This document shows positions 1 to 41,647 of a stretch of DNA of 41,647 bases, one piece after another. The notes below the pieces were generated by a model. It was not told the origin of the DNA. It made no database searches and was given only the letters and a program-made list of their open reading frames with translations. The DNA is from a virus: the IMG/VR virus record IMGVR_UViG_3300033153_003619, positions 1-41,647 of that record; one strand, 5' to 3'. Each line of letters begins with the position of its first letter. The stretch's first letter is position 1. Made by a program: the position numbers and the translations under genes.

Positions 1-114
1 AGAATTGCTTCCATTCCTAGCTGGGGATGCTACCTACACAATTACAACTGGTTTAGTTGGTGCAGGAACAGGAACTGTTACAGCTGCTGAAGGTCGTAGA
101 TGTTTTGCATTTAC
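1..114. repeat. Left copy of 114-bp terminal redundancy
   Basis: Bases 1-114 are identical to bases 41534-41647. Both copies lie inside the major capsid gene and keep the reading frame across the join, so the contig closes into a circle of 41,533 bp. This reflects a circular assembly of a circularly permuted or circularising genome. It does not by itself prove physical direct terminal repeats, because the repeat sits inside a coding gene and has a length typical of an assembler overlap. Confidence 0.95.
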
Positions 115-277
115 TTCTAAAAGAGGTATTCTACTTGCTAAAGGTAGAGAAGTTCAAGGTAGAATCGATGAATTACCTGGTAAACACTATGCACATCAAG
201 TGTATTGTGCTCTATCAGTTGGTGGTTCACGAATGGAAGAAGTGCAAGTTGTAGAAGTAATTTGTAAAGAAGTTTAA
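1..277 (+). CDS. Major capsid protein, C-terminal part (continues from 40797-41647)
   Basis: This is the 3' end of the major capsid gene. The frame enters at base 2 (Glu-Leu-Leu-Pro) and stops with TAA at 275-277. Joined to 40797-41533 it gives a 337-residue protein. The C-terminal portion holds the stretch 'KGREVQGRIDELPGKHYAHQVY', shown here as KGREVQGRIDE followed by LPGKHYAHQVY, which is a typical capsid-shell end with an Arg/Lys-rich strand. The last codons (VICKEV) are copied as non-coding DNA just downstream. See the 5' part for family evidence. There is no frameshift at the contig join. Confidence 0.9.
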   Translation, partial: ELLPFLAGDATYTITTGLVGAGTGTVTAAEGRRCFAFTSKRGILLAKGREVQGRIDELPGKHYAHQVYCALSVGGSRMEEVQVVEVICKEV

Positions 278-371
278 TTTTGTAGGGGCTTAACGGCCCC
301 TTCATAGTTGATAAGTAATTTGTAAAGAAGTTTGTAAAGAAGTTTAATTTTGTAGGGGCTTACTGGTCCCT
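255..371 (+). repeat. Tandem duplication of capsid-gene 3' end plus hairpin
   Basis: The segment covering the last six codons of the capsid gene, its stop, and the following hairpin is repeated out of frame with any gene. AAGTAATTTGTAAAGAAG occurs at 255-272 and 313-330. The 32 bases at 261-292 recur exactly at 331-362. The second copy carries an extra tandem 12-mer (TTTGTAAAGAAG). Each copy ends in a hairpin (282-301 and 352-371). The second hairpin has drifted but keeps pairing through a G-T wobble. Confidence 0.85.
284..301 (+). terminator. GC hairpin after capsid gene, copy 1 (weak terminator or mRNA-end hairpin)
   Basis: AGGGGC pairs with GCCCCT around a TTAACG loop, seven bases after the capsid stop. 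Only a short T tract (TTCAT) follows, so termination is probably partial. Partial termination would let capsid message exceed downstream tail message. A second copy at 354-371 (AGGGGC, loop TTACTG, GTCCCT) keeps the stem with one wobble pair. Confidence 0.5.
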
Positions 372-389
372 CTTAACTGAGAGGTTATA

Positions 390-848
390 ATGACAATAGT
401 AAATGGTGACAACTATAAACTACAGTGGGTTGATAAGCCTTCTGAGAAATTACCGAAAGGTGAAAATGCTGGACGTAAGAGATTGCTTCTTGAGCATTAC
501 ACTGCGGATTACGCAATACAGGTTGGGGACACAGTTCTTGGACCTAAGATTCCTGCTAGTTCAATTGTTACTGGTGCTTTCGTTAAGATTAATAAATCTT
601 TAGGGGCAACTGGTATCTTTAACCTAGGCTATTTAGCTAATGGTGTTGATGCTGCTGACACAGACGCTTTCATAACTGGAGCTGATGCTGGTGGTCAAGC
701 TGTTTGGGCCCTTCCTGCTGCTGGTCAAGCTGGAATTTTGAAGAGATTCACTAAAGAGACTCAATTAGTTCTTATTGCTACTGAAGTAATGGACGGAGCG
801 GTTCTTGATGGTGTTATTGAATTTGGAGTTGAGTACGTAAACGATTAG
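390..848 (+). CDS. Capsid cement/decoration protein, Bbp16-like
   Basis: A 152-residue protein directly after the major capsid gene, the position held by the cement protein Bbp16 in BPP-1-type phages. It has the feel of that beta-rich family: a central strand region around residues 45-75 (IPASSIVTGAFVKINKSLGATGIFNLGYLANGVDAAD, in pieces IPASSIVTGAFVKI and GATGIFNLGYLANGVD) and an aliphatic C-terminal strand segment (LIATEVMDGAVLDGVIEFGVEY). Start ATG at 390 follows GAGGTTATA. The likely role is stabilising the shell at the quasi-threefold or twofold sites. Family identity is from recalled resemblance and gene order, not a search. Confidence 0.7.
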   Translation: MTIVNGDNYKLQWVDKPSEKLPKGENAGRKRLLLEHYTADYAIQVGDTVLGPKIPASSIVTGAFVKINKSLGATGIFNLGYLANGVDAADTDAFITGADAGGQAVWALPAAGQAGILKRFTKETQLVLIATEVMDGAVLDGVIEFGVEYVND

Positions 849-887
849 TCAAACGTACCTCTTGACTAAATTATAGATGGGGTCTAC

Positions 888-1442
888 ATGGCGACGGAAA
901 CACAAATTGTAAACTTTGCTTTACGAAGATTGGGTTGCGAGCCTGTAGGCTCCATTTCAGATGATAATAAACGTGCGAAGGTTATGAATGACCTATATGA
1001 CATGGCCAGACAATCAGCTCTTGGTTCATATCCTTGGAAATTTGCTAACACTCGTGCTTTATTAACAGATAATGGGAACACTCCAGCATTTGAGTATTCC
1101 TATGAGTTTGATCTTCCTGCGGATTATTTAAAAGCTGTAAGAGAGTATAACGACACTGAATTTGTTAGAGAAGGTGACGTTTTACTCTGTGACAGTGATG
1201 AACTAAGATTACTGTATACTCAAGATATAGCAGATGAAACACTTTTTAGTGCAGTATTTGCTAAGTATATGGCCCTAGTTTTAGCAGTAGATGGGTCTTA
1301 TGCTTTAGTTCAAGATAAGAAATTGAAAACAGATATAGAAGCAGAGATGATGAGAATCCTCGATGATGCTAGATTTAATGACTCTACTGAGTCTAAGGCA
1401 GAAGATTACGAGATAAATGACTTCACAGACGTAAGACTTTAG
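888..1442 (+). CDS. Tail adaptor / tail tubular protein A (T7 gp11-like)
   Basis: A 184-residue protein with the characteristic start of podoviral adaptor proteins: TQIVNFALRRLGCEPVGSISD, then a run NDLYDMARQSALGSYPWKFA around residues 36-55, the expected 'aR...L..hPWnFA' signature. It forms the ring that joins the portal to the nozzle. A Pro-Ala-Asp-Tyr-Leu motif near residue 80 (DLPADYLKAVREY) is also family-typical. It sits between the cement and nozzle genes. The ATG at 888 follows GGGGTCTAC. The length is close to T7 gp11 (about 196). Confidence 0.85.
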   Translation: MATETQIVNFALRRLGCEPVGSISDDNKRAKVMNDLYDMARQSALGSYPWKFANTRALLTDNGNTPAFEYSYEFDLPADYLKAVREYNDTEFVREGDVLLCDSDELRLLYTQDIADETLFSAVFAKYMALVLAVDGSYALVQDKKLKTDIEAEMMRILDDARFNDSTESKAEDYEINDFTDVRL

Positions 1443-1450
1443 GGGGTTAA

Positions 1451-3601
1451 ATGAAATTTGCTTCAGCTCAGAATAACTTCTCGAATGGTGAATTGAGTCC
1501 AAGACTAGAAGGACGAAACGATCTCAAAGAATATTTTAATGGTGTGGCCACTCTAGAGAATTTTATTCCTAGTAGAGAAGGTGGAGCCTTTAGAAGGCCT
1601 GGAACTTTATTTGTAAAAAAGAATATGACTGAGGGTGGACTCTACGAGTTTGTAATAAACAGACAAGAGTCGTACTTAATTCATATAGAAGCAACTACAG
1701 CTACTAACTTAAGATTTACTACTTATAAACAAAGTTTCTCGGGGGGTTCCCCACTATTAACTTTTGGTACAGTTCAAAACTTTACTTTAGATGCTAGTCA
1801 ATTAGAAATAGATTTTAACAAATTTAATTTCGCACAAATAAATAATATAATGTTTTTAACTCATGTATCTGGGAAACTTCCACCCTACGTAATAGCTAGG
1901 GTGGACACTAATTCCTTCAGTATAGTTACTTATGAAGATTATGTTATTTCTCAAAATTTTAATAAAGTTTTAAGTTCAGTTTATCCAAAGTATAATGCTG
2001 ATGTTACTAAAACAGTAGCTTCATCTGGTGGAGCTACACCAACTCTTACAGCTAGTTCTGGTTTCTTTGTTGCTGGTATGGTGGGTGCAAAATTTAAGAT
2101 GAAGGATGCGGCAGCTTCTGAAACAGTTTTTACAATTACAGGATACACTTCACCAACAATAATAACGGCTTCTTTAGAAGTAGGAACAGCAGCAGCTATA
2201 GGTGCAACCTCTGATTGGACTTTAGAATCTTGGAATAAAGTATACGGATATCCTCAATCAGTATCCTTCTATCAAGAAAGATTGGCCTTTGGAGGAACTT
2301 TCTTCGAACCTAATGTTATATGGCTTTCCGTTAGTGGAAACTTAGCAATTATTTTAAATAGAAAATTACTACAAGATGTGTCTGTTGATAACTCAGGAAT
2401 GGGTTATTACGGTACAATAATAGAATCAGATTCATTTCAATTAACTATGTCTACAAGTAAAACTAATTCTATACAGTGGCTTCAATCTAATAGAAGGCTA
2501 CAAATAGGAACCACTTCAGCAGAGCATGTTGTTTCAACTGTAGACGGTACTTTATCAAGTGAGAAATCTATACAGGCCGCTTTAACTTTTTATGGTAGCA
2601 ATAATGCTGCTGCAATTTCTGTACAGAACTCAACCTTGTTTATAACTACTGATGGTAAATCTGTAAGGGACATAACATACTCTGAAGAGAATGGTTCAAA
2701 TGTTTCTCAACTATTATCAACAGCTGCCGAACATTTAGTTTATCACAATGTTGATGAGCTTGTAGATTCAATGGCAGGAGTTGAGATAACTAAAATGGTT
2801 TATCAAGCTTCAAGAAGTTGTATTTGGGTTTTACTTAGTACTGGTAACTTAATAGGTTTTACATTAGAAAATTCAACTAACACATTAGCTTGGCACAAAC
2901 ATATAGTAGCAGGGGTAGATACTAAAATATTAAGCCTTGCTGTAATGCCTGATGATCTTGGAGACTTTGATACTGTTTATATGTTGGTAGAAAGAACAAT
3001 AGATGGTGCTTCAGAAATTTATGTAGAAGCTATAGGTAATGATTTCCGTTTAAATAGTATGTATGGACACATTAACAATGAAGGTAGAAATCATCCTGTT
3101 TATATGGACTCTACTTACGCCCCACTAGTGTCTGGAACCCCTGGGGAATTTTTAATGTTAACTCTAGAAGGTGAAACAGTTTCTGTTTTAGTTAAAGGAG
3201 TTTATGTTGGGGACCAAGTAGTTACTGGAGGAATAGTAACTGTAGCAGACCTCACGGCAACTGATGGTGATGTACTAGTAGGGTTACCTTTTACCTCTAT
3301 TATAAAATCTATGAAACTTCAAGAGGGTAGTAGGATAGGGGATGCTCAAATATTATTCAAAAGGATAGATACAGTATTATTAACATTATTAAACTCTAAA
3401 ACTTATAAAGTGGGTTCTAGGTCTGACAATACTGAAACTAGAGTATTAAAAGACATAACGAATATTAACCTATTTACAGGTGAGGATAGAGTAAGTGTAG
3501 AGTCTTCACCGGGTGAAGAACAGAGATTTTATATCGAGTCTACCGGACCATTCCCATTAAATATTTTATCGGTCGGGATTAGAGGCGAGACACAGGAGTA
3601 G
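1451..3601 (+). CDS. Tail nozzle / tail tubular protein B (T7 gp12-like)
   Basis: A 716-residue protein opening with FSNGELSPRLEGRNDLKEYF and then LENFIPSREGGAFRRPGTLFV, the hallmark start of podoviral nozzle proteins ('G.lSp.l.gR.Dl..Y..g...l.N......G...rRpGt.fv'). The nozzle closes the tail tube and carries the fibres. A conserved GYPQSVSFYQERLAFGGT block lies near residues 266-284. It starts eight bases after the adaptor stop, with GGGGGTTAA ahead of ATG. The rest is beta-rich with no visible enzymatic motif. Confidence 0.88.
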   Translation: MKFASAQNNFSNGELSPRLEGRNDLKEYFNGVATLENFIPSREGGAFRRPGTLFVKKNMTEGGLYEFVINRQESYLIHIEATTATNLRFTTYKQSFSGGSPLLTFGTVQNFTLDASQLEIDFNKFNFAQINNIMFLTHVSGKLPPYVIARVDTNSFSIVTYEDYVISQNFNKVLSSVYPKYNADVTKTVASSGGATPTLTASSGFFVAGMVGAKFKMKDAAASETVFTITGYTSPTIITASLEVGTAAAIGATSDWTLESWNKVYGYPQSVSFYQERLAFGGTFFEPNVIWLSVSGNLAIILNRKLLQDVSVDNSGMGYYGTIIESDSFQLTMSTSKTNSIQWLQSNRRLQIGTTSAEHVVSTVDGTLSSEKSIQAALTFYGSNNAAAISVQNSTLFITTDGKSVRDITYSEENGSNVSQLLSTAAEHLVYHNVDELVDSMAGVEITKMVYQASRSCIWVLLSTGNLIGFTLENSTNTLAWHKHIVAGVDTKILSLAVMPDDLGDFDTVYMLVERTIDGASEIYVEAIGNDFRLNSMYGHINNEGRNHPVYMDSTYAPLVSGTPGEFLMLTLEGETVSVLVKGVYVGDQVVTGGIVTVADLTATDGDVLVGLPFTSIIKSMKLQEGSRIGDAQILFKRIDTVLLTLLNSKTYKVGSRSDNTETRVLKDITNINLFTGEDRVSVESSPGEEQRFYIESTGPFPLNILSVGIRGETQE

Positions 3602-3603
3602 TT

Positions 3604-4050
3604 ATGGCAGTATGGGCATTAGCAGCTTTAGCTGCAGTTAAAGCTATAGGCAGTTATTCAGCGGCCAAAGACCAAGCAGAAGCTATCAACAATCAAGCTG
3701 ATATGGAGTTTCTTAAAGCTAATGAAATAATTAGAAGAAACAGAGTAAACAGAGATTTACTTTTTGAAGAAGCAGAAATTACAACAGGTAAACAAACAGT
3801 ACAGGTAGCAGGTTCTGGTAGAAGATTAGATGTAAGTACTTACGCTTTACTAGAAGAGACTACAAGAAAAGCATCAGAGCAAGCAATTAGAGATGCAGAA
3901 GTAGCGTCTTGGGATGCTTCTATGGCCGTAGCATCTGGAGAGGCATTACAAGCTAAAGCAAAAGATGTTAAGAAAGCCGGAATGATCTCGGCCTTAACAG
4001 GTATGGGATCTAGTGCAGCTACCGGAGCACAAAGTACAGGGAGCATATAA
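3604..4050 (+). CDS. Internal virion / ejection protein, gp14-like
   Basis: A 148-residue protein. The N-terminus is a hydrophobic Ala-rich helix (AVWALAALAAVKAIGSYSA) followed by a long Gln/Ala/Glu-rich helix and a Gly/Ala-rich tail. This is the architecture of the small ejection protein (T7 gp14, P22 gp7 class) that enters the outer membrane during infection. It sits in the T7 order between nozzle and the two large core proteins, and its stop overlaps the next start (TAATG). Start ATG at 3604 uses GGAG in the nozzle 3' end. The function is inferred from composition and position. Confidence 0.7.
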   Translation: MAVWALAALAAVKAIGSYSAAKDQAEAINNQADMEFLKANEIIRRNRVNRDLLFEEAEITTGKQTVQVAGSGRRLDVSTYALLEETTRKASEQAIRDAEVASWDASMAVASGEALQAKAKDVKKAGMISALTGMGSSAATGAQSTGSI

Positions 4051-6593
4051 TGCCAGCTATAACAAGATTAAGAACTAGTCAAAGGATTAGTACAAGTGTG
4101 ACTAGTGCTAGGGCAGTAGATGGTGGAAAGAGTGCAACTTACATGGCCTTAGCTCAGGCAGGAGCAGAAGGTGAAAAAATAGCTAATAGGGTATTAACTA
4201 CTAGAAGAAACCATGAAACTTCCCTATACACACAAAGAAGTATGGAGGATAAAGATTTAGCCTCTTTAGAAGCATTAGATACTTTATCTAATAGAATGGA
4301 TCCGTCTACAGGTAGAATAATAGACGAAGAAAGCCAGTATAATGGTATGTTAATAGACGAAGCAATGGAACAAGTTGAAGCTGTTGGGTCTAAAAGAATA
4401 TTAGAAGAAGCACCAACTGAACATGCTAGAAGGGCAACAGCTTTAGCAGATGGTCCTGCTACCCACAGAAGATTATTATCCGTAGACTTATACAAAAATA
4501 AACAAATACAAATAGCTGTCCAAGAGACTTTTGAACAAAGAACCGATGCTAGGATGAAAGCTATACAAGTACATAATCCAAACACCTCAGGAATGTCTTA
4601 TATAGATGTCACAACAAAAAAATTAATAGATATGAAAGCTGGACTAGCAATGGATCTAGTTTCAGATGTAAATACTAAAAGAAAAAATGATAGAATAGCT
4701 GGTGGAAAGATAGCAGAAACTGGAGCTAATCAAGCTGTTCATGAAGGAGATTGGGACTCAGTTGCTAGGTTTATTCAACTTCCTGCTCAATTGAAAACCA
4801 AAGCACAAAGAACTGATATGGTTAATGCCTTAAATGCAGATGGTAATTTCATATTAGAAATTAAGAAAGTTGGAAATGACTATGCATTAGTACATGTTGA
4901 GAAAGATGCTCAAGGAAAAAACTTAGTTACGTATATGAACATGGGCGTTTTAGATATCTCTGGGGAAGTTAAAGAAGATAATTTGGCCCATAAGTATATT
5001 ACTCCCGAAACTAATCAATCATTGCTTCGACAGTATATGTCCCATATGAAGGGTAATAAAAGGGCAGAACTAGCAGAATTAAAAAGGTCCCAAGCAGGAA
5101 TACAAGCCGCTATGAGAGATAGGTCTTTAACCAATACTCAACAGAATGAAATACTTAAAAGAAGTAATGATAAAGCTTTAAAACTTTTACCTGAGAAAGA
5201 GGCCACAAGTTTTATAACCTCAAACTCTGCAGTTAAACTCTCTAACGATGCTGTGGGCAGAATGGCGTTACTCCCTCCAAGTGAGAGAGCTAAAATAACT
5301 AAAGCTGTTGGAACTATATCTCAAAAACATTTAGAAATAGCGGGTAGTGAAGATGTTGGTAAGTTAGAAGTAAATGCTGCTTTAAAAGAGAAAGCAGTAA
5401 ATTTGACTAGAGCAGGAGAAAAAGAGCTTCTTAGAACCCAACACACTATTGGACATTTAACTAAATATAGTAATTATTTTAGGGGTATCTTTAATAAGAG
5501 AATGAATAGTCCTAAACACTACGCAAAGTTTATGGCCCAAAGAGAAGTAATGCAAGGTCGGATGAATGTTTCTCAGTTAGTAGGAGACAACTTTACACCA
5601 GCTGAATTAGGTACGGCCAAGAAACAACTGGAGCCGTTATTAGATACTAGTTCTGCAAAAGGAATAGATAATTTAATAAAGTGGGTTAACTTCCATAAAG
5701 ATACAAGACAAGGGGATTTTAGATCTTTTGTTGAGTCTATAAAAACAGATAAATTAGAGGATGCTACGGGAATGGTCCTAAGTATGGACACAAGTACACC
5801 ATACGGACATGCTTCTGTAACCGAGATACTGCAAAATGCAAATAATCGTGAAGGTATAGAGAAGAACTTTCAAGTAGCTATGGAAGTACTCGATGCTAGT
5901 AGTGAAAAGGTTCCAGTACTCGGTGGGTTTTATTCTCCAGGTAGAGCGTTTAAGATTAATTTAAAAGGTGCGGTAGTTGAAAGTTTAAATGAATCAGGAA
6001 TGGCAACTGCCATACTTTCGGTATACGGAGCTTCTGGACAAACTAAACTACAATCAGTTTATGACCACATAACTCTAGCTGCTAAGAAAAGGTATTTTGG
6101 GGAAACTAAAAATGCTAAGACTTTAGGTAAAGAAGCCTACGAGAGATTGTTTAAGGATAATTTTGTAGTAGTTGGAAATATAAATGGCGCAGCTATTATA
6201 CCAAAAACAGAAAAAAGTACAATGACTAAAGAAGTTGTTGAGAAAATAATAAATAGTCAGGCGGATACAAAAAATTGGGATACTTCTGGACTTAAAGATA
6301 ATAGATCTGTTCAAAAAATAAATAAGAAAGAAAACAATACTGGTAAAGCAGCAGACGCTAGAGCAAAAGAATTATTTGATGGTAACTCACTAGGGACACC
6401 TAAAGTAGTTATAAAAGATGACAGGGTCTATTACATGTTAAGAGACTCTAGAGGTAGATCTACAATCATACCTGGCGCAAATGATAAAGATATAAGTAAA
6501 CCACTACAGCAAGCTAAAGAAGAGTCGGATTCTTATGTTGAACCATCTGCTATAGATTCTATTAAGAATTATTTGATGGACTGGGTGAAATAA
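4050..6593 (+). CDS. Internal virion / ejection protein, gp15-like
   Basis: An 847-residue, mainly helical, Lys/Glu-rich protein without membrane segments. In size and place it corresponds to T7 gp15 (747 residues), a core protein injected into the host periplasm. Positively charged stretches recur throughout (for example TTRRNHETSLYTQRS near 50-64 and KRAELAELKRSQAGIQAAM near 332-350). Its start overlaps the preceding stop and its stop overlaps the following start, both as TAATG, so the ejection genes are translationally coupled. No catalytic motif was recognised. Confidence 0.65.
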   Translation: MPAITRLRTSQRISTSVTSARAVDGGKSATYMALAQAGAEGEKIANRVLTTRRNHETSLYTQRSMEDKDLASLEALDTLSNRMDPSTGRIIDEESQYNGMLIDEAMEQVEAVGSKRILEEAPTEHARRATALADGPATHRRLLSVDLYKNKQIQIAVQETFEQRTDARMKAIQVHNPNTSGMSYIDVTTKKLIDMKAGLAMDLVSDVNTKRKNDRIAGGKIAETGANQAVHEGDWDSVARFIQLPAQLKTKAQRTDMVNALNADGNFILEIKKVGNDYALVHVEKDAQGKNLVTYMNMGVLDISGEVKEDNLAHKYITPETNQSLLRQYMSHMKGNKRAELAELKRSQAGIQAAMRDRSLTNTQQNEILKRSNDKALKLLPEKEATSFITSNSAVKLSNDAVGRMALLPPSERAKITKAVGTISQKHLEIAGSEDVGKLEVNAALKEKAVNLTRAGEKELLRTQHTIGHLTKYSNYFRGIFNKRMNSPKHYAKFMAQREVMQGRMNVSQLVGDNFTPAELGTAKKQLEPLLDTSSAKGIDNLIKWVNFHKDTRQGDFRSFVESIKTDKLEDATGMVLSMDTSTPYGHASVTEILQNANNREGIEKNFQVAMEVLDASSEKVPVLGGFYSPGRAFKINLKGAVVESLNESGMATAILSVYGASGQTKLQSVYDHITLAAKKRYFGETKNAKTLGKEAYERLFKDNFVVVGNINGAAIIPKTEKSTMTKEVVEKIINSQADTKNWDTSGLKDNRSVQKINKKENNTGKAADARAKELFDGNSLGTPKVVIKDDRVYYMLRDSRGRSTIIPGANDKDISKPLQQAKEESDSYVEPSAIDSIKNYLMDWVK

Positions 6594-8302
6594 TGGCAAC
6601 GGACTTCTTTGACTACAAGGATGCTAAACTTTATTCTACGGAAGAAAGAGATGTCACGTTTCAAGATCAAATACCCCATTTCTCCCCTGACCAAGTGGGA
6701 GATGCTAATATAGAAGCAGGAAGTAATTTAACAAAATCTGTTAACTTATCTTTGGCCGCTTCTCTTGATAGCTTAGCTTTAGATAAAGATACTCATATAC
6801 TGACGGACATACTTGTAGCTAGTCGGCATAAAGAACAAGCTAGAGCAGCAAGTGCTTTAGAGTTTTCAAACCCTGATGACTATACTTGGAAAAATAGTGC
6901 TTCAGTTATGTTAGGTCAAATATTAGCAGACCCATATGGTATGGGAGTCGCCTTAACAGCTGCTATGGCCGTCTCCTCATTAGGTTCAGTTGCAGCGGTT
7001 GTAGCTCCAACAGCTGCCGAAGTGTTAACGGCCACGATAGTTAGAAGAATAGGAATGGGGGCCGTAGAAGGTGTTCTATCCGAAGTTATAGAGGGTGAGA
7101 TAGAGGTAGCTGCTTCAAGAGAAGAGGCAAGAATATTAGGTACAGAGTTTACTGATGCTGATGCAAGTAACGTAAGAAAGTCACATATCATATTTGGTGG
7201 TGTTCTTGGCGGTATAGCAGGAGCTTTAAGCTCTAAATACCTTAGAAGGGTTAGAGAAGCAGAAGCTGATATGACAGTTATGGCCGCAGGAAAGCTCCCA
7301 GAGATTGAGTACAGGAGTAAGGCCAACGCACATTTAGACTACGAACCAGAGTATAAGGTGTCTAAAGTCTATGACGTTCACGAAACACCTTCTCCAAAAT
7401 ATGAAGTAAGTGTTAAGAGGGTAGCTAGAGCTGCAAAAGATTCCGATGAGGTTGTTGGAGCAGCAACACCAGATTCTAAATTCTATGCTGTTCACCATAA
7501 CGTAACAAATGGAAAGTTCAACAATAATAGTCAATACAGTTTTGGTACTAGTTTCGGAAACAAAGGAACAGTGTTCACTACTAATAAAGGTTTTGCTAGA
7601 GGTGCGGCCTCTAACCCTTTAAATGGGGACACTGGACACATAATAACTTTGAAAGGTAAAAATTTAAACTTATTGGATATCTCTAAATCGGCAGATCCCG
7701 AGTTACGTCAGGCCTTTAATAATCTAATGGTACAAAATGGGGTGCACCCTATTACTGCAAGAACATTGATCAATTCTGCAAAAACAAATGCTGACTTACT
7801 ACACGCTGCTGATAGAGCAGCTCAAACATTTAAGGATCCTCAAATACAGGAGTACTTTAATGATATACTAAAAGAGCAAGGGTATGACGGAATAGCCTTC
7901 TCCCACATTTATCCAAAAGGTGTTGAGAAACAATTAGACGAGGGCGTTTATATATTTGACCCTTCTGAATTTGTTGGTGAAAGTATTGATGAAATAAAGA
8001 GAGCTAAAGGTATTGGAGGAATTGATCCAGTAGTTAAACAGTCTGTTGAGGACGAATTAAATTACTTAAATTCCCCAGAGTCTAATATATTTCACGATGT
8101 AGAAGCTAGTAATAAATTTAATGAATTAGAAGAAATACCTTTTTATGACAGTAAAGGAGAAGCTGACTCCTTACTAAAACAACAAGACGAAATACTAACA
8201 GGTATAGAGAATGATTTAATACACAACCCAAAAGCTATAGAAAATCCTTCTTACTACAAGGAATTAATCAAAGATATTAAAAACTGTTTGGGGGTATCAT
8301 GA
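6593..8302 (+). CDS. Ejection protein with ADP-ribosyltransferase-like domain
   Basis: A 569-residue protein. Residues about 118-147 and 200-218 are hydrophobic, Ala/Gly-rich helices that could insert in membrane. Residues about 292-460 resemble the ART-PolyVal domain found in phage polyvalent and ejected proteins: a start strand SKFYAVHHNV, a G-T-x-F-T-T-N-K segment, then the typical ending GYDGIAFSHIY ... GVYIFDPSEF. It probably enters the cell with the DNA, where it could ADP-ribosylate a host target. Catalytic residues cannot be assigned securely by eye. The tail (460-569) is acidic. The stop overlaps the next start (ATGA). The first third may be the core-forming part. Confidence 0.65.
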   Translation: MATDFFDYKDAKLYSTEERDVTFQDQIPHFSPDQVGDANIEAGSNLTKSVNLSLAASLDSLALDKDTHILTDILVASRHKEQARAASALEFSNPDDYTWKNSASVMLGQILADPYGMGVALTAAMAVSSLGSVAAVVAPTAAEVLTATIVRRIGMGAVEGVLSEVIEGEIEVAASREEARILGTEFTDADASNVRKSHIIFGGVLGGIAGALSSKYLRRVREAEADMTVMAAGKLPEIEYRSKANAHLDYEPEYKVSKVYDVHETPSPKYEVSVKRVARAAKDSDEVVGAATPDSKFYAVHHNVTNGKFNNNSQYSFGTSFGNKGTVFTTNKGFARGAASNPLNGDTGHIITLKGKNLNLLDISKSADPELRQAFNNLMVQNGVHPITARTLINSAKTNADLLHAADRAAQTFKDPQIQEYFNDILKEQGYDGIAFSHIYPKGVEKQLDEGVYIFDPSEFVGESIDEIKRAKGIGGIDPVVKQSVEDELNYLNSPESNIFHDVEASNKFNELEEIPFYDSKGEADSLLKQQDEILTGIENDLIHNPKAIENPSYYKELIKDIKNCLGVS

Positions 8303-10827
8303 CAAACTGTTTTACTAATGAAGAATTATTAAAAAAATATCCTAATGTTAGGAAGTTTGAATTACAGGCCTTACGTGAAAACCTAGAAGCTATACAAGAA
8401 GAGTATGGGACTAATCTAGAATTGTATAAGGAAGCTGCTAATAAGGAACTTAACGATTACAATTATGCTAAAGTTATCCTAGCAAAGGCAGATTTAAATT
8501 CTGTAATTAAAACTAGAAATAATATTGAACATATTTCACAACAAGGCTTTAGAGGAAATCCAGTAGAGGGAATGTTATCCCTGTGGGAAGGTACTACTAG
8601 AAATGTTAAAAATAAACATGCTAATGTAGATTCAATTTACCACACTACTAAAGTTGACAACACTCAAGATTTTTTAAGTTCATTATCCGATAAAGGGGTT
8701 TTAGAAATAATGCAAAGAGATGAGTTACATGAGGACATAATAAAAATACATGAAAACAGGAAATGGCCAGACGCAGATTTTAAACCTCATCCTGTAGCAC
8801 AAGAGATTTATGATACTATCTCAAAGGCAAATCACAAGAGTTTGATAGACATGCAAACAGCGGGTTCTAGTATTCTTAAGGATCCAGACTATATATTTAA
8901 TAATGGGATAGACACCCATGTTGTTTTTGCTGATGAGATTGGTTGGGCAGCAGCAGCTAGGGATGCCTATGATTGGGATAAAATACTATCAACTGATTTT
9001 GCTAAGGCCTCTAAAGCTAGTAGGATAAAAGAGACAAAGGAAATTTTCAAGAAATTTAAGATGACTAATGCTGAGAGATTAGAGGCAGCTAAGACTTACC
9101 CAAAAGGTAAATTTTTACTTTCACAGGGTAAGAAAAAAGAGGCAATGGAATTTGCTGATGCCCAAACTCGTAAGCAGATAAGTGCTCAGATAAAACTAAT
9201 AAAGTTAAGTGAACTACAGAAAAGTGACATTATAGATAAAGTTATAGACGACAGACTACAAGGTATGTTGGCCTCTTCTGTACACTCTGCAAGTTTGATG
9301 GGTGGAAGGCATACTTGGAAGTTTAAGAAAGGTAAGATGTTTGAGTACAACAAAAAGTGGGGTAAGGGAGGTAATCTTTTAACCTCTGTAGTCCACTCAA
9401 TAGATGTTGCTGCTAAGAAGACAGCAGTAACTAAAGTATTCGGAAATAATTTTAGGAAAAATCACGAAATATTGAAGGAACATATACGGAAAATTTACCC
9501 TGATAAAGTTGGTGGAAGTTCTTTCGATGAGGGTCTTGCTAAAGTTGATAAGGCAATGAACCTATACACTGGAGTTGGAAATATACCTCAAAAGGGTATA
9601 GGTCAGTTCGCCTACGAGGCAGTAGTTGCAGGAAATAAAATATCGGCCATGCAAATGTTAAACTGGACAGGTATGACTTCGACTATGGATTTGGCAAACA
9701 TGTTTGTACACTCTGTAACCCAAGAAGGGTTGAAGATGAACACCTTTACTAGACCAATAAAAAACCTGTTACTTGCAACTTTCGCTAGGGATCGTAAAGT
9801 AATAGCTGATTTAACTAAAACAGCTATAGATACCCAATTACGTGAGATGCTAGAAGTTGGAGTAGTTGGCCCCAAAGCAGGGTATTTATCTAAGTTTATG
9901 GGTTGGCAAATGATAGCTAATGGTACTAGGGCCGTAACAAATGTTATGCGAGAAGGTTATAGTAAACACATGATGGAAACCTTGGAAGGTTTAATAACCA
10001 GACATAGGGGAACCCATTTATACAACCAAACTATGGGAGCATTAGGTTTAAGCGAACCGGATATAGATCTCCTATTAAAGTTAAGACAGAGTACTGGACA
10101 GAGGTTCTTTGTATCTAACTCCCTAAAGGATGCAGATATCCCAGAAGTCAGGCGACAAGATCTCCAAATGAAATTAAACTCCTACTACTACAACGGAATA
10201 AACTCTGGATCCCCTCTAGGTGGGGCGAAGGAACAGAGAATGTTAAGGAAAGATAGGCCTCAAGACTCTATAGCTAGAGTTACTTGGGAAGCTATTAGTT
10301 TATTTAAACAAACTCTATTAAAATCTGGTAACACTTTTGCTGAAATGGTTAGAGCTTCTAGTAGTACTGGTACAGTAAACCCTATCGAAATGTATAAGAA
10401 TAGCGATATGAATCCTATAAAAAATGCAGCAATTTTAATAACTGCAGCAGGAGTTGTGGGGTACACTAAGAGTGTACTTCAAGATGAGGCAGAAGAGTTG
10501 TTAACTGGTAAAATAAAAAGAAAGAAAACTTTAATTGCTGAAGTTGCTTCATCAATATCTGCATCGGGTGTTTTAGGTCTTCCTGGGGATATCGTGTTAT
10601 CATTGCCAGGTTCAGAGGGGAGGTACTCATCAGGACTTGCACCATTGGCAAGTCAAAGTGTTAAAGTGTACCAAGCTATTGCAGCAGGAAATAAGGATGC
10701 AGCTACTAGGGCAAAAGAGACTTTTAATTTAATGATGCCCGGAAGAAACTTGTGGGCAACAAAAGCTATAGAACATTATTTATTTGACGAGTTTAATAGG
10801 GCTACTAAAAGTAGTGGAGGTTTTTAA
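8299..10827 (+). CDS. Large internal virion / ejection protein (gp16-like position)
   Basis: An 842-residue, helix-rich protein, last of the ejection set. It contains a hydrophobic Met-rich region near 440-475 (GNKISAMQMLNWTGMTST, then MDLANMFVHSV) and a candidate membrane helix near 709-728 (NAAILITAAGVVGYTKSVL). It resembles the C-terminal halves of long podoviral ejection proteins. Together with the 6593 gene it may represent a split version of one very large T7 gp16-type protein. I see no lytic transglycosylase motif (no clear E-S-x-x-N/GxYQ set), so how the peptidoglycan is opened is unclear. The stop and next start overlap as TAATG. Confidence 0.6.
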   Translation: MTNCFTNEELLKKYPNVRKFELQALRENLEAIQEEYGTNLELYKEAANKELNDYNYAKVILAKADLNSVIKTRNNIEHISQQGFRGNPVEGMLSLWEGTTRNVKNKHANVDSIYHTTKVDNTQDFLSSLSDKGVLEIMQRDELHEDIIKIHENRKWPDADFKPHPVAQEIYDTISKANHKSLIDMQTAGSSILKDPDYIFNNGIDTHVVFADEIGWAAAARDAYDWDKILSTDFAKASKASRIKETKEIFKKFKMTNAERLEAAKTYPKGKFLLSQGKKKEAMEFADAQTRKQISAQIKLIKLSELQKSDIIDKVIDDRLQGMLASSVHSASLMGGRHTWKFKKGKMFEYNKKWGKGGNLLTSVVHSIDVAAKKTAVTKVFGNNFRKNHEILKEHIRKIYPDKVGGSSFDEGLAKVDKAMNLYTGVGNIPQKGIGQFAYEAVVAGNKISAMQMLNWTGMTSTMDLANMFVHSVTQEGLKMNTFTRPIKNLLLATFARDRKVIADLTKTAIDTQLREMLEVGVVGPKAGYLSKFMGWQMIANGTRAVTNVMREGYSKHMMETLEGLITRHRGTHLYNQTMGALGLSEPDIDLLLKLRQSTGQRFFVSNSLKDADIPEVRRQDLQMKLNSYYYNGINSGSPLGGAKEQRMLRKDRPQDSIARVTWEAISLFKQTLLKSGNTFAEMVRASSSTGTVNPIEMYKNSDMNPIKNAAILITAAGVVGYTKSVLQDEAEELLTGKIKRKKTLIAEVASSISASGVLGLPGDIVLSLPGSEGRYSSGLAPLASQSVKVYQAIAAGNKDAATRAKETFNLMMPGRNLWATKAIEHYLFDEFNRATKSSGGF

Positions 10828-11735
10828 TGACAGCAAGTATAGAGGATTGGGCAACAGCTACAGATTATGTTGTTGATGAAGTAGTAATTGTTACAACAGA
10901 AGCAGCTCAGTATAATGATTTTGTGTATAGATGTATTTTCGATCACACTTCCGTTTCATTCGCTACAGAGTGGGGAAATAGTTATTGGGAGCGAATTAGA
11001 TATCAAGGTGTAAAAGGTGAAACTGGGGATCAAGGTATTGCCGGACCAACAGGAGCCGCTGGTGCAGCGGGTGCTGCAGGAGCTGCAGGAGCTGATGGTA
11101 TTTTCGTAGCAGTAGCATCTCAGGTAGAAGCTGAAGCAGGGGCAGAGAATACAAAAGGTATGACACCCCTTAGAACTAAACAGGCAATTGATGCTCAGAT
11201 GGCAGCAACAATAGCTCAAGTAGCAACTAATGTGTCTGACATAGCTGATAATGTAACCGACATAACTTCTAACGATAACGACATAGCTTCACTAGATGCT
11301 AGGTTGTCTATAGTTGAGAATGTTAGTCCAAAGTCTAGAAGAATTGGCGAACAGATTTGTTTGAACAATGTAGGGGCAACATCAATTGATGGTGATCAAG
11401 GTAGCGCACTTGACATGTCAAACGCTGGAGCAAAGTCTGCTAGAGTGCACATAGAGATTACTAGAATAGATGATGGTGAAACGAGATTTACTACTTGTGT
11501 ATTGTTAATGCACTTTTTACCTTCCACAAATCAGTGGTATGTTGAAAGAGAAGTATCAACAGTTATGGTTGGTAATCCTGATGGAATTACTTTTAGTGTA
11601 GTGACAACAAACCCAACCCCAGGAGTTTACGTAGGAACCGTAAATTATGCTTCAGATAATATGGTTGGTGGTAACTATAGTGTAGATAGTAGGATAATAT
11701 ATTTAATAGAAGAAATAAGCGACACATTCGCCTAG
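10827..11735 (+). CDS. Tail fibre/appendage protein with W-type binding module and collagen-like repeat
   Basis: A 302-residue protein. Residues 5-55 form a module 'W....Y...V.......Y.C...H.S..F......W' (EDWATATDYVVDE ... YRCIFDHTSVSFATEWG), related to the three modules in the following fibre gene and similar to carbohydrate-binding CBM5/12-type folds. Residues about 60-90 are ten Gly-X-Y triplets (GETGDQGIAGPTGAAGAAG), a collagen-like triple-helix shaft. Then comes an AENTKGMTPLRTKQAI segment, common in trimeric fibres just after the capsid-attached part, and a beta-rich C-terminal head. Start ATG at 10827 follows GGAGG. Confidence 0.7.
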   Translation: MTASIEDWATATDYVVDEVVIVTTEAAQYNDFVYRCIFDHTSVSFATEWGNSYWERIRYQGVKGETGDQGIAGPTGAAGAAGAAGAAGADGIFVAVASQVEAEAGAENTKGMTPLRTKQAIDAQMAATIAQVATNVSDIADNVTDITSNDNDIASLDARLSIVENVSPKSRRIGEQICLNNVGATSIDGDQGSALDMSNAGAKSARVHIEITRIDDGETRFTTCVLLMHFLPSTNQWYVEREVSTVMVGNPDGITFSVVTTNPTPGVYVGTVNYASDNMVGGNYSVDSRIIYLIEEISDTFA

Positions 11736-11744
11736 GAGTTTAAA

Positions 11745-14700
11745 ATGTTTAGGAATTTAATTTTACTATTTACTATGATCGTAATTGCTAATACGGCATT
11801 TGGGGCGAAGATCATTAACACCCAACTTACTGTTGGTAGTAATGTTATGCCAGACCTGGCATCGGCATTACAAGTTGAATCAACTACTGGGGGCTTCTTA
11901 GCTCCACGTATGACAACTGTTCAAAGAGACTTATTAAATGCTCCTGTACCTAATGGGATGATGATTTACAATAGTACACTAGGCCAACTAGAAGCTTATG
12001 ATACTGGTGTTTGGTCACCGCTTGGTGGAGGATCTGGTAGAGTACCAGAATGGGTAACCCTAACTCTTTATTCAATTGGTAGTACAGTACACTACAACAA
12101 TAAATTTTATAAATCTCTAACTATACATACCTCAGGAACATTCGCTACAGATTTAGCAAATGACGAATGGGTAGAGATGAGTATGGACTACCTAGCTTGG
12201 GAGACAACTTATCAATATAAAGTAGGTAACATAGTTCACGAATCCGACCACACTTACTACTGTAAAACTGATCATGTATCAGGAACCTTTGCTACTGACC
12301 TAGCAGCTAATTGGACAGAGTTATCGGATAGTGATGACATCAAAGCAATAGTAGCTTCAACTGATAACGCTTTAGTTAGATGGGATCTAGCAACGGGGGC
12401 TGTAGTTCAAGACTCTACAGTACTAGTAGGAGATACTGGAGCTATAACAGGAATAGAATCTTTAGCTGTAGGTGGGGCACTTGATGCTTCATCAATACTT
12501 GATACTCATTCAACTACTCAAGGAACTAGGCCTTGTCCTTCTATGACAGAAGCTCAGAGGGATTTAATAGCTGCACCAGTTAATGGTTTATGTATTTTTA
12601 ATTCTGATATTAATAAATTAAATATTTATGATGGTTCAACTTGGGTTAGTGCCGGAGGTGGACTTGATGCTTGGGTAACTAGCTTTGCTTATAAGATAGG
12701 TAATGTAGTTCACGAATCTAATGGAATTTATTTAGCACTGACTGATCATACCTCAGGAACATTTGCTACAGATTTAGCTAATTTAGATTGGCAAGAACTT
12801 AGTACTTTTAGAGAAGCAAATTTTAACATTAGCCCTCCTGCAACTACTTGTAGCGAAGGTAAATTATTTTGGAATGACTTTGATAAAACTTTAAATATAT
12901 GTACTGACCAAACAGGGGTTAGTCTCCAAGCAGGTCAAGAAGGACATAAAAGAATCTATAACACTACTGGCTCAACTATTACTGACGGACAGATAGTTTA
13001 CATAAATGGGTTTGATGGAGGTAGTGGACTTTCTACAGTAGCTTTAGCTCAATCAGATGCAGCTGCAACTTCGACAGTTACTCTAGGGGTTGCCACTCAC
13101 GATATTGCTACAGGCAGTCCGGGTATTATTACAACATGGGGTACAGTAAGAGATATAAATACCTCTACATACAGTTCTGGAAACGTTCTTTACCTATCTG
13201 ATACTGTAGCTGGAGCAATGACCACAACTCCTCCAGACTCTCCACATTTCGTAGTTAGAATTGGTACTGTAGGAGAAGTTCACGCTACTACAGGATCAAT
13301 AGATGTTGCTTTAAGTATAGGCAACAATAAGCAAGATGTTGTCAGTGTATTTAATGGGGCAATATTAGAAGCACACGTTGTTACAGTAGCTTCAGATGGG
13401 GCAACTGTTACAGCTACTTTATCTAATAGTTTAGGTGGTGATTTATCTTTATTCCTTAACACAGGTTTTTATGTTTTTACAGCTCCTGCTAACGTAACAC
13501 TTACTGCTGGATCAGATACTTCTCCAACTTTAAATTATGTGTATATTCCAGATAGTACAAAAACTTTGACAGCAAGTACTGCCGGATGGCCTGCTGAACA
13601 ACATGTACCTGTTGGTACATTCTTTGTACAAAGTGCTGGCTCTGTCCAGACAGATGCTCCATACAAGGAACATGCTTGGACAGACCACATGACAGGTGGA
13701 GATGGTCAGGGACATATTTCACATTTAAACAAGTGGATTAGAAATCAACACGCTACTTGGTTAAGTGGATCAGCTCCTACATTCGCAGGAAGTGGAACTG
13801 GTAGTATTACTTTTTCTGCTACCTCTGGAACGGTTTTACAATTGCATGAACATAGTGTTCAAGCTTTTGGAAGTCCAGCGGAAGTTAGAGTTATCAATGA
13901 TTCAGTAACTCCTTATGTCTCTATGACAGATTTAGTTAACGCTACTCTAGATTCTACAGGAGCTTCATTACAAGGTAGGACATTTGCTCTTACAATTTGG
14001 GGAAGTGTAAACGAGACTACTGGAAGCTCTAAATTATTTATGAACTTACCTAGTGGGTCTTACTCTAGCTCAAGTCCTGATTTAGTAAGAACTGATGCTA
14101 GTAAATATACTGATTATAGTATCCCTGATGAGTTCAAAGGCACTGGATTTTTAATCCATAGATTAGTAATAGGTATAAATCCTCCGGGAACTGTCTGGAC
14201 TATTTATGCTGGAGATGGTGACGATATTAGGGGTCAGTTCCCTAATACTGTTGCTGGTTCTTCATCAACTGTAGCTACGGAATTTCCTGATAACGCTTTT
14301 GCTGTATTTAATGTAGCAGATAATACTAAAGAAGTTGTACTTGATGTTAGTGGAGTTACAACTGGTAACACTAGAACTTTAACTATTCCTGATGCTAGTG
14401 GAACATTAGCATTACTTGATAGTGGAGTTGATCAGGTATTCACTAGTGACGTTAGATCTACTAATAAGAATGGTGACACTTTAGCTTACGCTGATGCTGA
14501 TAATGTTCTTTTAACATCTTGGGGTGATGCTTTAACAACATCAACTTTTAGTGAGGAAACAGTTAATCAAATTAGTGGATTAGTTTCTTATGAAATAGCA
14601 GTTGTTACAGCAGAAGCTGGATGGGTTCAATCACCTTCAGTAGTTGTAGAGAAAAGAAGTCAAGGTAACTTAATAGCAAGTAAATTTAAGTACACATACG

Positions 14701-16634
14701 ATGGCGATAATGGGGATATGAAGGCGTATCTTTATGACGTTACTAATAGTCAGACTCTTGGTGAGCTTTACTTAGATGCTGCGTCTACAGTTAAAGGTGC
14801 AGTAGTTTACGGAAACGCTGCCGATACGACAGCTCTCATACAATTAAGGATTGAGGCTGCTGTTGTTAATAATGGAAAGCTCTTAGTATTTGATGATGTT
14901 GAATTTACTGATGCTGCTTTGGCGAGCGCTAATATAAATGGTGTTAGTCATACATACATTATAAATCAGGCTGGCAGCGCACTAACAAATAGAGCTGGTG
15001 AGATAGAGTTCAACTTAGCTACCGCCACAATAGAGAATACTGACACTGATCTTTTAAGTGTTGTTGATGATTCCTCAAATACTAGAACTAAATTCATAGC
15101 GACAAGAAGCATCTCGGTTGTAGCATCATTTTCGGCAGTAACTGGGAATATTACAGGGTACGCACAAATATATAAAAACGGTGTGGCTTTTATAGATGGA
15201 AATCAGGCTTATGCTGCAAGTAGAAAGGTGATTATATCCTCCCCAGTACACTTAAACGCAGGGGAATATCTAACTTTTGGAGTTATTGGTGACACAGAGA
15301 ACGGAGCTGGTAATACTCTTGCCTCAGTAACCGCCACAGCTTCCAACGAACACGTTTTGATTGGTGATGAGAGACAGCAAGCGCATTTTGTTGGAAAAGC
15401 TCAATATGTCTTGAGTGCTGATTACTCTACTACAAGTACTAGCTACGTTCTTCCTTCATTGACACTAGCAAGTTCGTCAGTAAGTGGTGGAGTTATCCAG
15501 AATACAGTAAACTCCCCAAGTATAACAATTCCAGACGCTAAGGTTGGGACGTATAAAATAACGGTGACAGGTCAAATAGGTAATGACGTAGGGAACTGGG
15601 GGCATACGGCAATATATGATGGAACAACGTACTTCTCAGAACAAGCGGAAAGGAATGCTTATGTTTCTACAATGACTTTTAGTGTAGATAATATTACTGA
15701 AGGTGATTTAAACCTTGATCTTGTTCTAAAAACTAACGGAACAATACGTATAGAACACTTGGCAACTAACCCTAATCTAGAATTGTCAGTAACCTACCTC
15801 CCCCCAGTCGAAGAAGCTTCAGTAATAACTACAGTCGCACTTCCTCAGAGTGAGAAAAATAGTTACGCTGCAAGAATTGCTAACAATGGAACGGCAAGTA
15901 TCACAAGTGTTGATGCTGATTTCATTGAGAGTGTTACTAGAAGTGCCGATGGAGTAGTTGATATAGTATGGAAAGTTGGGGTTTTTACAGTAGCACCATC
16001 TGTTGTTGCTACTATGGACGATACGTCAATTAGGAGTATGGCGATTGAGGCTGTTACTGCTTTAGGTGTCACAATAAAAGCATATATACCTAATAACCTA
16101 ACACTATCAGATAAAAACTTCTCAATAAAAGTAACCAAGCAAGGCGCAGACGCAAGCAGCGGTCAGGTTTATGTTGGGACAGTTCCACGACATCAGGTTA
16201 TGTATGTTAAGGATGTTAAACCAAGTGGAACAAATGGTGGAAACTTTGCTAGTGGGGCGTGGAAAGAGAGGGATCTTACAGAATTAAGTGGGGATATATT
16301 TGGTAGCCTGTCTGGCGGCATAGTTACCGTTCCTGCCGGAACTTATGAGGTAGAGGCTTCTGCCCCGGCATCTGATGTTGATAGTCATAAAATAAAACTA
16401 TACGATCTCACGGCAGCAGCAGACTTAATAATAGGTAACAATGCTCAGAATCCGTCGGGACATAGTGGTCAAACACATTCATCCTTGTTTGGGACTATAA
16501 CACTTACTGTTACTACAGAACTCAGGCTCAGGCACAGGTGTACAACCACGCAGCTATCTAATGGGTTTGGTATTCAAACTGGGTACGGTGTAGATGAAAT
16601 ATACGCACAAATGAAGATTACAAAAATTAGATAG
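11745..16634 (+). CDS. Giant tail fibre / adhesin with N-terminal signal peptide (1629 aa)
   Basis: Residues 1-21 are a classic Sec signal peptide: MFRN, then a hydrophobic core LILLFTMIVIA, then NTAFGA before Lys. Residues about 46-95 and 256-306 are two 'GFLAPRMTTVQRDLL ... GMMIYNS' modules, a pattern frequent in secreted surface proteins. Three W modules (about 100-147, 150-194, 307-352) each end in HxSGTFATDLA. A long beta-rich shaft and probable C-terminal receptor-binding region follow. The ATG at 11745 uses TAGGAG. The gene sits where the host-recognition fibre is expected. Because of the signal peptide it could also be a secreted protein. I favour a fibre whose N-terminal part came from a host surface gene. 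Confidence 0.65.
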   Translation: MFRNLILLFTMIVIANTAFGAKIINTQLTVGSNVMPDLASALQVESTTGGFLAPRMTTVQRDLLNAPVPNGMMIYNSTLGQLEAYDTGVWSPLGGGSGRVPEWVTLTLYSIGSTVHYNNKFYKSLTIHTSGTFATDLANDEWVEMSMDYLAWETTYQYKVGNIVHESDHTYYCKTDHVSGTFATDLAANWTELSDSDDIKAIVASTDNALVRWDLATGAVVQDSTVLVGDTGAITGIESLAVGGALDASSILDTHSTTQGTRPCPSMTEAQRDLIAAPVNGLCIFNSDINKLNIYDGSTWVSAGGGLDAWVTSFAYKIGNVVHESNGIYLALTDHTSGTFATDLANLDWQELSTFREANFNISPPATTCSEGKLFWNDFDKTLNICTDQTGVSLQAGQEGHKRIYNTTGSTITDGQIVYINGFDGGSGLSTVALAQSDAAATSTVTLGVATHDIATGSPGIITTWGTVRDINTSTYSSGNVLYLSDTVAGAMTTTPPDSPHFVVRIGTVGEVHATTGSIDVALSIGNNKQDVVSVFNGAILEAHVVTVASDGATVTATLSNSLGGDLSLFLNTGFYVFTAPANVTLTAGSDTSPTLNYVYIPDSTKTLTASTAGWPAEQHVPVGTFFVQSAGSVQTDAPYKEHAWTDHMTGGDGQGHISHLNKWIRNQHATWLSGSAPTFAGSGTGSITFSATSGTVLQLHEHSVQAFGSPAEVRVINDSVTPYVSMTDLVNATLDSTGASLQGRTFALTIWGSVNETTGSSKLFMNLPSGSYSSSSPDLVRTDASKYTDYSIPDEFKGTGFLIHRLVIGINPPGTVWTIYAGDGDDIRGQFPNTVAGSSSTVATEFPDNAFAVFNVADNTKEVVLDVSGVTTGNTRTLTIPDASGTLALLDSGVDQVFTSDVRSTNKNGDTLAYADADNVLLTSWGDALTTSTFSEETVNQISGLVSYEIAVVTAEAGWVQSPSVVVEKRSQGNLIASKFKYTYDGDNGDMKAYLYDVTNSQTLGELYLDAASTVKGAVVYGNAADTTALIQLRIEAAVVNNGKLLVFDDVEFTDAALASANINGVSHTYIINQAGSALTNRAGEIEFNLATATIENTDTDLLSVVDDSSNTRTKFIATRSISVVASFSAVTGNITGYAQIYKNGVAFIDGNQAYAASRKVIISSPVHLNAGEYLTFGVIGDTENGAGNTLASVTATASNEHVLIGDERQQAHFVGKAQYVLSADYSTTSTSYVLPSLTLASSSVSGGVIQNTVNSPSITIPDAKVGTYKITVTGQIGNDVGNWGHTAIYDGTTYFSEQAERNAYVSTMTFSVDNITEGDLNLDLVLKTNGTIRIEHLATNPNLELSVTYLPPVEEASVITTVALPQSEKNSYAARIANNGTASITSVDADFIESVTRSADGVVDIVWKVGVFTVAPSVVATMDDTSIRSMAIEAVTALGVTIKAYIPNNLTLSDKNFSIKVTKQGADASSGQVYVGTVPRHQVMYVKDVKPSGTNGGNFASGAWKERDLTELSGDIFGSLSGGIVTVPAGTYEVEASAPASDVDSHKIKLYDLTAAADLIIGNNAQNPSGHSGQTHSSLFGTITLTVTTELRLRHRCTTTQLSNGFGIQTGYGVDEIYAQMKITKIR

Positions 16635-16643
16635 GGGGCAGTT

Positions 16644-17000
16644 ATCGGATTTTTAGACAAGGTAAAAGCAGAAGCTAAGAGGGTCGAGAATAGGGCAAAG
16701 AAAGAAGTCTCTAGGGTCGAGAATAGGGTAAAGAGAAAGGGTGATGCGGAAGTTGAAAGAGCTACTGTTAAATACTCACCTGTCGAAGCTGTAATAGGTA
16801 TTGGCAATATGAATACAGTGAAGCTTGTACATAGGCTTAAGCCAGTGGCAATAGAAGCTTTAGAGAAAACTAGTGATGTAATTTTTGATTGGGCAGAAGA
16901 AGAGATTAGAATAAGTAAATCTAAACTAGATAACTTGCTACTCCCTTTACTACCATCGATTGAGGAACAAGTACGAAAAGTCATAGATAGGCTGAGGTAA
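16644..17000 (+). CDS. Coiled-coil protein of unknown function with probable ATC start
   Basis: The frame is open from the fibre stop and reads ATC-Gly-Phe-Leu-Asp-Lys-Val-Lys at 16644, five bases after AGGGGG. No ATG, GTG or TTG occurs in frame before ATG 16809. The upstream part clearly looks coded: RVENRAKKEVSRVENRVKRK (residues about 13-32) is an imperfect 11-residue tandem repeat in a helix. The leader TAGGGGGCAGTTATCGG parallels TAGGGGGAATTATGGG of the gene at 37400. So either ATC is the real, inefficient start (119 residues), or the start codon has mutated and only the 63-residue form from 16809 is made. The C-terminus is an amphipathic helix. Function unknown. Confidence 0.55.
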   Translation: MGFLDKVKAEAKRVENRAKKEVSRVENRVKRKGDAEVERATVKYSPVEAVIGIGNMNTVKLVHRLKPVAIEALEKTSDVIFDWAEEEIRISKSKLDNLLLPLLPSIEEQVRKVIDRLR

Positions 17001-17002
17001 TT

Positions 17003-17203
17003 ATGAAAAAGGAAATTAAGTACGTAATATTTTTAATTGGTTCCGGCCTTACAATACTAGCGTATTTACACTCCACATTTATTACTAGAGCAGAGGCCAA
17101 TGCTGAGAGTACTAGACACATGGTGATAAGGAATGAAATACTAGAAAAGCTTAAAGTCTTAGATAAAAGAATTTATGAGATTCACAGACATGTTGTGAAA
17201 TAA
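17003..17203 (+). CDS. Small single-span membrane protein, lysis-cassette candidate
   Basis: A 66-residue protein: short basic N-terminus (MKKEIK), one membrane helix (YVIFLIGSGLTILAYLHS, residues 7-24), then a charged helix likely forming a coiled coil (NEILEKLKVLDKRIYEIHRH). An N-in, C-out topology with a periplasmic helix is the layout of inner-membrane spanins, and also fits some small holins. It starts three bases after the preceding stop with GAGGTAATT ahead of ATG. It lies in the run of small genes after the fibre, the usual podoviral lysis locus. The exact role is not decided by sequence. Confidence 0.55.
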   Translation: MKKEIKYVIFLIGSGLTILAYLHSTFITRAEANAESTRHMVIRNEILEKLKVLDKRIYEIHRHVVK

Positions 17204-17223
17204 TATTTACTTGGAGGTAAGTT

Positions 17224-17439
17224 ATGTTAGAGAAAGAAATGGGAGAGGGGAATTTTAGTCTAGAATTAAATGCAGAAGGTAAGATTGTACTTGGTGCAGA
17301 GTATGCAGGAAAAGGAGCGACAGCAGGACTAAACATTGTATTAGAGCCTGATTACTTTATTGATAAACTAGCTGCTGCAATTCCAGGCACCATAGATGAT
17401 GCAGTGCTAAACCTACTTAAGGGTGCTTTAAAAGGCTAA
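17224..17439 (+). CDS. Small protein of unknown function
   Basis: A 71-residue protein with strong GGAGG at 17214-17218. The first half is Gly/Glu-rich and strand-like (GNFSLELNAEGKIVLGAEYAG). The second half is a helix with DYFIDKLAAAIPGTIDDAVLNLL. There is no signal, membrane span or metal motif. The position between two membrane-protein genes suggests a lysis or virion-accessory role, but I cannot name a function. Confidence 0.55.
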   Translation: MLEKEMGEGNFSLELNAEGKIVLGAEYAGKGATAGLNIVLEPDYFIDKLAAAIPGTIDDAVLNLLKGALKG

Positions 17440-17449
17440 GGGGTTAGCT

Positions 17450-17647
17450 ATGCCAGCATGGGCAAGCTACATAATCAAACTAATTTTAGGTCTACTGATC
17501 GATAAAATCAGTGGGCCTATAGTCCGTTGGATTAAGAAACTAGTAGCAACTAAAAAGTATGATAAGAAAGTAGATAAAGCTGTTAAGGGGGTAGAGGATG
17601 CAGAGACTAAATCTGATTATGACGATGCTATTAATCGTCTTCCTTAG
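17450..17647 (+). CDS. Small amphipathic membrane protein, holin- or spanin-like
   Basis: A 65-residue protein. Residues 5-30 are hydrophobic with basic punctuation (SYIIKLILGLLIDKISGPIV), followed by a Lys-rich helix (RWIKKLVATKKYDKKVDKAVK) and an acidic end. ATG 17450 follows GGGGTTAGCT. The 3' end overlaps the lipoprotein gene by 50 bases in another frame, as in Rz/Rz1 gene pairs. It could be the holin or the inner-membrane partner of the lipoprotein. At 65 residues it is short for an inner spanin. Confidence 0.5.
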   Translation: MPAWASYIIKLILGLLIDKISGPIVRWIKKLVATKKYDKKVDKAVKGVEDAETKSDYDDAINRLP

Positions 17648-17927
17648 TTCTTGTTTACCAGTTAATATTTCTCAGAAGAGTCTTAGACTAGTACTCTATA
17701 AGGGAGATACTGGCAGATTGTGGGTTGATGAGAAAGAGTCGGGTTGTTGGGAGAGGAACTACCATTACGGTACAGACTTTGCCGGACCTACTTCTGAGTT
17801 TAAGGAGATCCCACTAGAAGGCTGTACCGAGATCATTGGTCATAAGACCATTGACTATGGTGAAGCTATTAAAGCATTGAACTCTGCTAGAATAGATTAC
17901 TCTAATTGCAAGAGTGAGCAGTTTTAA
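17598..17927 (+). CDS. Lipoprotein, candidate outer-membrane spanin (Rz1-like position)
   Basis: A 109-residue protein with a type II signal peptide: MQRLNLIMTMLLIVFLSSC, where LSSC is the lipobox and Cys 19 the lipidated residue. The mature part has more Cys (CWERNYHYG, CTEIIG, NCKSEQF) and is not proline-rich, unlike classic Rz1. ATG 17598 lies inside the 3' end of the preceding membrane-protein gene and follows GTAGAGG. It is the last gene of the rightward late block and overlaps the leftward gene stop by four bases. An exclusion lipoprotein is an alternative. Confidence 0.6.
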   Translation: MQRLNLIMTMLLIVFLSSCLPVNISQKSLRLVLYKGDTGRLWVDEKESGCWERNYHYGTDFAGPTSEFKEIPLEGCTEIIGHKTIDYGEAIKALNSARIDYSNCKSEQF

Positions 17928-18448
17928 AGTTTAGCATTTTCCTTACCAACTAATCCTCTCTTCTTAACTTCAACCCCATAACTTTTAAGTTTAGCTCTAC
18001 TTCTAGCAGCTTCAGTTATCTTCTGTAGGGAAGTTATACACATTGATAAAGGAGTTGGAGATTTTAGGATCTCTTTCACTCGTCTAACCTCTACATCAGA
18101 AGGAACTTCTCCTTTACCAAGTGCCTCTATATGGTTCTTAAGAGTATTTAATTCAATTTCGTACCTACGAAAGTAACCCCAAAGACCAGAGTACATTGCC
18201 CTCATTCCTTCTGGAAGAGTCTTAACACTCTTAAAGGAAACAGTGGACATGCTCCAATTATAGATGGCCCAATTTGTATCACTATCATAATTAATATTGT
18301 GCTTCTTCATTTCTTTACCAAATATTCTTTCCTCATCATCCTTAGCTACTAGATTTCTAGCTTCAAATTCTGCTTTGGCCTTGGCCGATCCTACTGTATC
18401 TAACTCTTCCACGATTGCCCCCTTATAATATTTTCTTTGATACTGCAT
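17924..18448 (-). CDS. Protein of unknown function, end of replication operon
   Basis: A 174-residue basic, helical protein overlapping the SNF2 helicase stop by 26 bases. The middle is Trp/Tyr/Met-rich (NWAIYNWSMSTVSF, GMRAMYSGLWGYFRRYEIEL). The C-terminus is Lys/Arg-rich (ARSRAKLKSYGVEVKKRG). No family recognised. The translational coupling and basic charge suggest a partner of the helicase or a nucleic-acid binding protein. It converges on the late operon with overlapping stops and no obvious terminator between them. Confidence 0.6.
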   Translation of the reverse strand: MQYQRKYYKGAIVEELDTVGSAKAKAEFEARNLVAKDDEERIFGKEMKKHNINYDSDTNWAIYNWSMSTVSFKSVKTLPEGMRAMYSGLWGYFRRYEIELNTLKNHIEALGKGEVPSDVEVRRVKEILKSPTPLSMCITSLQKITEAARSRAKLKSYGVEVKKRGLVGKENAKL

Positions 18449-19688
18449 TTTTAGTTCTCAGCACCTTTGATATTAATAAATCCGTTTTACTTCCTAAAAT
18501 ATAATGTACAACAGTAGTTTTAGTCTGGCCAATTCTATAGACTCGACAAGTAGCTTGATAATTATCTTCTTCATTCCAAGCTAGATCATTGAACACAACA
18601 TGAGATGTTTTAGTAATGTTGAATCCTGTACTAGCAGCACCAACTGTCGCTAACAGAAAATCTAGTTTACCATTTTGAAACTCATCTACAATATCGAATC
18701 GTTTGTTAGCATCCACCTGGCCATCTATTATTCCAACCCTACCTTTTATTTTTTTCTTAAGTTCTTCACAAACCTTTGGGTGATTAGTGAAAACTATTAT
18801 TGGTTGGTCTATTTCATTCCTTAAGTTAGTTATGTATTCAGCTGTGAATTTAACTTTAGCTATTGCTGCATCTCTCTTTACAGAGGATACGTGACCTTTA
18901 ACCCCATTAATATGTTCATCCCACAATTCTTTAATCTTGGAATCCGTACTCGCCTTGTAATTAACTATCACTTCTTTATCTAGTAGTGGGGGTAGATCTA
19001 AAACTTTAGAAGCTAATCGTCTAAGGTATTTACCCTTGAGATATTGTTTTAGTAGTGGAATATTTCTAGTTCCAGTAAATTTAGTTATAGTTCTTCCATT
19101 TATTCTAAACTGTTTCTTGTTACTAAACTTATCGCAAAATGACCAATGGTCAAAGTCCCTAAGTATGTCAAACTTCCAAGGCCTTTGCCTGTAGGAACAG
19201 ATACCCATTACAGTGTACCAATCGGATACCTTACCTTTAACTGGAGTTGCTGATAGTCCAATTACATATTCAAAATTACCAGACTTTACTAAGTCGTGGG
19301 CGTTTACTGTCCTTTGAGCATTTGGTCCCTTAATATAATGCACTTCGTCAAACACTATTATTTTCCTATTAGTTGCCACCTTAAATACGTGAGCTAATTG
19401 GGAGTATGACACTATTACAATATCATGATCTGTAGTCTTCATGCCCCCAGTACTACTATAAACTTTAACAGTTTTCCAGGGTATAAATTTCTCACACTCT
19501 GCTTGCCAATTTTTACGGAGATAAGCTGGGACTACTATTACGGCTTTTAAATTAGTTTTTAACAGGACACTTAACGCTTGTGGACTTTTTCCACATCCGG
19601 CAGAATCTCCCAGAATAATATGTTTATTTCTTAAGATAAAATCAACACCTTCTTTCTGGTATTCGTGTAGTTCGTATCCTGTTTCCAT
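18423..19688 (-). CDS. SNF2-type DEAD/DEAH helicase
   Basis: A 421-residue superfamily 2 helicase. The start LHEYQKEGVDFIL is the SNF2 Q-motif region. Walker A is GDSAGCGKS at about 28-36. Motif II is DEVH at about 113-116 and motif III is SATPVKG near 146. The C-terminal RecA-like domain ends with TGFNITKTSHVV and CRVYRIGQT (motifs V and VI, about 350-387). Such proteins occur in many phage replication blocks and probably remodel forks or recombination intermediates. ATG 19688 follows GAGGTACAA, a leader shared by three other genes. A hairpin precedes it. Confidence 0.88.
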   Translation of the reverse strand: METGYELHEYQKEGVDFILRNKHIILGDSAGCGKSPQALSVLLKTNLKAVIVVPAYLRKNWQAECEKFIPWKTVKVYSSTGGMKTTDHDIVIVSYSQLAHVFKVATNRKIIVFDEVHYIKGPNAQRTVNAHDLVKSGNFEYVIGLSATPVKGKVSDWYTVMGICSYRQRPWKFDILRDFDHWSFCDKFSNKKQFRINGRTITKFTGTRNIPLLKQYLKGKYLRRLASKVLDLPPLLDKEVIVNYKASTDSKIKELWDEHINGVKGHVSSVKRDAAIAKVKFTAEYITNLRNEIDQPIIVFTNHPKVCEELKKKIKGRVGIIDGQVDANKRFDIVDEFQNGKLDFLLATVGAASTGFNITKTSHVVFNDLAWNEEDNYQATCRVYRIGQTKTTVVHYILGSKTDLLISKVLRTKNAVSKKIL

Positions 19689-19695
19689 TTGTACC

Positions 19696-19725
19696 TCAAA
19701 AGATGGGCCAACTTATGTTGACCCA
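19696..19725 (-). terminator. Hairpin between Lys-rich protein gene and SNF2 gene
   Basis: On the minus strand TGGGTCAAC pairs with GTTGGCCCA (nine pairs including one G-T) around an ATAA loop, followed by TCTTTT and then the GAGGTACAAATG start of the helicase. It looks like a weak terminator or an attenuator that lowers helicase expression. Confidence 0.5.
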
Positions 19726-19759
19726 CCGACTACTGATTCTTAAGAAGATAGTGTATTAA

Positions 19760-20326
19760 TTATAATTCAGCAGCCTCTTCAAATTCTCCCATACCCTTTA
19801 CAACTAAGTCAACGAAGGACTCTAGCACATCACCTGAGGGACCGAACATGTCCTCACCATTTAACGCTTCAGACAGAGCTTTAGCTTTGGCAACTGTAAC
19901 TTTACTCTTTTTCCAATTTGGATATTTATCTGCCAGGATAGTAGCTAATTCGTCCTTGTGTTCTTTAATCATTCTGTCATACGGAACACAATCAGACTTC
20001 TTAGGTGCTTTCTTAGTAGTCTTTTTAGTTACTTTCTTCTTAGCCTTCTTAGTAACCTTCTTTGGGTCTTCATTAACTTCTTCTACCTCTGTTTTATTTA
20101 CATCCTCTTCTTTAGCAGGAGCTGTTTCTGGTGTATTCTCAGGTTGATCCTCCTTAACAGAAGTAGGTATCTCCTTGTTATAAGCACTAACAATTTCTGC
20201 CTCTAATGTTAGTAGTTCATTACCTGTGTTACCTTCTTCTACTGTTCTAGTTACTTCAATCTCTGTAAAACTATAATTAGCTTCACCAAATCTCTTTACT
20301 AATCTAATGTTCTCTTTCATCATCAT
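19760..20326 (-). CDS. Lys-rich-linker protein of unknown function
   Basis: A 188-residue protein in three parts: an N-terminal beta/helix region (1-55), an acidic then very basic linker (about 56-110, ending KKAKKKVTKKTTKKAPKK, histone H1-like), and a C-terminal helical domain (about 112-188) that ends in FEEAAEL. The acidic-Leu end matches the tails of several replication proteins here. Three consecutive ATG codons begin the gene. AAGGAG spacing favours the second or third. It overlaps the upstream gene by 23 bases. The linker suggests DNA binding. Function unknown. Confidence 0.6.
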   Translation of the reverse strand: MMMKENIRLVKRFGEANYSFTEIEVTRTVEEGNTGNELLTLEAEIVSAYNKEIPTSVKEDQPENTPETAPAKEEDVNKTEVEEVNEDPKKVTKKAKKKVTKKTTKKAPKKSDCVPYDRMIKEHKDELATILADKYPNWKKSKVTVAKAKALSEALNGEDMFGPSGDVLESFVDLVVKGMGEFEEAAEL

Positions 20327-20735
20327 TCTCCTTATCTAGTTTAAAATTTCCTATAATCTGATCTAACAGTTTATCAGGGTCATCATTAATTTTACTTAAC
20401 TTCTCTACTTTCTTTTCTAACTTCTCAACTACTTCAGTAAGTTCATTGAACGCCATTACCTCACCCATTTTTATGTTGAGGTCTTTATCATTCATGGCCT
20501 GTATCTTAGGAACTAAGGGTTTTATGTTCTTTAAGATATAGTCCATATCTTGAAGAATAGTAGTTATCGTTGCCCTATTTCCTAGTATCCTATCTATATA
20601 AACTGGGTCATAGGACATTTCAGTAAACTTTTTAAATACCTTTTCGGTTATGCGGTTTACTATTTCTGACGTATCCCTACCCCTAAAGAAAGCTGAGTCT
20701 TCAGCTATCTTATTTTCCTTTTGTTGTCTGTTCAT
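20304..20735 (-). CDS. Helical protein of unknown function
   Basis: A 143-residue charged helical protein with a heptad-like stretch near 95-120 (TEVVEKLEKKVEKLSKI). The N-terminus is basic, the C-terminus acidic (DKENDDEREH). It overlaps its upstream neighbour by 26 bases and its downstream neighbour by 23, so the three genes are probably expressed together. No family recognised. A recombination or annealing accessory role is possible from the neighbouring exonuclease, but nothing in the sequence proves it. Confidence 0.55.
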   Translation of the reverse strand: MNRQQKENKIAEDSAFFRGRDTSEIVNRITEKVFKKFTEMSYDPVYIDRILGNRATITTILQDMDYILKNIKPLVPKIQAMNDKDLNIKMGEVMAFNELTEVVEKLEKKVEKLSKINDDPDKLLDQIIGNFKLDKENDDEREH

Positions 20736-21174
20736 TTGTGTAACCTAGTTGTGGAGATCTATCTACCATTTTCAAAGCAAGGTCTTGCATAAACTTAGAT
20801 GCCTGATTACCTTCAGTGTGTAGTTTAGATAATTCTGTACCTAACTTCTGGTAAAGCTCCCTATTAACTACCTCTTTCTCTGTTACCAGTTCTTTAGCAT
20901 GCTCGTTCCTAATCTTAGCAACATCTTGATCTTGCTTAAGTAGTAGTTTGGCCTGGAACATTTCTTTTTCTTGCTTAGTTTTTGACATCCAAAGCTCTTT
21001 CTCTTGCTCAAACTTAGCTCTTTCAATATCTAGGACAGACTCGAACTTAGTTCTTTCTAGCTCTAAAGTTTGTTGTAACTTAGCTCCATCTAGTTCTAAT
21101 TTATCTATACGTATCTGTAATTCTGGTGAAGGGTCTATTACCCTATTTATAATTCTAGGTTCAAATCCAAACAT
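20710..21174 (-). CDS. Coiled-coil protein of unknown function
   Basis: A 154-residue protein, mostly one long coiled coil (about 20-110) with an imperfect eleven-residue repeat (LELERTKFESV, LDIERAKFEQE). The end (QLGYTNEQTTKGK) is polar. It starts ten bases after the exonuclease stop with AGGAG ahead of ATG. It could be a structural scaffold in the replication or recombination complex. No known family. Confidence 0.6.
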   Translation of the reverse strand: MFGFEPRIINRVIDPSPELQIRIDKLELDGAKLQQTLELERTKFESVLDIERAKFEQEKELWMSKTKQEKEMFQAKLLLKQDQDVAKIRNEHAKELVTEKEVVNRELYQKLGTELSKLHTEGNQASKFMQDLALKMVDRSPQLGYTNEQTTKGK

Positions 21175-21183
21175 ATCATTCTC

Positions 21184-22032
21184 CTATAATAAATCTGCAT
21201 CGCAGATTGGTTGGTTAGTCGGTGTCCATTGATCAAACGCCCAAGGTGTTGGATCAATATTAACTATGGTGTCCTTAAACACCCACTTGTTTTTATACCC
21301 TCTCTTTATTTCCTCTATTGCCTTCATGTATTTTGCTCTACCTACAGCTAGGTTTTTCTTAGTAGCTTTATAGACCTGGCAATTAGCAAACTCTTCGTCT
21401 TTAGTAGCTACTACCCAATAGAAATCCTTAATAACATCTTTACCTAGAACAGTATTAAAAGCATCTATATAGAGTGCAGCTGAAAGATCATAGTCTAAAT
21501 CATCTATCTTCTTATTGATTGACTTATAGTCTTTTGCGTTTCCTGTGGTAGATTTAAGGTCGAATATAAATCCTCTATCTACGTCTATGAAATCCGATCT
21601 TACTTTAGTATCTAAACCTTGAACCTTAGTGAAGCAAGATAATTCCGCTTCTCCACCTTCCATCAAATTTTGTAGAATAGTATTACCGAGAGTTGATTGA
21701 ATTAACCTATCAGCTTTAGCGTAATCAGACTTAGTAATGATAGCTTTACCTTCATGTTCTTCCTTAAAGGCATCCCACTCTTTACCCCTTCTCATCTTAC
21801 CTAAGAATACAGCACACTCAGCATCTAATGTCTCAGGTTCAAGAACAGCAGTGTGATAGTAAGTCCCGATATCAAAAGCAGGGTTACTAACATTTTGTTT
21901 CTCACCTAAAATATATTGCTTATGGAAAGCTTCTATATCCTCTTTAGCTAACTTGAATTGAGAAGAACTAAAACAATCTTTATCCTCATGGTATTGCTTG
22001 TTGGTCAAGTCTTTAGCTTTAATTAGTTTCAT
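21184..22032 (-). CDS. RecE-like exodeoxyribonuclease (PD-(D/E)XK)
   Basis: A 282-residue nuclease of the RecE/DUF3799 type. N-terminal SSSQFKLAKEDIEAF and DIGTYYHTAVLEP are the usual entry motifs. RSDFID and FDLKSTTG near 144-160 form the D...D-x-K active site. GKDVIKDFYWVVATKDEEF is the conserved strand-helix after it. It would resect double-stranded ends for recombination or degrade host DNA. It ends in CDADLL, one of the shared acidic-LL tails. ATG 22032 follows AGAGGTACAA. A terminator hairpin separates it from the single-strand binding protein gene. Confidence 0.82.
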   Translation of the reverse strand: MKLIKAKDLTNKQYHEDKDCFSSSQFKLAKEDIEAFHKQYILGEKQNVSNPAFDIGTYYHTAVLEPETLDAECAVFLGKMRRGKEWDAFKEEHEGKAIITKSDYAKADRLIQSTLGNTILQNLMEGGEAELSCFTKVQGLDTKVRSDFIDVDRGFIFDLKSTTGNAKDYKSINKKIDDLDYDLSAALYIDAFNTVLGKDVIKDFYWVVATKDEEFANCQVYKATKKNLAVGRAKYMKAIEEIKRGYKNKWVFKDTIVNIDPTPWAFDQWTPTNQPICDADLL

Positions 22033-22042
22033 TTGTACCTCT

Positions 22043-22067
22043 GAAATAAAGGGGCCTTTCGACCCCT
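22043..22067 (-). terminator. Intrinsic terminator after single-strand binding protein gene
   Basis: On the minus strand AGGGGTC and GGCCCCT pair (one T-G) around a GAAA tetraloop and are followed by TTATTT. This is a compact, stable hairpin just before the exonuclease RBS. It likely makes the upstream binding-protein message more abundant than the exonuclease message. Confidence 0.7.
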
Positions 22068-22074
22068 ACTAAAT

Positions 22075-22500
22075 TTATAATTCTACTTCGTCACCACCAA
22101 GTTTTTCTTCTTCCGAACTCTCAGCGTTTTTAATGGCCTCTACATCTACAGAGTCATCATCAACAGATAGTTGAACACTGTGGAATTTCTTGCCCTTAAA
22201 CGAACCTTTCTCAATCTCACCTTCACCATCGTAAGTCATCTCTACGAAGCTTCCTGGCAACACATCTTGCATGTTGTGTGACAAACTACCACAAGAATTA
22301 ACACCAAAAAGTGATCCTTCTTTAAGTTCTGTACCATCGGCAAATTGCGCCTCAATGATTTCTACCTCGTAACAAGTGTTACCAAAATTGTCTTCATAAG
22401 TTTTAATAAACTTACCGACAATAAAGTCTCCAATCGTCCATTTTTTCCAACTTTTGTAAGCTCTTCCACCACGTTTTTTAAAATTAAAATTTCTACCCAT
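22075..22500 (-). CDS. Single-stranded DNA binding protein (gp2.5-type role)
   Basis: A 141-residue protein: basic N-terminus (NFKKRGGRAYKSWKKW), a beta-rich OB-like core (DFIVGKFIKTYEDNFGNTCY ... VEIIEAQF; GSFVEMTYDGEGEI), and a strongly acidic tail ending EEEKLGGDEVEL. That layout is the one of phage single-strand binding proteins. Position between polymerase and exonuclease supports it. The tail is nearly identical to the end of the helicase at 24777. ATG 22500 follows AAAGGG. Confidence 0.72.
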   Translation of the reverse strand: MGRNFNFKKRGGRAYKSWKKWTIGDFIVGKFIKTYEDNFGNTCYEVEIIEAQFADGTELKEGSLFGVNSCGSLSHNMQDVLPGSFVEMTYDGEGEIEKGSFKGKKFHSVQLSVDDDSVDVEAIKNAESSEEEKLGGDEVEL

Positions 22501-22560
22501 AACTTTTCCCTTTAAGTGAGTTTTATTTTTATACTTTAGTTCTAGCTCACTATTCTTAAA

Positions 22561-24582
22561 CTAAAGCAGTTCTGAATCTGGTGATTCAAAATATTTAGAA
22601 AACTTATCATACTCTTCCTTAGATCTCTCATCTATATGAACACCTTCGGTTGATACTTTTATATTATTTAATTTAACTGTTCCCTCTTCTAATCCAGTAC
22701 CCCAAGCTTCACAATCTAAACCTATGGGTAGAGCATCAGGAAAGAAGAACTTAAATGCTTCTTGCATACAATCAGCAAATGTACTTACAGCTTTCCAATC
22801 ATTAAGGTCAACCATAATGTAGGCCGCATCGTGTAAAGGAAACAATACTTGAATCCCCTTATCTTGAGTTAGTTGAATGGCCTTCCTTAAAATACAAGAA
22901 CCCATTCCTTGAATTGGACAATTAAGAACTGATCTTTCATTATCATTATCCCCAAACATTACCCAACCATCAGCAAGGCGAATGTATTTATTATCCTCAT
23001 AGTCTTCTAGTAATCTATCCTTGTAGTCTGATAGTTCCTCATATGTTTCTTCAAACAAATCAATATACTCTTGAGCTTCTGATTCTTCTACAACACGTCC
23101 TAGGTCTAGTGACAACTTCTTAGCTAGTCCAACCTTAGTCATACCATAAGATATCCCAAGAACTGACGACTTAAATGCTTGACGTTCTTTTGGATAGGTT
23201 TGTTTAGTACCTTTTTCTGGTATTCCCCTAGCAGCTTTACCAAAAGCTAAGTAGACATCCCCTGTTAAGTAGGCCTTAATCATTTCCTTATCACCACTCA
23301 TTAATGCTGATAAATAAAACTCTTGTGATTTATCATCAATTCCAACAATCATTTTACCAACTGGTGGGTGTACTAAACCCCTCATCCAAGCAGCTTTTAG
23401 AAATATGAATCCTGTAGCTGATGGTTGATACCTGGCAGATTGAGAACCATAAGCATTGAGGTAAGGTCTAACTACATTATCCTTACCCAAGTAGTCCTTA
23501 AACTTCTTCCTAGTAGATTTAGTCTTAGCAGGAACAAACCCATTGAGGTTTTGTTTCGTATGTAGATATCTCACCATTTGCGCACCAAAATTATCTCTTG
23601 GATAACTATGGCGAAATGGAAAGTGTTTAGTAAAAGCTTCTAGTTTATGGGATAAGGCCCCTTTATCAGTCTTAAGCCATTTATCCTCTAGATCTAAACT
23701 CTCTATAAATTCATTAATAGGTTTCTTCTTTTGAGTAAACCGTCTTGATTTCTTATCTAACCAAAATGGATGAATATCTGGGAACTGGGAATTAATATCT
23801 TTTTGAATTTCAGATAGTATGTTTGTAGTACTTAATGAGAAGTTCTTAACTTTCTCGTGGTCAATTGGGTAGCCTTTTCGCTCCATCATGGCCGTTCTAA
23901 CACCAGTTTCACCTCTCCACAGCATATCCTTTAACAAAGTAGAGAAATGCTCTACACTTAGGATCTTCTTAAACTCTGCGGCCATTCTTTTATAGAGCCT
24001 GTGTAGATGAAGAGTATCACTGATACAATACTCCATTATATCTTCTTTCTCTTTCTCAGTATAAGAATCAGGAGCAGAGATAATCAACTTCCTCATCTCA
24101 TCCTTATGCTCAGTATCTATTTTAGTACCTAAAAGTTTGAAAGTAGTTTGAGACAAATTATGGGTTAAAACTCCACCACCAGTTTCACCTTCAGACCTGG
24201 CCCATTTAGGTCTTGGTTTCCTGTAAGTCTTAACCTTACCTTTATCTAAATGTTTTCCATATTTAAATCCATCATTGTGATTGGTTAGCATTCTAAATTC
24301 TTTAAAGGTATCAATCCAATCAAATTGCAGAGGGTCTATTACAAGTGAGAGTAAAGCAGATGCTTCAGCTTCAACAGAATGAGCAATAAATATGTAGTTA
24401 CCTTCCTTCTTGTACTTAAGGAAGTCTTCTAACTTATTTATCTCTTCTCTATTGTTATTATTTGTCCACCAAACATGTTTAAGTTTTGTTACTGTATCGT
24501 AAACAGCACAACAAACAACATTCATGAACTCTTCTTTGGATGAAGAGTACTCAAAATCAATATTCAAAATAGGTCGGATCAT
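22561..24582 (-). CDS. DNA polymerase, family A, with 3'-5' exonuclease
   Basis: A 673-residue replicative polymerase. Exonuclease motifs: DFEYS at residues 9-13, IAHSVEAEASA near 66-76, and YCISDTLHLHRLY near 190. Polymerase motif A is VGIDDKSQEFYL near 410 (DxxSQEF in place of DYSQIE). Motif B is RQAFKSSVLGISYG near 462-476. Motif C is FPLHDAAYIMVDL near 580-592 with catalytic His-Asp. It has no insert like the T7 thioredoxin-binding loop that I can see. It ends in PDSELL, one of the shared tails. The leader AGGAGAACAAACACAATG is shared with two other early genes. Own promoter upstream. Confidence 0.92.
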   Translation of the reverse strand: MIRPILNIDFEYSSSKEEFMNVVCCAVYDTVTKLKHVWWTNNNNREEINKLEDFLKYKKEGNYIFIAHSVEAEASALLSLVIDPLQFDWIDTFKEFRMLTNHNDGFKYGKHLDKGKVKTYRKPRPKWARSEGETGGGVLTHNLSQTTFKLLGTKIDTEHKDEMRKLIISAPDSYTEKEKEDIMEYCISDTLHLHRLYKRMAAEFKKILSVEHFSTLLKDMLWRGETGVRTAMMERKGYPIDHEKVKNFSLSTTNILSEIQKDINSQFPDIHPFWLDKKSRRFTQKKKPINEFIESLDLEDKWLKTDKGALSHKLEAFTKHFPFRHSYPRDNFGAQMVRYLHTKQNLNGFVPAKTKSTRKKFKDYLGKDNVVRPYLNAYGSQSARYQPSATGFIFLKAAWMRGLVHPPVGKMIVGIDDKSQEFYLSALMSGDKEMIKAYLTGDVYLAFGKAARGIPEKGTKQTYPKERQAFKSSVLGISYGMTKVGLAKKLSLDLGRVVEESEAQEYIDLFEETYEELSDYKDRLLEDYEDNKYIRLADGWVMFGDNDNERSVLNCPIQGMGSCILRKAIQLTQDKGIQVLFPLHDAAYIMVDLNDWKAVSTFADCMQEAFKFFFPDALPIGLDCEAWGTGLEEGTVKLNNIKVSTEGVHIDERSKEEYDKFSKYFESPDSELL

Positions 24583-24615
24583 TGTGTTTGTTCTCCTAAC
24601 TTTAAACTTTAAAAC

Positions 24616-24643
24616 ATATTAGCAGATTTTTAGGTTATGTCAA
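24616..24643 (-). promoter_or_regulatory. Sigma70-type promoter for DNA polymerase
   Basis: On the minus strand TTGACA (24638-24643) is followed after 16 bases by TAATAT (24616-24621). It lies between the helicase terminator and the polymerase start. Confidence 0.65.
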
Positions 24644-24651
24644 GCGTACTA

Positions 24652-24694
24652 CAAAAAAATATAGCGAATAAAATCTGGAGAAATTATTCGCTAT
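24652..24694 (-). terminator. Intrinsic terminator after helicase gene
   Basis: On the minus strand ATAGCGAATAA pairs perfectly with TTATTCGCTAT (11 bp, 12-base loop) and is followed by A then seven T. It ends the upstream helicase transcript before the polymerase promoter. Confidence 0.85.
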
Positions 24695-24776
24695 ACAAAA
24701 ACAAAGTGTACCTATGGTTGGGTAACCTCGAACAAACACAATTCAAAACTTACTGTGCTTACTCTACGTAGTCAAG

Positions 24777-26306
24777 TTATAAGTCTATCTCCTCACCACC
24801 TAGTTCTTCTTCTGGTTCCTCATCATTAGGTCGAGCATCCCCATTTAATACGTGAGAAGCTACCTTAATTTTGTACCTTCTATCTCCATCTTCCTTAAAT
24901 ACCTCACCGACACGTAAACCATCTTGTCGTTTGAAGTTCTTTAAGAAATCGGTAATTTTGTCCGAATTAGTGGGTATCGCAGATCCTTTTATGTTTTCAT
25001 ACTTCTTACGGATAGTAGCAATTGTTAGGATCTCTTTACGCCCTTCTAGGATCTCATCTAAAATGGCCTTTTCCCAACCATAAAGAGAAGAATCTACCAA
25101 CTCATAAAATTTATCGCCTTTAAAAGGTACAAAGGATCCTTGGGATGGTTCCCTATCCAGAATGAAATTACCGAACATGTTGACTATTTTAGAGTTTTCG
25201 TCCTCAGTTTCCAGTATAAGGTCATTTATATCTTTAGGTGACATTATACTCTTTAGGTCTTCAGTAGTGGCAAAATCAGGTACTGAGAACCTCCTGTCGT
25301 CGTGTTCTAGGTACATGTCAGTCGTATCATTGTTAACAATTATAAAAGAGTTGAAAGTTTTAGAAGTACTTACTGCATCAAGACCTTTTCTCTCAATATT
25401 TTGGTACTCATTAACTATACGCTTCAGTTTCTTATGGTTTTCTGGGGTAACTCGTTCTTCATCCATTAAGATGATTCTATTTTCGGCCAGGACAGCATTA
25501 AATCTTGAGGATAAGAAACCTTCATTGGCCGCTGCAAAGTGGGAATGTCCCACAAGTGAACGACAAATGGAGCAAAAGACACCTTTCCCGATGCCTTTGC
25601 CGCCATTCAGTACCAAAAAAGTTTCATTTCTGGATACTAAGGCGTACCTTAGCCAGTCCAAAATATACTCCTTAGACTCTTTTGTAAAGAGGTGATTGAA
25701 AACTTTATCAAAGATCTCTGGGATTTTAGGGGCCTCTGGGGTATTTGTTCTCCAAGGTGGTGAAACATAGGTGTTTATTCTGTGGACCTTAACACCCGAT
25801 TTTTCAACAATGCCCACACTTCTAACGTCATAGGGGTCAAACACTATCTCAGATATAGGTATTCTACCTATTAAACTCTTCTCTTCATTTGAAATAATCT
25901 TTTCCCAGGCCTTATGAGAGAGGTCAGAAACCTTTTTAGTTTTCCTGTCTACCAGGTATATTATTCCTGTAGACCACTCACTTGTTGGGTAGAACTTACG
26001 GAAATACTCCTCGGGGTCCGCTGTATTATCTCCCTCAACGTGTATGGACTCCATTATAACGTTTTGTTTCTTTCTTTGAGTCTTAATAACCGCTAATGTT
26101 AAAACTTCTCTCCAAAACGCTACTTTATCCCTATCTGAGGGGTGTGTTTTATAGTATTCCAGTTCTACGTCACAGACACTTATTAAATTGTTGGTCTCAC
26201 TCCTACTAAACTCTGTAGGTGTAAACACCTTACCATCAAATTTAAAAGACTTACCAACCTTCTCAACACCAAAGTCACAAATACTGTCTGAAATTGCTTC
26301 TAACAT
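24777..26306 (-). CDS. Replicative helicase, D5/DUF5906-like superfamily 3 ATPase
   Basis: A 509-residue protein. The ATPase core has Walker A GGKGIGKG near 235-242, Walker B ILMDEER near 280, and IVNNDTTDMYLEHDDRRFSV near 323-342, the sensor/arginine-finger signature of DUF5906 helicases. The N-terminal 200 residues show no zinc-finger primase motif, so priming may use a host primase or an unseen domain. A winged-helix-like end (DKITDFLKNFKRQDG) precedes the acidic tail EEELGGEEIDL, almost the same as in the single-strand binding protein. It overlaps the preceding small gene by seven bases. Confidence 0.82.
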   Translation of the reverse strand: MLEAISDSICDFGVEKVGKSFKFDGKVFTPTEFSRSETNNLISVCDVELEYYKTHPSDRDKVAFWREVLTLAVIKTQRKKQNVIMESIHVEGDNTADPEEYFRKFYPTSEWSTGIIYLVDRKTKKVSDLSHKAWEKIISNEEKSLIGRIPISEIVFDPYDVRSVGIVEKSGVKVHRINTYVSPPWRTNTPEAPKIPEIFDKVFNHLFTKESKEYILDWLRYALVSRNETFLVLNGGKGIGKGVFCSICRSLVGHSHFAAANEGFLSSRFNAVLAENRIILMDEERVTPENHKKLKRIVNEYQNIERKGLDAVSTSKTFNSFIIVNNDTTDMYLEHDDRRFSVPDFATTEDLKSIMSPKDINDLILETEDENSKIVNMFGNFILDREPSQGSFVPFKGDKFYELVDSSLYGWEKAILDEILEGRKEILTIATIRKKYENIKGSAIPTNSDKITDFLKNFKRQDGLRVGEVFKEDGDRRYKIKVASHVLNGDARPNDEEPEEELGGEEIDL

Positions 26307-26563
26307 TTTTGCTCCCCCAGTTTGTACTCAAACTTAAACCCCTCACTGGTAATGTATAACTGTCGACCTTTTACTTTAAGGGAAACTTTAGTGACTGAAG
26401 TGTTTTTAAGGGCCAATAGGGTTTTCTCTAGTATGTATAGATTGAACTCTTTTCCTTGAATTTTGTAGGTTCTTGTTCTTCTGGTGTAACTAGTCCACTT
26501 CTCTGGACGTTGCTCACAGTACCTAACTAGGCGGTATTGTCGTTTTACAGATCTCTCTGGCAT
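26300..26563 (-). CDS. Small basic protein, first gene of replication operon
   Basis: An 87-residue, very basic protein (RSVKRQYRLVRYCEQRPEKW, then RRTRTYKIQGKEFNLYIL). Strand-helix-strand pattern. No family recognised. ATG 26563 follows AAAGGAG, and it is the first gene after the strong leftward promoter at 26606-26634. The charge suggests nucleic-acid binding. A transcriptional or translational regulator, or a host-takeover protein, is possible. Confidence 0.55.
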   Translation of the reverse strand: MPERSVKRQYRLVRYCEQRPEKWTSYTRRTRTYKIQGKEFNLYILEKTLLALKNTSVTKVSLKVKGRQLYITSEGFKFEYKLGEQKC

Positions 26564-26605
26564 AATGAATCTCCTTTTCGGATACGGTTTAAATGTCTGA
26601 TAGAA

Positions 26606-26634
26606 ACTATAGGGTCGACAGAAAGTATTGTCAA
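26606..26634 (-). promoter_or_regulatory. Strong leftward sigma70 promoter (replication operon)
   Basis: On the minus strand a perfect TTGACA (26629-26634), a 17-base spacer and TATAGT (26606-26611, five of six). Transcription would begin a few tens of bases before the first gene start at 26563. Confidence 0.85.
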
Positions 26635-26841
26635 ATATATATTAATTTAACATGTTTGGCACCCTGCACCGCATTACGCCTATTTACTACTATACCCCTT
26701 ATTATATATTTTTTTGGTTTGAATTATAAGAACTTGAGTAGAGAAAGTCCCGATTTATTGTGTTGTGTTATAAATCTACTGTAATTTTGAGGTGCAAAAG
26801 ATATTAATGTTTTTGAAGTATGAATGTGATTTTCGTTATGT

Positions 26842-26922
26842 GTATTCATATTGATTACAAGATACAGTACTATACTTGATTGTCAACACTATTTATGATT
26901 TAATGTGTAAATATATGAATAC
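26842..26922 (+). promoter_or_regulatory. Rightward promoter flanked by 10-bp inverted repeats
   Basis: TTGATT (26876-26881), 17 bases, TTTAAT (26899-26904) is a plausible promoter for the nuclease and small-terminase genes. It lies between GTATTCATAT (26842-26851) and its exact reverse complement ATATGAATAC (26913-26922). A further TATGAAT is at about 26819. These look like operator half-sites. Confidence 0.5.
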
Positions 26923-26933
26923 TTGGGGTACAA

Positions 26934-27386
26934 ATGGTTTATAAAGCAGATACAGCGTGTAGTAAGAAGGGAAGAGCTGCCAGAAGGAAGGGTAAAAATG
27001 GTGAAAGATTCGTTGCTAACTTCCTAAAGGACAGAGGATTTCCTGCTAGAAGAGGGGTACAGTTTTCTGGTGGTATGGATTCTCCTGATGTTATTTGTGA
27101 ATCATTACCTATTCACTGGGAAGTAAAATGGGTTGAAAAGTTGAATGTTCTTAAGGCCTATGCCCAGGCCAAAGGTGATGCAGGAGATAAAATTCCTGCT
27201 GTAGTACATAAGGTTAATGGTAACTCTGCTAAGGTTACTCTAGACTTTTGGGACTTCGTTGACATATTACAAGTAGCTACTGATAAGGTAGATAAAAAGA
27301 ATAACTATATAGACATAAGGGATAAGTATGTTGGACGAGGACGGGAGAGTACCCTGCGGATGGTCGAGGACTCCGACCTTTTATGA
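26934..27386 (+). CDS. Holliday-junction-resolvase-like nuclease (Hjc type, PD-(D/E)XK)
   Basis: A 150-residue protein with the Hjc-type layout: basic start RRKGKNGERFVANFLKDRG (Glu 24), then SGGMDSPDVI with Asp 52, and WEVKW with Glu 63 and Lys 65, the E-D-ExK site. Length matches phage resolvases, which cut branched DNA before packaging. It has a C-terminal extension ending EDSDLL, one of the shared tails. ATG 26934 follows GGGGTACAA. Its 3' end overlaps the small-terminase gene by 59 bases. Confidence 0.7.
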   Translation: MVYKADTACSKKGRAARRKGKNGERFVANFLKDRGFPARRGVQFSGGMDSPDVICESLPIHWEVKWVEKLNVLKAYAQAKGDAGDKIPAVVHKVNGNSAKVTLDFWDFVDILQVATDKVDKKNNYIDIRDKYVGRGRESTLRMVEDSDLL

Positions 27387-27789
27387 TCCTAAGTATTGTA
27401 AAGCTATAGTACATCACTGCTCAGATGGTAGTAGTATCGTTAGTTTTGCCGTATCCATAGGTATGTCATACAATCAAATGATTAAGTGGTATAAACTATA
27501 CCCTGAGTTTGGAGAAGCTAGAGATGCTGCTAAGGAGGCCCAAATGTGTTATTGGGAAGAACTAGCTAAGGCCCAAGCTACTGGTCAGTCTAGAGGTAAC
27601 GCTGCTAGTTTAATCTTTACTATGAAAAATAGGTTTAAAGAACACTACCGCGATCGTCAAGATATTGAGGTATCGGGAGATCTTAACTTTATTGTCGATA
27701 CTGGGATAGTGCGTCAAAAGATTACTGATGAATCTCCTGACAGTGTAGAGGTTGACTACACTGTAGAAGAATCTTCTGATTTACTATAG
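27328..27789 (+). CDS. Terminase small subunit
   Basis: A 153-residue protein: residues about 18-55 form a helix-turn-helix (KAIVHHCSDGSSIVSFA ... SYNQMIKWYKLYPEF), then EARDAAKEAQMCYWEELAKAQ and SLIFTMKNRFKEHYRDRQ, the usual oligomerisation region of small terminases. It binds the packaging site and regulates the large subunit. ATG 27328 has AAGGG eight bases upstream, inside the resolvase gene. It ends in EESSDLL. It is eight kilobases from the large-subunit gene, an unusual separation. Its stop and the stop of the converging endolysin form the palindrome CTATAG. Confidence 0.72.
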   Translation: MLDEDGRVPCGWSRTPTFYDPKYCKAIVHHCSDGSSIVSFAVSIGMSYNQMIKWYKLYPEFGEARDAAKEAQMCYWEELAKAQATGQSRGNAASLIFTMKNRFKEHYRDRQDIEVSGDLNFIVDTGIVRQKITDESPDSVEVDYTVEESSDLL

Positions 27790-28386
27790 TTTAAAGAAGT
27801 CTTTCCAAAACTGCGCCATAACCTCTGGTTCAATCCATTCTTCATCTCGGTCTATAAAGAAGGTTTCAGATAGTATTGCTACTTTCATTCCTGCTTTTTT
27901 AGCTTTTACTAGATTACGACCACCTCTTTCATTTGGTTTTCTCCAAAGAATACCATTGTCATACCTGGCTTTTCTGTCTGGGAACCTTAACTTAAAAGCA
28001 TCAATCATTAGCCTGGCATATTTCTCAGAGAGAGTATCTCCTTCTAGTACTAGGAATTCAAAACCCCCAACCATTCCATTATAGGCATTTTTATGTGGCT
28101 CTAGGCTTGCGTTACAGCCTTCGTCCCTCAATCTTTTGGCAGCACCATAAACACCTCCACTATCCCTGAACTCCCAAGGTAGATTTACCTCGGGGCACAT
28201 ATTAATACCGTAACCGTACTCATTATATTTTTTGTCTTTAGTATAAGCACCTTTAGAAGTAAATGTGTGAGGATTGATAATCCCCCAAACAGGTACAAAT
28301 TCGTCAATGTCTCCTACTTCTCCGTAACTATCATCATTCTCATAACCTCTAAATTTACTCTTAATCCATCTAAATAATCTTCTCAT
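27784..28386 (-). CDS. Endolysin, N-acetylmuramoyl-L-alanine amidase (Amidase_3-like)
   Basis: A 200-residue protein. GIINPHTFTSKGA near 35-46 matches the first zinc-ligand loop, EPHKNAYNG near 94-102 matches the H-x-N-A ligand motif, FEFLVLEGDTLSEKYARLM is the following strand-helix, and LSETFFIDRDEEW near 172-184 carries the catalytic Glu ('vE.gFi.n..e'). It should cut the peptide from muramic acid in peptidoglycan. The start MRRLFRWIKSKF is basic and amphipathic, without a cleavable signal. It is the last gene of the leftward early block, not in the late lysis region. Confidence 0.7.
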   Translation of the reverse strand: MRRLFRWIKSKFRGYENDDSYGEVGDIDEFVPVWGIINPHTFTSKGAYTKDKKYNEYGYGINMCPEVNLPWEFRDSGGVYGAAKRLRDEGCNASLEPHKNAYNGMVGGFEFLVLEGDTLSEKYARLMIDAFKLRFPDRKARYDNGILWRKPNERGGRNLVKAKKAGMKVAILSETFFIDRDEEWIEPEVMAQFWKDFFKL

Positions 28387-28526
28387 AATTTCTCTCCAGT
28401 TATATTGTGTCTTCTAGTCATAGTTCCAGTTAAATAGTAAGTTGTTCCGTTAACTACAGTAGGCTTAGTCATGTCAGGTGTTATTTTACACCAAGCTTTA
28501 GTAAAGCTATCGTATAACGATTTCAT
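28383..28526 (-). CDS. Small protein of unknown function (47 aa)
   Basis: ATG at 28526 to TGA at 28383-28385. The start overlaps the stop of the upstream gene (ATGA) and the stop overlaps the endolysin start (ATGA). AGGA lies eight bases upstream of the start. The product begins MKSLYDSFTKAWCKIT and ends RRHNITGEKL. No signal peptide or membrane span. Coupling to the endolysin gene is the only functional clue. Confidence 0.6.
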   Translation of the reverse strand: MKSLYDSFTKAWCKITPDMTKPTVVNGTTYYLTGTMTRRHNITGEKL

Positions 28527-28714
28527 CCTCTTAATCCTAATTTCTCTCTTTCAACTAGTGTATTATAATCCCTAGAAAGAGATCCAACATGTTTACCAAA
28601 CTCCATACACCTATCAAGTAGGTTTCTAGCTTCCTTATAGTCTCTCTTCATTTTTTGATTTTCCATGACTTGTTTGGCAAGTTGTTGCTGTAATTGCTTT
28701 ATTTGGTCTTTCAT
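28523..28714 (-). CDS. Small coiled-coil protein
   Basis: A 63-residue protein whose first half is Gln/Lys-rich coiled coil (DQIKQLQQQLAKQVMENQKM) and whose second half is amphipathic. It overlaps both neighbours through ATGA. Function unknown. Confidence 0.55.
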   Translation of the reverse strand: MKDQIKQLQQQLAKQVMENQKMKRDYKEARNLLDRCMEFGKHVGSLSRDYNTLVEREKLGLRG

Positions 28715-28932
28715 AATTCTGTATCCTCAACTAAGTCGTAGTAAACAACCAGTTGTTTTGAAGAATTAATGTCAATTTTGTTTAAACATTTATCCCCCAA
28801 CATAACCATTTTATTTTCTTCAAGGCAATCACTAATCTTTCCCCCCATTTCTGTGATGTCCAAGACATTTGAATCAAAGGCCTGTTTAATGGCCAGTATT
28901 TTATGAATAGTTTTATCTATTTTAGTGTTCAT
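28711..28932 (-). CDS. Small protein of unknown function ending in VEDTEL
   Basis: A 73-residue protein, ATGA-coupled at both ends. No family recognised. It closes in LVEDTEL, the same six residues (VEDTEL) that end the gene immediately upstream, using different codons for Val and Thr. The DNA of this end (GAGGATACAGAATTATGA) also supplies the Shine-Dalgarno of the next gene, which may partly explain the repeat. Confidence 0.55.
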   Translation of the reverse strand: MNTKIDKTIHKILAIKQAFDSNVLDITEMGGKISDCLEENKMVMLGDKCLNKIDINSSKQLVVYYDLVEDTEL

Positions 28933-29129
28933 AATTCCGTATCCTCCACTTCTTCTAAATATTCGTCTATATAACTGTCAAGTCTCTCAATTTCACCTTG
29001 TTTGACCTTAATTACCCTCTCTAATTTGGCTATTAGTATTTCATTAGTGTGGGTAATAGTGGTAAAATCTTTTACTATTTCTTGAAGTATCTTAATTTTG
29101 TTCTCTAAAAACTCTATTTCACTCATCAA
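28929..29129 (-). CDS. Small coiled-coil protein ending in VEDTEL
   Basis: A 66-residue protein, nearly all coiled coil (FLENKIKILQEIVKDF; ILIAKLERVIKVKQGEIERL). It ends in LEEVEDTEL. ATGA overlaps on both sides. It may pair with the next gene product. Function unknown. Confidence 0.55.
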   Translation of the reverse strand: MMSEIEFLENKIKILQEIVKDFTTITHTNEILIAKLERVIKVKQGEIERLDSYIDEYLEEVEDTEL

Positions 29130-29737
29130 TTACTTCCTAGTGGGTGATCTTCTTGCCAATAGTACGTATTAAATACTTTATCCCATGATCCAACGAGGAA
29201 AGTACATATTTTCATAGTTCTTTTAAGGTTAAAGGATTCCATAATCGTCCAGGCCTTAAGTTTACCACTAGTAGTATGGTCATCTGATAGACATGAAAGA
29301 ATACAAGTAAAGCTTAAGAGGGGTAGTACTACCTTATGTCCAGCACTATAAGCTGATACCAGTACGGCCTTAGGTTGCATTAATCGATTAAAATCTATTT
29401 TACCTGTTAAATTGTTGTAGGTGAAAAGATGTTTCCAGAGATATGACCATATCCTAATATTTTCCTGTTTCCATTTACAGTTTAAACAAATTAACGCTAT
29501 TAGCTGGTCATTAGACATGTAGTCTTCTTTTGAGCCATCTTTCCAAGGCCTTTGATTAAATAAACCTTCAGTTTCTGTCTCGCATTTACCCCAATAGGCT
29601 ACTAAACTGAAATAGATATCAGGCCTACAAGTATTTAGTAAATAATACTGTATTGACCAGAGGGGGGAATTTTCTTCTGGAAGCTGTAAATTTTGGTGAA
29701 CATTTAGTAAACCATACTCTGTATCAAAATAACTCAC
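29126..29737 (-). CDS. Protein of unknown function (203 aa, GTG start)
   Basis: A 203-residue protein rich in Trp, Tyr, Cys and His. Conspicuous segments are SAYSAGHKVVLPLLSFTCIL and DDHTTSGKLKAWTIMESF. It begins with GTG at 29737 (MSYFDTEYG) after TAGGAG. No family recognised. The acidic, aromatic N-terminus and lack of signal suggest a cytoplasmic protein. ATGA coupling to the next gene. Confidence 0.6.
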   Translation of the reverse strand: MSYFDTEYGLLNVHQNLQLPEENSPLWSIQYYLLNTCRPDIYFSLVAYWGKCETETEGLFNQRPWKDGSKEDYMSNDQLIALICLNCKWKQENIRIWSYLWKHLFTYNNLTGKIDFNRLMQPKAVLVSAYSAGHKVVLPLLSFTCILSCLSDDHTTSGKLKAWTIMESFNLKRTMKICTFLVGSWDKVFNTYYWQEDHPLGSN

Positions 29738-29752
29738 TTTAACTCCTAGTAG

Positions 29753-29783
29753 TCTCTTTTCTATAAACTAATTTTTACTGGTA
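29753..29783 (-). repeat. 31-bp repeat at gene junction, copy 1
   Basis: The minus-strand sequence TACCAGTAAAAATTAG followed by TTTATAGAAAAGAGA, identical to 30045-30075. It covers the last codons (T-S-K-N-stop) of the upstream gene and the following leader. Degenerate relatives (TTTTACCAG.., TATAGAAAA) lie at about 30520-30530, 30833-30866 and 31128-31142, always at gene junctions. Confidence 0.75.
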
Positions 29784-30025
29784 ACTTCTTCACGCCTATA
29801 TCCTAGCTCTAAATCAATACTGTCTCGCTCATGTAGCAATTGAGGTATTGTCATGTGTGTGTATTCCCCTTTGGCATTATAACTTCCTTCTTTTCTGTAC
29901 CTTCTCATAAGCGCAGTTGTGCAATTAATGCAATGGTTTCTTAGTTTATCCTTCGTGCTGTTATGCTTATGGTATCTGCTTAGTGGTTTATCTTTCCCAC
30001 ACTTGTTACATTCCTTCGTTTTCAT
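29768..30025 (-). CDS. Small zinc-finger protein
   Basis: An 85-residue protein with a four-Cys finger CNKCGKDKPLSRYHKH ... HCINC (Cys 6, 9, then C-x2-C near 32-35), the type found alone in phages or ahead of HNH nucleases. No HNH follows here. It ends in TSKN inside the 31-bp repeat. ATG 30025 follows AAAGGAG. Possible transcription or recombination cofactor. Confidence 0.65.
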   Translation of the reverse strand: MKTKECNKCGKDKPLSRYHKHNSTKDKLRNHCINCTTALMRRYRKEGSYNAKGEYTHMTIPQLLHERDSIDLELGYRREEVTSKN

Positions 30026-30044
30026 CTCAACTCCTTTATAATTA

Positions 30045-30075
30045 TCTCTTTTCTATAAACTAATTTTTACTGGTA
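30045..30075 (-). repeat. 31-bp repeat at gene junction, copy 2
   Basis: Identical to 29753-29783. It covers T-S-K-N-stop of the 30060-30476 gene and the leader of the zinc-finger gene. The two flanking leaders at 30026-30044 and about 30477-30497 also share TATAAAGGAGTTGAGATGA. Confidence 0.75.
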
Positions 30076-30476
30076 GCTTCTGACGTAGTTTTTTCTCTAA
30101 GATACTCAACAACTCTCTGAAGTTTTTCAATAAGTTCCTCGGCCACCTCGACATCATTAAAGCCAAAACCTTTAAAACTTTCATCTTCGCTGTCATCTTT
30201 TATTATAATAGATGGAAACCCTGCACAGTTTTCTAAATCAAAGACACAATGGTCTTTATACAAAAATGTGACAGAGGAATCTAACCGTTTAGTCTCTACT
30301 TCTACATTTTCACAACTAATAGCGGTCGTAGCTTTTATACCTCTAGGTTCTAGAACTGTTTTTGCTAACTTAAGTGCTTCTTCATTGTTATCGTCACCCT
30401 TTATATTATCAGGATGAATAAATCCTACAAACTGGTTTTTCACTTCCCCATATATTCTGTAAATTCCCTTGCTCAT
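30060..30476 (-). CDS. Protein of unknown function (138 aa)
   Basis: A 138-residue acidic protein: a beta-rich first half (GIYRIYGEVKNQFVGFIHPD) and a helical end (VAEELIEKLQRVVEYLREK). ATG 30476 follows AAAGGAG. Ends in ATSKN within the 31-bp repeat. No family recognised. An acidic small early protein could be a host-protein inhibitor or DNA mimic, but this is only a guess. Confidence 0.55.
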   Translation of the reverse strand: MSKGIYRIYGEVKNQFVGFIHPDNIKGDDNNEEALKLAKTVLEPRGIKATTAISCENVEVETKRLDSSVTFLYKDHCVFDLENCAGFPSIIIKDDSEDESFKGFGFNDVEVAEELIEKLQRVVEYLREKTTSEATSKN

Positions 30477-30536
30477 CTCAACTCCTTTATAGTTAACTCA
30501 AATTGAGTAATTAATTATTCTGGTAAAAACGTCATA

Positions 30537-30806
30537 TCAATTTACCTTTGTATCTTTATCGGGGTGATCTGGTCTCATTCCACTTTTTAAAAAATAGCTT
30601 TCATAAGACCTGCCTAAACTAAACTTCTCGTCCCAATAGCTATCCATGATACACTCTGAAAGTGTAACCATTCTACCAATGCCAGCGACGGCATTTCTAT
30701 AAGAACCATTAGTTATCATTTCTGCTATCTCTATTGCTCGCTCTGAAATCTGTGTCCTCGTAAGCGACAATTCTATAGCTTCTTTTTTTAATATTTTCTT
30801 TTGCAT
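30537..30806 (-). CDS. Small protein of unknown function (89 aa)
   Basis: An 89-residue helical protein with a basic N-terminus (MQKKILKKEAIELSLTRTQ). The stretch EIAEMITNGSYRNAVAGIG looks helix-rich. AAGGAG precedes ATG 30806. No family recognised. The leader contains a relative of the 31-bp junction repeat. Confidence 0.5.
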   Translation of the reverse strand: MQKKILKKEAIELSLTRTQISERAIEIAEMITNGSYRNAVAGIGRMVTLSECIMDSYWDEKFSLGRSYESYFLKSGMRPDHPDKDTKVN

Positions 30807-30866
30807 ATTATCTCCTTTTGCTCAGAACATTGTTTTCTATACGTTATTATTCTCTGGTAAAATCTG

Positions 30867-31106
30867 TCATAGGTTTTTTATAATCCCTTCCGCCCAGTCT
30901 ATGGCTTTATTTTTAGCTCTCTTCCATTTCCATTTAGCCAAGCTCGGCATTAAGAATGTAGATAAACTAGGTCCACTAATATACGTACTGCGATTAGCTT
31001 TATGATCGGTCCAATCTATCTCCTCGCTTAACCATAGTTCCGCCTTAAGTGATGTCCTGTAATAGATTAATCTCAACTCGTGCTCTTGAATCTTAATAGT
31101 TTCCAT
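30867..31106 (-). CDS. Small protein of unknown function (79 aa)
   Basis: A 79-residue Trp- and Lys-rich protein (SLAKWKWKRAKNKAIDWAEG). ATG 31106 follows AGGAGG, which lies inside the 3' end of the zinc-ribbon gene, with a 34-base overlap. No family recognised. Confidence 0.5.
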   Translation of the reverse strand: METIKIQEHELRLIYYRTSLKAELWLSEEIDWTDHKANRSTYISGPSLSTFLMPSLAKWKWKRAKNKAIDWAEGIIKNL

Positions 31107-31363
31107 ACTGCCCTCCTAGAAATCTCTTTTCTATAAACAATTTCCATTAAATTCGGTCCATACTTATCTTTAGCTTTTTTCAAGCTAACAAATACCCAAT
31201 CAGGCATCGTATGCTTACCTATCTTATAATGTAATATCATTTTAGCTTGAGCCTTTATTGTTTTCTTTAACAACTTAATTTCTTTGACCATCTCACAACC
31301 TAAGCAATTGCCGTCGCTAGGGTCGTGCAGTAATCCACATTTATCACAATATTCTGTATCCAT
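31073..31363 (-). CDS. Zinc-ribbon protein
   Basis: A 96-residue protein that opens with a four-Cys ribbon (CDKCGLLHDPSDGNCLGCE, Cys 6, 9, 20, 23), followed by a basic helix (EIKLLKKTIKAQAKMILHY) and a helix-turn-helix-like end (EISRRAVWKLLRF). Suggests a nucleic-acid-binding early protein. ATG 31363 follows GAAGGGG at the end of the membrane-peptide gene. Confidence 0.6.
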   Translation of the reverse strand: MDTEYCDKCGLLHDPSDGNCLGCEMVKEIKLLKKTIKAQAKMILHYKIGKHTMPDWVFVSLKKAKDKYGPNLMEIVYRKEISRRAVWKLLRFKSTS

Positions 31364-31364
31364 A

Positions 31365-31454
31365 TCAACCCCTTCTTGTTAAATAATAGGCCACTACTGC
31401 TTGTAGTACAACAAGCAGTAAAACCAATATTAATATTATTATATCCTTATCCAT
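31365..31454 (-). CDS. 29-residue membrane peptide
   Basis: ATG 31454 to TGA 31365-31367. The product is MDKD, then a single hydrophobic span (IIILILVLLLVVLQAVVAYY), then LTRRG. Acidic N-terminus and basic C-terminus. GGA lies nine bases before ATG, and the start overlaps the stop of the next upstream peptide. Too short for standard gene callers. The placement in an unbroken chain of coupled genes supports it. Confidence 0.6.
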   Translation of the reverse strand: MDKDIIILILVLLLVVLQAVVAYYLTRRG

Positions 31455-31521
31455 CTAAGTTCCAAAATAGACTCTTTAATATGTAGAAAAAGATTAATGT
31501 GCCTACAATTAAACTTATCAT
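31447..31521 (-). CDS. 24-residue membrane peptide
   Basis: ATG 31521 to TAA 31447-31449, giving MISLIVGTLIFFYILKSLFW followed by NLDG. The start overlaps the stop of the repressor-like gene (ATGA), with AGGTTGAG upstream. One membrane span fills nearly the whole peptide. Confidence 0.5.
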   Translation of the reverse strand: MISLIVGTLIFFYILKSLFWNLDG

Positions 31522-31826
31522 AATTGCTCAACCTGTTTAAAAAGCTTAAATAAAGCTGTTCTTTGACCTACCTTAAGGTCATTTACATATGACATTAAGG
31601 ATACTTCACCTTCTGATAGTAGGTAAATTAATAGGGCCTCTCTTAATGACGGTGTTTTTTCCATACGTAGATACAGAGCTATTTTAATGTCTTGAACTTC
31701 TAGGAAATTAGCTAGTTTGTCATTAGAGATGTTGTTTTTCTTTAACCAATACCATAATCGAATGTTTTTGATGGTAGGTTTGTATTTATGACGCTCTTTA
31801 AAGGCATCTGATACTAGTTTAGGCAT
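31518..31826 (-). CDS. HTH protein, XRE/Cro-like regulator candidate
   Basis: A 102-residue protein. Residues about 22-70 fit a five-helix Cro/XRE DNA-binding domain: LWYWLKKNNISNDKLANFL, EVQDIKIALYLRMEKTPSL, REALLIYLLSEGEVSL. It is a good candidate to bind one of the dyads near 34.7-35.4 kb. Leader AAAGGACAAACACAATG is shared with the polymerase gene and the gene at 34706. Confidence 0.6.
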   Translation of the reverse strand: MPKLVSDAFKERHKYKPTIKNIRLWYWLKKNNISNDKLANFLEVQDIKIALYLRMEKTPSLREALLIYLLSEGEVSLMSYVNDLKVGQRTALFKLFKQVEQL

Positions 31827-31841
31827 TGTGTTTGTCCTTTG

Positions 31842-32180
31842 TTATAGTAAATTAGAGTCTGTACGCCATGGGTTAGCAAATAATTCTTTACTAACTCCAT
31901 ATCTAGCTGCGTAATTCCTAACTGTACTAGTAGTGCAGTCATAGTGTAAAGCTATTTCAGTAGTACTATAACCTTTCTTAACGAAAGCTTTAAAGTCTTT
32001 TTCATTAACTGGCACTGTCCTAGCAGTAATCCAATTGTTCTTTAATAAATCAAAAAGACCATATTTCTTAGCTCTTTGCGATATTACAGGAGCAGTACAT
32101 TTTAATATACCCCCTATTTGTGTTGCTGTTAGGCCTTGTTCGATTAATTTCTTTAATCTTGCTTTGTCTATTTCTATCAT
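31842..32180 (-). CDS. Tandem helix-turn-helix protein
   Basis: A 112-residue protein with two similar HTH units: KLIEQGLTATQIGGILKCT ... ISQRAKKYGLFDLL (residues about 8-46) and AFVKKGYSTTEIALHYDCT ... VRNYAARYGVSKELF (about 63-102), each ending in a Trp segment (NNW, NPW). It resembles recombinase/resolvase-type or SinR-type HTH duplications, without a catalytic domain. It ends TDSNLL, one of the acidic-LL tails. It starts ATGA-coupled after GAGGAG. Confidence 0.65.
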   Translation of the reverse strand: MIEIDKARLKKLIEQGLTATQIGGILKCTAPVISQRAKKYGLFDLLKNNWITARTVPVNEKDFKAFVKKGYSTTEIALHYDCTTSTVRNYAARYGVSKELFANPWRTDSNLL

Positions 32181-32545
32181 TTTTCTAACTCCTCATATTT
32201 CCAAGCATTATCGCTATGTTCTTTAAGTTTGTTCAAAACGTCATTGTGCCTATATTCTTTGTTGATAGCATTACCACCAAAAGCAATCTCATAAATCGAT
32301 TCAATGAATTTCGTAGTCTTATTCTTTTTTACAATTTTAGTAATTTTCTCAATATTTTGGTCTTCACAAGCGAGTAGGTAGGCCATCCTTTTATTAAAAA
32401 ATGGGCATTCAGAACAAAATCCCGCAACAATGCATTCGTGGTTTACAAAATACTCGTATTTTACACTTTCCAAGTTGTTGTAGTCGGATATAAATATTTT
32501 AGTAGTTCCATCTTTCATATATGCTTTATATTTATGTTTAAGCAT
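32177..32545 (-). CDS. Protein of unknown function (122 aa)
   Basis: A 122-residue Lys/Tyr-rich protein with HECIVAGFCSECPFF near 35-50, which could be a metal site (Cys 38, 44, 47 and His) and a C-terminal helical part. AAGGAAC precedes ATG 32545. Coupled to the HTH gene. No family recognised. Confidence 0.5.
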   Translation of the reverse strand: MLKHKYKAYMKDGTTKIFISDYNNLESVKYEYFVNHECIVAGFCSECPFFNKRMAYLLACEDQNIEKITKIVKKNKTTKFIESIYEIAFGGNAINKEYRHNDVLNKLKEHSDNAWKYEELEK

Positions 32546-32556
32546 TTTAGTTCCTT

Positions 32557-33132
32557 TTAATGTATGTTTAACGATATTTTGTTGTTGTTGGCCAGGGTAA
32601 CGTGATCATTATCTGACGCGGATACATAACCTTTTGGCATTTTCTCATTCTTTTGTAAAACAATGGCATGTTTGTCAGTCTCTTTATTTATACGCTCATC
32701 ATACATACCACCAAAAGAGTAGATTAAGGTAAGGTTATCGGGAATTTTATACTTTTCTACGATAATTATAGATTTAGTATAGGCGTAAAATGTGACATGT
32801 GGTAAAGCTTTGATTATGTTTAACCACTTTTCGAAATAGGTATAATTGTAAAAGTCTCCACTTGAATGAATACGAATAGCTTCAGCTTCACTCATTACAA
32901 TTTCATCAAACATATTGTGCGTAAAGTTAGGGTATTTTGTCGCTGCAAAATTCGCTGTATGTTTTGCTTTAACTACTGGCCAGGTATAAAAACCTTTATT
33001 GGCATAACAATATTTTTTACAATCCTTAGCGTATGGGCAAGTAGTAAGCGCAGGTAAAGCAAAGTCTAAAGTCTTTTTACCTGTTAGTAAGGAAGTTTTC
33101 TTTAATTTACTATTTTGTGTTAGTAGTTTCAT
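32557..33132 (-). CDS. Gp88-like phage protein (possible Fe-S protein)
   Basis: A 191-residue protein resembling the Gp88 family of mycobacteriophages and other phages: NSKLKKTSLLTGKKTLDFALP, then TCPYAKDCKKYCYA (Cys 32, 38, 42), and AIRIHSSGDFYNYTYFEKWL near 81-100, followed by FYAYTKS. The three-Cys cluster and the R-x-H-x-S-G-D motif are conserved features and suggest an iron-sulphur or radical-SAM-like fold. Function in phage is not known. ATG 33132 overlaps the preceding stop. Confidence 0.65.
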   Translation of the reverse strand: MKLLTQNSKLKKTSLLTGKKTLDFALPALTTCPYAKDCKKYCYANKGFYTWPVVKAKHTANFAATKYPNFTHNMFDEIVMSEAEAIRIHSSGDFYNYTYFEKWLNIIKALPHVTFYAYTKSIIIVEKYKIPDNLTLIYSFGGMYDERINKETDKHAIVLQKNEKMPKGYVSASDNDHVTLANNNKISLNIH

Positions 33133-33455
33133 TGTAATAGTTCTCCTTCGATATCTACTATTGTTTCAAAATGGTTTAAAAGGTCATATGCAAAGGTCAT
33201 GAACTTCTTTGATTCTTTACCGTTAATCCAAGTATATGAATAGGTTAGCTCATCAATTTCATAGTTATTGTTGTTCACAAGTATAGAAATATCATACATA
33301 AATTCTACACAACAATTGATGTTGTTCTTATTTACTATGGCCATACGTATGTCATTAGGTATTAGGAAGGAGTGAAATACTTCCTTATTGTTTATAGTGT
33401 ATTTCCTATCTTCGTATTCAATAGCTATTGATATTTCTCTCTTAATTGTAGGCAT
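33129..33455 (-). CDS. Protein of unknown function (108 aa)
   Basis: I place the start at ATG 33455 (MPTIKREISIAIEYEDRKY), preceded by AAGGAGAG. An in-frame start 54 bases upstream has no comparable site. The protein is beta-rich with many Asn and Tyr (IVNKNNINCCVEFMYDISIL) and ends DIEGELLQ. It overlaps the upstream gene by 14 bases. No family recognised. Confidence 0.55.
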   Translation of the reverse strand: MPTIKREISIAIEYEDRKYTINNKEVFHSFLIPNDIRMAIVNKNNINCCVEFMYDISILVNNNNYEIDELTYSYTWINGKESKKFMTFAYDLLNHFETIVDIEGELLQ

Positions 33456-34083
33456 TGATTCTCTCCTTGTGTTGTTTAATGATTGAAATACTATTTGATT
33501 CAACATCAAAATTGTTTTGATGTCTTTCTAGTCTTTTAACAGTTTCAAATAAGGTACCTTGGCCGCAAAGAATAAAATAACCGTTAAACATAATCCCATA
33601 CTCATTACCTAAATCTAAATCAACAAAACAGTTAAATTTACCCCTTCTAAATAACTGGTAATCTATTCCTGTAATACTAGTTAGTTTGGAAGAAGTAGGG
33701 TAAAACCTACTAGTTTTAGGCATGTTTGGCTTAAGATAAGTATTCTTTGCCATTTTATAAGTAGCAGTAGACATAGGTTTATTACGTTTAGGTTTTACTA
33801 GGGGGTTTAGTGGAATAGGCTTTAGATCATTATAGTCGGTAAACCTATCAATGAATTGTTTAAGATTATTCACAAAGAATCCGGCAAAGTAATCAGATTG
33901 AATATCAGATATGTCATTAATAGCTCTGATATGCCAATTATGACAATAATCTTCACGGCCATTAGTAGGTGCAAATTCACCAATATACTTCTTTCCATGT
34001 AGTTTAATGAAATTACCTCTATCTTCTATGTGTGTTTGAGGTAGTCTTTTAATAATTGTAGTTAGTGCTTTATCTAGTTTCAT
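33442..34083 (-). CDS. Protein of unknown function, LPD-like phage domain
   Basis: A 213-residue protein. Residues about 30-80 (GREDYCHNWHIRAIND ... SDYFAGFFVNNLKQFIDRF) resemble a small domain seen in phage polyvalent-associated (LPD) proteins with a 'DYF.G.f...l..ai' signature. The rest is basic with a beta-rich C-terminal part (KFNCFVDLDLGNEYGIMFNG). Function unknown. ATG 34083 is two bases from the preceding stop. Confidence 0.55.
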   Translation of the reverse strand: MKLDKALTTIIKRLPQTHIEDRGNFIKLHGKKYIGEFAPTNGREDYCHNWHIRAINDISDIQSDYFAGFFVNNLKQFIDRFTDYNDLKPIPLNPLVKPKRNKPMSTATYKMAKNTYLKPNMPKTSRFYPTSSKLTSITGIDYQLFRRGKFNCFVDLDLGNEYGIMFNGYFILCGQGTLFETVKRLERHQNNFDVESNSISIIKQHKERINAYN

Positions 34084-34085
34084 AG

Positions 34086-34364
34086 TTACATCTCCTTTAT
34101 AGTTATAGTGTTACGTTTACTTTCAATGGCAAAAGCATCAAATAGGTCAGGGCAATTATCTCTAAATGGTTCTAATGGTAGGTAAGTACTATTTGTTGTT
34201 GATAATCTAACTCTAAAATTACCTATGTTTATTGATTGTTTCATAGGTAGTTGAGTAGTTAAATCTAACTCTAAATCTTTAATAGTACTAACTAACCTAC
34301 GCTTATTAGCTCTTAAACTGTTTAGTAGTAGTACTTTGTTACTTAGTGTTTGTTCTAGTTTCAT
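34086..34364 (-). CDS. Small protein of unknown function (92 aa)
   Basis: A 92-residue protein: an N-terminal helix (LEQTLSNKVLLLNSLRANKRR), then strands (INIGNFRVRLSTTNSTY) and a Pro/Asp segment. The start overlaps the stop of a 46-residue membrane peptide. AAGGA is upstream. MKLEQTL and MKLDKAL begin this gene and the next and may point to related N-termini. Confidence 0.5.
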   Translation of the reverse strand: MKLEQTLSNKVLLLNSLRANKRRLVSTIKDLELDLTTQLPMKQSINIGNFRVRLSTTNSTYLPLEPFRDNCPDLFDAFAIESKRNTITIKEM

Positions 34365-34501
34365 GTTCGTTTTCCTTCGTAGTGTGTGTAAATAGTTATC
34401 AGTAGTATGGGTATACCTATAATGAGTATGTACTTAAGGAATACATAAAATAGGAATAAATAGATACATATTACAAATATGTTTAGTAGTAGTCCTTTCA
34501 T
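34361..34501 (-). CDS. 46-residue membrane peptide
   Basis: ATG 34501 to TGA 34361-34363. The sequence is MKGLLLNIFVICIYLFLFYV, then FLKYILIIGIPILLITIY, then THYEGKRT: two hydrophobic spans separated by Lys-Tyr. Stop and next start overlap as ATGA. It is coupled to the adjoining small genes. Confidence 0.55.
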   Translation of the reverse strand: MKGLLLNIFVICIYLFLFYVFLKYILIIGIPILLITIYTHYEGKRT

Positions 34502-34503
34502 AA

Positions 34504-34593
34504 TTAGTCTTTGAAGTACTCAACATACAAGTAGTATGAGAGTAGGATAGTAATAATTAAAACAATTACATCTAAATACTGAATATTAATCAT
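34504..34593 (-). CDS. 29-residue membrane peptide
   Basis: ATG 34593 to TAA 34504-34506. MINIQYLDVIVLIITILLSY, then YLYVEYFKD: one span. AAGGA lies six bases upstream, a well-placed site. The start overlaps the stop of the preceding small gene (ATGA). Confidence 0.55.
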   Translation of the reverse strand: MINIQYLDVIVLIITILLSYYLYVEYFKD

Positions 34594-34706
34594 GTAATGT
34601 CCTTGGCAGTAGGTTTTAGAGGCGACGTATTTATAAAAACTATTGAATCTGAAAAGTGATAGATTTTATCTATCAGTTGGGAATGCCTTTGTAGACGTGC
34701 TTTCAT
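34590..34706 (-). CDS. 38-residue basic protein, first gene of accessory early operon
   Basis: I choose ATG 34706 (MKARLQRHSQLIDKIYH), which has AAGGAAC and the shared leader ACAAACACAATG. A TTG start at 34784 would add 26 residues but lacks a ribosome site. The gene contains a perfect copy of the 19-bp dyad (34657-34675), coding Leu-Ile-Asp-Lys-Ile-Tyr-His, so it may be autoregulated. Function unknown. Confidence 0.45.
   Translation of the reverse strand: MKARLQRHSQLIDKIYHFSDSIVFINTSPLKPTAKDIT
34657..34675. promoter_or_regulatory. 19-bp dyad operator, copy 1
   Basis: TGATAGATTTTATCTATCA, a palindrome with a three-base centre. An identical 19-mer is at 35357-35375, and AATAGATTTTATCTATT at 35326-35342. 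Candidate repressor sites. Confidence 0.6.
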
Positions 34707-35184
34707 TGTGTTTGTTCCTTTTGTTAATGTTGTAAGGTTATAAATGGGCGGCTTTTGTTGGTCTCTAATGTTGTACTTGTTCAAGCACTATTAAGAGGTT
34801 TTATGTACATTGTCCTTAAAGTGTTGTCCTCAATAATTAGTGAGATGTTGCCTCAATTGTTAATGTTGTACCGTATGTTGCCTAAACACTACCCTATAAA
34901 CTTCCTTCTAAGACAGCACACTATCAGGTGCCAAACATACTGTCTATTATTATCTTTAATCTATTTGGCAGTATAATACTTACACCGTCACTGCGTCATC
35001 ACTACTGTACTACATACGCACAGTAAAATAGCAGTATGTGTGCATGATGGTCTAAACATAGGGGACAATTGAGGTATCATTATATAGTACAATCTGTGGG
35101 TGTAGTAGATAGAGTATATATTATATAAGATAATGTAGTGCAAAGGCCTATGACCCCCAATGATAGTGGGAATGTGGGTTAAGG

Positions 35185-35278
35185 AACCCCTCATGTTGTA
35201 AATCAGATAATATCAATTAACACATTGTGTTAACCCCTCATGTTGTAAATCAGATAATATCAATTAACACATTGTGTT
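35185..35278. repeat. 47-bp tandem repeat, two copies, each with a 17-bp dyad
   Basis: Units 35185-35231 and 35232-35278 are identical. Each contains GTAAATCAGATAATATCAAT and a dyad: TTAACACATTGTGTTAA (35217-35233, perfect around a central T) and the same with a last-base change at 35264-35280. TTAACC, 17 bases, GATAAT across the unit junction is a possible promoter. Candidate operators or origin iterons. Confidence 0.8.
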
Positions 35279-35325
35279 AGATGGGTACAAAATCGCCCCA
35301 TGTATTCCCCAATAATCTTAGGTTT

Positions 35326-35375
35326 AATAGATTTTATCTATTGGTTTATTGAGAATTGATAGATTTTATCTATCA
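35326..35375. promoter_or_regulatory. Dyad operators, copies 2 and 3
   Basis: AATAGATTTTATCTATT (35326-35342) and TGATAGATTTTATCTATCA (35357-35375), centres 32 bases apart, about three helical turns. They lie just upstream of the candidate late promoter, fitting cooperative binding by a dimeric regulator. Confidence 0.65.
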
Positions 35376-35385
35376 CTATTCAAAT

Positions 35386-35423
35386 TTGATTAAATTTAGC
35401 TATTACGGTAGACTTACTATAAC
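35386..35423 (+). promoter_or_regulatory. Candidate late promoter
   Basis: TTGATT (35386-35391), 17 bases, TAGACT (35409-35414). An alternative -10 is TATAAC at 35418-35423. Neither is a strong match, which would fit a regulated promoter beside the dyad operators. Confidence 0.35.
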
Positions 35424-35453
35424 GATTGTTCTCCGTGATTGTTAACGTCTTGT

Positions 35454-35488
35454 AATAGGGGACTTAAGGACGAGTTCCCTATTTTTTA
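35454..35488 (+). terminator. Intrinsic terminator in the leader of the late operon
   Basis: AATAGGGGACT (35454-35464) pairs with AGTTCCCTATT (35473-35483), 11 pairs with one G-T, eight-base loop, running into six T. It ends eight bases before the ATG of the first late gene, so any upstream late promoter must read through it. The Shine-Dalgarno (AGGTGG) begins right after the T tract. Confidence 0.85.
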
Positions 35489-35495
35489 GGTGGAA

Positions 35496-35789
35496 ATGGA
35501 CAATAGAGATAAAAAGATTGAAAGTCTACTAAAAAAGTGTGAAGATCTAAAAAGAATTATTAAAAATTTAGAGAAAGAGGTATCTGATGGTAAGAAGAAG
35601 AGTGTTAGACGTGAACAACAATATGATCGAACAAGTAGTAGAACCAAAGAAAGTAATAAAGGAAACTCCAAAAGTAGTAGAAAGTCTAGGCCTCGAAAAC
35701 AAGCAGCTTCCAGTAGTGTCAAAGAAAGAGGAGTTAGAGATACTTTCCTTGAGCGAATTAAGAGGATTAGCAGTAACAGAGAAGGTTAA
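35496..35789 (+). CDS. Coiled-coil protein, first late gene, overlapping the SAP-like gene
   Basis: ATG 35496 is preceded by AGGTGGAA. A GTG six bases earlier is possible. The first 30 residues are a coiled coil (KIESLLKKCEDLKRIIKNLE). The rest (about 35-97) is Ser/Arg/Lys-rich and disordered (RTKESNKGNSKSSRKSRPRK) and is read in a different frame from the next gene over 200 bases. The overlapped part may be overprinted, or just tolerated low-complexity sequence. Function unknown. Confidence 0.5.
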   Translation: MDNRDKKIESLLKKCEDLKRIIKNLEKEVSDGKKKSVRREQQYDRTSSRTKESNKGNSKSSRKSRPRKQAASSSVKERGVRDTFLERIKRISSNREG

Positions 35790-35862
35790 ATTTCCTAAGA
35801 ATATTGGTAAAGCTAAAATAATTGACAAACTGCTTGAATTTTATTCTGAACCAGAACTCTAG
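35587..35862 (+). CDS. SAP/Rho-N-like domain protein
   Basis: A 91-residue protein. Residues about 54-87 (LSLSELRGLAVTEKVKFPKN, IGKAKIIDKLLEF) match the helix-extended-loop-helix pattern of SAP or Rho N-terminal domains, which bind nucleic acid. It ends YSEPEL. ATG 35587 has AAAGAGG five bases upstream. It overlaps the preceding gene in the +1 frame. Packaging- or transcription-related binding is possible from its position ahead of the terminase. Confidence 0.6.
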   Translation: MVRRRVLDVNNNMIEQVVEPKKVIKETPKVVESLGLENKQLPVVSKKEELEILSLSELRGLAVTEKVKFPKNIGKAKIIDKLLEFYSEPEL

Positions 35863-35863
35863 T

Positions 35864-36049
35864 GTGAATAATTTACCTACAGCAAAACAGATAAGAGAAC
35901 AGTTTTTAGTAGATAGTTTTAAACGTAATGCTCCTGTAAGTAAGGGTGCTTCAGAGAAATATCTACTTGCTACTGCTAAACAAACTGCTGATAGAGATAT
36001 GCGATATTTAATTATTAATGAAACTAAAAGGATTAGTAATAGTGGTTAA
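35864..36049 (+). CDS. Small protein preceding large terminase
   Basis: I place the start at GTG 35864, right after the SAP-like gene stop (product begins VNNLPTAKQIREQFLVDSF). A TTG at 35822 is an alternative that would overlap it. About 61 residues, helical, basic (KYLLATAKQTADRDMRYL). It overlaps the terminase start. The true small terminase is probably at 27328, so this may be a second packaging accessory. No family recognised. Confidence 0.45.
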   Translation: MNNLPTAKQIREQFLVDSFKRNAPVSKGASEKYLLATAKQTADRDMRYLIINETKRISNSG

Positions 36050-37391
36050 AAAAATATCCACTGGGTATATTCCTAGAGAGTGGCAAGCCAAAACACATGC
36101 TCTTTTAAAACGTCATAATGTTTTAGTTTTCCATCGTAGAGGTGGTAAATCTGTATTTGCTGTTAATGAGATTATTGATAGAGCAATATTTTTTGATAAA
36201 CTAGATTTAAAAACTGGTGAACCTTTAAGAAATCCTCATTTTGCTTTTGTTGCTACTACTATAGGTCAAGTTGAGATGATTGCTTGGCAGTATTTTAAAG
36301 AGTATTGTGCTGACATTCCTGGTGTTAAATTTAATAATCAGAAATTAAGAATTACTTTCCCACACCCTCGAGGATTGGCCACTATATATTTATTTGGTGC
36401 TGAGAACTTTGAAGCAATGAGGGGTATTTATTTGGATGGTTACGTTCTAGACGAGTATGCAGACATGCATCCAGACGTTCGTGACAAAGTTTTACTGCCC
36501 ACTCTTTCAGATAGAAAAGGTTGGGAGATAATTATTGGTACACCTAAGGGTGAAAATGCGTTTAAAGATATTTATACTCAAGCAATTGACAATCCTGACA
36601 TGTGGTTTAGTTGTTTATACAAAGCTTCGGAAACAGATATATTAGATGATGATGAATTAATAATGTTAAAACGCTCTATGTCTGATGAAGCTTATAGACA
36701 AGAGTATGAGTGTGATTTTAATGCTGCCCCAAGTGGAAAATATTATCAAACATATATAGATGATCTACGAAGAGAAGGCAAAATTTGCTCGGTTCCTCAC
36801 GATAATAGTTGTTTGGTTAGTACCTTCTGGGATTTAGGGCATTCCGACTCTACTACTATTTGGTTTATCCAAGAAGTTGGTCGGGAAATTAGAGTTATAA
36901 ATTATTATGCTGCTCACGGAAAAGGTATTGAACATTACATAGATTATTTGAATGAATTAGAATCAGAAGGTCGATATAGGTATAATGAACACGTTTTACC
37001 TCATGATGCTAATCACCATTCTTTACAAACCAATATGACAATGGTTGATAGGATGGAAGAACTTGGCCTTGATGATATTAGAGTTTTACCAAAGACTCCA
37101 AGTGTGGCCGAAGATATCCATTGTGTTAGGCAAGTTTTGCCTAAATGTTGGTTTGATTTAAAGAATTGTGCTGAAGGTTTAAAAGGTTTAGCGGCTTATG
37201 AACGAAAATGGGATCCTCGTCAGAGAGTTTATTCTGATAAACCCCTACATAACTGGGCATCCGACCCTGCTGATGCTTTTCGTCAATTTGCTGTTGACTA
37301 TGAGCCAGGTTTTGGGCGATCATTTGGTTCAACAATATCTGATTTGCCTCAGACTAGTAAAGTAGAGTATAATATTTTAGAGGACTTCTAG
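36042..37391 (+). CDS. Terminase large subunit
   Basis: A 449-residue packaging ATPase-nuclease. Walker A HRRGGKS at residues 31-37, Walker B YVLDEYADM near 134-142, followed by GWEIIIGTPKGENAF (coupling motif region). The nuclease domain starts with STFWDLGHSDSTTIW near 259-273, has LPHDANHHSLQTNMT, and ends with SDPADAFRQFAVDY. I choose GTG 36042 because AAAGGA lies nine bases upstream. An in-frame ATG 24 bases earlier lacks a site. Its start overlaps the preceding stop. Confidence 0.88.
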   Translation: MVKKISTGYIPREWQAKTHALLKRHNVLVFHRRGGKSVFAVNEIIDRAIFFDKLDLKTGEPLRNPHFAFVATTIGQVEMIAWQYFKEYCADIPGVKFNNQKLRITFPHPRGLATIYLFGAENFEAMRGIYLDGYVLDEYADMHPDVRDKVLLPTLSDRKGWEIIIGTPKGENAFKDIYTQAIDNPDMWFSCLYKASETDILDDDELIMLKRSMSDEAYRQEYECDFNAAPSGKYYQTYIDDLRREGKICSVPHDNSCLVSTFWDLGHSDSTTIWFIQEVGREIRVINYYAAHGKGIEHYIDYLNELESEGRYRYNEHVLPHDANHHSLQTNMTMVDRMEELGLDDIRVLPKTPSVAEDIHCVRQVLPKCWFDLKNCAEGLKGLAAYERKWDPRQRVYSDKPLHNWASDPADAFRQFAVDYEPGFGRSFGSTISDLPQTSKVEYNILEDF

Positions 37392-37399
37392 GGGGAATT

Positions 37400-37753
37400 A
37401 TGGGTTTAAAGAAATGGTGGAAAAACGAAGCTGCTCCAGCTTTAACTTCAGTGAGTGAATTGTTTACTGGATCTAATACTGATGCTGTTCTTGATAGTAC
37501 TGATGGTGGGGGAACTACCACAACTGGTGAAGCTGCTCCAACACAAAAAACATTGGAACCAGAACAAGAAAAACCATCTGCAATATATGAAGAGACTACT
37601 ACTACTGAATTTTCTGAACCCCCTGTTATAGACTTAGCTGGAGAATTAGAAGATATTGCAAAACAAGAAGAGTTGGCGGCCTTAAAAAAGAAAAAGATGT
37701 TGCCGGGAATAACCCAACAAACTATGTTAAATCCTTTGTTTATGAGTAGGTAA
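37400..37753 (+). CDS. Small protein of unknown function between terminase and portal
   Basis: A 117-residue protein: amphipathic start (MGLKKWWKNEAAPALTSVSE), a Thr/Gly/Pro/Glu-rich disordered middle, then a helix (LAGELEDIAKQEELAALKKK) and LPGITQQTMLNPLF. AGGGGG precedes ATG. Such short linker-rich proteins often sit beside portal genes in podoviruses, perhaps as minor head proteins. Not recognised. Confidence 0.6.
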   Translation: MGLKKWWKNEAAPALTSVSELFTGSNTDAVLDSTDGGGTTTTGEAAPTQKTLEPEQEKPSAIYEETTTTEFSEPPVIDLAGELEDIAKQEELAALKKKKMLPGITQQTMLNPLFMSR

Positions 37754-37757
37754 TAAA

Positions 37758-39350
37758 ATGGAAGATACAATCGCACAGAAAGTAATTAAACGCTACGAAG
37801 ACCTTAAGGCCCAAAGAATTAATTGGGATTCTCATTGGGACCAAGTTGCTAAATACGTAATTCCTAGAAAGGATAATGTGTATGGACAAGCGACTATAGG
37901 TGAGAAAAGAAATAATTTATTATTCGATTCTGAAGCCATAACAGCTGCTGATGAATTGGCCGCTGCTCTTCACGGAATGTTAACAAACCCAAGTACAATT
38001 TGGTTTGGTCTAACAACTGGGGATAGAGATTTAGATAGAAAGCCAGCAGTTCAAAAGTGGTTATATAAGTCTACAGTAAAAATGATTGGAGTGTTAAATA
38101 ATTCCAATTTCCAAACAGAAATACTAGAAGACTATACAGATTTAGCAACTATAGGAACATCTTGCCTAAGAATGGAAGAGGATGAAGAAACAGTAGTTAG
38201 ATTTTATTCCCAACCTGTTTATAATGTAATGATAGATGAAAATTCTAAAGGGGATATTGATGTTGTCTCTAGGGAGTTTGAATTTGATTTTAGACAATTA
38301 ATGCAAGAGTATGGTGAAGCAATTGATGAGGATATGCAAAGAGATCTTGGTAGTGAACCCTCAAAGAAATTTAAAATAATTCAAGAAGTTTCTCCACGAA
38401 CTGCAGCTGAAGCTAAAGGTGAAGTAGGATCTAAAGCAATGCCTTGGAAGTCTGTTCACATTTTAAAAGATAAAGGTTTTGTTCTTAGAGAAAGTGGTTT
38501 TGAAGAATTTCCATATGCTGTAGCTAGATGGACTAAAACTAATAAAGAAAAGTATGGTCGTTCTCCTGCTATGAAAGCTCTTCCAGATATTAAGATGATT
38601 AATATGATGAAGAAGGTGACAATTCAAGGGGCGCAATTAGTAATAGCTCCACCCCTACAAATTCCAAGTAATGCTTTCGTTGCTCCACTTAAACTAAGTC
38701 CTTTTGGTACAAACTATAAACGACCAAATATGCGAGACAAAGTTGAACCACTATTCACAGGTGGGCGACCAGAAATTGGTTTAGACATAATTGAGTATGT
38801 TCAAAGAACTATTCGTAAAGCTTTCTTCTTAGACAAATTAAATATTGATCTAGGGGATAGAGCAACGACTATGGAAGTAATGCAAAAGCGTGATGAACAA
38901 TTACGAGCATTAGGTCCAATACTTGGTAGAATGGATAGAGAGAAATTACGTCCAATTATTGATAGAACTTTTGGAGTAATGGAAAGACGAGAAATGTTTG
39001 AAGAGATGCCAGAAGAGATGGAGGGTATTGAGAAATTAGATATTAAATATATGTCTACAATAGCTCAAGCTCAACTAGTTACTCAGTCTGATAATATTGT
39101 TAGAGCATTAAATGCTTCATCTTTTGTACTACAAACTGATCCAACAGTTATGGACAATATTGATGGGGATAAACTATTAAGATACAACTTAGAAATATTT
39201 GGAGTTGATCCAGTAGTTTTAAGAGATGAGAAAGAGATAAAAGCTCTTAGAGAACAAAGAGCTAAAGCTCAACAAGAAGCTCAAGAAATGGCAATGGCCA
39301 AAGAAGGTTCTGAAGCCGCTAAGAATATGAGTCAGGCAGAACAAGAATAA
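37758..39350 (+). CDS. Portal / head-to-tail connector protein (T7 gp8-like)
   Basis: A 530-residue protein with the podoviral connector start: YEDLKAQRINWDSHWDQVAK, YVIPRKDNV, then FDSEAITAADELAAALHGML, followed by TNPSTIWFGL. Later blocks YAVARWTKTNKEKYGRSPA and LPDIKMINMMKK are also family-typical ('gRSp....p.ik.in.l.k'). It forms the twelve-subunit gate for DNA packaging. The end is a Gln/Glu/Ala-rich helix (EQRAKAQQEAQEMAMAKE). TAGGTAATAAA precedes ATG 37758. Confidence 0.92.
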   Translation: MEDTIAQKVIKRYEDLKAQRINWDSHWDQVAKYVIPRKDNVYGQATIGEKRNNLLFDSEAITAADELAAALHGMLTNPSTIWFGLTTGDRDLDRKPAVQKWLYKSTVKMIGVLNNSNFQTEILEDYTDLATIGTSCLRMEEDEETVVRFYSQPVYNVMIDENSKGDIDVVSREFEFDFRQLMQEYGEAIDEDMQRDLGSEPSKKFKIIQEVSPRTAAEAKGEVGSKAMPWKSVHILKDKGFVLRESGFEEFPYAVARWTKTNKEKYGRSPAMKALPDIKMINMMKKVTIQGAQLVIAPPLQIPSNAFVAPLKLSPFGTNYKRPNMRDKVEPLFTGGRPEIGLDIIEYVQRTIRKAFFLDKLNIDLGDRATTMEVMQKRDEQLRALGPILGRMDREKLRPIIDRTFGVMERREMFEEMPEEMEGIEKLDIKYMSTIAQAQLVTQSDNIVRALNASSFVLQTDPTVMDNIDGDKLLRYNLEIFGVDPVVLRDEKEIKALREQRAKAQQEAQEMAMAKEGSEAAKNMSQAEQE

Positions 39351-39371
39351 CAATTTTCCATAGAGGTACAA

Positions 39372-39641
39372 ATGGATAAAATTACAGCTGAAAAAGCAGT
39401 ACATATGAGTGCTGTTTACAAGAAAACTTTCGAGGGCCCCGAAGGTGAAGAGGTGTTGGTGGACCTAATGCAAACTTTTGGTTTCTTTAGTACAACATTT
39501 GTTGAGGGTGATTCTCATGCATCGGCATTTGCTGAAGGTGCAAGAGCTGCAGTATTAAGAATTATTGATACAGTAGAAGTTGATCCAAGTAAATTTTTAG
39601 AAATGATGAAAGAAGTAAATCAGGAGGTATTTGATGAATAA
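39372..39641 (+). CDS. Bbp19-like small head protein
   Basis: An 89-residue protein with the Bbp19 pattern: YKKTFEGPEGEEVLVDLMQT, then a gap, then AFAEGARAAVLRIIDTV ('f.sp.G..vL.dL...f........f.eG.ravvl.I'). In BPP-1 the family lies between portal and scaffold/capsid, as here. Role not established; it may be an assembly factor. ATG 39372 follows AGAGGTACAA. The scaffold gene starts inside its 3' end. Confidence 0.75.
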   Translation: MDKITAEKAVHMSAVYKKTFEGPEGEEVLVDLMQTFGFFSTTFVEGDSHASAFAEGARAAVLRIIDTVEVDPSKFLEMMKEVNQEVFDE

Positions 39642-40632
39642 GTTTTTAATGTTTTTAAGTTTAATGGTACTATCACAAAGAGGTTCTGCAGGAGTAGAAC
39701 CAACTCCGGAAGGTGGTGGGGCTCCAGCATCTGAACTTGACAATGGAGGTCAAAATGGCGGAAGTCCAGACCCTACTAGCTCTGAGCCTGATAGCTCAAA
39801 TAGCAACTCTAATAGTCCTGATCCAGTTCCGGTTTCTATTTACGGTGATAGAACGGTAGCTTGGCCAGAAGGAATGGAAGATGTTCTAAAAAATGAACCA
39901 TCTTTAAAGCCGTTCGTTGGAGATGATGGGGCACTTAATGTAGCAAATCTACTTAAGTCGTATCATCATACAAAGAAAATGCAAGGGGTGGACAAAACTT
40001 CCCTACCTACTGAAAACTCAACTGAAGAAGAGCTTCAAGAGTTTCATAACAAGTTAGGTGCTTCTAGTGAAATTGATGCTTATAAGATTGAAGCTATTGA
40101 AAACTCTAATTTAGAGGCAGATTTTACAGGGGCCTTACAGAAGTTCGCTCATGAGAATAAACTACCCGTAGGAGTAGCTAAGCAATTAAACACTTTCATG
40201 GAAACGCAAGCTGCAAGCGGTGTTGAAGCTGCGAAGGCCGCTAATGCTAAAAGTATTACTGATGGTTTAGACACTGTAAAAAAAGAAATGGGTTCGGCCT
40301 ACGATAGTAAACTTAGTCTAGCTAAGAGAGTAATTAACGATCTAGTAGCTGATGAAGAATTGACGAAAGCTTTTAAGGATCCAGCTTTAGGTAGTCATCC
40401 TGCCGTTCTTAAGACTTTAATGAAAATTGGTGAGAAACTTTATAAAGAAGATGGCTTTAAAGGTGCTGATAACAGACCAGATGTGTACTCTCCAGAAGAA
40501 GCAGCAGGAAAAATTACTGATATTTTAGGGGATGCCAATCACGCATACAACAAGCCAGAACACCCTAGTCACGCTAAAGCACAGAAAGATATGTTAAAAT
40601 TGTTTGAAATGAAGAATAGTCAGTATAAATAA
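39634..40632 (+). CDS. Scaffold protein with hydrophobic N-terminal leader
   Basis: A 332-residue scaffold. After a Pro/Gly/Ser/Asn-rich linker (about 20-68) it has WPEGMEDVLKNEPSLKPFVG and LNVANLLKSYHHTKKMQGVD, the classic podoviral scaffold signature, and a helical C-terminus with KPEHPSHAKAQKDMLKLFE. Start ATG 39634 has a perfect AGGAGG five bases upstream, so the leader MNKFLMFLSLMVLSQRGSAG is translated. That leader is hydrophobic and resembles the start of the capsid protein. Scaffolds normally begin without such a segment. Confidence 0.85.
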   Translation: MNKFLMFLSLMVLSQRGSAGVEPTPEGGGAPASELDNGGQNGGSPDPTSSEPDSSNSNSNSPDPVPVSIYGDRTVAWPEGMEDVLKNEPSLKPFVGDDGALNVANLLKSYHHTKKMQGVDKTSLPTENSTEEELQEFHNKLGASSEIDAYKIEAIENSNLEADFTGALQKFAHENKLPVGVAKQLNTFMETQAASGVEAAKAANAKSITDGLDTVKKEMGSAYDSKLSLAKRVINDLVADEELTKAFKDPALGSHPAVLKTLMKIGEKLYKEDGFKGADNRPDVYSPEEAAGKITDILGDANHAYNKPEHPSHAKAQKDMLKLFEMKNSQYK

Positions 40633-40635
40633 AAC

Positions 40636-40665
40636 TTGACACGAATCTATATGTTCGCTTATCCT
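40636..40665 (+). promoter_or_regulatory. Sigma70-type promoter for the major capsid gene
   Basis: Perfect TTGACA (40636-40641), 18 bases, TATCCT (40660-40665). The -10 overlaps the left arm of a long hairpin. Leader to the capsid ATG is about 125 bases. Confidence 0.6.
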
Positions 40666-40699
40666 AGGATTATGTACGATTGGAGTACCTAATCCTAGG
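40663..40699 (+). promoter_or_regulatory. Long hairpin/dyad upstream of capsid gene
   Basis: CCTAGGATTA (40663-40672) and TAATCCTAGG (40690-40699) are exact reverse complements. Inside, GTAC pairs with GTAC (40674-40677, 40685-40688) around GATTGGA. No T tract follows, so it is not a standard terminator. It may be an RNA processing or stability element on read-through message, or an operator covering the -10. Confidence 0.7.
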
Positions 40700-40796
40700 C
40701 CCATCAAAAATCTTGCATAGATCTGACCCTCCCAGAGGAATATCTAATCGAAAATGGTAATTAGTGTTTTTTATTAATATTTAACTGGAGAAGGAA

Positions 40797-41647
40797 ATGA
40801 AATTCTTTTTAATGTTTTTAAATTTTTTCTTCTATGCGATAAAATCAAATAGAGGATCAATTCAAGTATCAACATCAATGGTTGATATGTTTAGTGCAAA
40901 TGTAATGCATCTTTCACAACAGTCAGAATCTCGACTTTATGCTTACGCAAGAAATGAGACCCAAGATTCTGAGAGTAAATTTTACGATAGAATCGGGTTG
41001 AGAGAGACTCGAAGAAAAGAGGGTCGTCACTCTGATGTTGTATACGATGACACTCCACATAGTAGACGTATGGTTACCATGGAAGACTTCTATTCTTCTG
41101 ACATGGTGGATCAAGAAGATAAGATACGAACTATCATGAATATCGATAATGAGTATGTTATAGCCAATGCTGGCGCACTAGGTCGTAGGTATGATGAGGA
41201 AATCATCACAGCTGCTCTAGGTAATGCGTATGGTGGGAAGAAAGGAACTACTCCTATTGCTCTTCCAGACTCTCAAAAAGTAGCTTGTTTTGATCCAGCG
41301 ATCGCAACTACTGTTGGGCTTGGGCTTAATGTTCCAACTCTTAGAGCTGTAAGAAAGAAATTTAAGCAGAGTGAAGCAATCAAAAAAGGTGAGAAACTTA
41401 TTTTTGCTTGTGCTGCTCAACAGATGGATGACCTTCTTGGAACAACTGCTGTTACTTCAGCAGACTACAATACTGTAAAGGCCCTTGTTGACGGTGAAGT
41501 TGACACATTTATGGGATTTAAGTTTGTTGAAACAGAATTGCTTCCATTCCTAGCTGGGGATGCTACCTACACAATTACAACTGGTTTAGTTGGTGCAGGA
41601 ACAGGAACTGTTACAGCTGCTGAAGGTCGTAGATGTTTTGCATTTAC
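40797..41647 (+). CDS. Major capsid protein, N-terminal part (Bbp17-like; continues at 1-277)
   Basis: Start ATG 40797 with GGAG six bases upstream. Residues about 25-80 show the family pattern (FSANVMHLSQQSESRLYAYA, FYDRIGLRETRRKEGRHSD, DTPHSRRMVTMEDFYSSDMV, DQEDKIRTIMN), then GALGRRYDEEIITAALGNAY, typical of BPP-1-type HK97-fold shells. The first 21 residues (MKFFLMFLNFFFYAIKSNRG) are a hydrophobic leader not expected in the family, whose usual start is near STSMVDMFSA. The 337-residue total is normal if the leader is removed. The gene is split by the contig ends. Confidence 0.9.
   Translation, partial: MKFFLMFLNFFFYAIKSNRGSIQVSTSMVDMFSANVMHLSQQSESRLYAYARNETQDSESKFYDRIGLRETRRKEGRHSDVVYDDTPHSRRMVTMEDFYSSDMVDQEDKIRTIMNIDNEYVIANAGALGRRYDEEIITAALGNAYGGKKGTTPIALPDSQKVACFDPAIATTVGLGLNVPTLRAVRKKFKQSEAIKKGEKLIFACAAQQMDDLLGTTAVTSADYNTVKALVDGEVDTFMGFKFVETELLPFLAGDATYTITTGLVGAGTGTVTAAEGRRCFAF
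41534..41647. repeat. Right copy of 114-bp terminal redundancy
   Basis: Exact repeat of bases 1-114. It shows that the window is one full circle. Confidence 0.95.

Follow-up and report, generated by a model that had tools for sequence, protein, structure and literature searches.

In the window, that is, the whole stretch of 41,647 nucleotides analysed here, the genes for the scaffold protein and for the capsid protein both begin with a hydrophobic stretch closing in R-G-S. The question is whether these leaders are made, how they are distributed among related T7-like phages from environmental DNA, and what they may do. The window represents a phage genome in circularly permuted form, its bases 1-114 recurring at 41534-41647; the capsid open reading frame runs off its end, but, because of this 114-base terminal overlap, the whole gene could be assembled across the genome joint (40797-41533 plus 1-277), giving a product of 337 amino acids. 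The features of the locus are collected in Table 1. Leader sequences, coordinates and well-placed Shine-Dalgarno sites are as described in an earlier sequence-only reading. The sequence AATCAGGAGGTATTTG also precedes the scaffold ATG in the related loci L209 and L210, and TTTAACTGGAGA is conserved before the capsid ATG in L209 and in L210, whose capsid is leaderless.

Table 1. Features of the scaffold-capsid region, in window coordinates.
Feature	Position	Strand	Basis
Shine-Dalgarno site AGGAGG of scaffold gene	39622..39627	+	direct reading
Scaffold leader MNKFLMFLSLMVLSQRG, 17 aa, followed by Ser18	39634..39684	+	direct reading
Scaffold protein gene, 332 aa, phrog_3742	39634..40632	+	E 1.4e-32; all-helical AF2 model
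Stem-loop in scaffold-capsid gap	40663..40699	+	whole-gap z -2.8
Shine-Dalgarno site GGAG of capsid gene	40787..40790	+	direct reading
Capsid leader MKFFLMFLNFFFYAIKSNRG, 20 aa	40797..40856	+	direct reading; most relatives without leader
Capsid body from Ser21 (Ser2 of leaderless capsids)	40857..41647, then 1-277	+	PF19821 from residue 24
3' part of capsid gene (terminal overlap: 1-114)	1..277	+	

Within the gap between the two genes, positions 40636-40699 hold a promoter-like TTGACA-18-TATCCT and a long stem-loop, at which a terminator-like tail was looked for and not found. Elsewhere in the window, a 47-base unit is present as two exact tandem copies (35185-35278).

The capsid protein, which reads SIQVSTSMVDMF from Ser21 onwards, matches PF19821 (E 2e-49), the Pfam match starting at residue 24, past the leader. 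Its profile matches T7 gp10A (E 2e-8) and LME-1 (E 6.5e-14), both of which were also matched by Foldseek (9eg4, 3j7w). It is a T7-like major capsid protein with the HK97 fold, lacking the usual direct start at the N-arm, a feature not strictly defining for such capsids; no second, leaderless capsid gene was found in the window genome. The upstream gene belongs to the phrog_3742 scaffold family by homology, by its position ahead of the capsid gene and by its helical structure, the AF2 model being all-helical, with a helix at residues 3-14 followed by a disordered Gly/Pro/acidic linker. Members of the scaffold family carry protease labels (phrog_458 in PHROGs; a "putative protease" homologue in MW202510, MW202510.1). 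The all-helical model, for which no structural match to any protease in the PDB was found, speaks against the scaffold as a protease and suggests that the label is wrong.

Most relatives of the capsid begin directly with Met-Ser. In all leadered capsids the codon ahead of the conserved Ser specifies Gly, an ordinary start at that point is impossible, and no Shine-Dalgarno sites were found at later in-frame starts. An internal start downstream of the leader can thus be ruled out, and, since there is no start codon where the relatives begin, the capsid leader must be translated, as had been predicted. In L210, sister to the window and L209, a very similar upstream region and ribosome site lead to an ATG which directly adjoins the Ser codon, so that the leader corresponds to a clean in-frame block.

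In order to evaluate the likeness of the two leaders, they were compared at both the DNA and the protein level. A run of 16 bases, TTTTTAATGTTTTTAA, is found only at 39643 and 40806, in identical register from the two ATGs. The local alignment score of the two leaders, 35, was reached by none of 5000 codon shuffles and by none of 5000 random genome pairs. When 695 distinct ORF N-termini of the window and its relatives were searched for the pattern [NSGTA]xRG[SN] within residues 9-50, 16 had it, 15 of them scaffold or capsid; this restriction rules out the leader as a general tag of other virion proteins. The junction is encoded by different codons in different lineages (AGA, AGG, CGC or CGA for Arg; GGA, GGT or GGC for Gly; TCA, TCT, TCG or AGC for Ser), which places the signal in the protein and rules out an element acting at the DNA or RNA level. 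The likeness of the leaders and their common R-G-S end, proposed by the sequence-only reading, therefore hold for the proteins. The shared DNA to which it had also pointed is real in the window, where it is 16 bases long, but is special to that genome: around FSNRGS, 15 of 18 bases are alike between the two genes of L209, and no comparable likeness is seen in L053, L033 and L227.

Nearly all related capsids begin with MSxQIT, with a ribosome site just upstream. Nine distinct capsids carry a leader (window, L209, L001, L265, L027, L029, L033, L053, identical to L032, and L227, identical to L228-L230). All nine leaders are hydrophobic and fast-changing, 18 to 46 residues long; their last two residues are Arg-Gly, and the Ser that immediately follows corresponds to residue 2 of leaderless capsids. 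Between the window and L209, amino acid identity is 9/20 in the leader and 272/317 in the body; the figures for L029 and L033 are 14/18 and 267/310. In the pairs compared, dN is lower than dS in the leaders, on few sites, and amino acid change is faster than in the body. On these sequences, the capsid leaders are translated and evolve in the manner of targeting peptides.

With leader residues left out of the capsid tree, the hypothesis that all leaders form a single clade is rejected (p-AU 2.4e-18). The starred branches of this tree require at least three changes, and the tree including L265 needs four, counts which by themselves do not separate gain from loss. On the tree, capsid leaders occupy no fewer than three and probably four separate positions, and the leader 5' end may have moved among capsids by recombination.

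The two leaders tend to be found together. Among 100 distinct pairs of capsid and scaffold starts, counted before L265 was added, 6 have both leaders, 7 the scaffold leader only, 87 neither, and none the capsid leader only. Seven capsid-leader genomes are readable at both gene starts; in 6 of them the scaffold has a leader as well, ending in NERG[SN], NEAGN, SNRGS or SQRGS; in the remaining one, L265, the capsid leader is paired with a scaffold whose short hydrophobic helix ends in QEEAG, not in RG[SN]. The expected co-occurrence is thus borne out in most genomes, but is one-sided, the scaffold leader standing without a capsid leader at six loci (L210, L166, L219, L220, L023 and L112). A phylogeny-corrected test, performed without L265, rests on 2 independent pairs, too few to prove correlated evolution.

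About one third of the distinct scaffold N-termini in the family show a short hydrophobic or amphipathic helix followed by a linker (25 of 94 satisfy a simple rule, and by eye several others clearly qualify), and in many relatives this helix is present without RG. The scaffold leader can accordingly be regarded as a longer, elaborated version of something common in the family, whereas the real oddity is the leader on the capsid; the statement that neither family normally carries a leader is correct for the capsid and does not hold for the scaffold. After the Gly, scaffolds usually have Ser or Asn, even though the linker that comes next is disordered. A short basic/aromatic N-terminal helix was noted in scaffolds L008, L009, L015, L018, L028, L068, L106, L108 and L110, on distant family branches; it often ends in [NQE]E, followed by a Gly/Pro/acidic linker.

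The capsid leaders have a net charge of +1 to +4 and a best 11-residue mean hydropathy of 1.6 to 3.1; scaffold leaders of the L053 group are weaker in these respects. On the capsids of this group the leaders are amphipathic, whereas the window leaders are hydrophobic on all sides. In the AF2 model of the L209 capsid, the leader forms a helix (2-17), separated by a break (18-19) from the N-arm helix (20-44). The leader of L027 (capsid gene at L157:396-1469), which is sister to L029 and L053 on the capsid tree, opens with an apparently canonical Sec signal peptide, MKYLLLSLLILFAFSPVRALA, followed by KE, ahead of its QRGS junction; L027 alone has an internal ALA site.

A Sec-type signal peptide, MFRNLILLFTMIVIANTAFGA, was noted on a very large tail fibre-like protein of the window (11745-16634). 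Homologues with such a signal occur in three other leadered genomes (L151:825, L154:3373, L156:8356), while the large proteins of the leaderless genomes G009-G013 showed none. The MAT adhesins of Bdellovibrio, fibre proteins that are secreted and have a conserved domain directly after the signal peptide (PMC10769870), are a possible source. When the tail fibre was used to search for a host, the first scan gave no matches; the best genome match of the second was a Bacteriovoracaceae MAG, followed mainly by Bacteroidota.

The leaders have traits of prohead delta domains, of Sec signal peptides and of prepilin/Flp leaders, but for each of the three they lack a defining feature that was tested. 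Prohead delta domains, such as those of T4 gp23 and of the HK97 major capsid protein, are likewise N-terminal capsid pieces, accompanied by a processed scaffold and a common cleavage motif; in T4, gp21 removes 65 N-terminal residues of gp23 (PMC9958956). The present leaders differ in being 18-46 hydrophobic residues on a T7-like capsid, with an RG/[SN] motif only suggestive of cleavage, and no phage-encoded protease was recognised in the head module among the window proteins scanned. Sec signal peptides share with the leaders a positive N-end, a hydrophobic core, variable sequence and length and a fixed end, and the capsid leaders do have a positive n-region and a hydrophobic core; their end, however, is RG/S, not the AxA of signal peptidase I, and what they are attached to is a head protein of the cytoplasm rather than a protein for secretion. 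In the leaders of type IV prepilins and of Flp/TadE there is a Gly at -1, often preceded by R or K, as do all nine capsid leaders with their RG, and the Flp/TadE consensus end is [N/D]E[RK]G/[S/A]. Here, by contrast, the hydrophobic stretch precedes the Gly rather than following it, and the scaffolds go on with a Gly/Pro/acidic linker; no Pfam or NCBIfam HMM match was obtained, which speaks against homology with prepilin or TadE leaders. With T7-like capsid (gp10A, PF19821) and scaffold pairs, capsid fold and gene order are alike, while the leader is missing in most relatives. T4 prohead assembly begins on the inner membrane, through the portal gp20 with gp40 and YidC (PMC9958956); T4 is thus tethered by its portal, whereas here the scaffold and the capsid themselves would be.

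The explanation we favour, tentatively and at somewhat less than an even chance, is that signal-peptide-like leaders gather scaffold and capsid at the inner membrane and are then removed at RG/S. The hydrophobic helix of each nascent chain would carry the protein to the cytoplasmic face of the membrane, and head assembly would begin where the two are concentrated. A membrane-associated peptidase, most likely supplied by the host, would cut between Gly and Ser, leaving on the capsid an N-terminal Ser, the expected N-terminus of leaderless relatives (Met-Ser minus Met). That the leaders contact the membrane, that they are cleaved, and what kind of peptidase cuts them are what we infer; a host enzyme would probably be needed, since Pfam and PHROGs scans brought out no peptidase or protease among the window proteins covered, and none of the window genes common only to leadered genomes resembles a peptidase. 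A targeting leader cut at RG/S is favoured by a junction that never varies, by a hydrophobic body that does, by the Sec-type signal of L027 and by the scaffold Ser/Asn after Gly. The absence of a single clade of capsid leaders, the codon differences at the junction and the leadered scaffolds in 6 of the 7 readable genomes also speak for it. A variable body with a constant RG/S is the pattern that would be expected of cleaved targeting peptides; L027 looks as though membrane targeting had been retained as the function; and Ser or Asn after Gly seems easier to reconcile with a P1' residue than with a helix cap. Of the uses suggested by the sequence-only reading, membrane tethering and removal after R-G appear to fit the pattern best. 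Several points count against a cleaved membrane leader: no peptidase was recognised in the scans mentioned, RG/S does not conform to the site of signal peptidase I, many relatives have the scaffold helix but no RG, the fixed junction could also be accounted for by a Gly helix cap, a strong Sec signal should be harmful on an abundant capsid protein and, to our knowledge, capsid and scaffold are not processed in T7, the nearest model.

The main rival, itself possible but doubtful, is that the leaders are uncleaved assembly helices with no membrane role: the scaffold helix would bind a procapsid partner (scaffold, portal or core), and the capsid would have borrowed it as a small built-in scaffold, the Gly-Ser being a break before the N-arm helix. 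It gains from the frequency of a helix and flexible linker in the scaffold family, even without RG, from the AF2 models (helix-break-helix in the L209 capsid, helix 3-14 plus linker in the scaffold), from the amphipathic capsid leaders of the L053 group, and from L265, whose capsid leader stands beside a plain QEEAG scaffold helix. It leaves unexplained why the capsid Arg-Gly is invariant, without linker variation, why leader sequence and length vary so widely, and why L027 has a Sec-type signal; moreover, the window leaders are hydrophobic all round and not amphipathic.

Other readings carry less weight. Delta-domain-like pieces, cut in the procapsid by a phage prohead protease at a site common to scaffold and capsid, would account for a motif on exactly the two proteins such an enzyme would cut, and the protease labels of MW202510 and phrog_458 point the same way; the scaffold model is nevertheless all-helical and like no protease structure, no other candidate emerged from the window proteins scanned, and the family is T7-like, so that this is improbable. 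There is likewise a small chance that the scaffold 5' end was copied onto the capsid gene within each genome, the likeness being mainly historical. The in-register bases of the window and the FSNRGS region of L209 agree with this, but L053, L033 and L227 lack comparable DNA likeness, the RG/S junction outlasts the sequence likeness, L265 has a capsid leader with no matching scaffold end, and copying would account for origin and not for upkeep. An annotation artefact with true starts downstream, or an A+T-rich start merely helping initiation, is very improbable: the 5' codons are indeed A+T-rich, but a Gly codon precedes the conserved Ser, internal starts lack Shine-Dalgarno sites, dN is below dS in the capsid leaders (on few sites), and RGS is kept with varied codons.

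The broadest form of the favoured reading, that a tailed phage lineage repeatedly evolved cleavable membrane leaders on scaffold and capsid, cut by a host peptidase at a non-canonical RG/S in an obligatory host processing step, which would make head assembly a membrane event, is rather unlikely. The literature searched, itself incomplete, yielded no description of scaffold and capsid leaders of this kind. T7-like heads are, as far as we know, the textbook example of heads that assemble with no proteolysis, and neither of the two proteins has a known membrane anchor. The repeated presence of an identical leader junction on the capsid, mostly beside a scaffold with a similar end, indicates that the place or the manner in which these heads form is under a real constraint; if cleavage is true, virion formation in these phages would depend on a peptidase in a way so far unrecognised.
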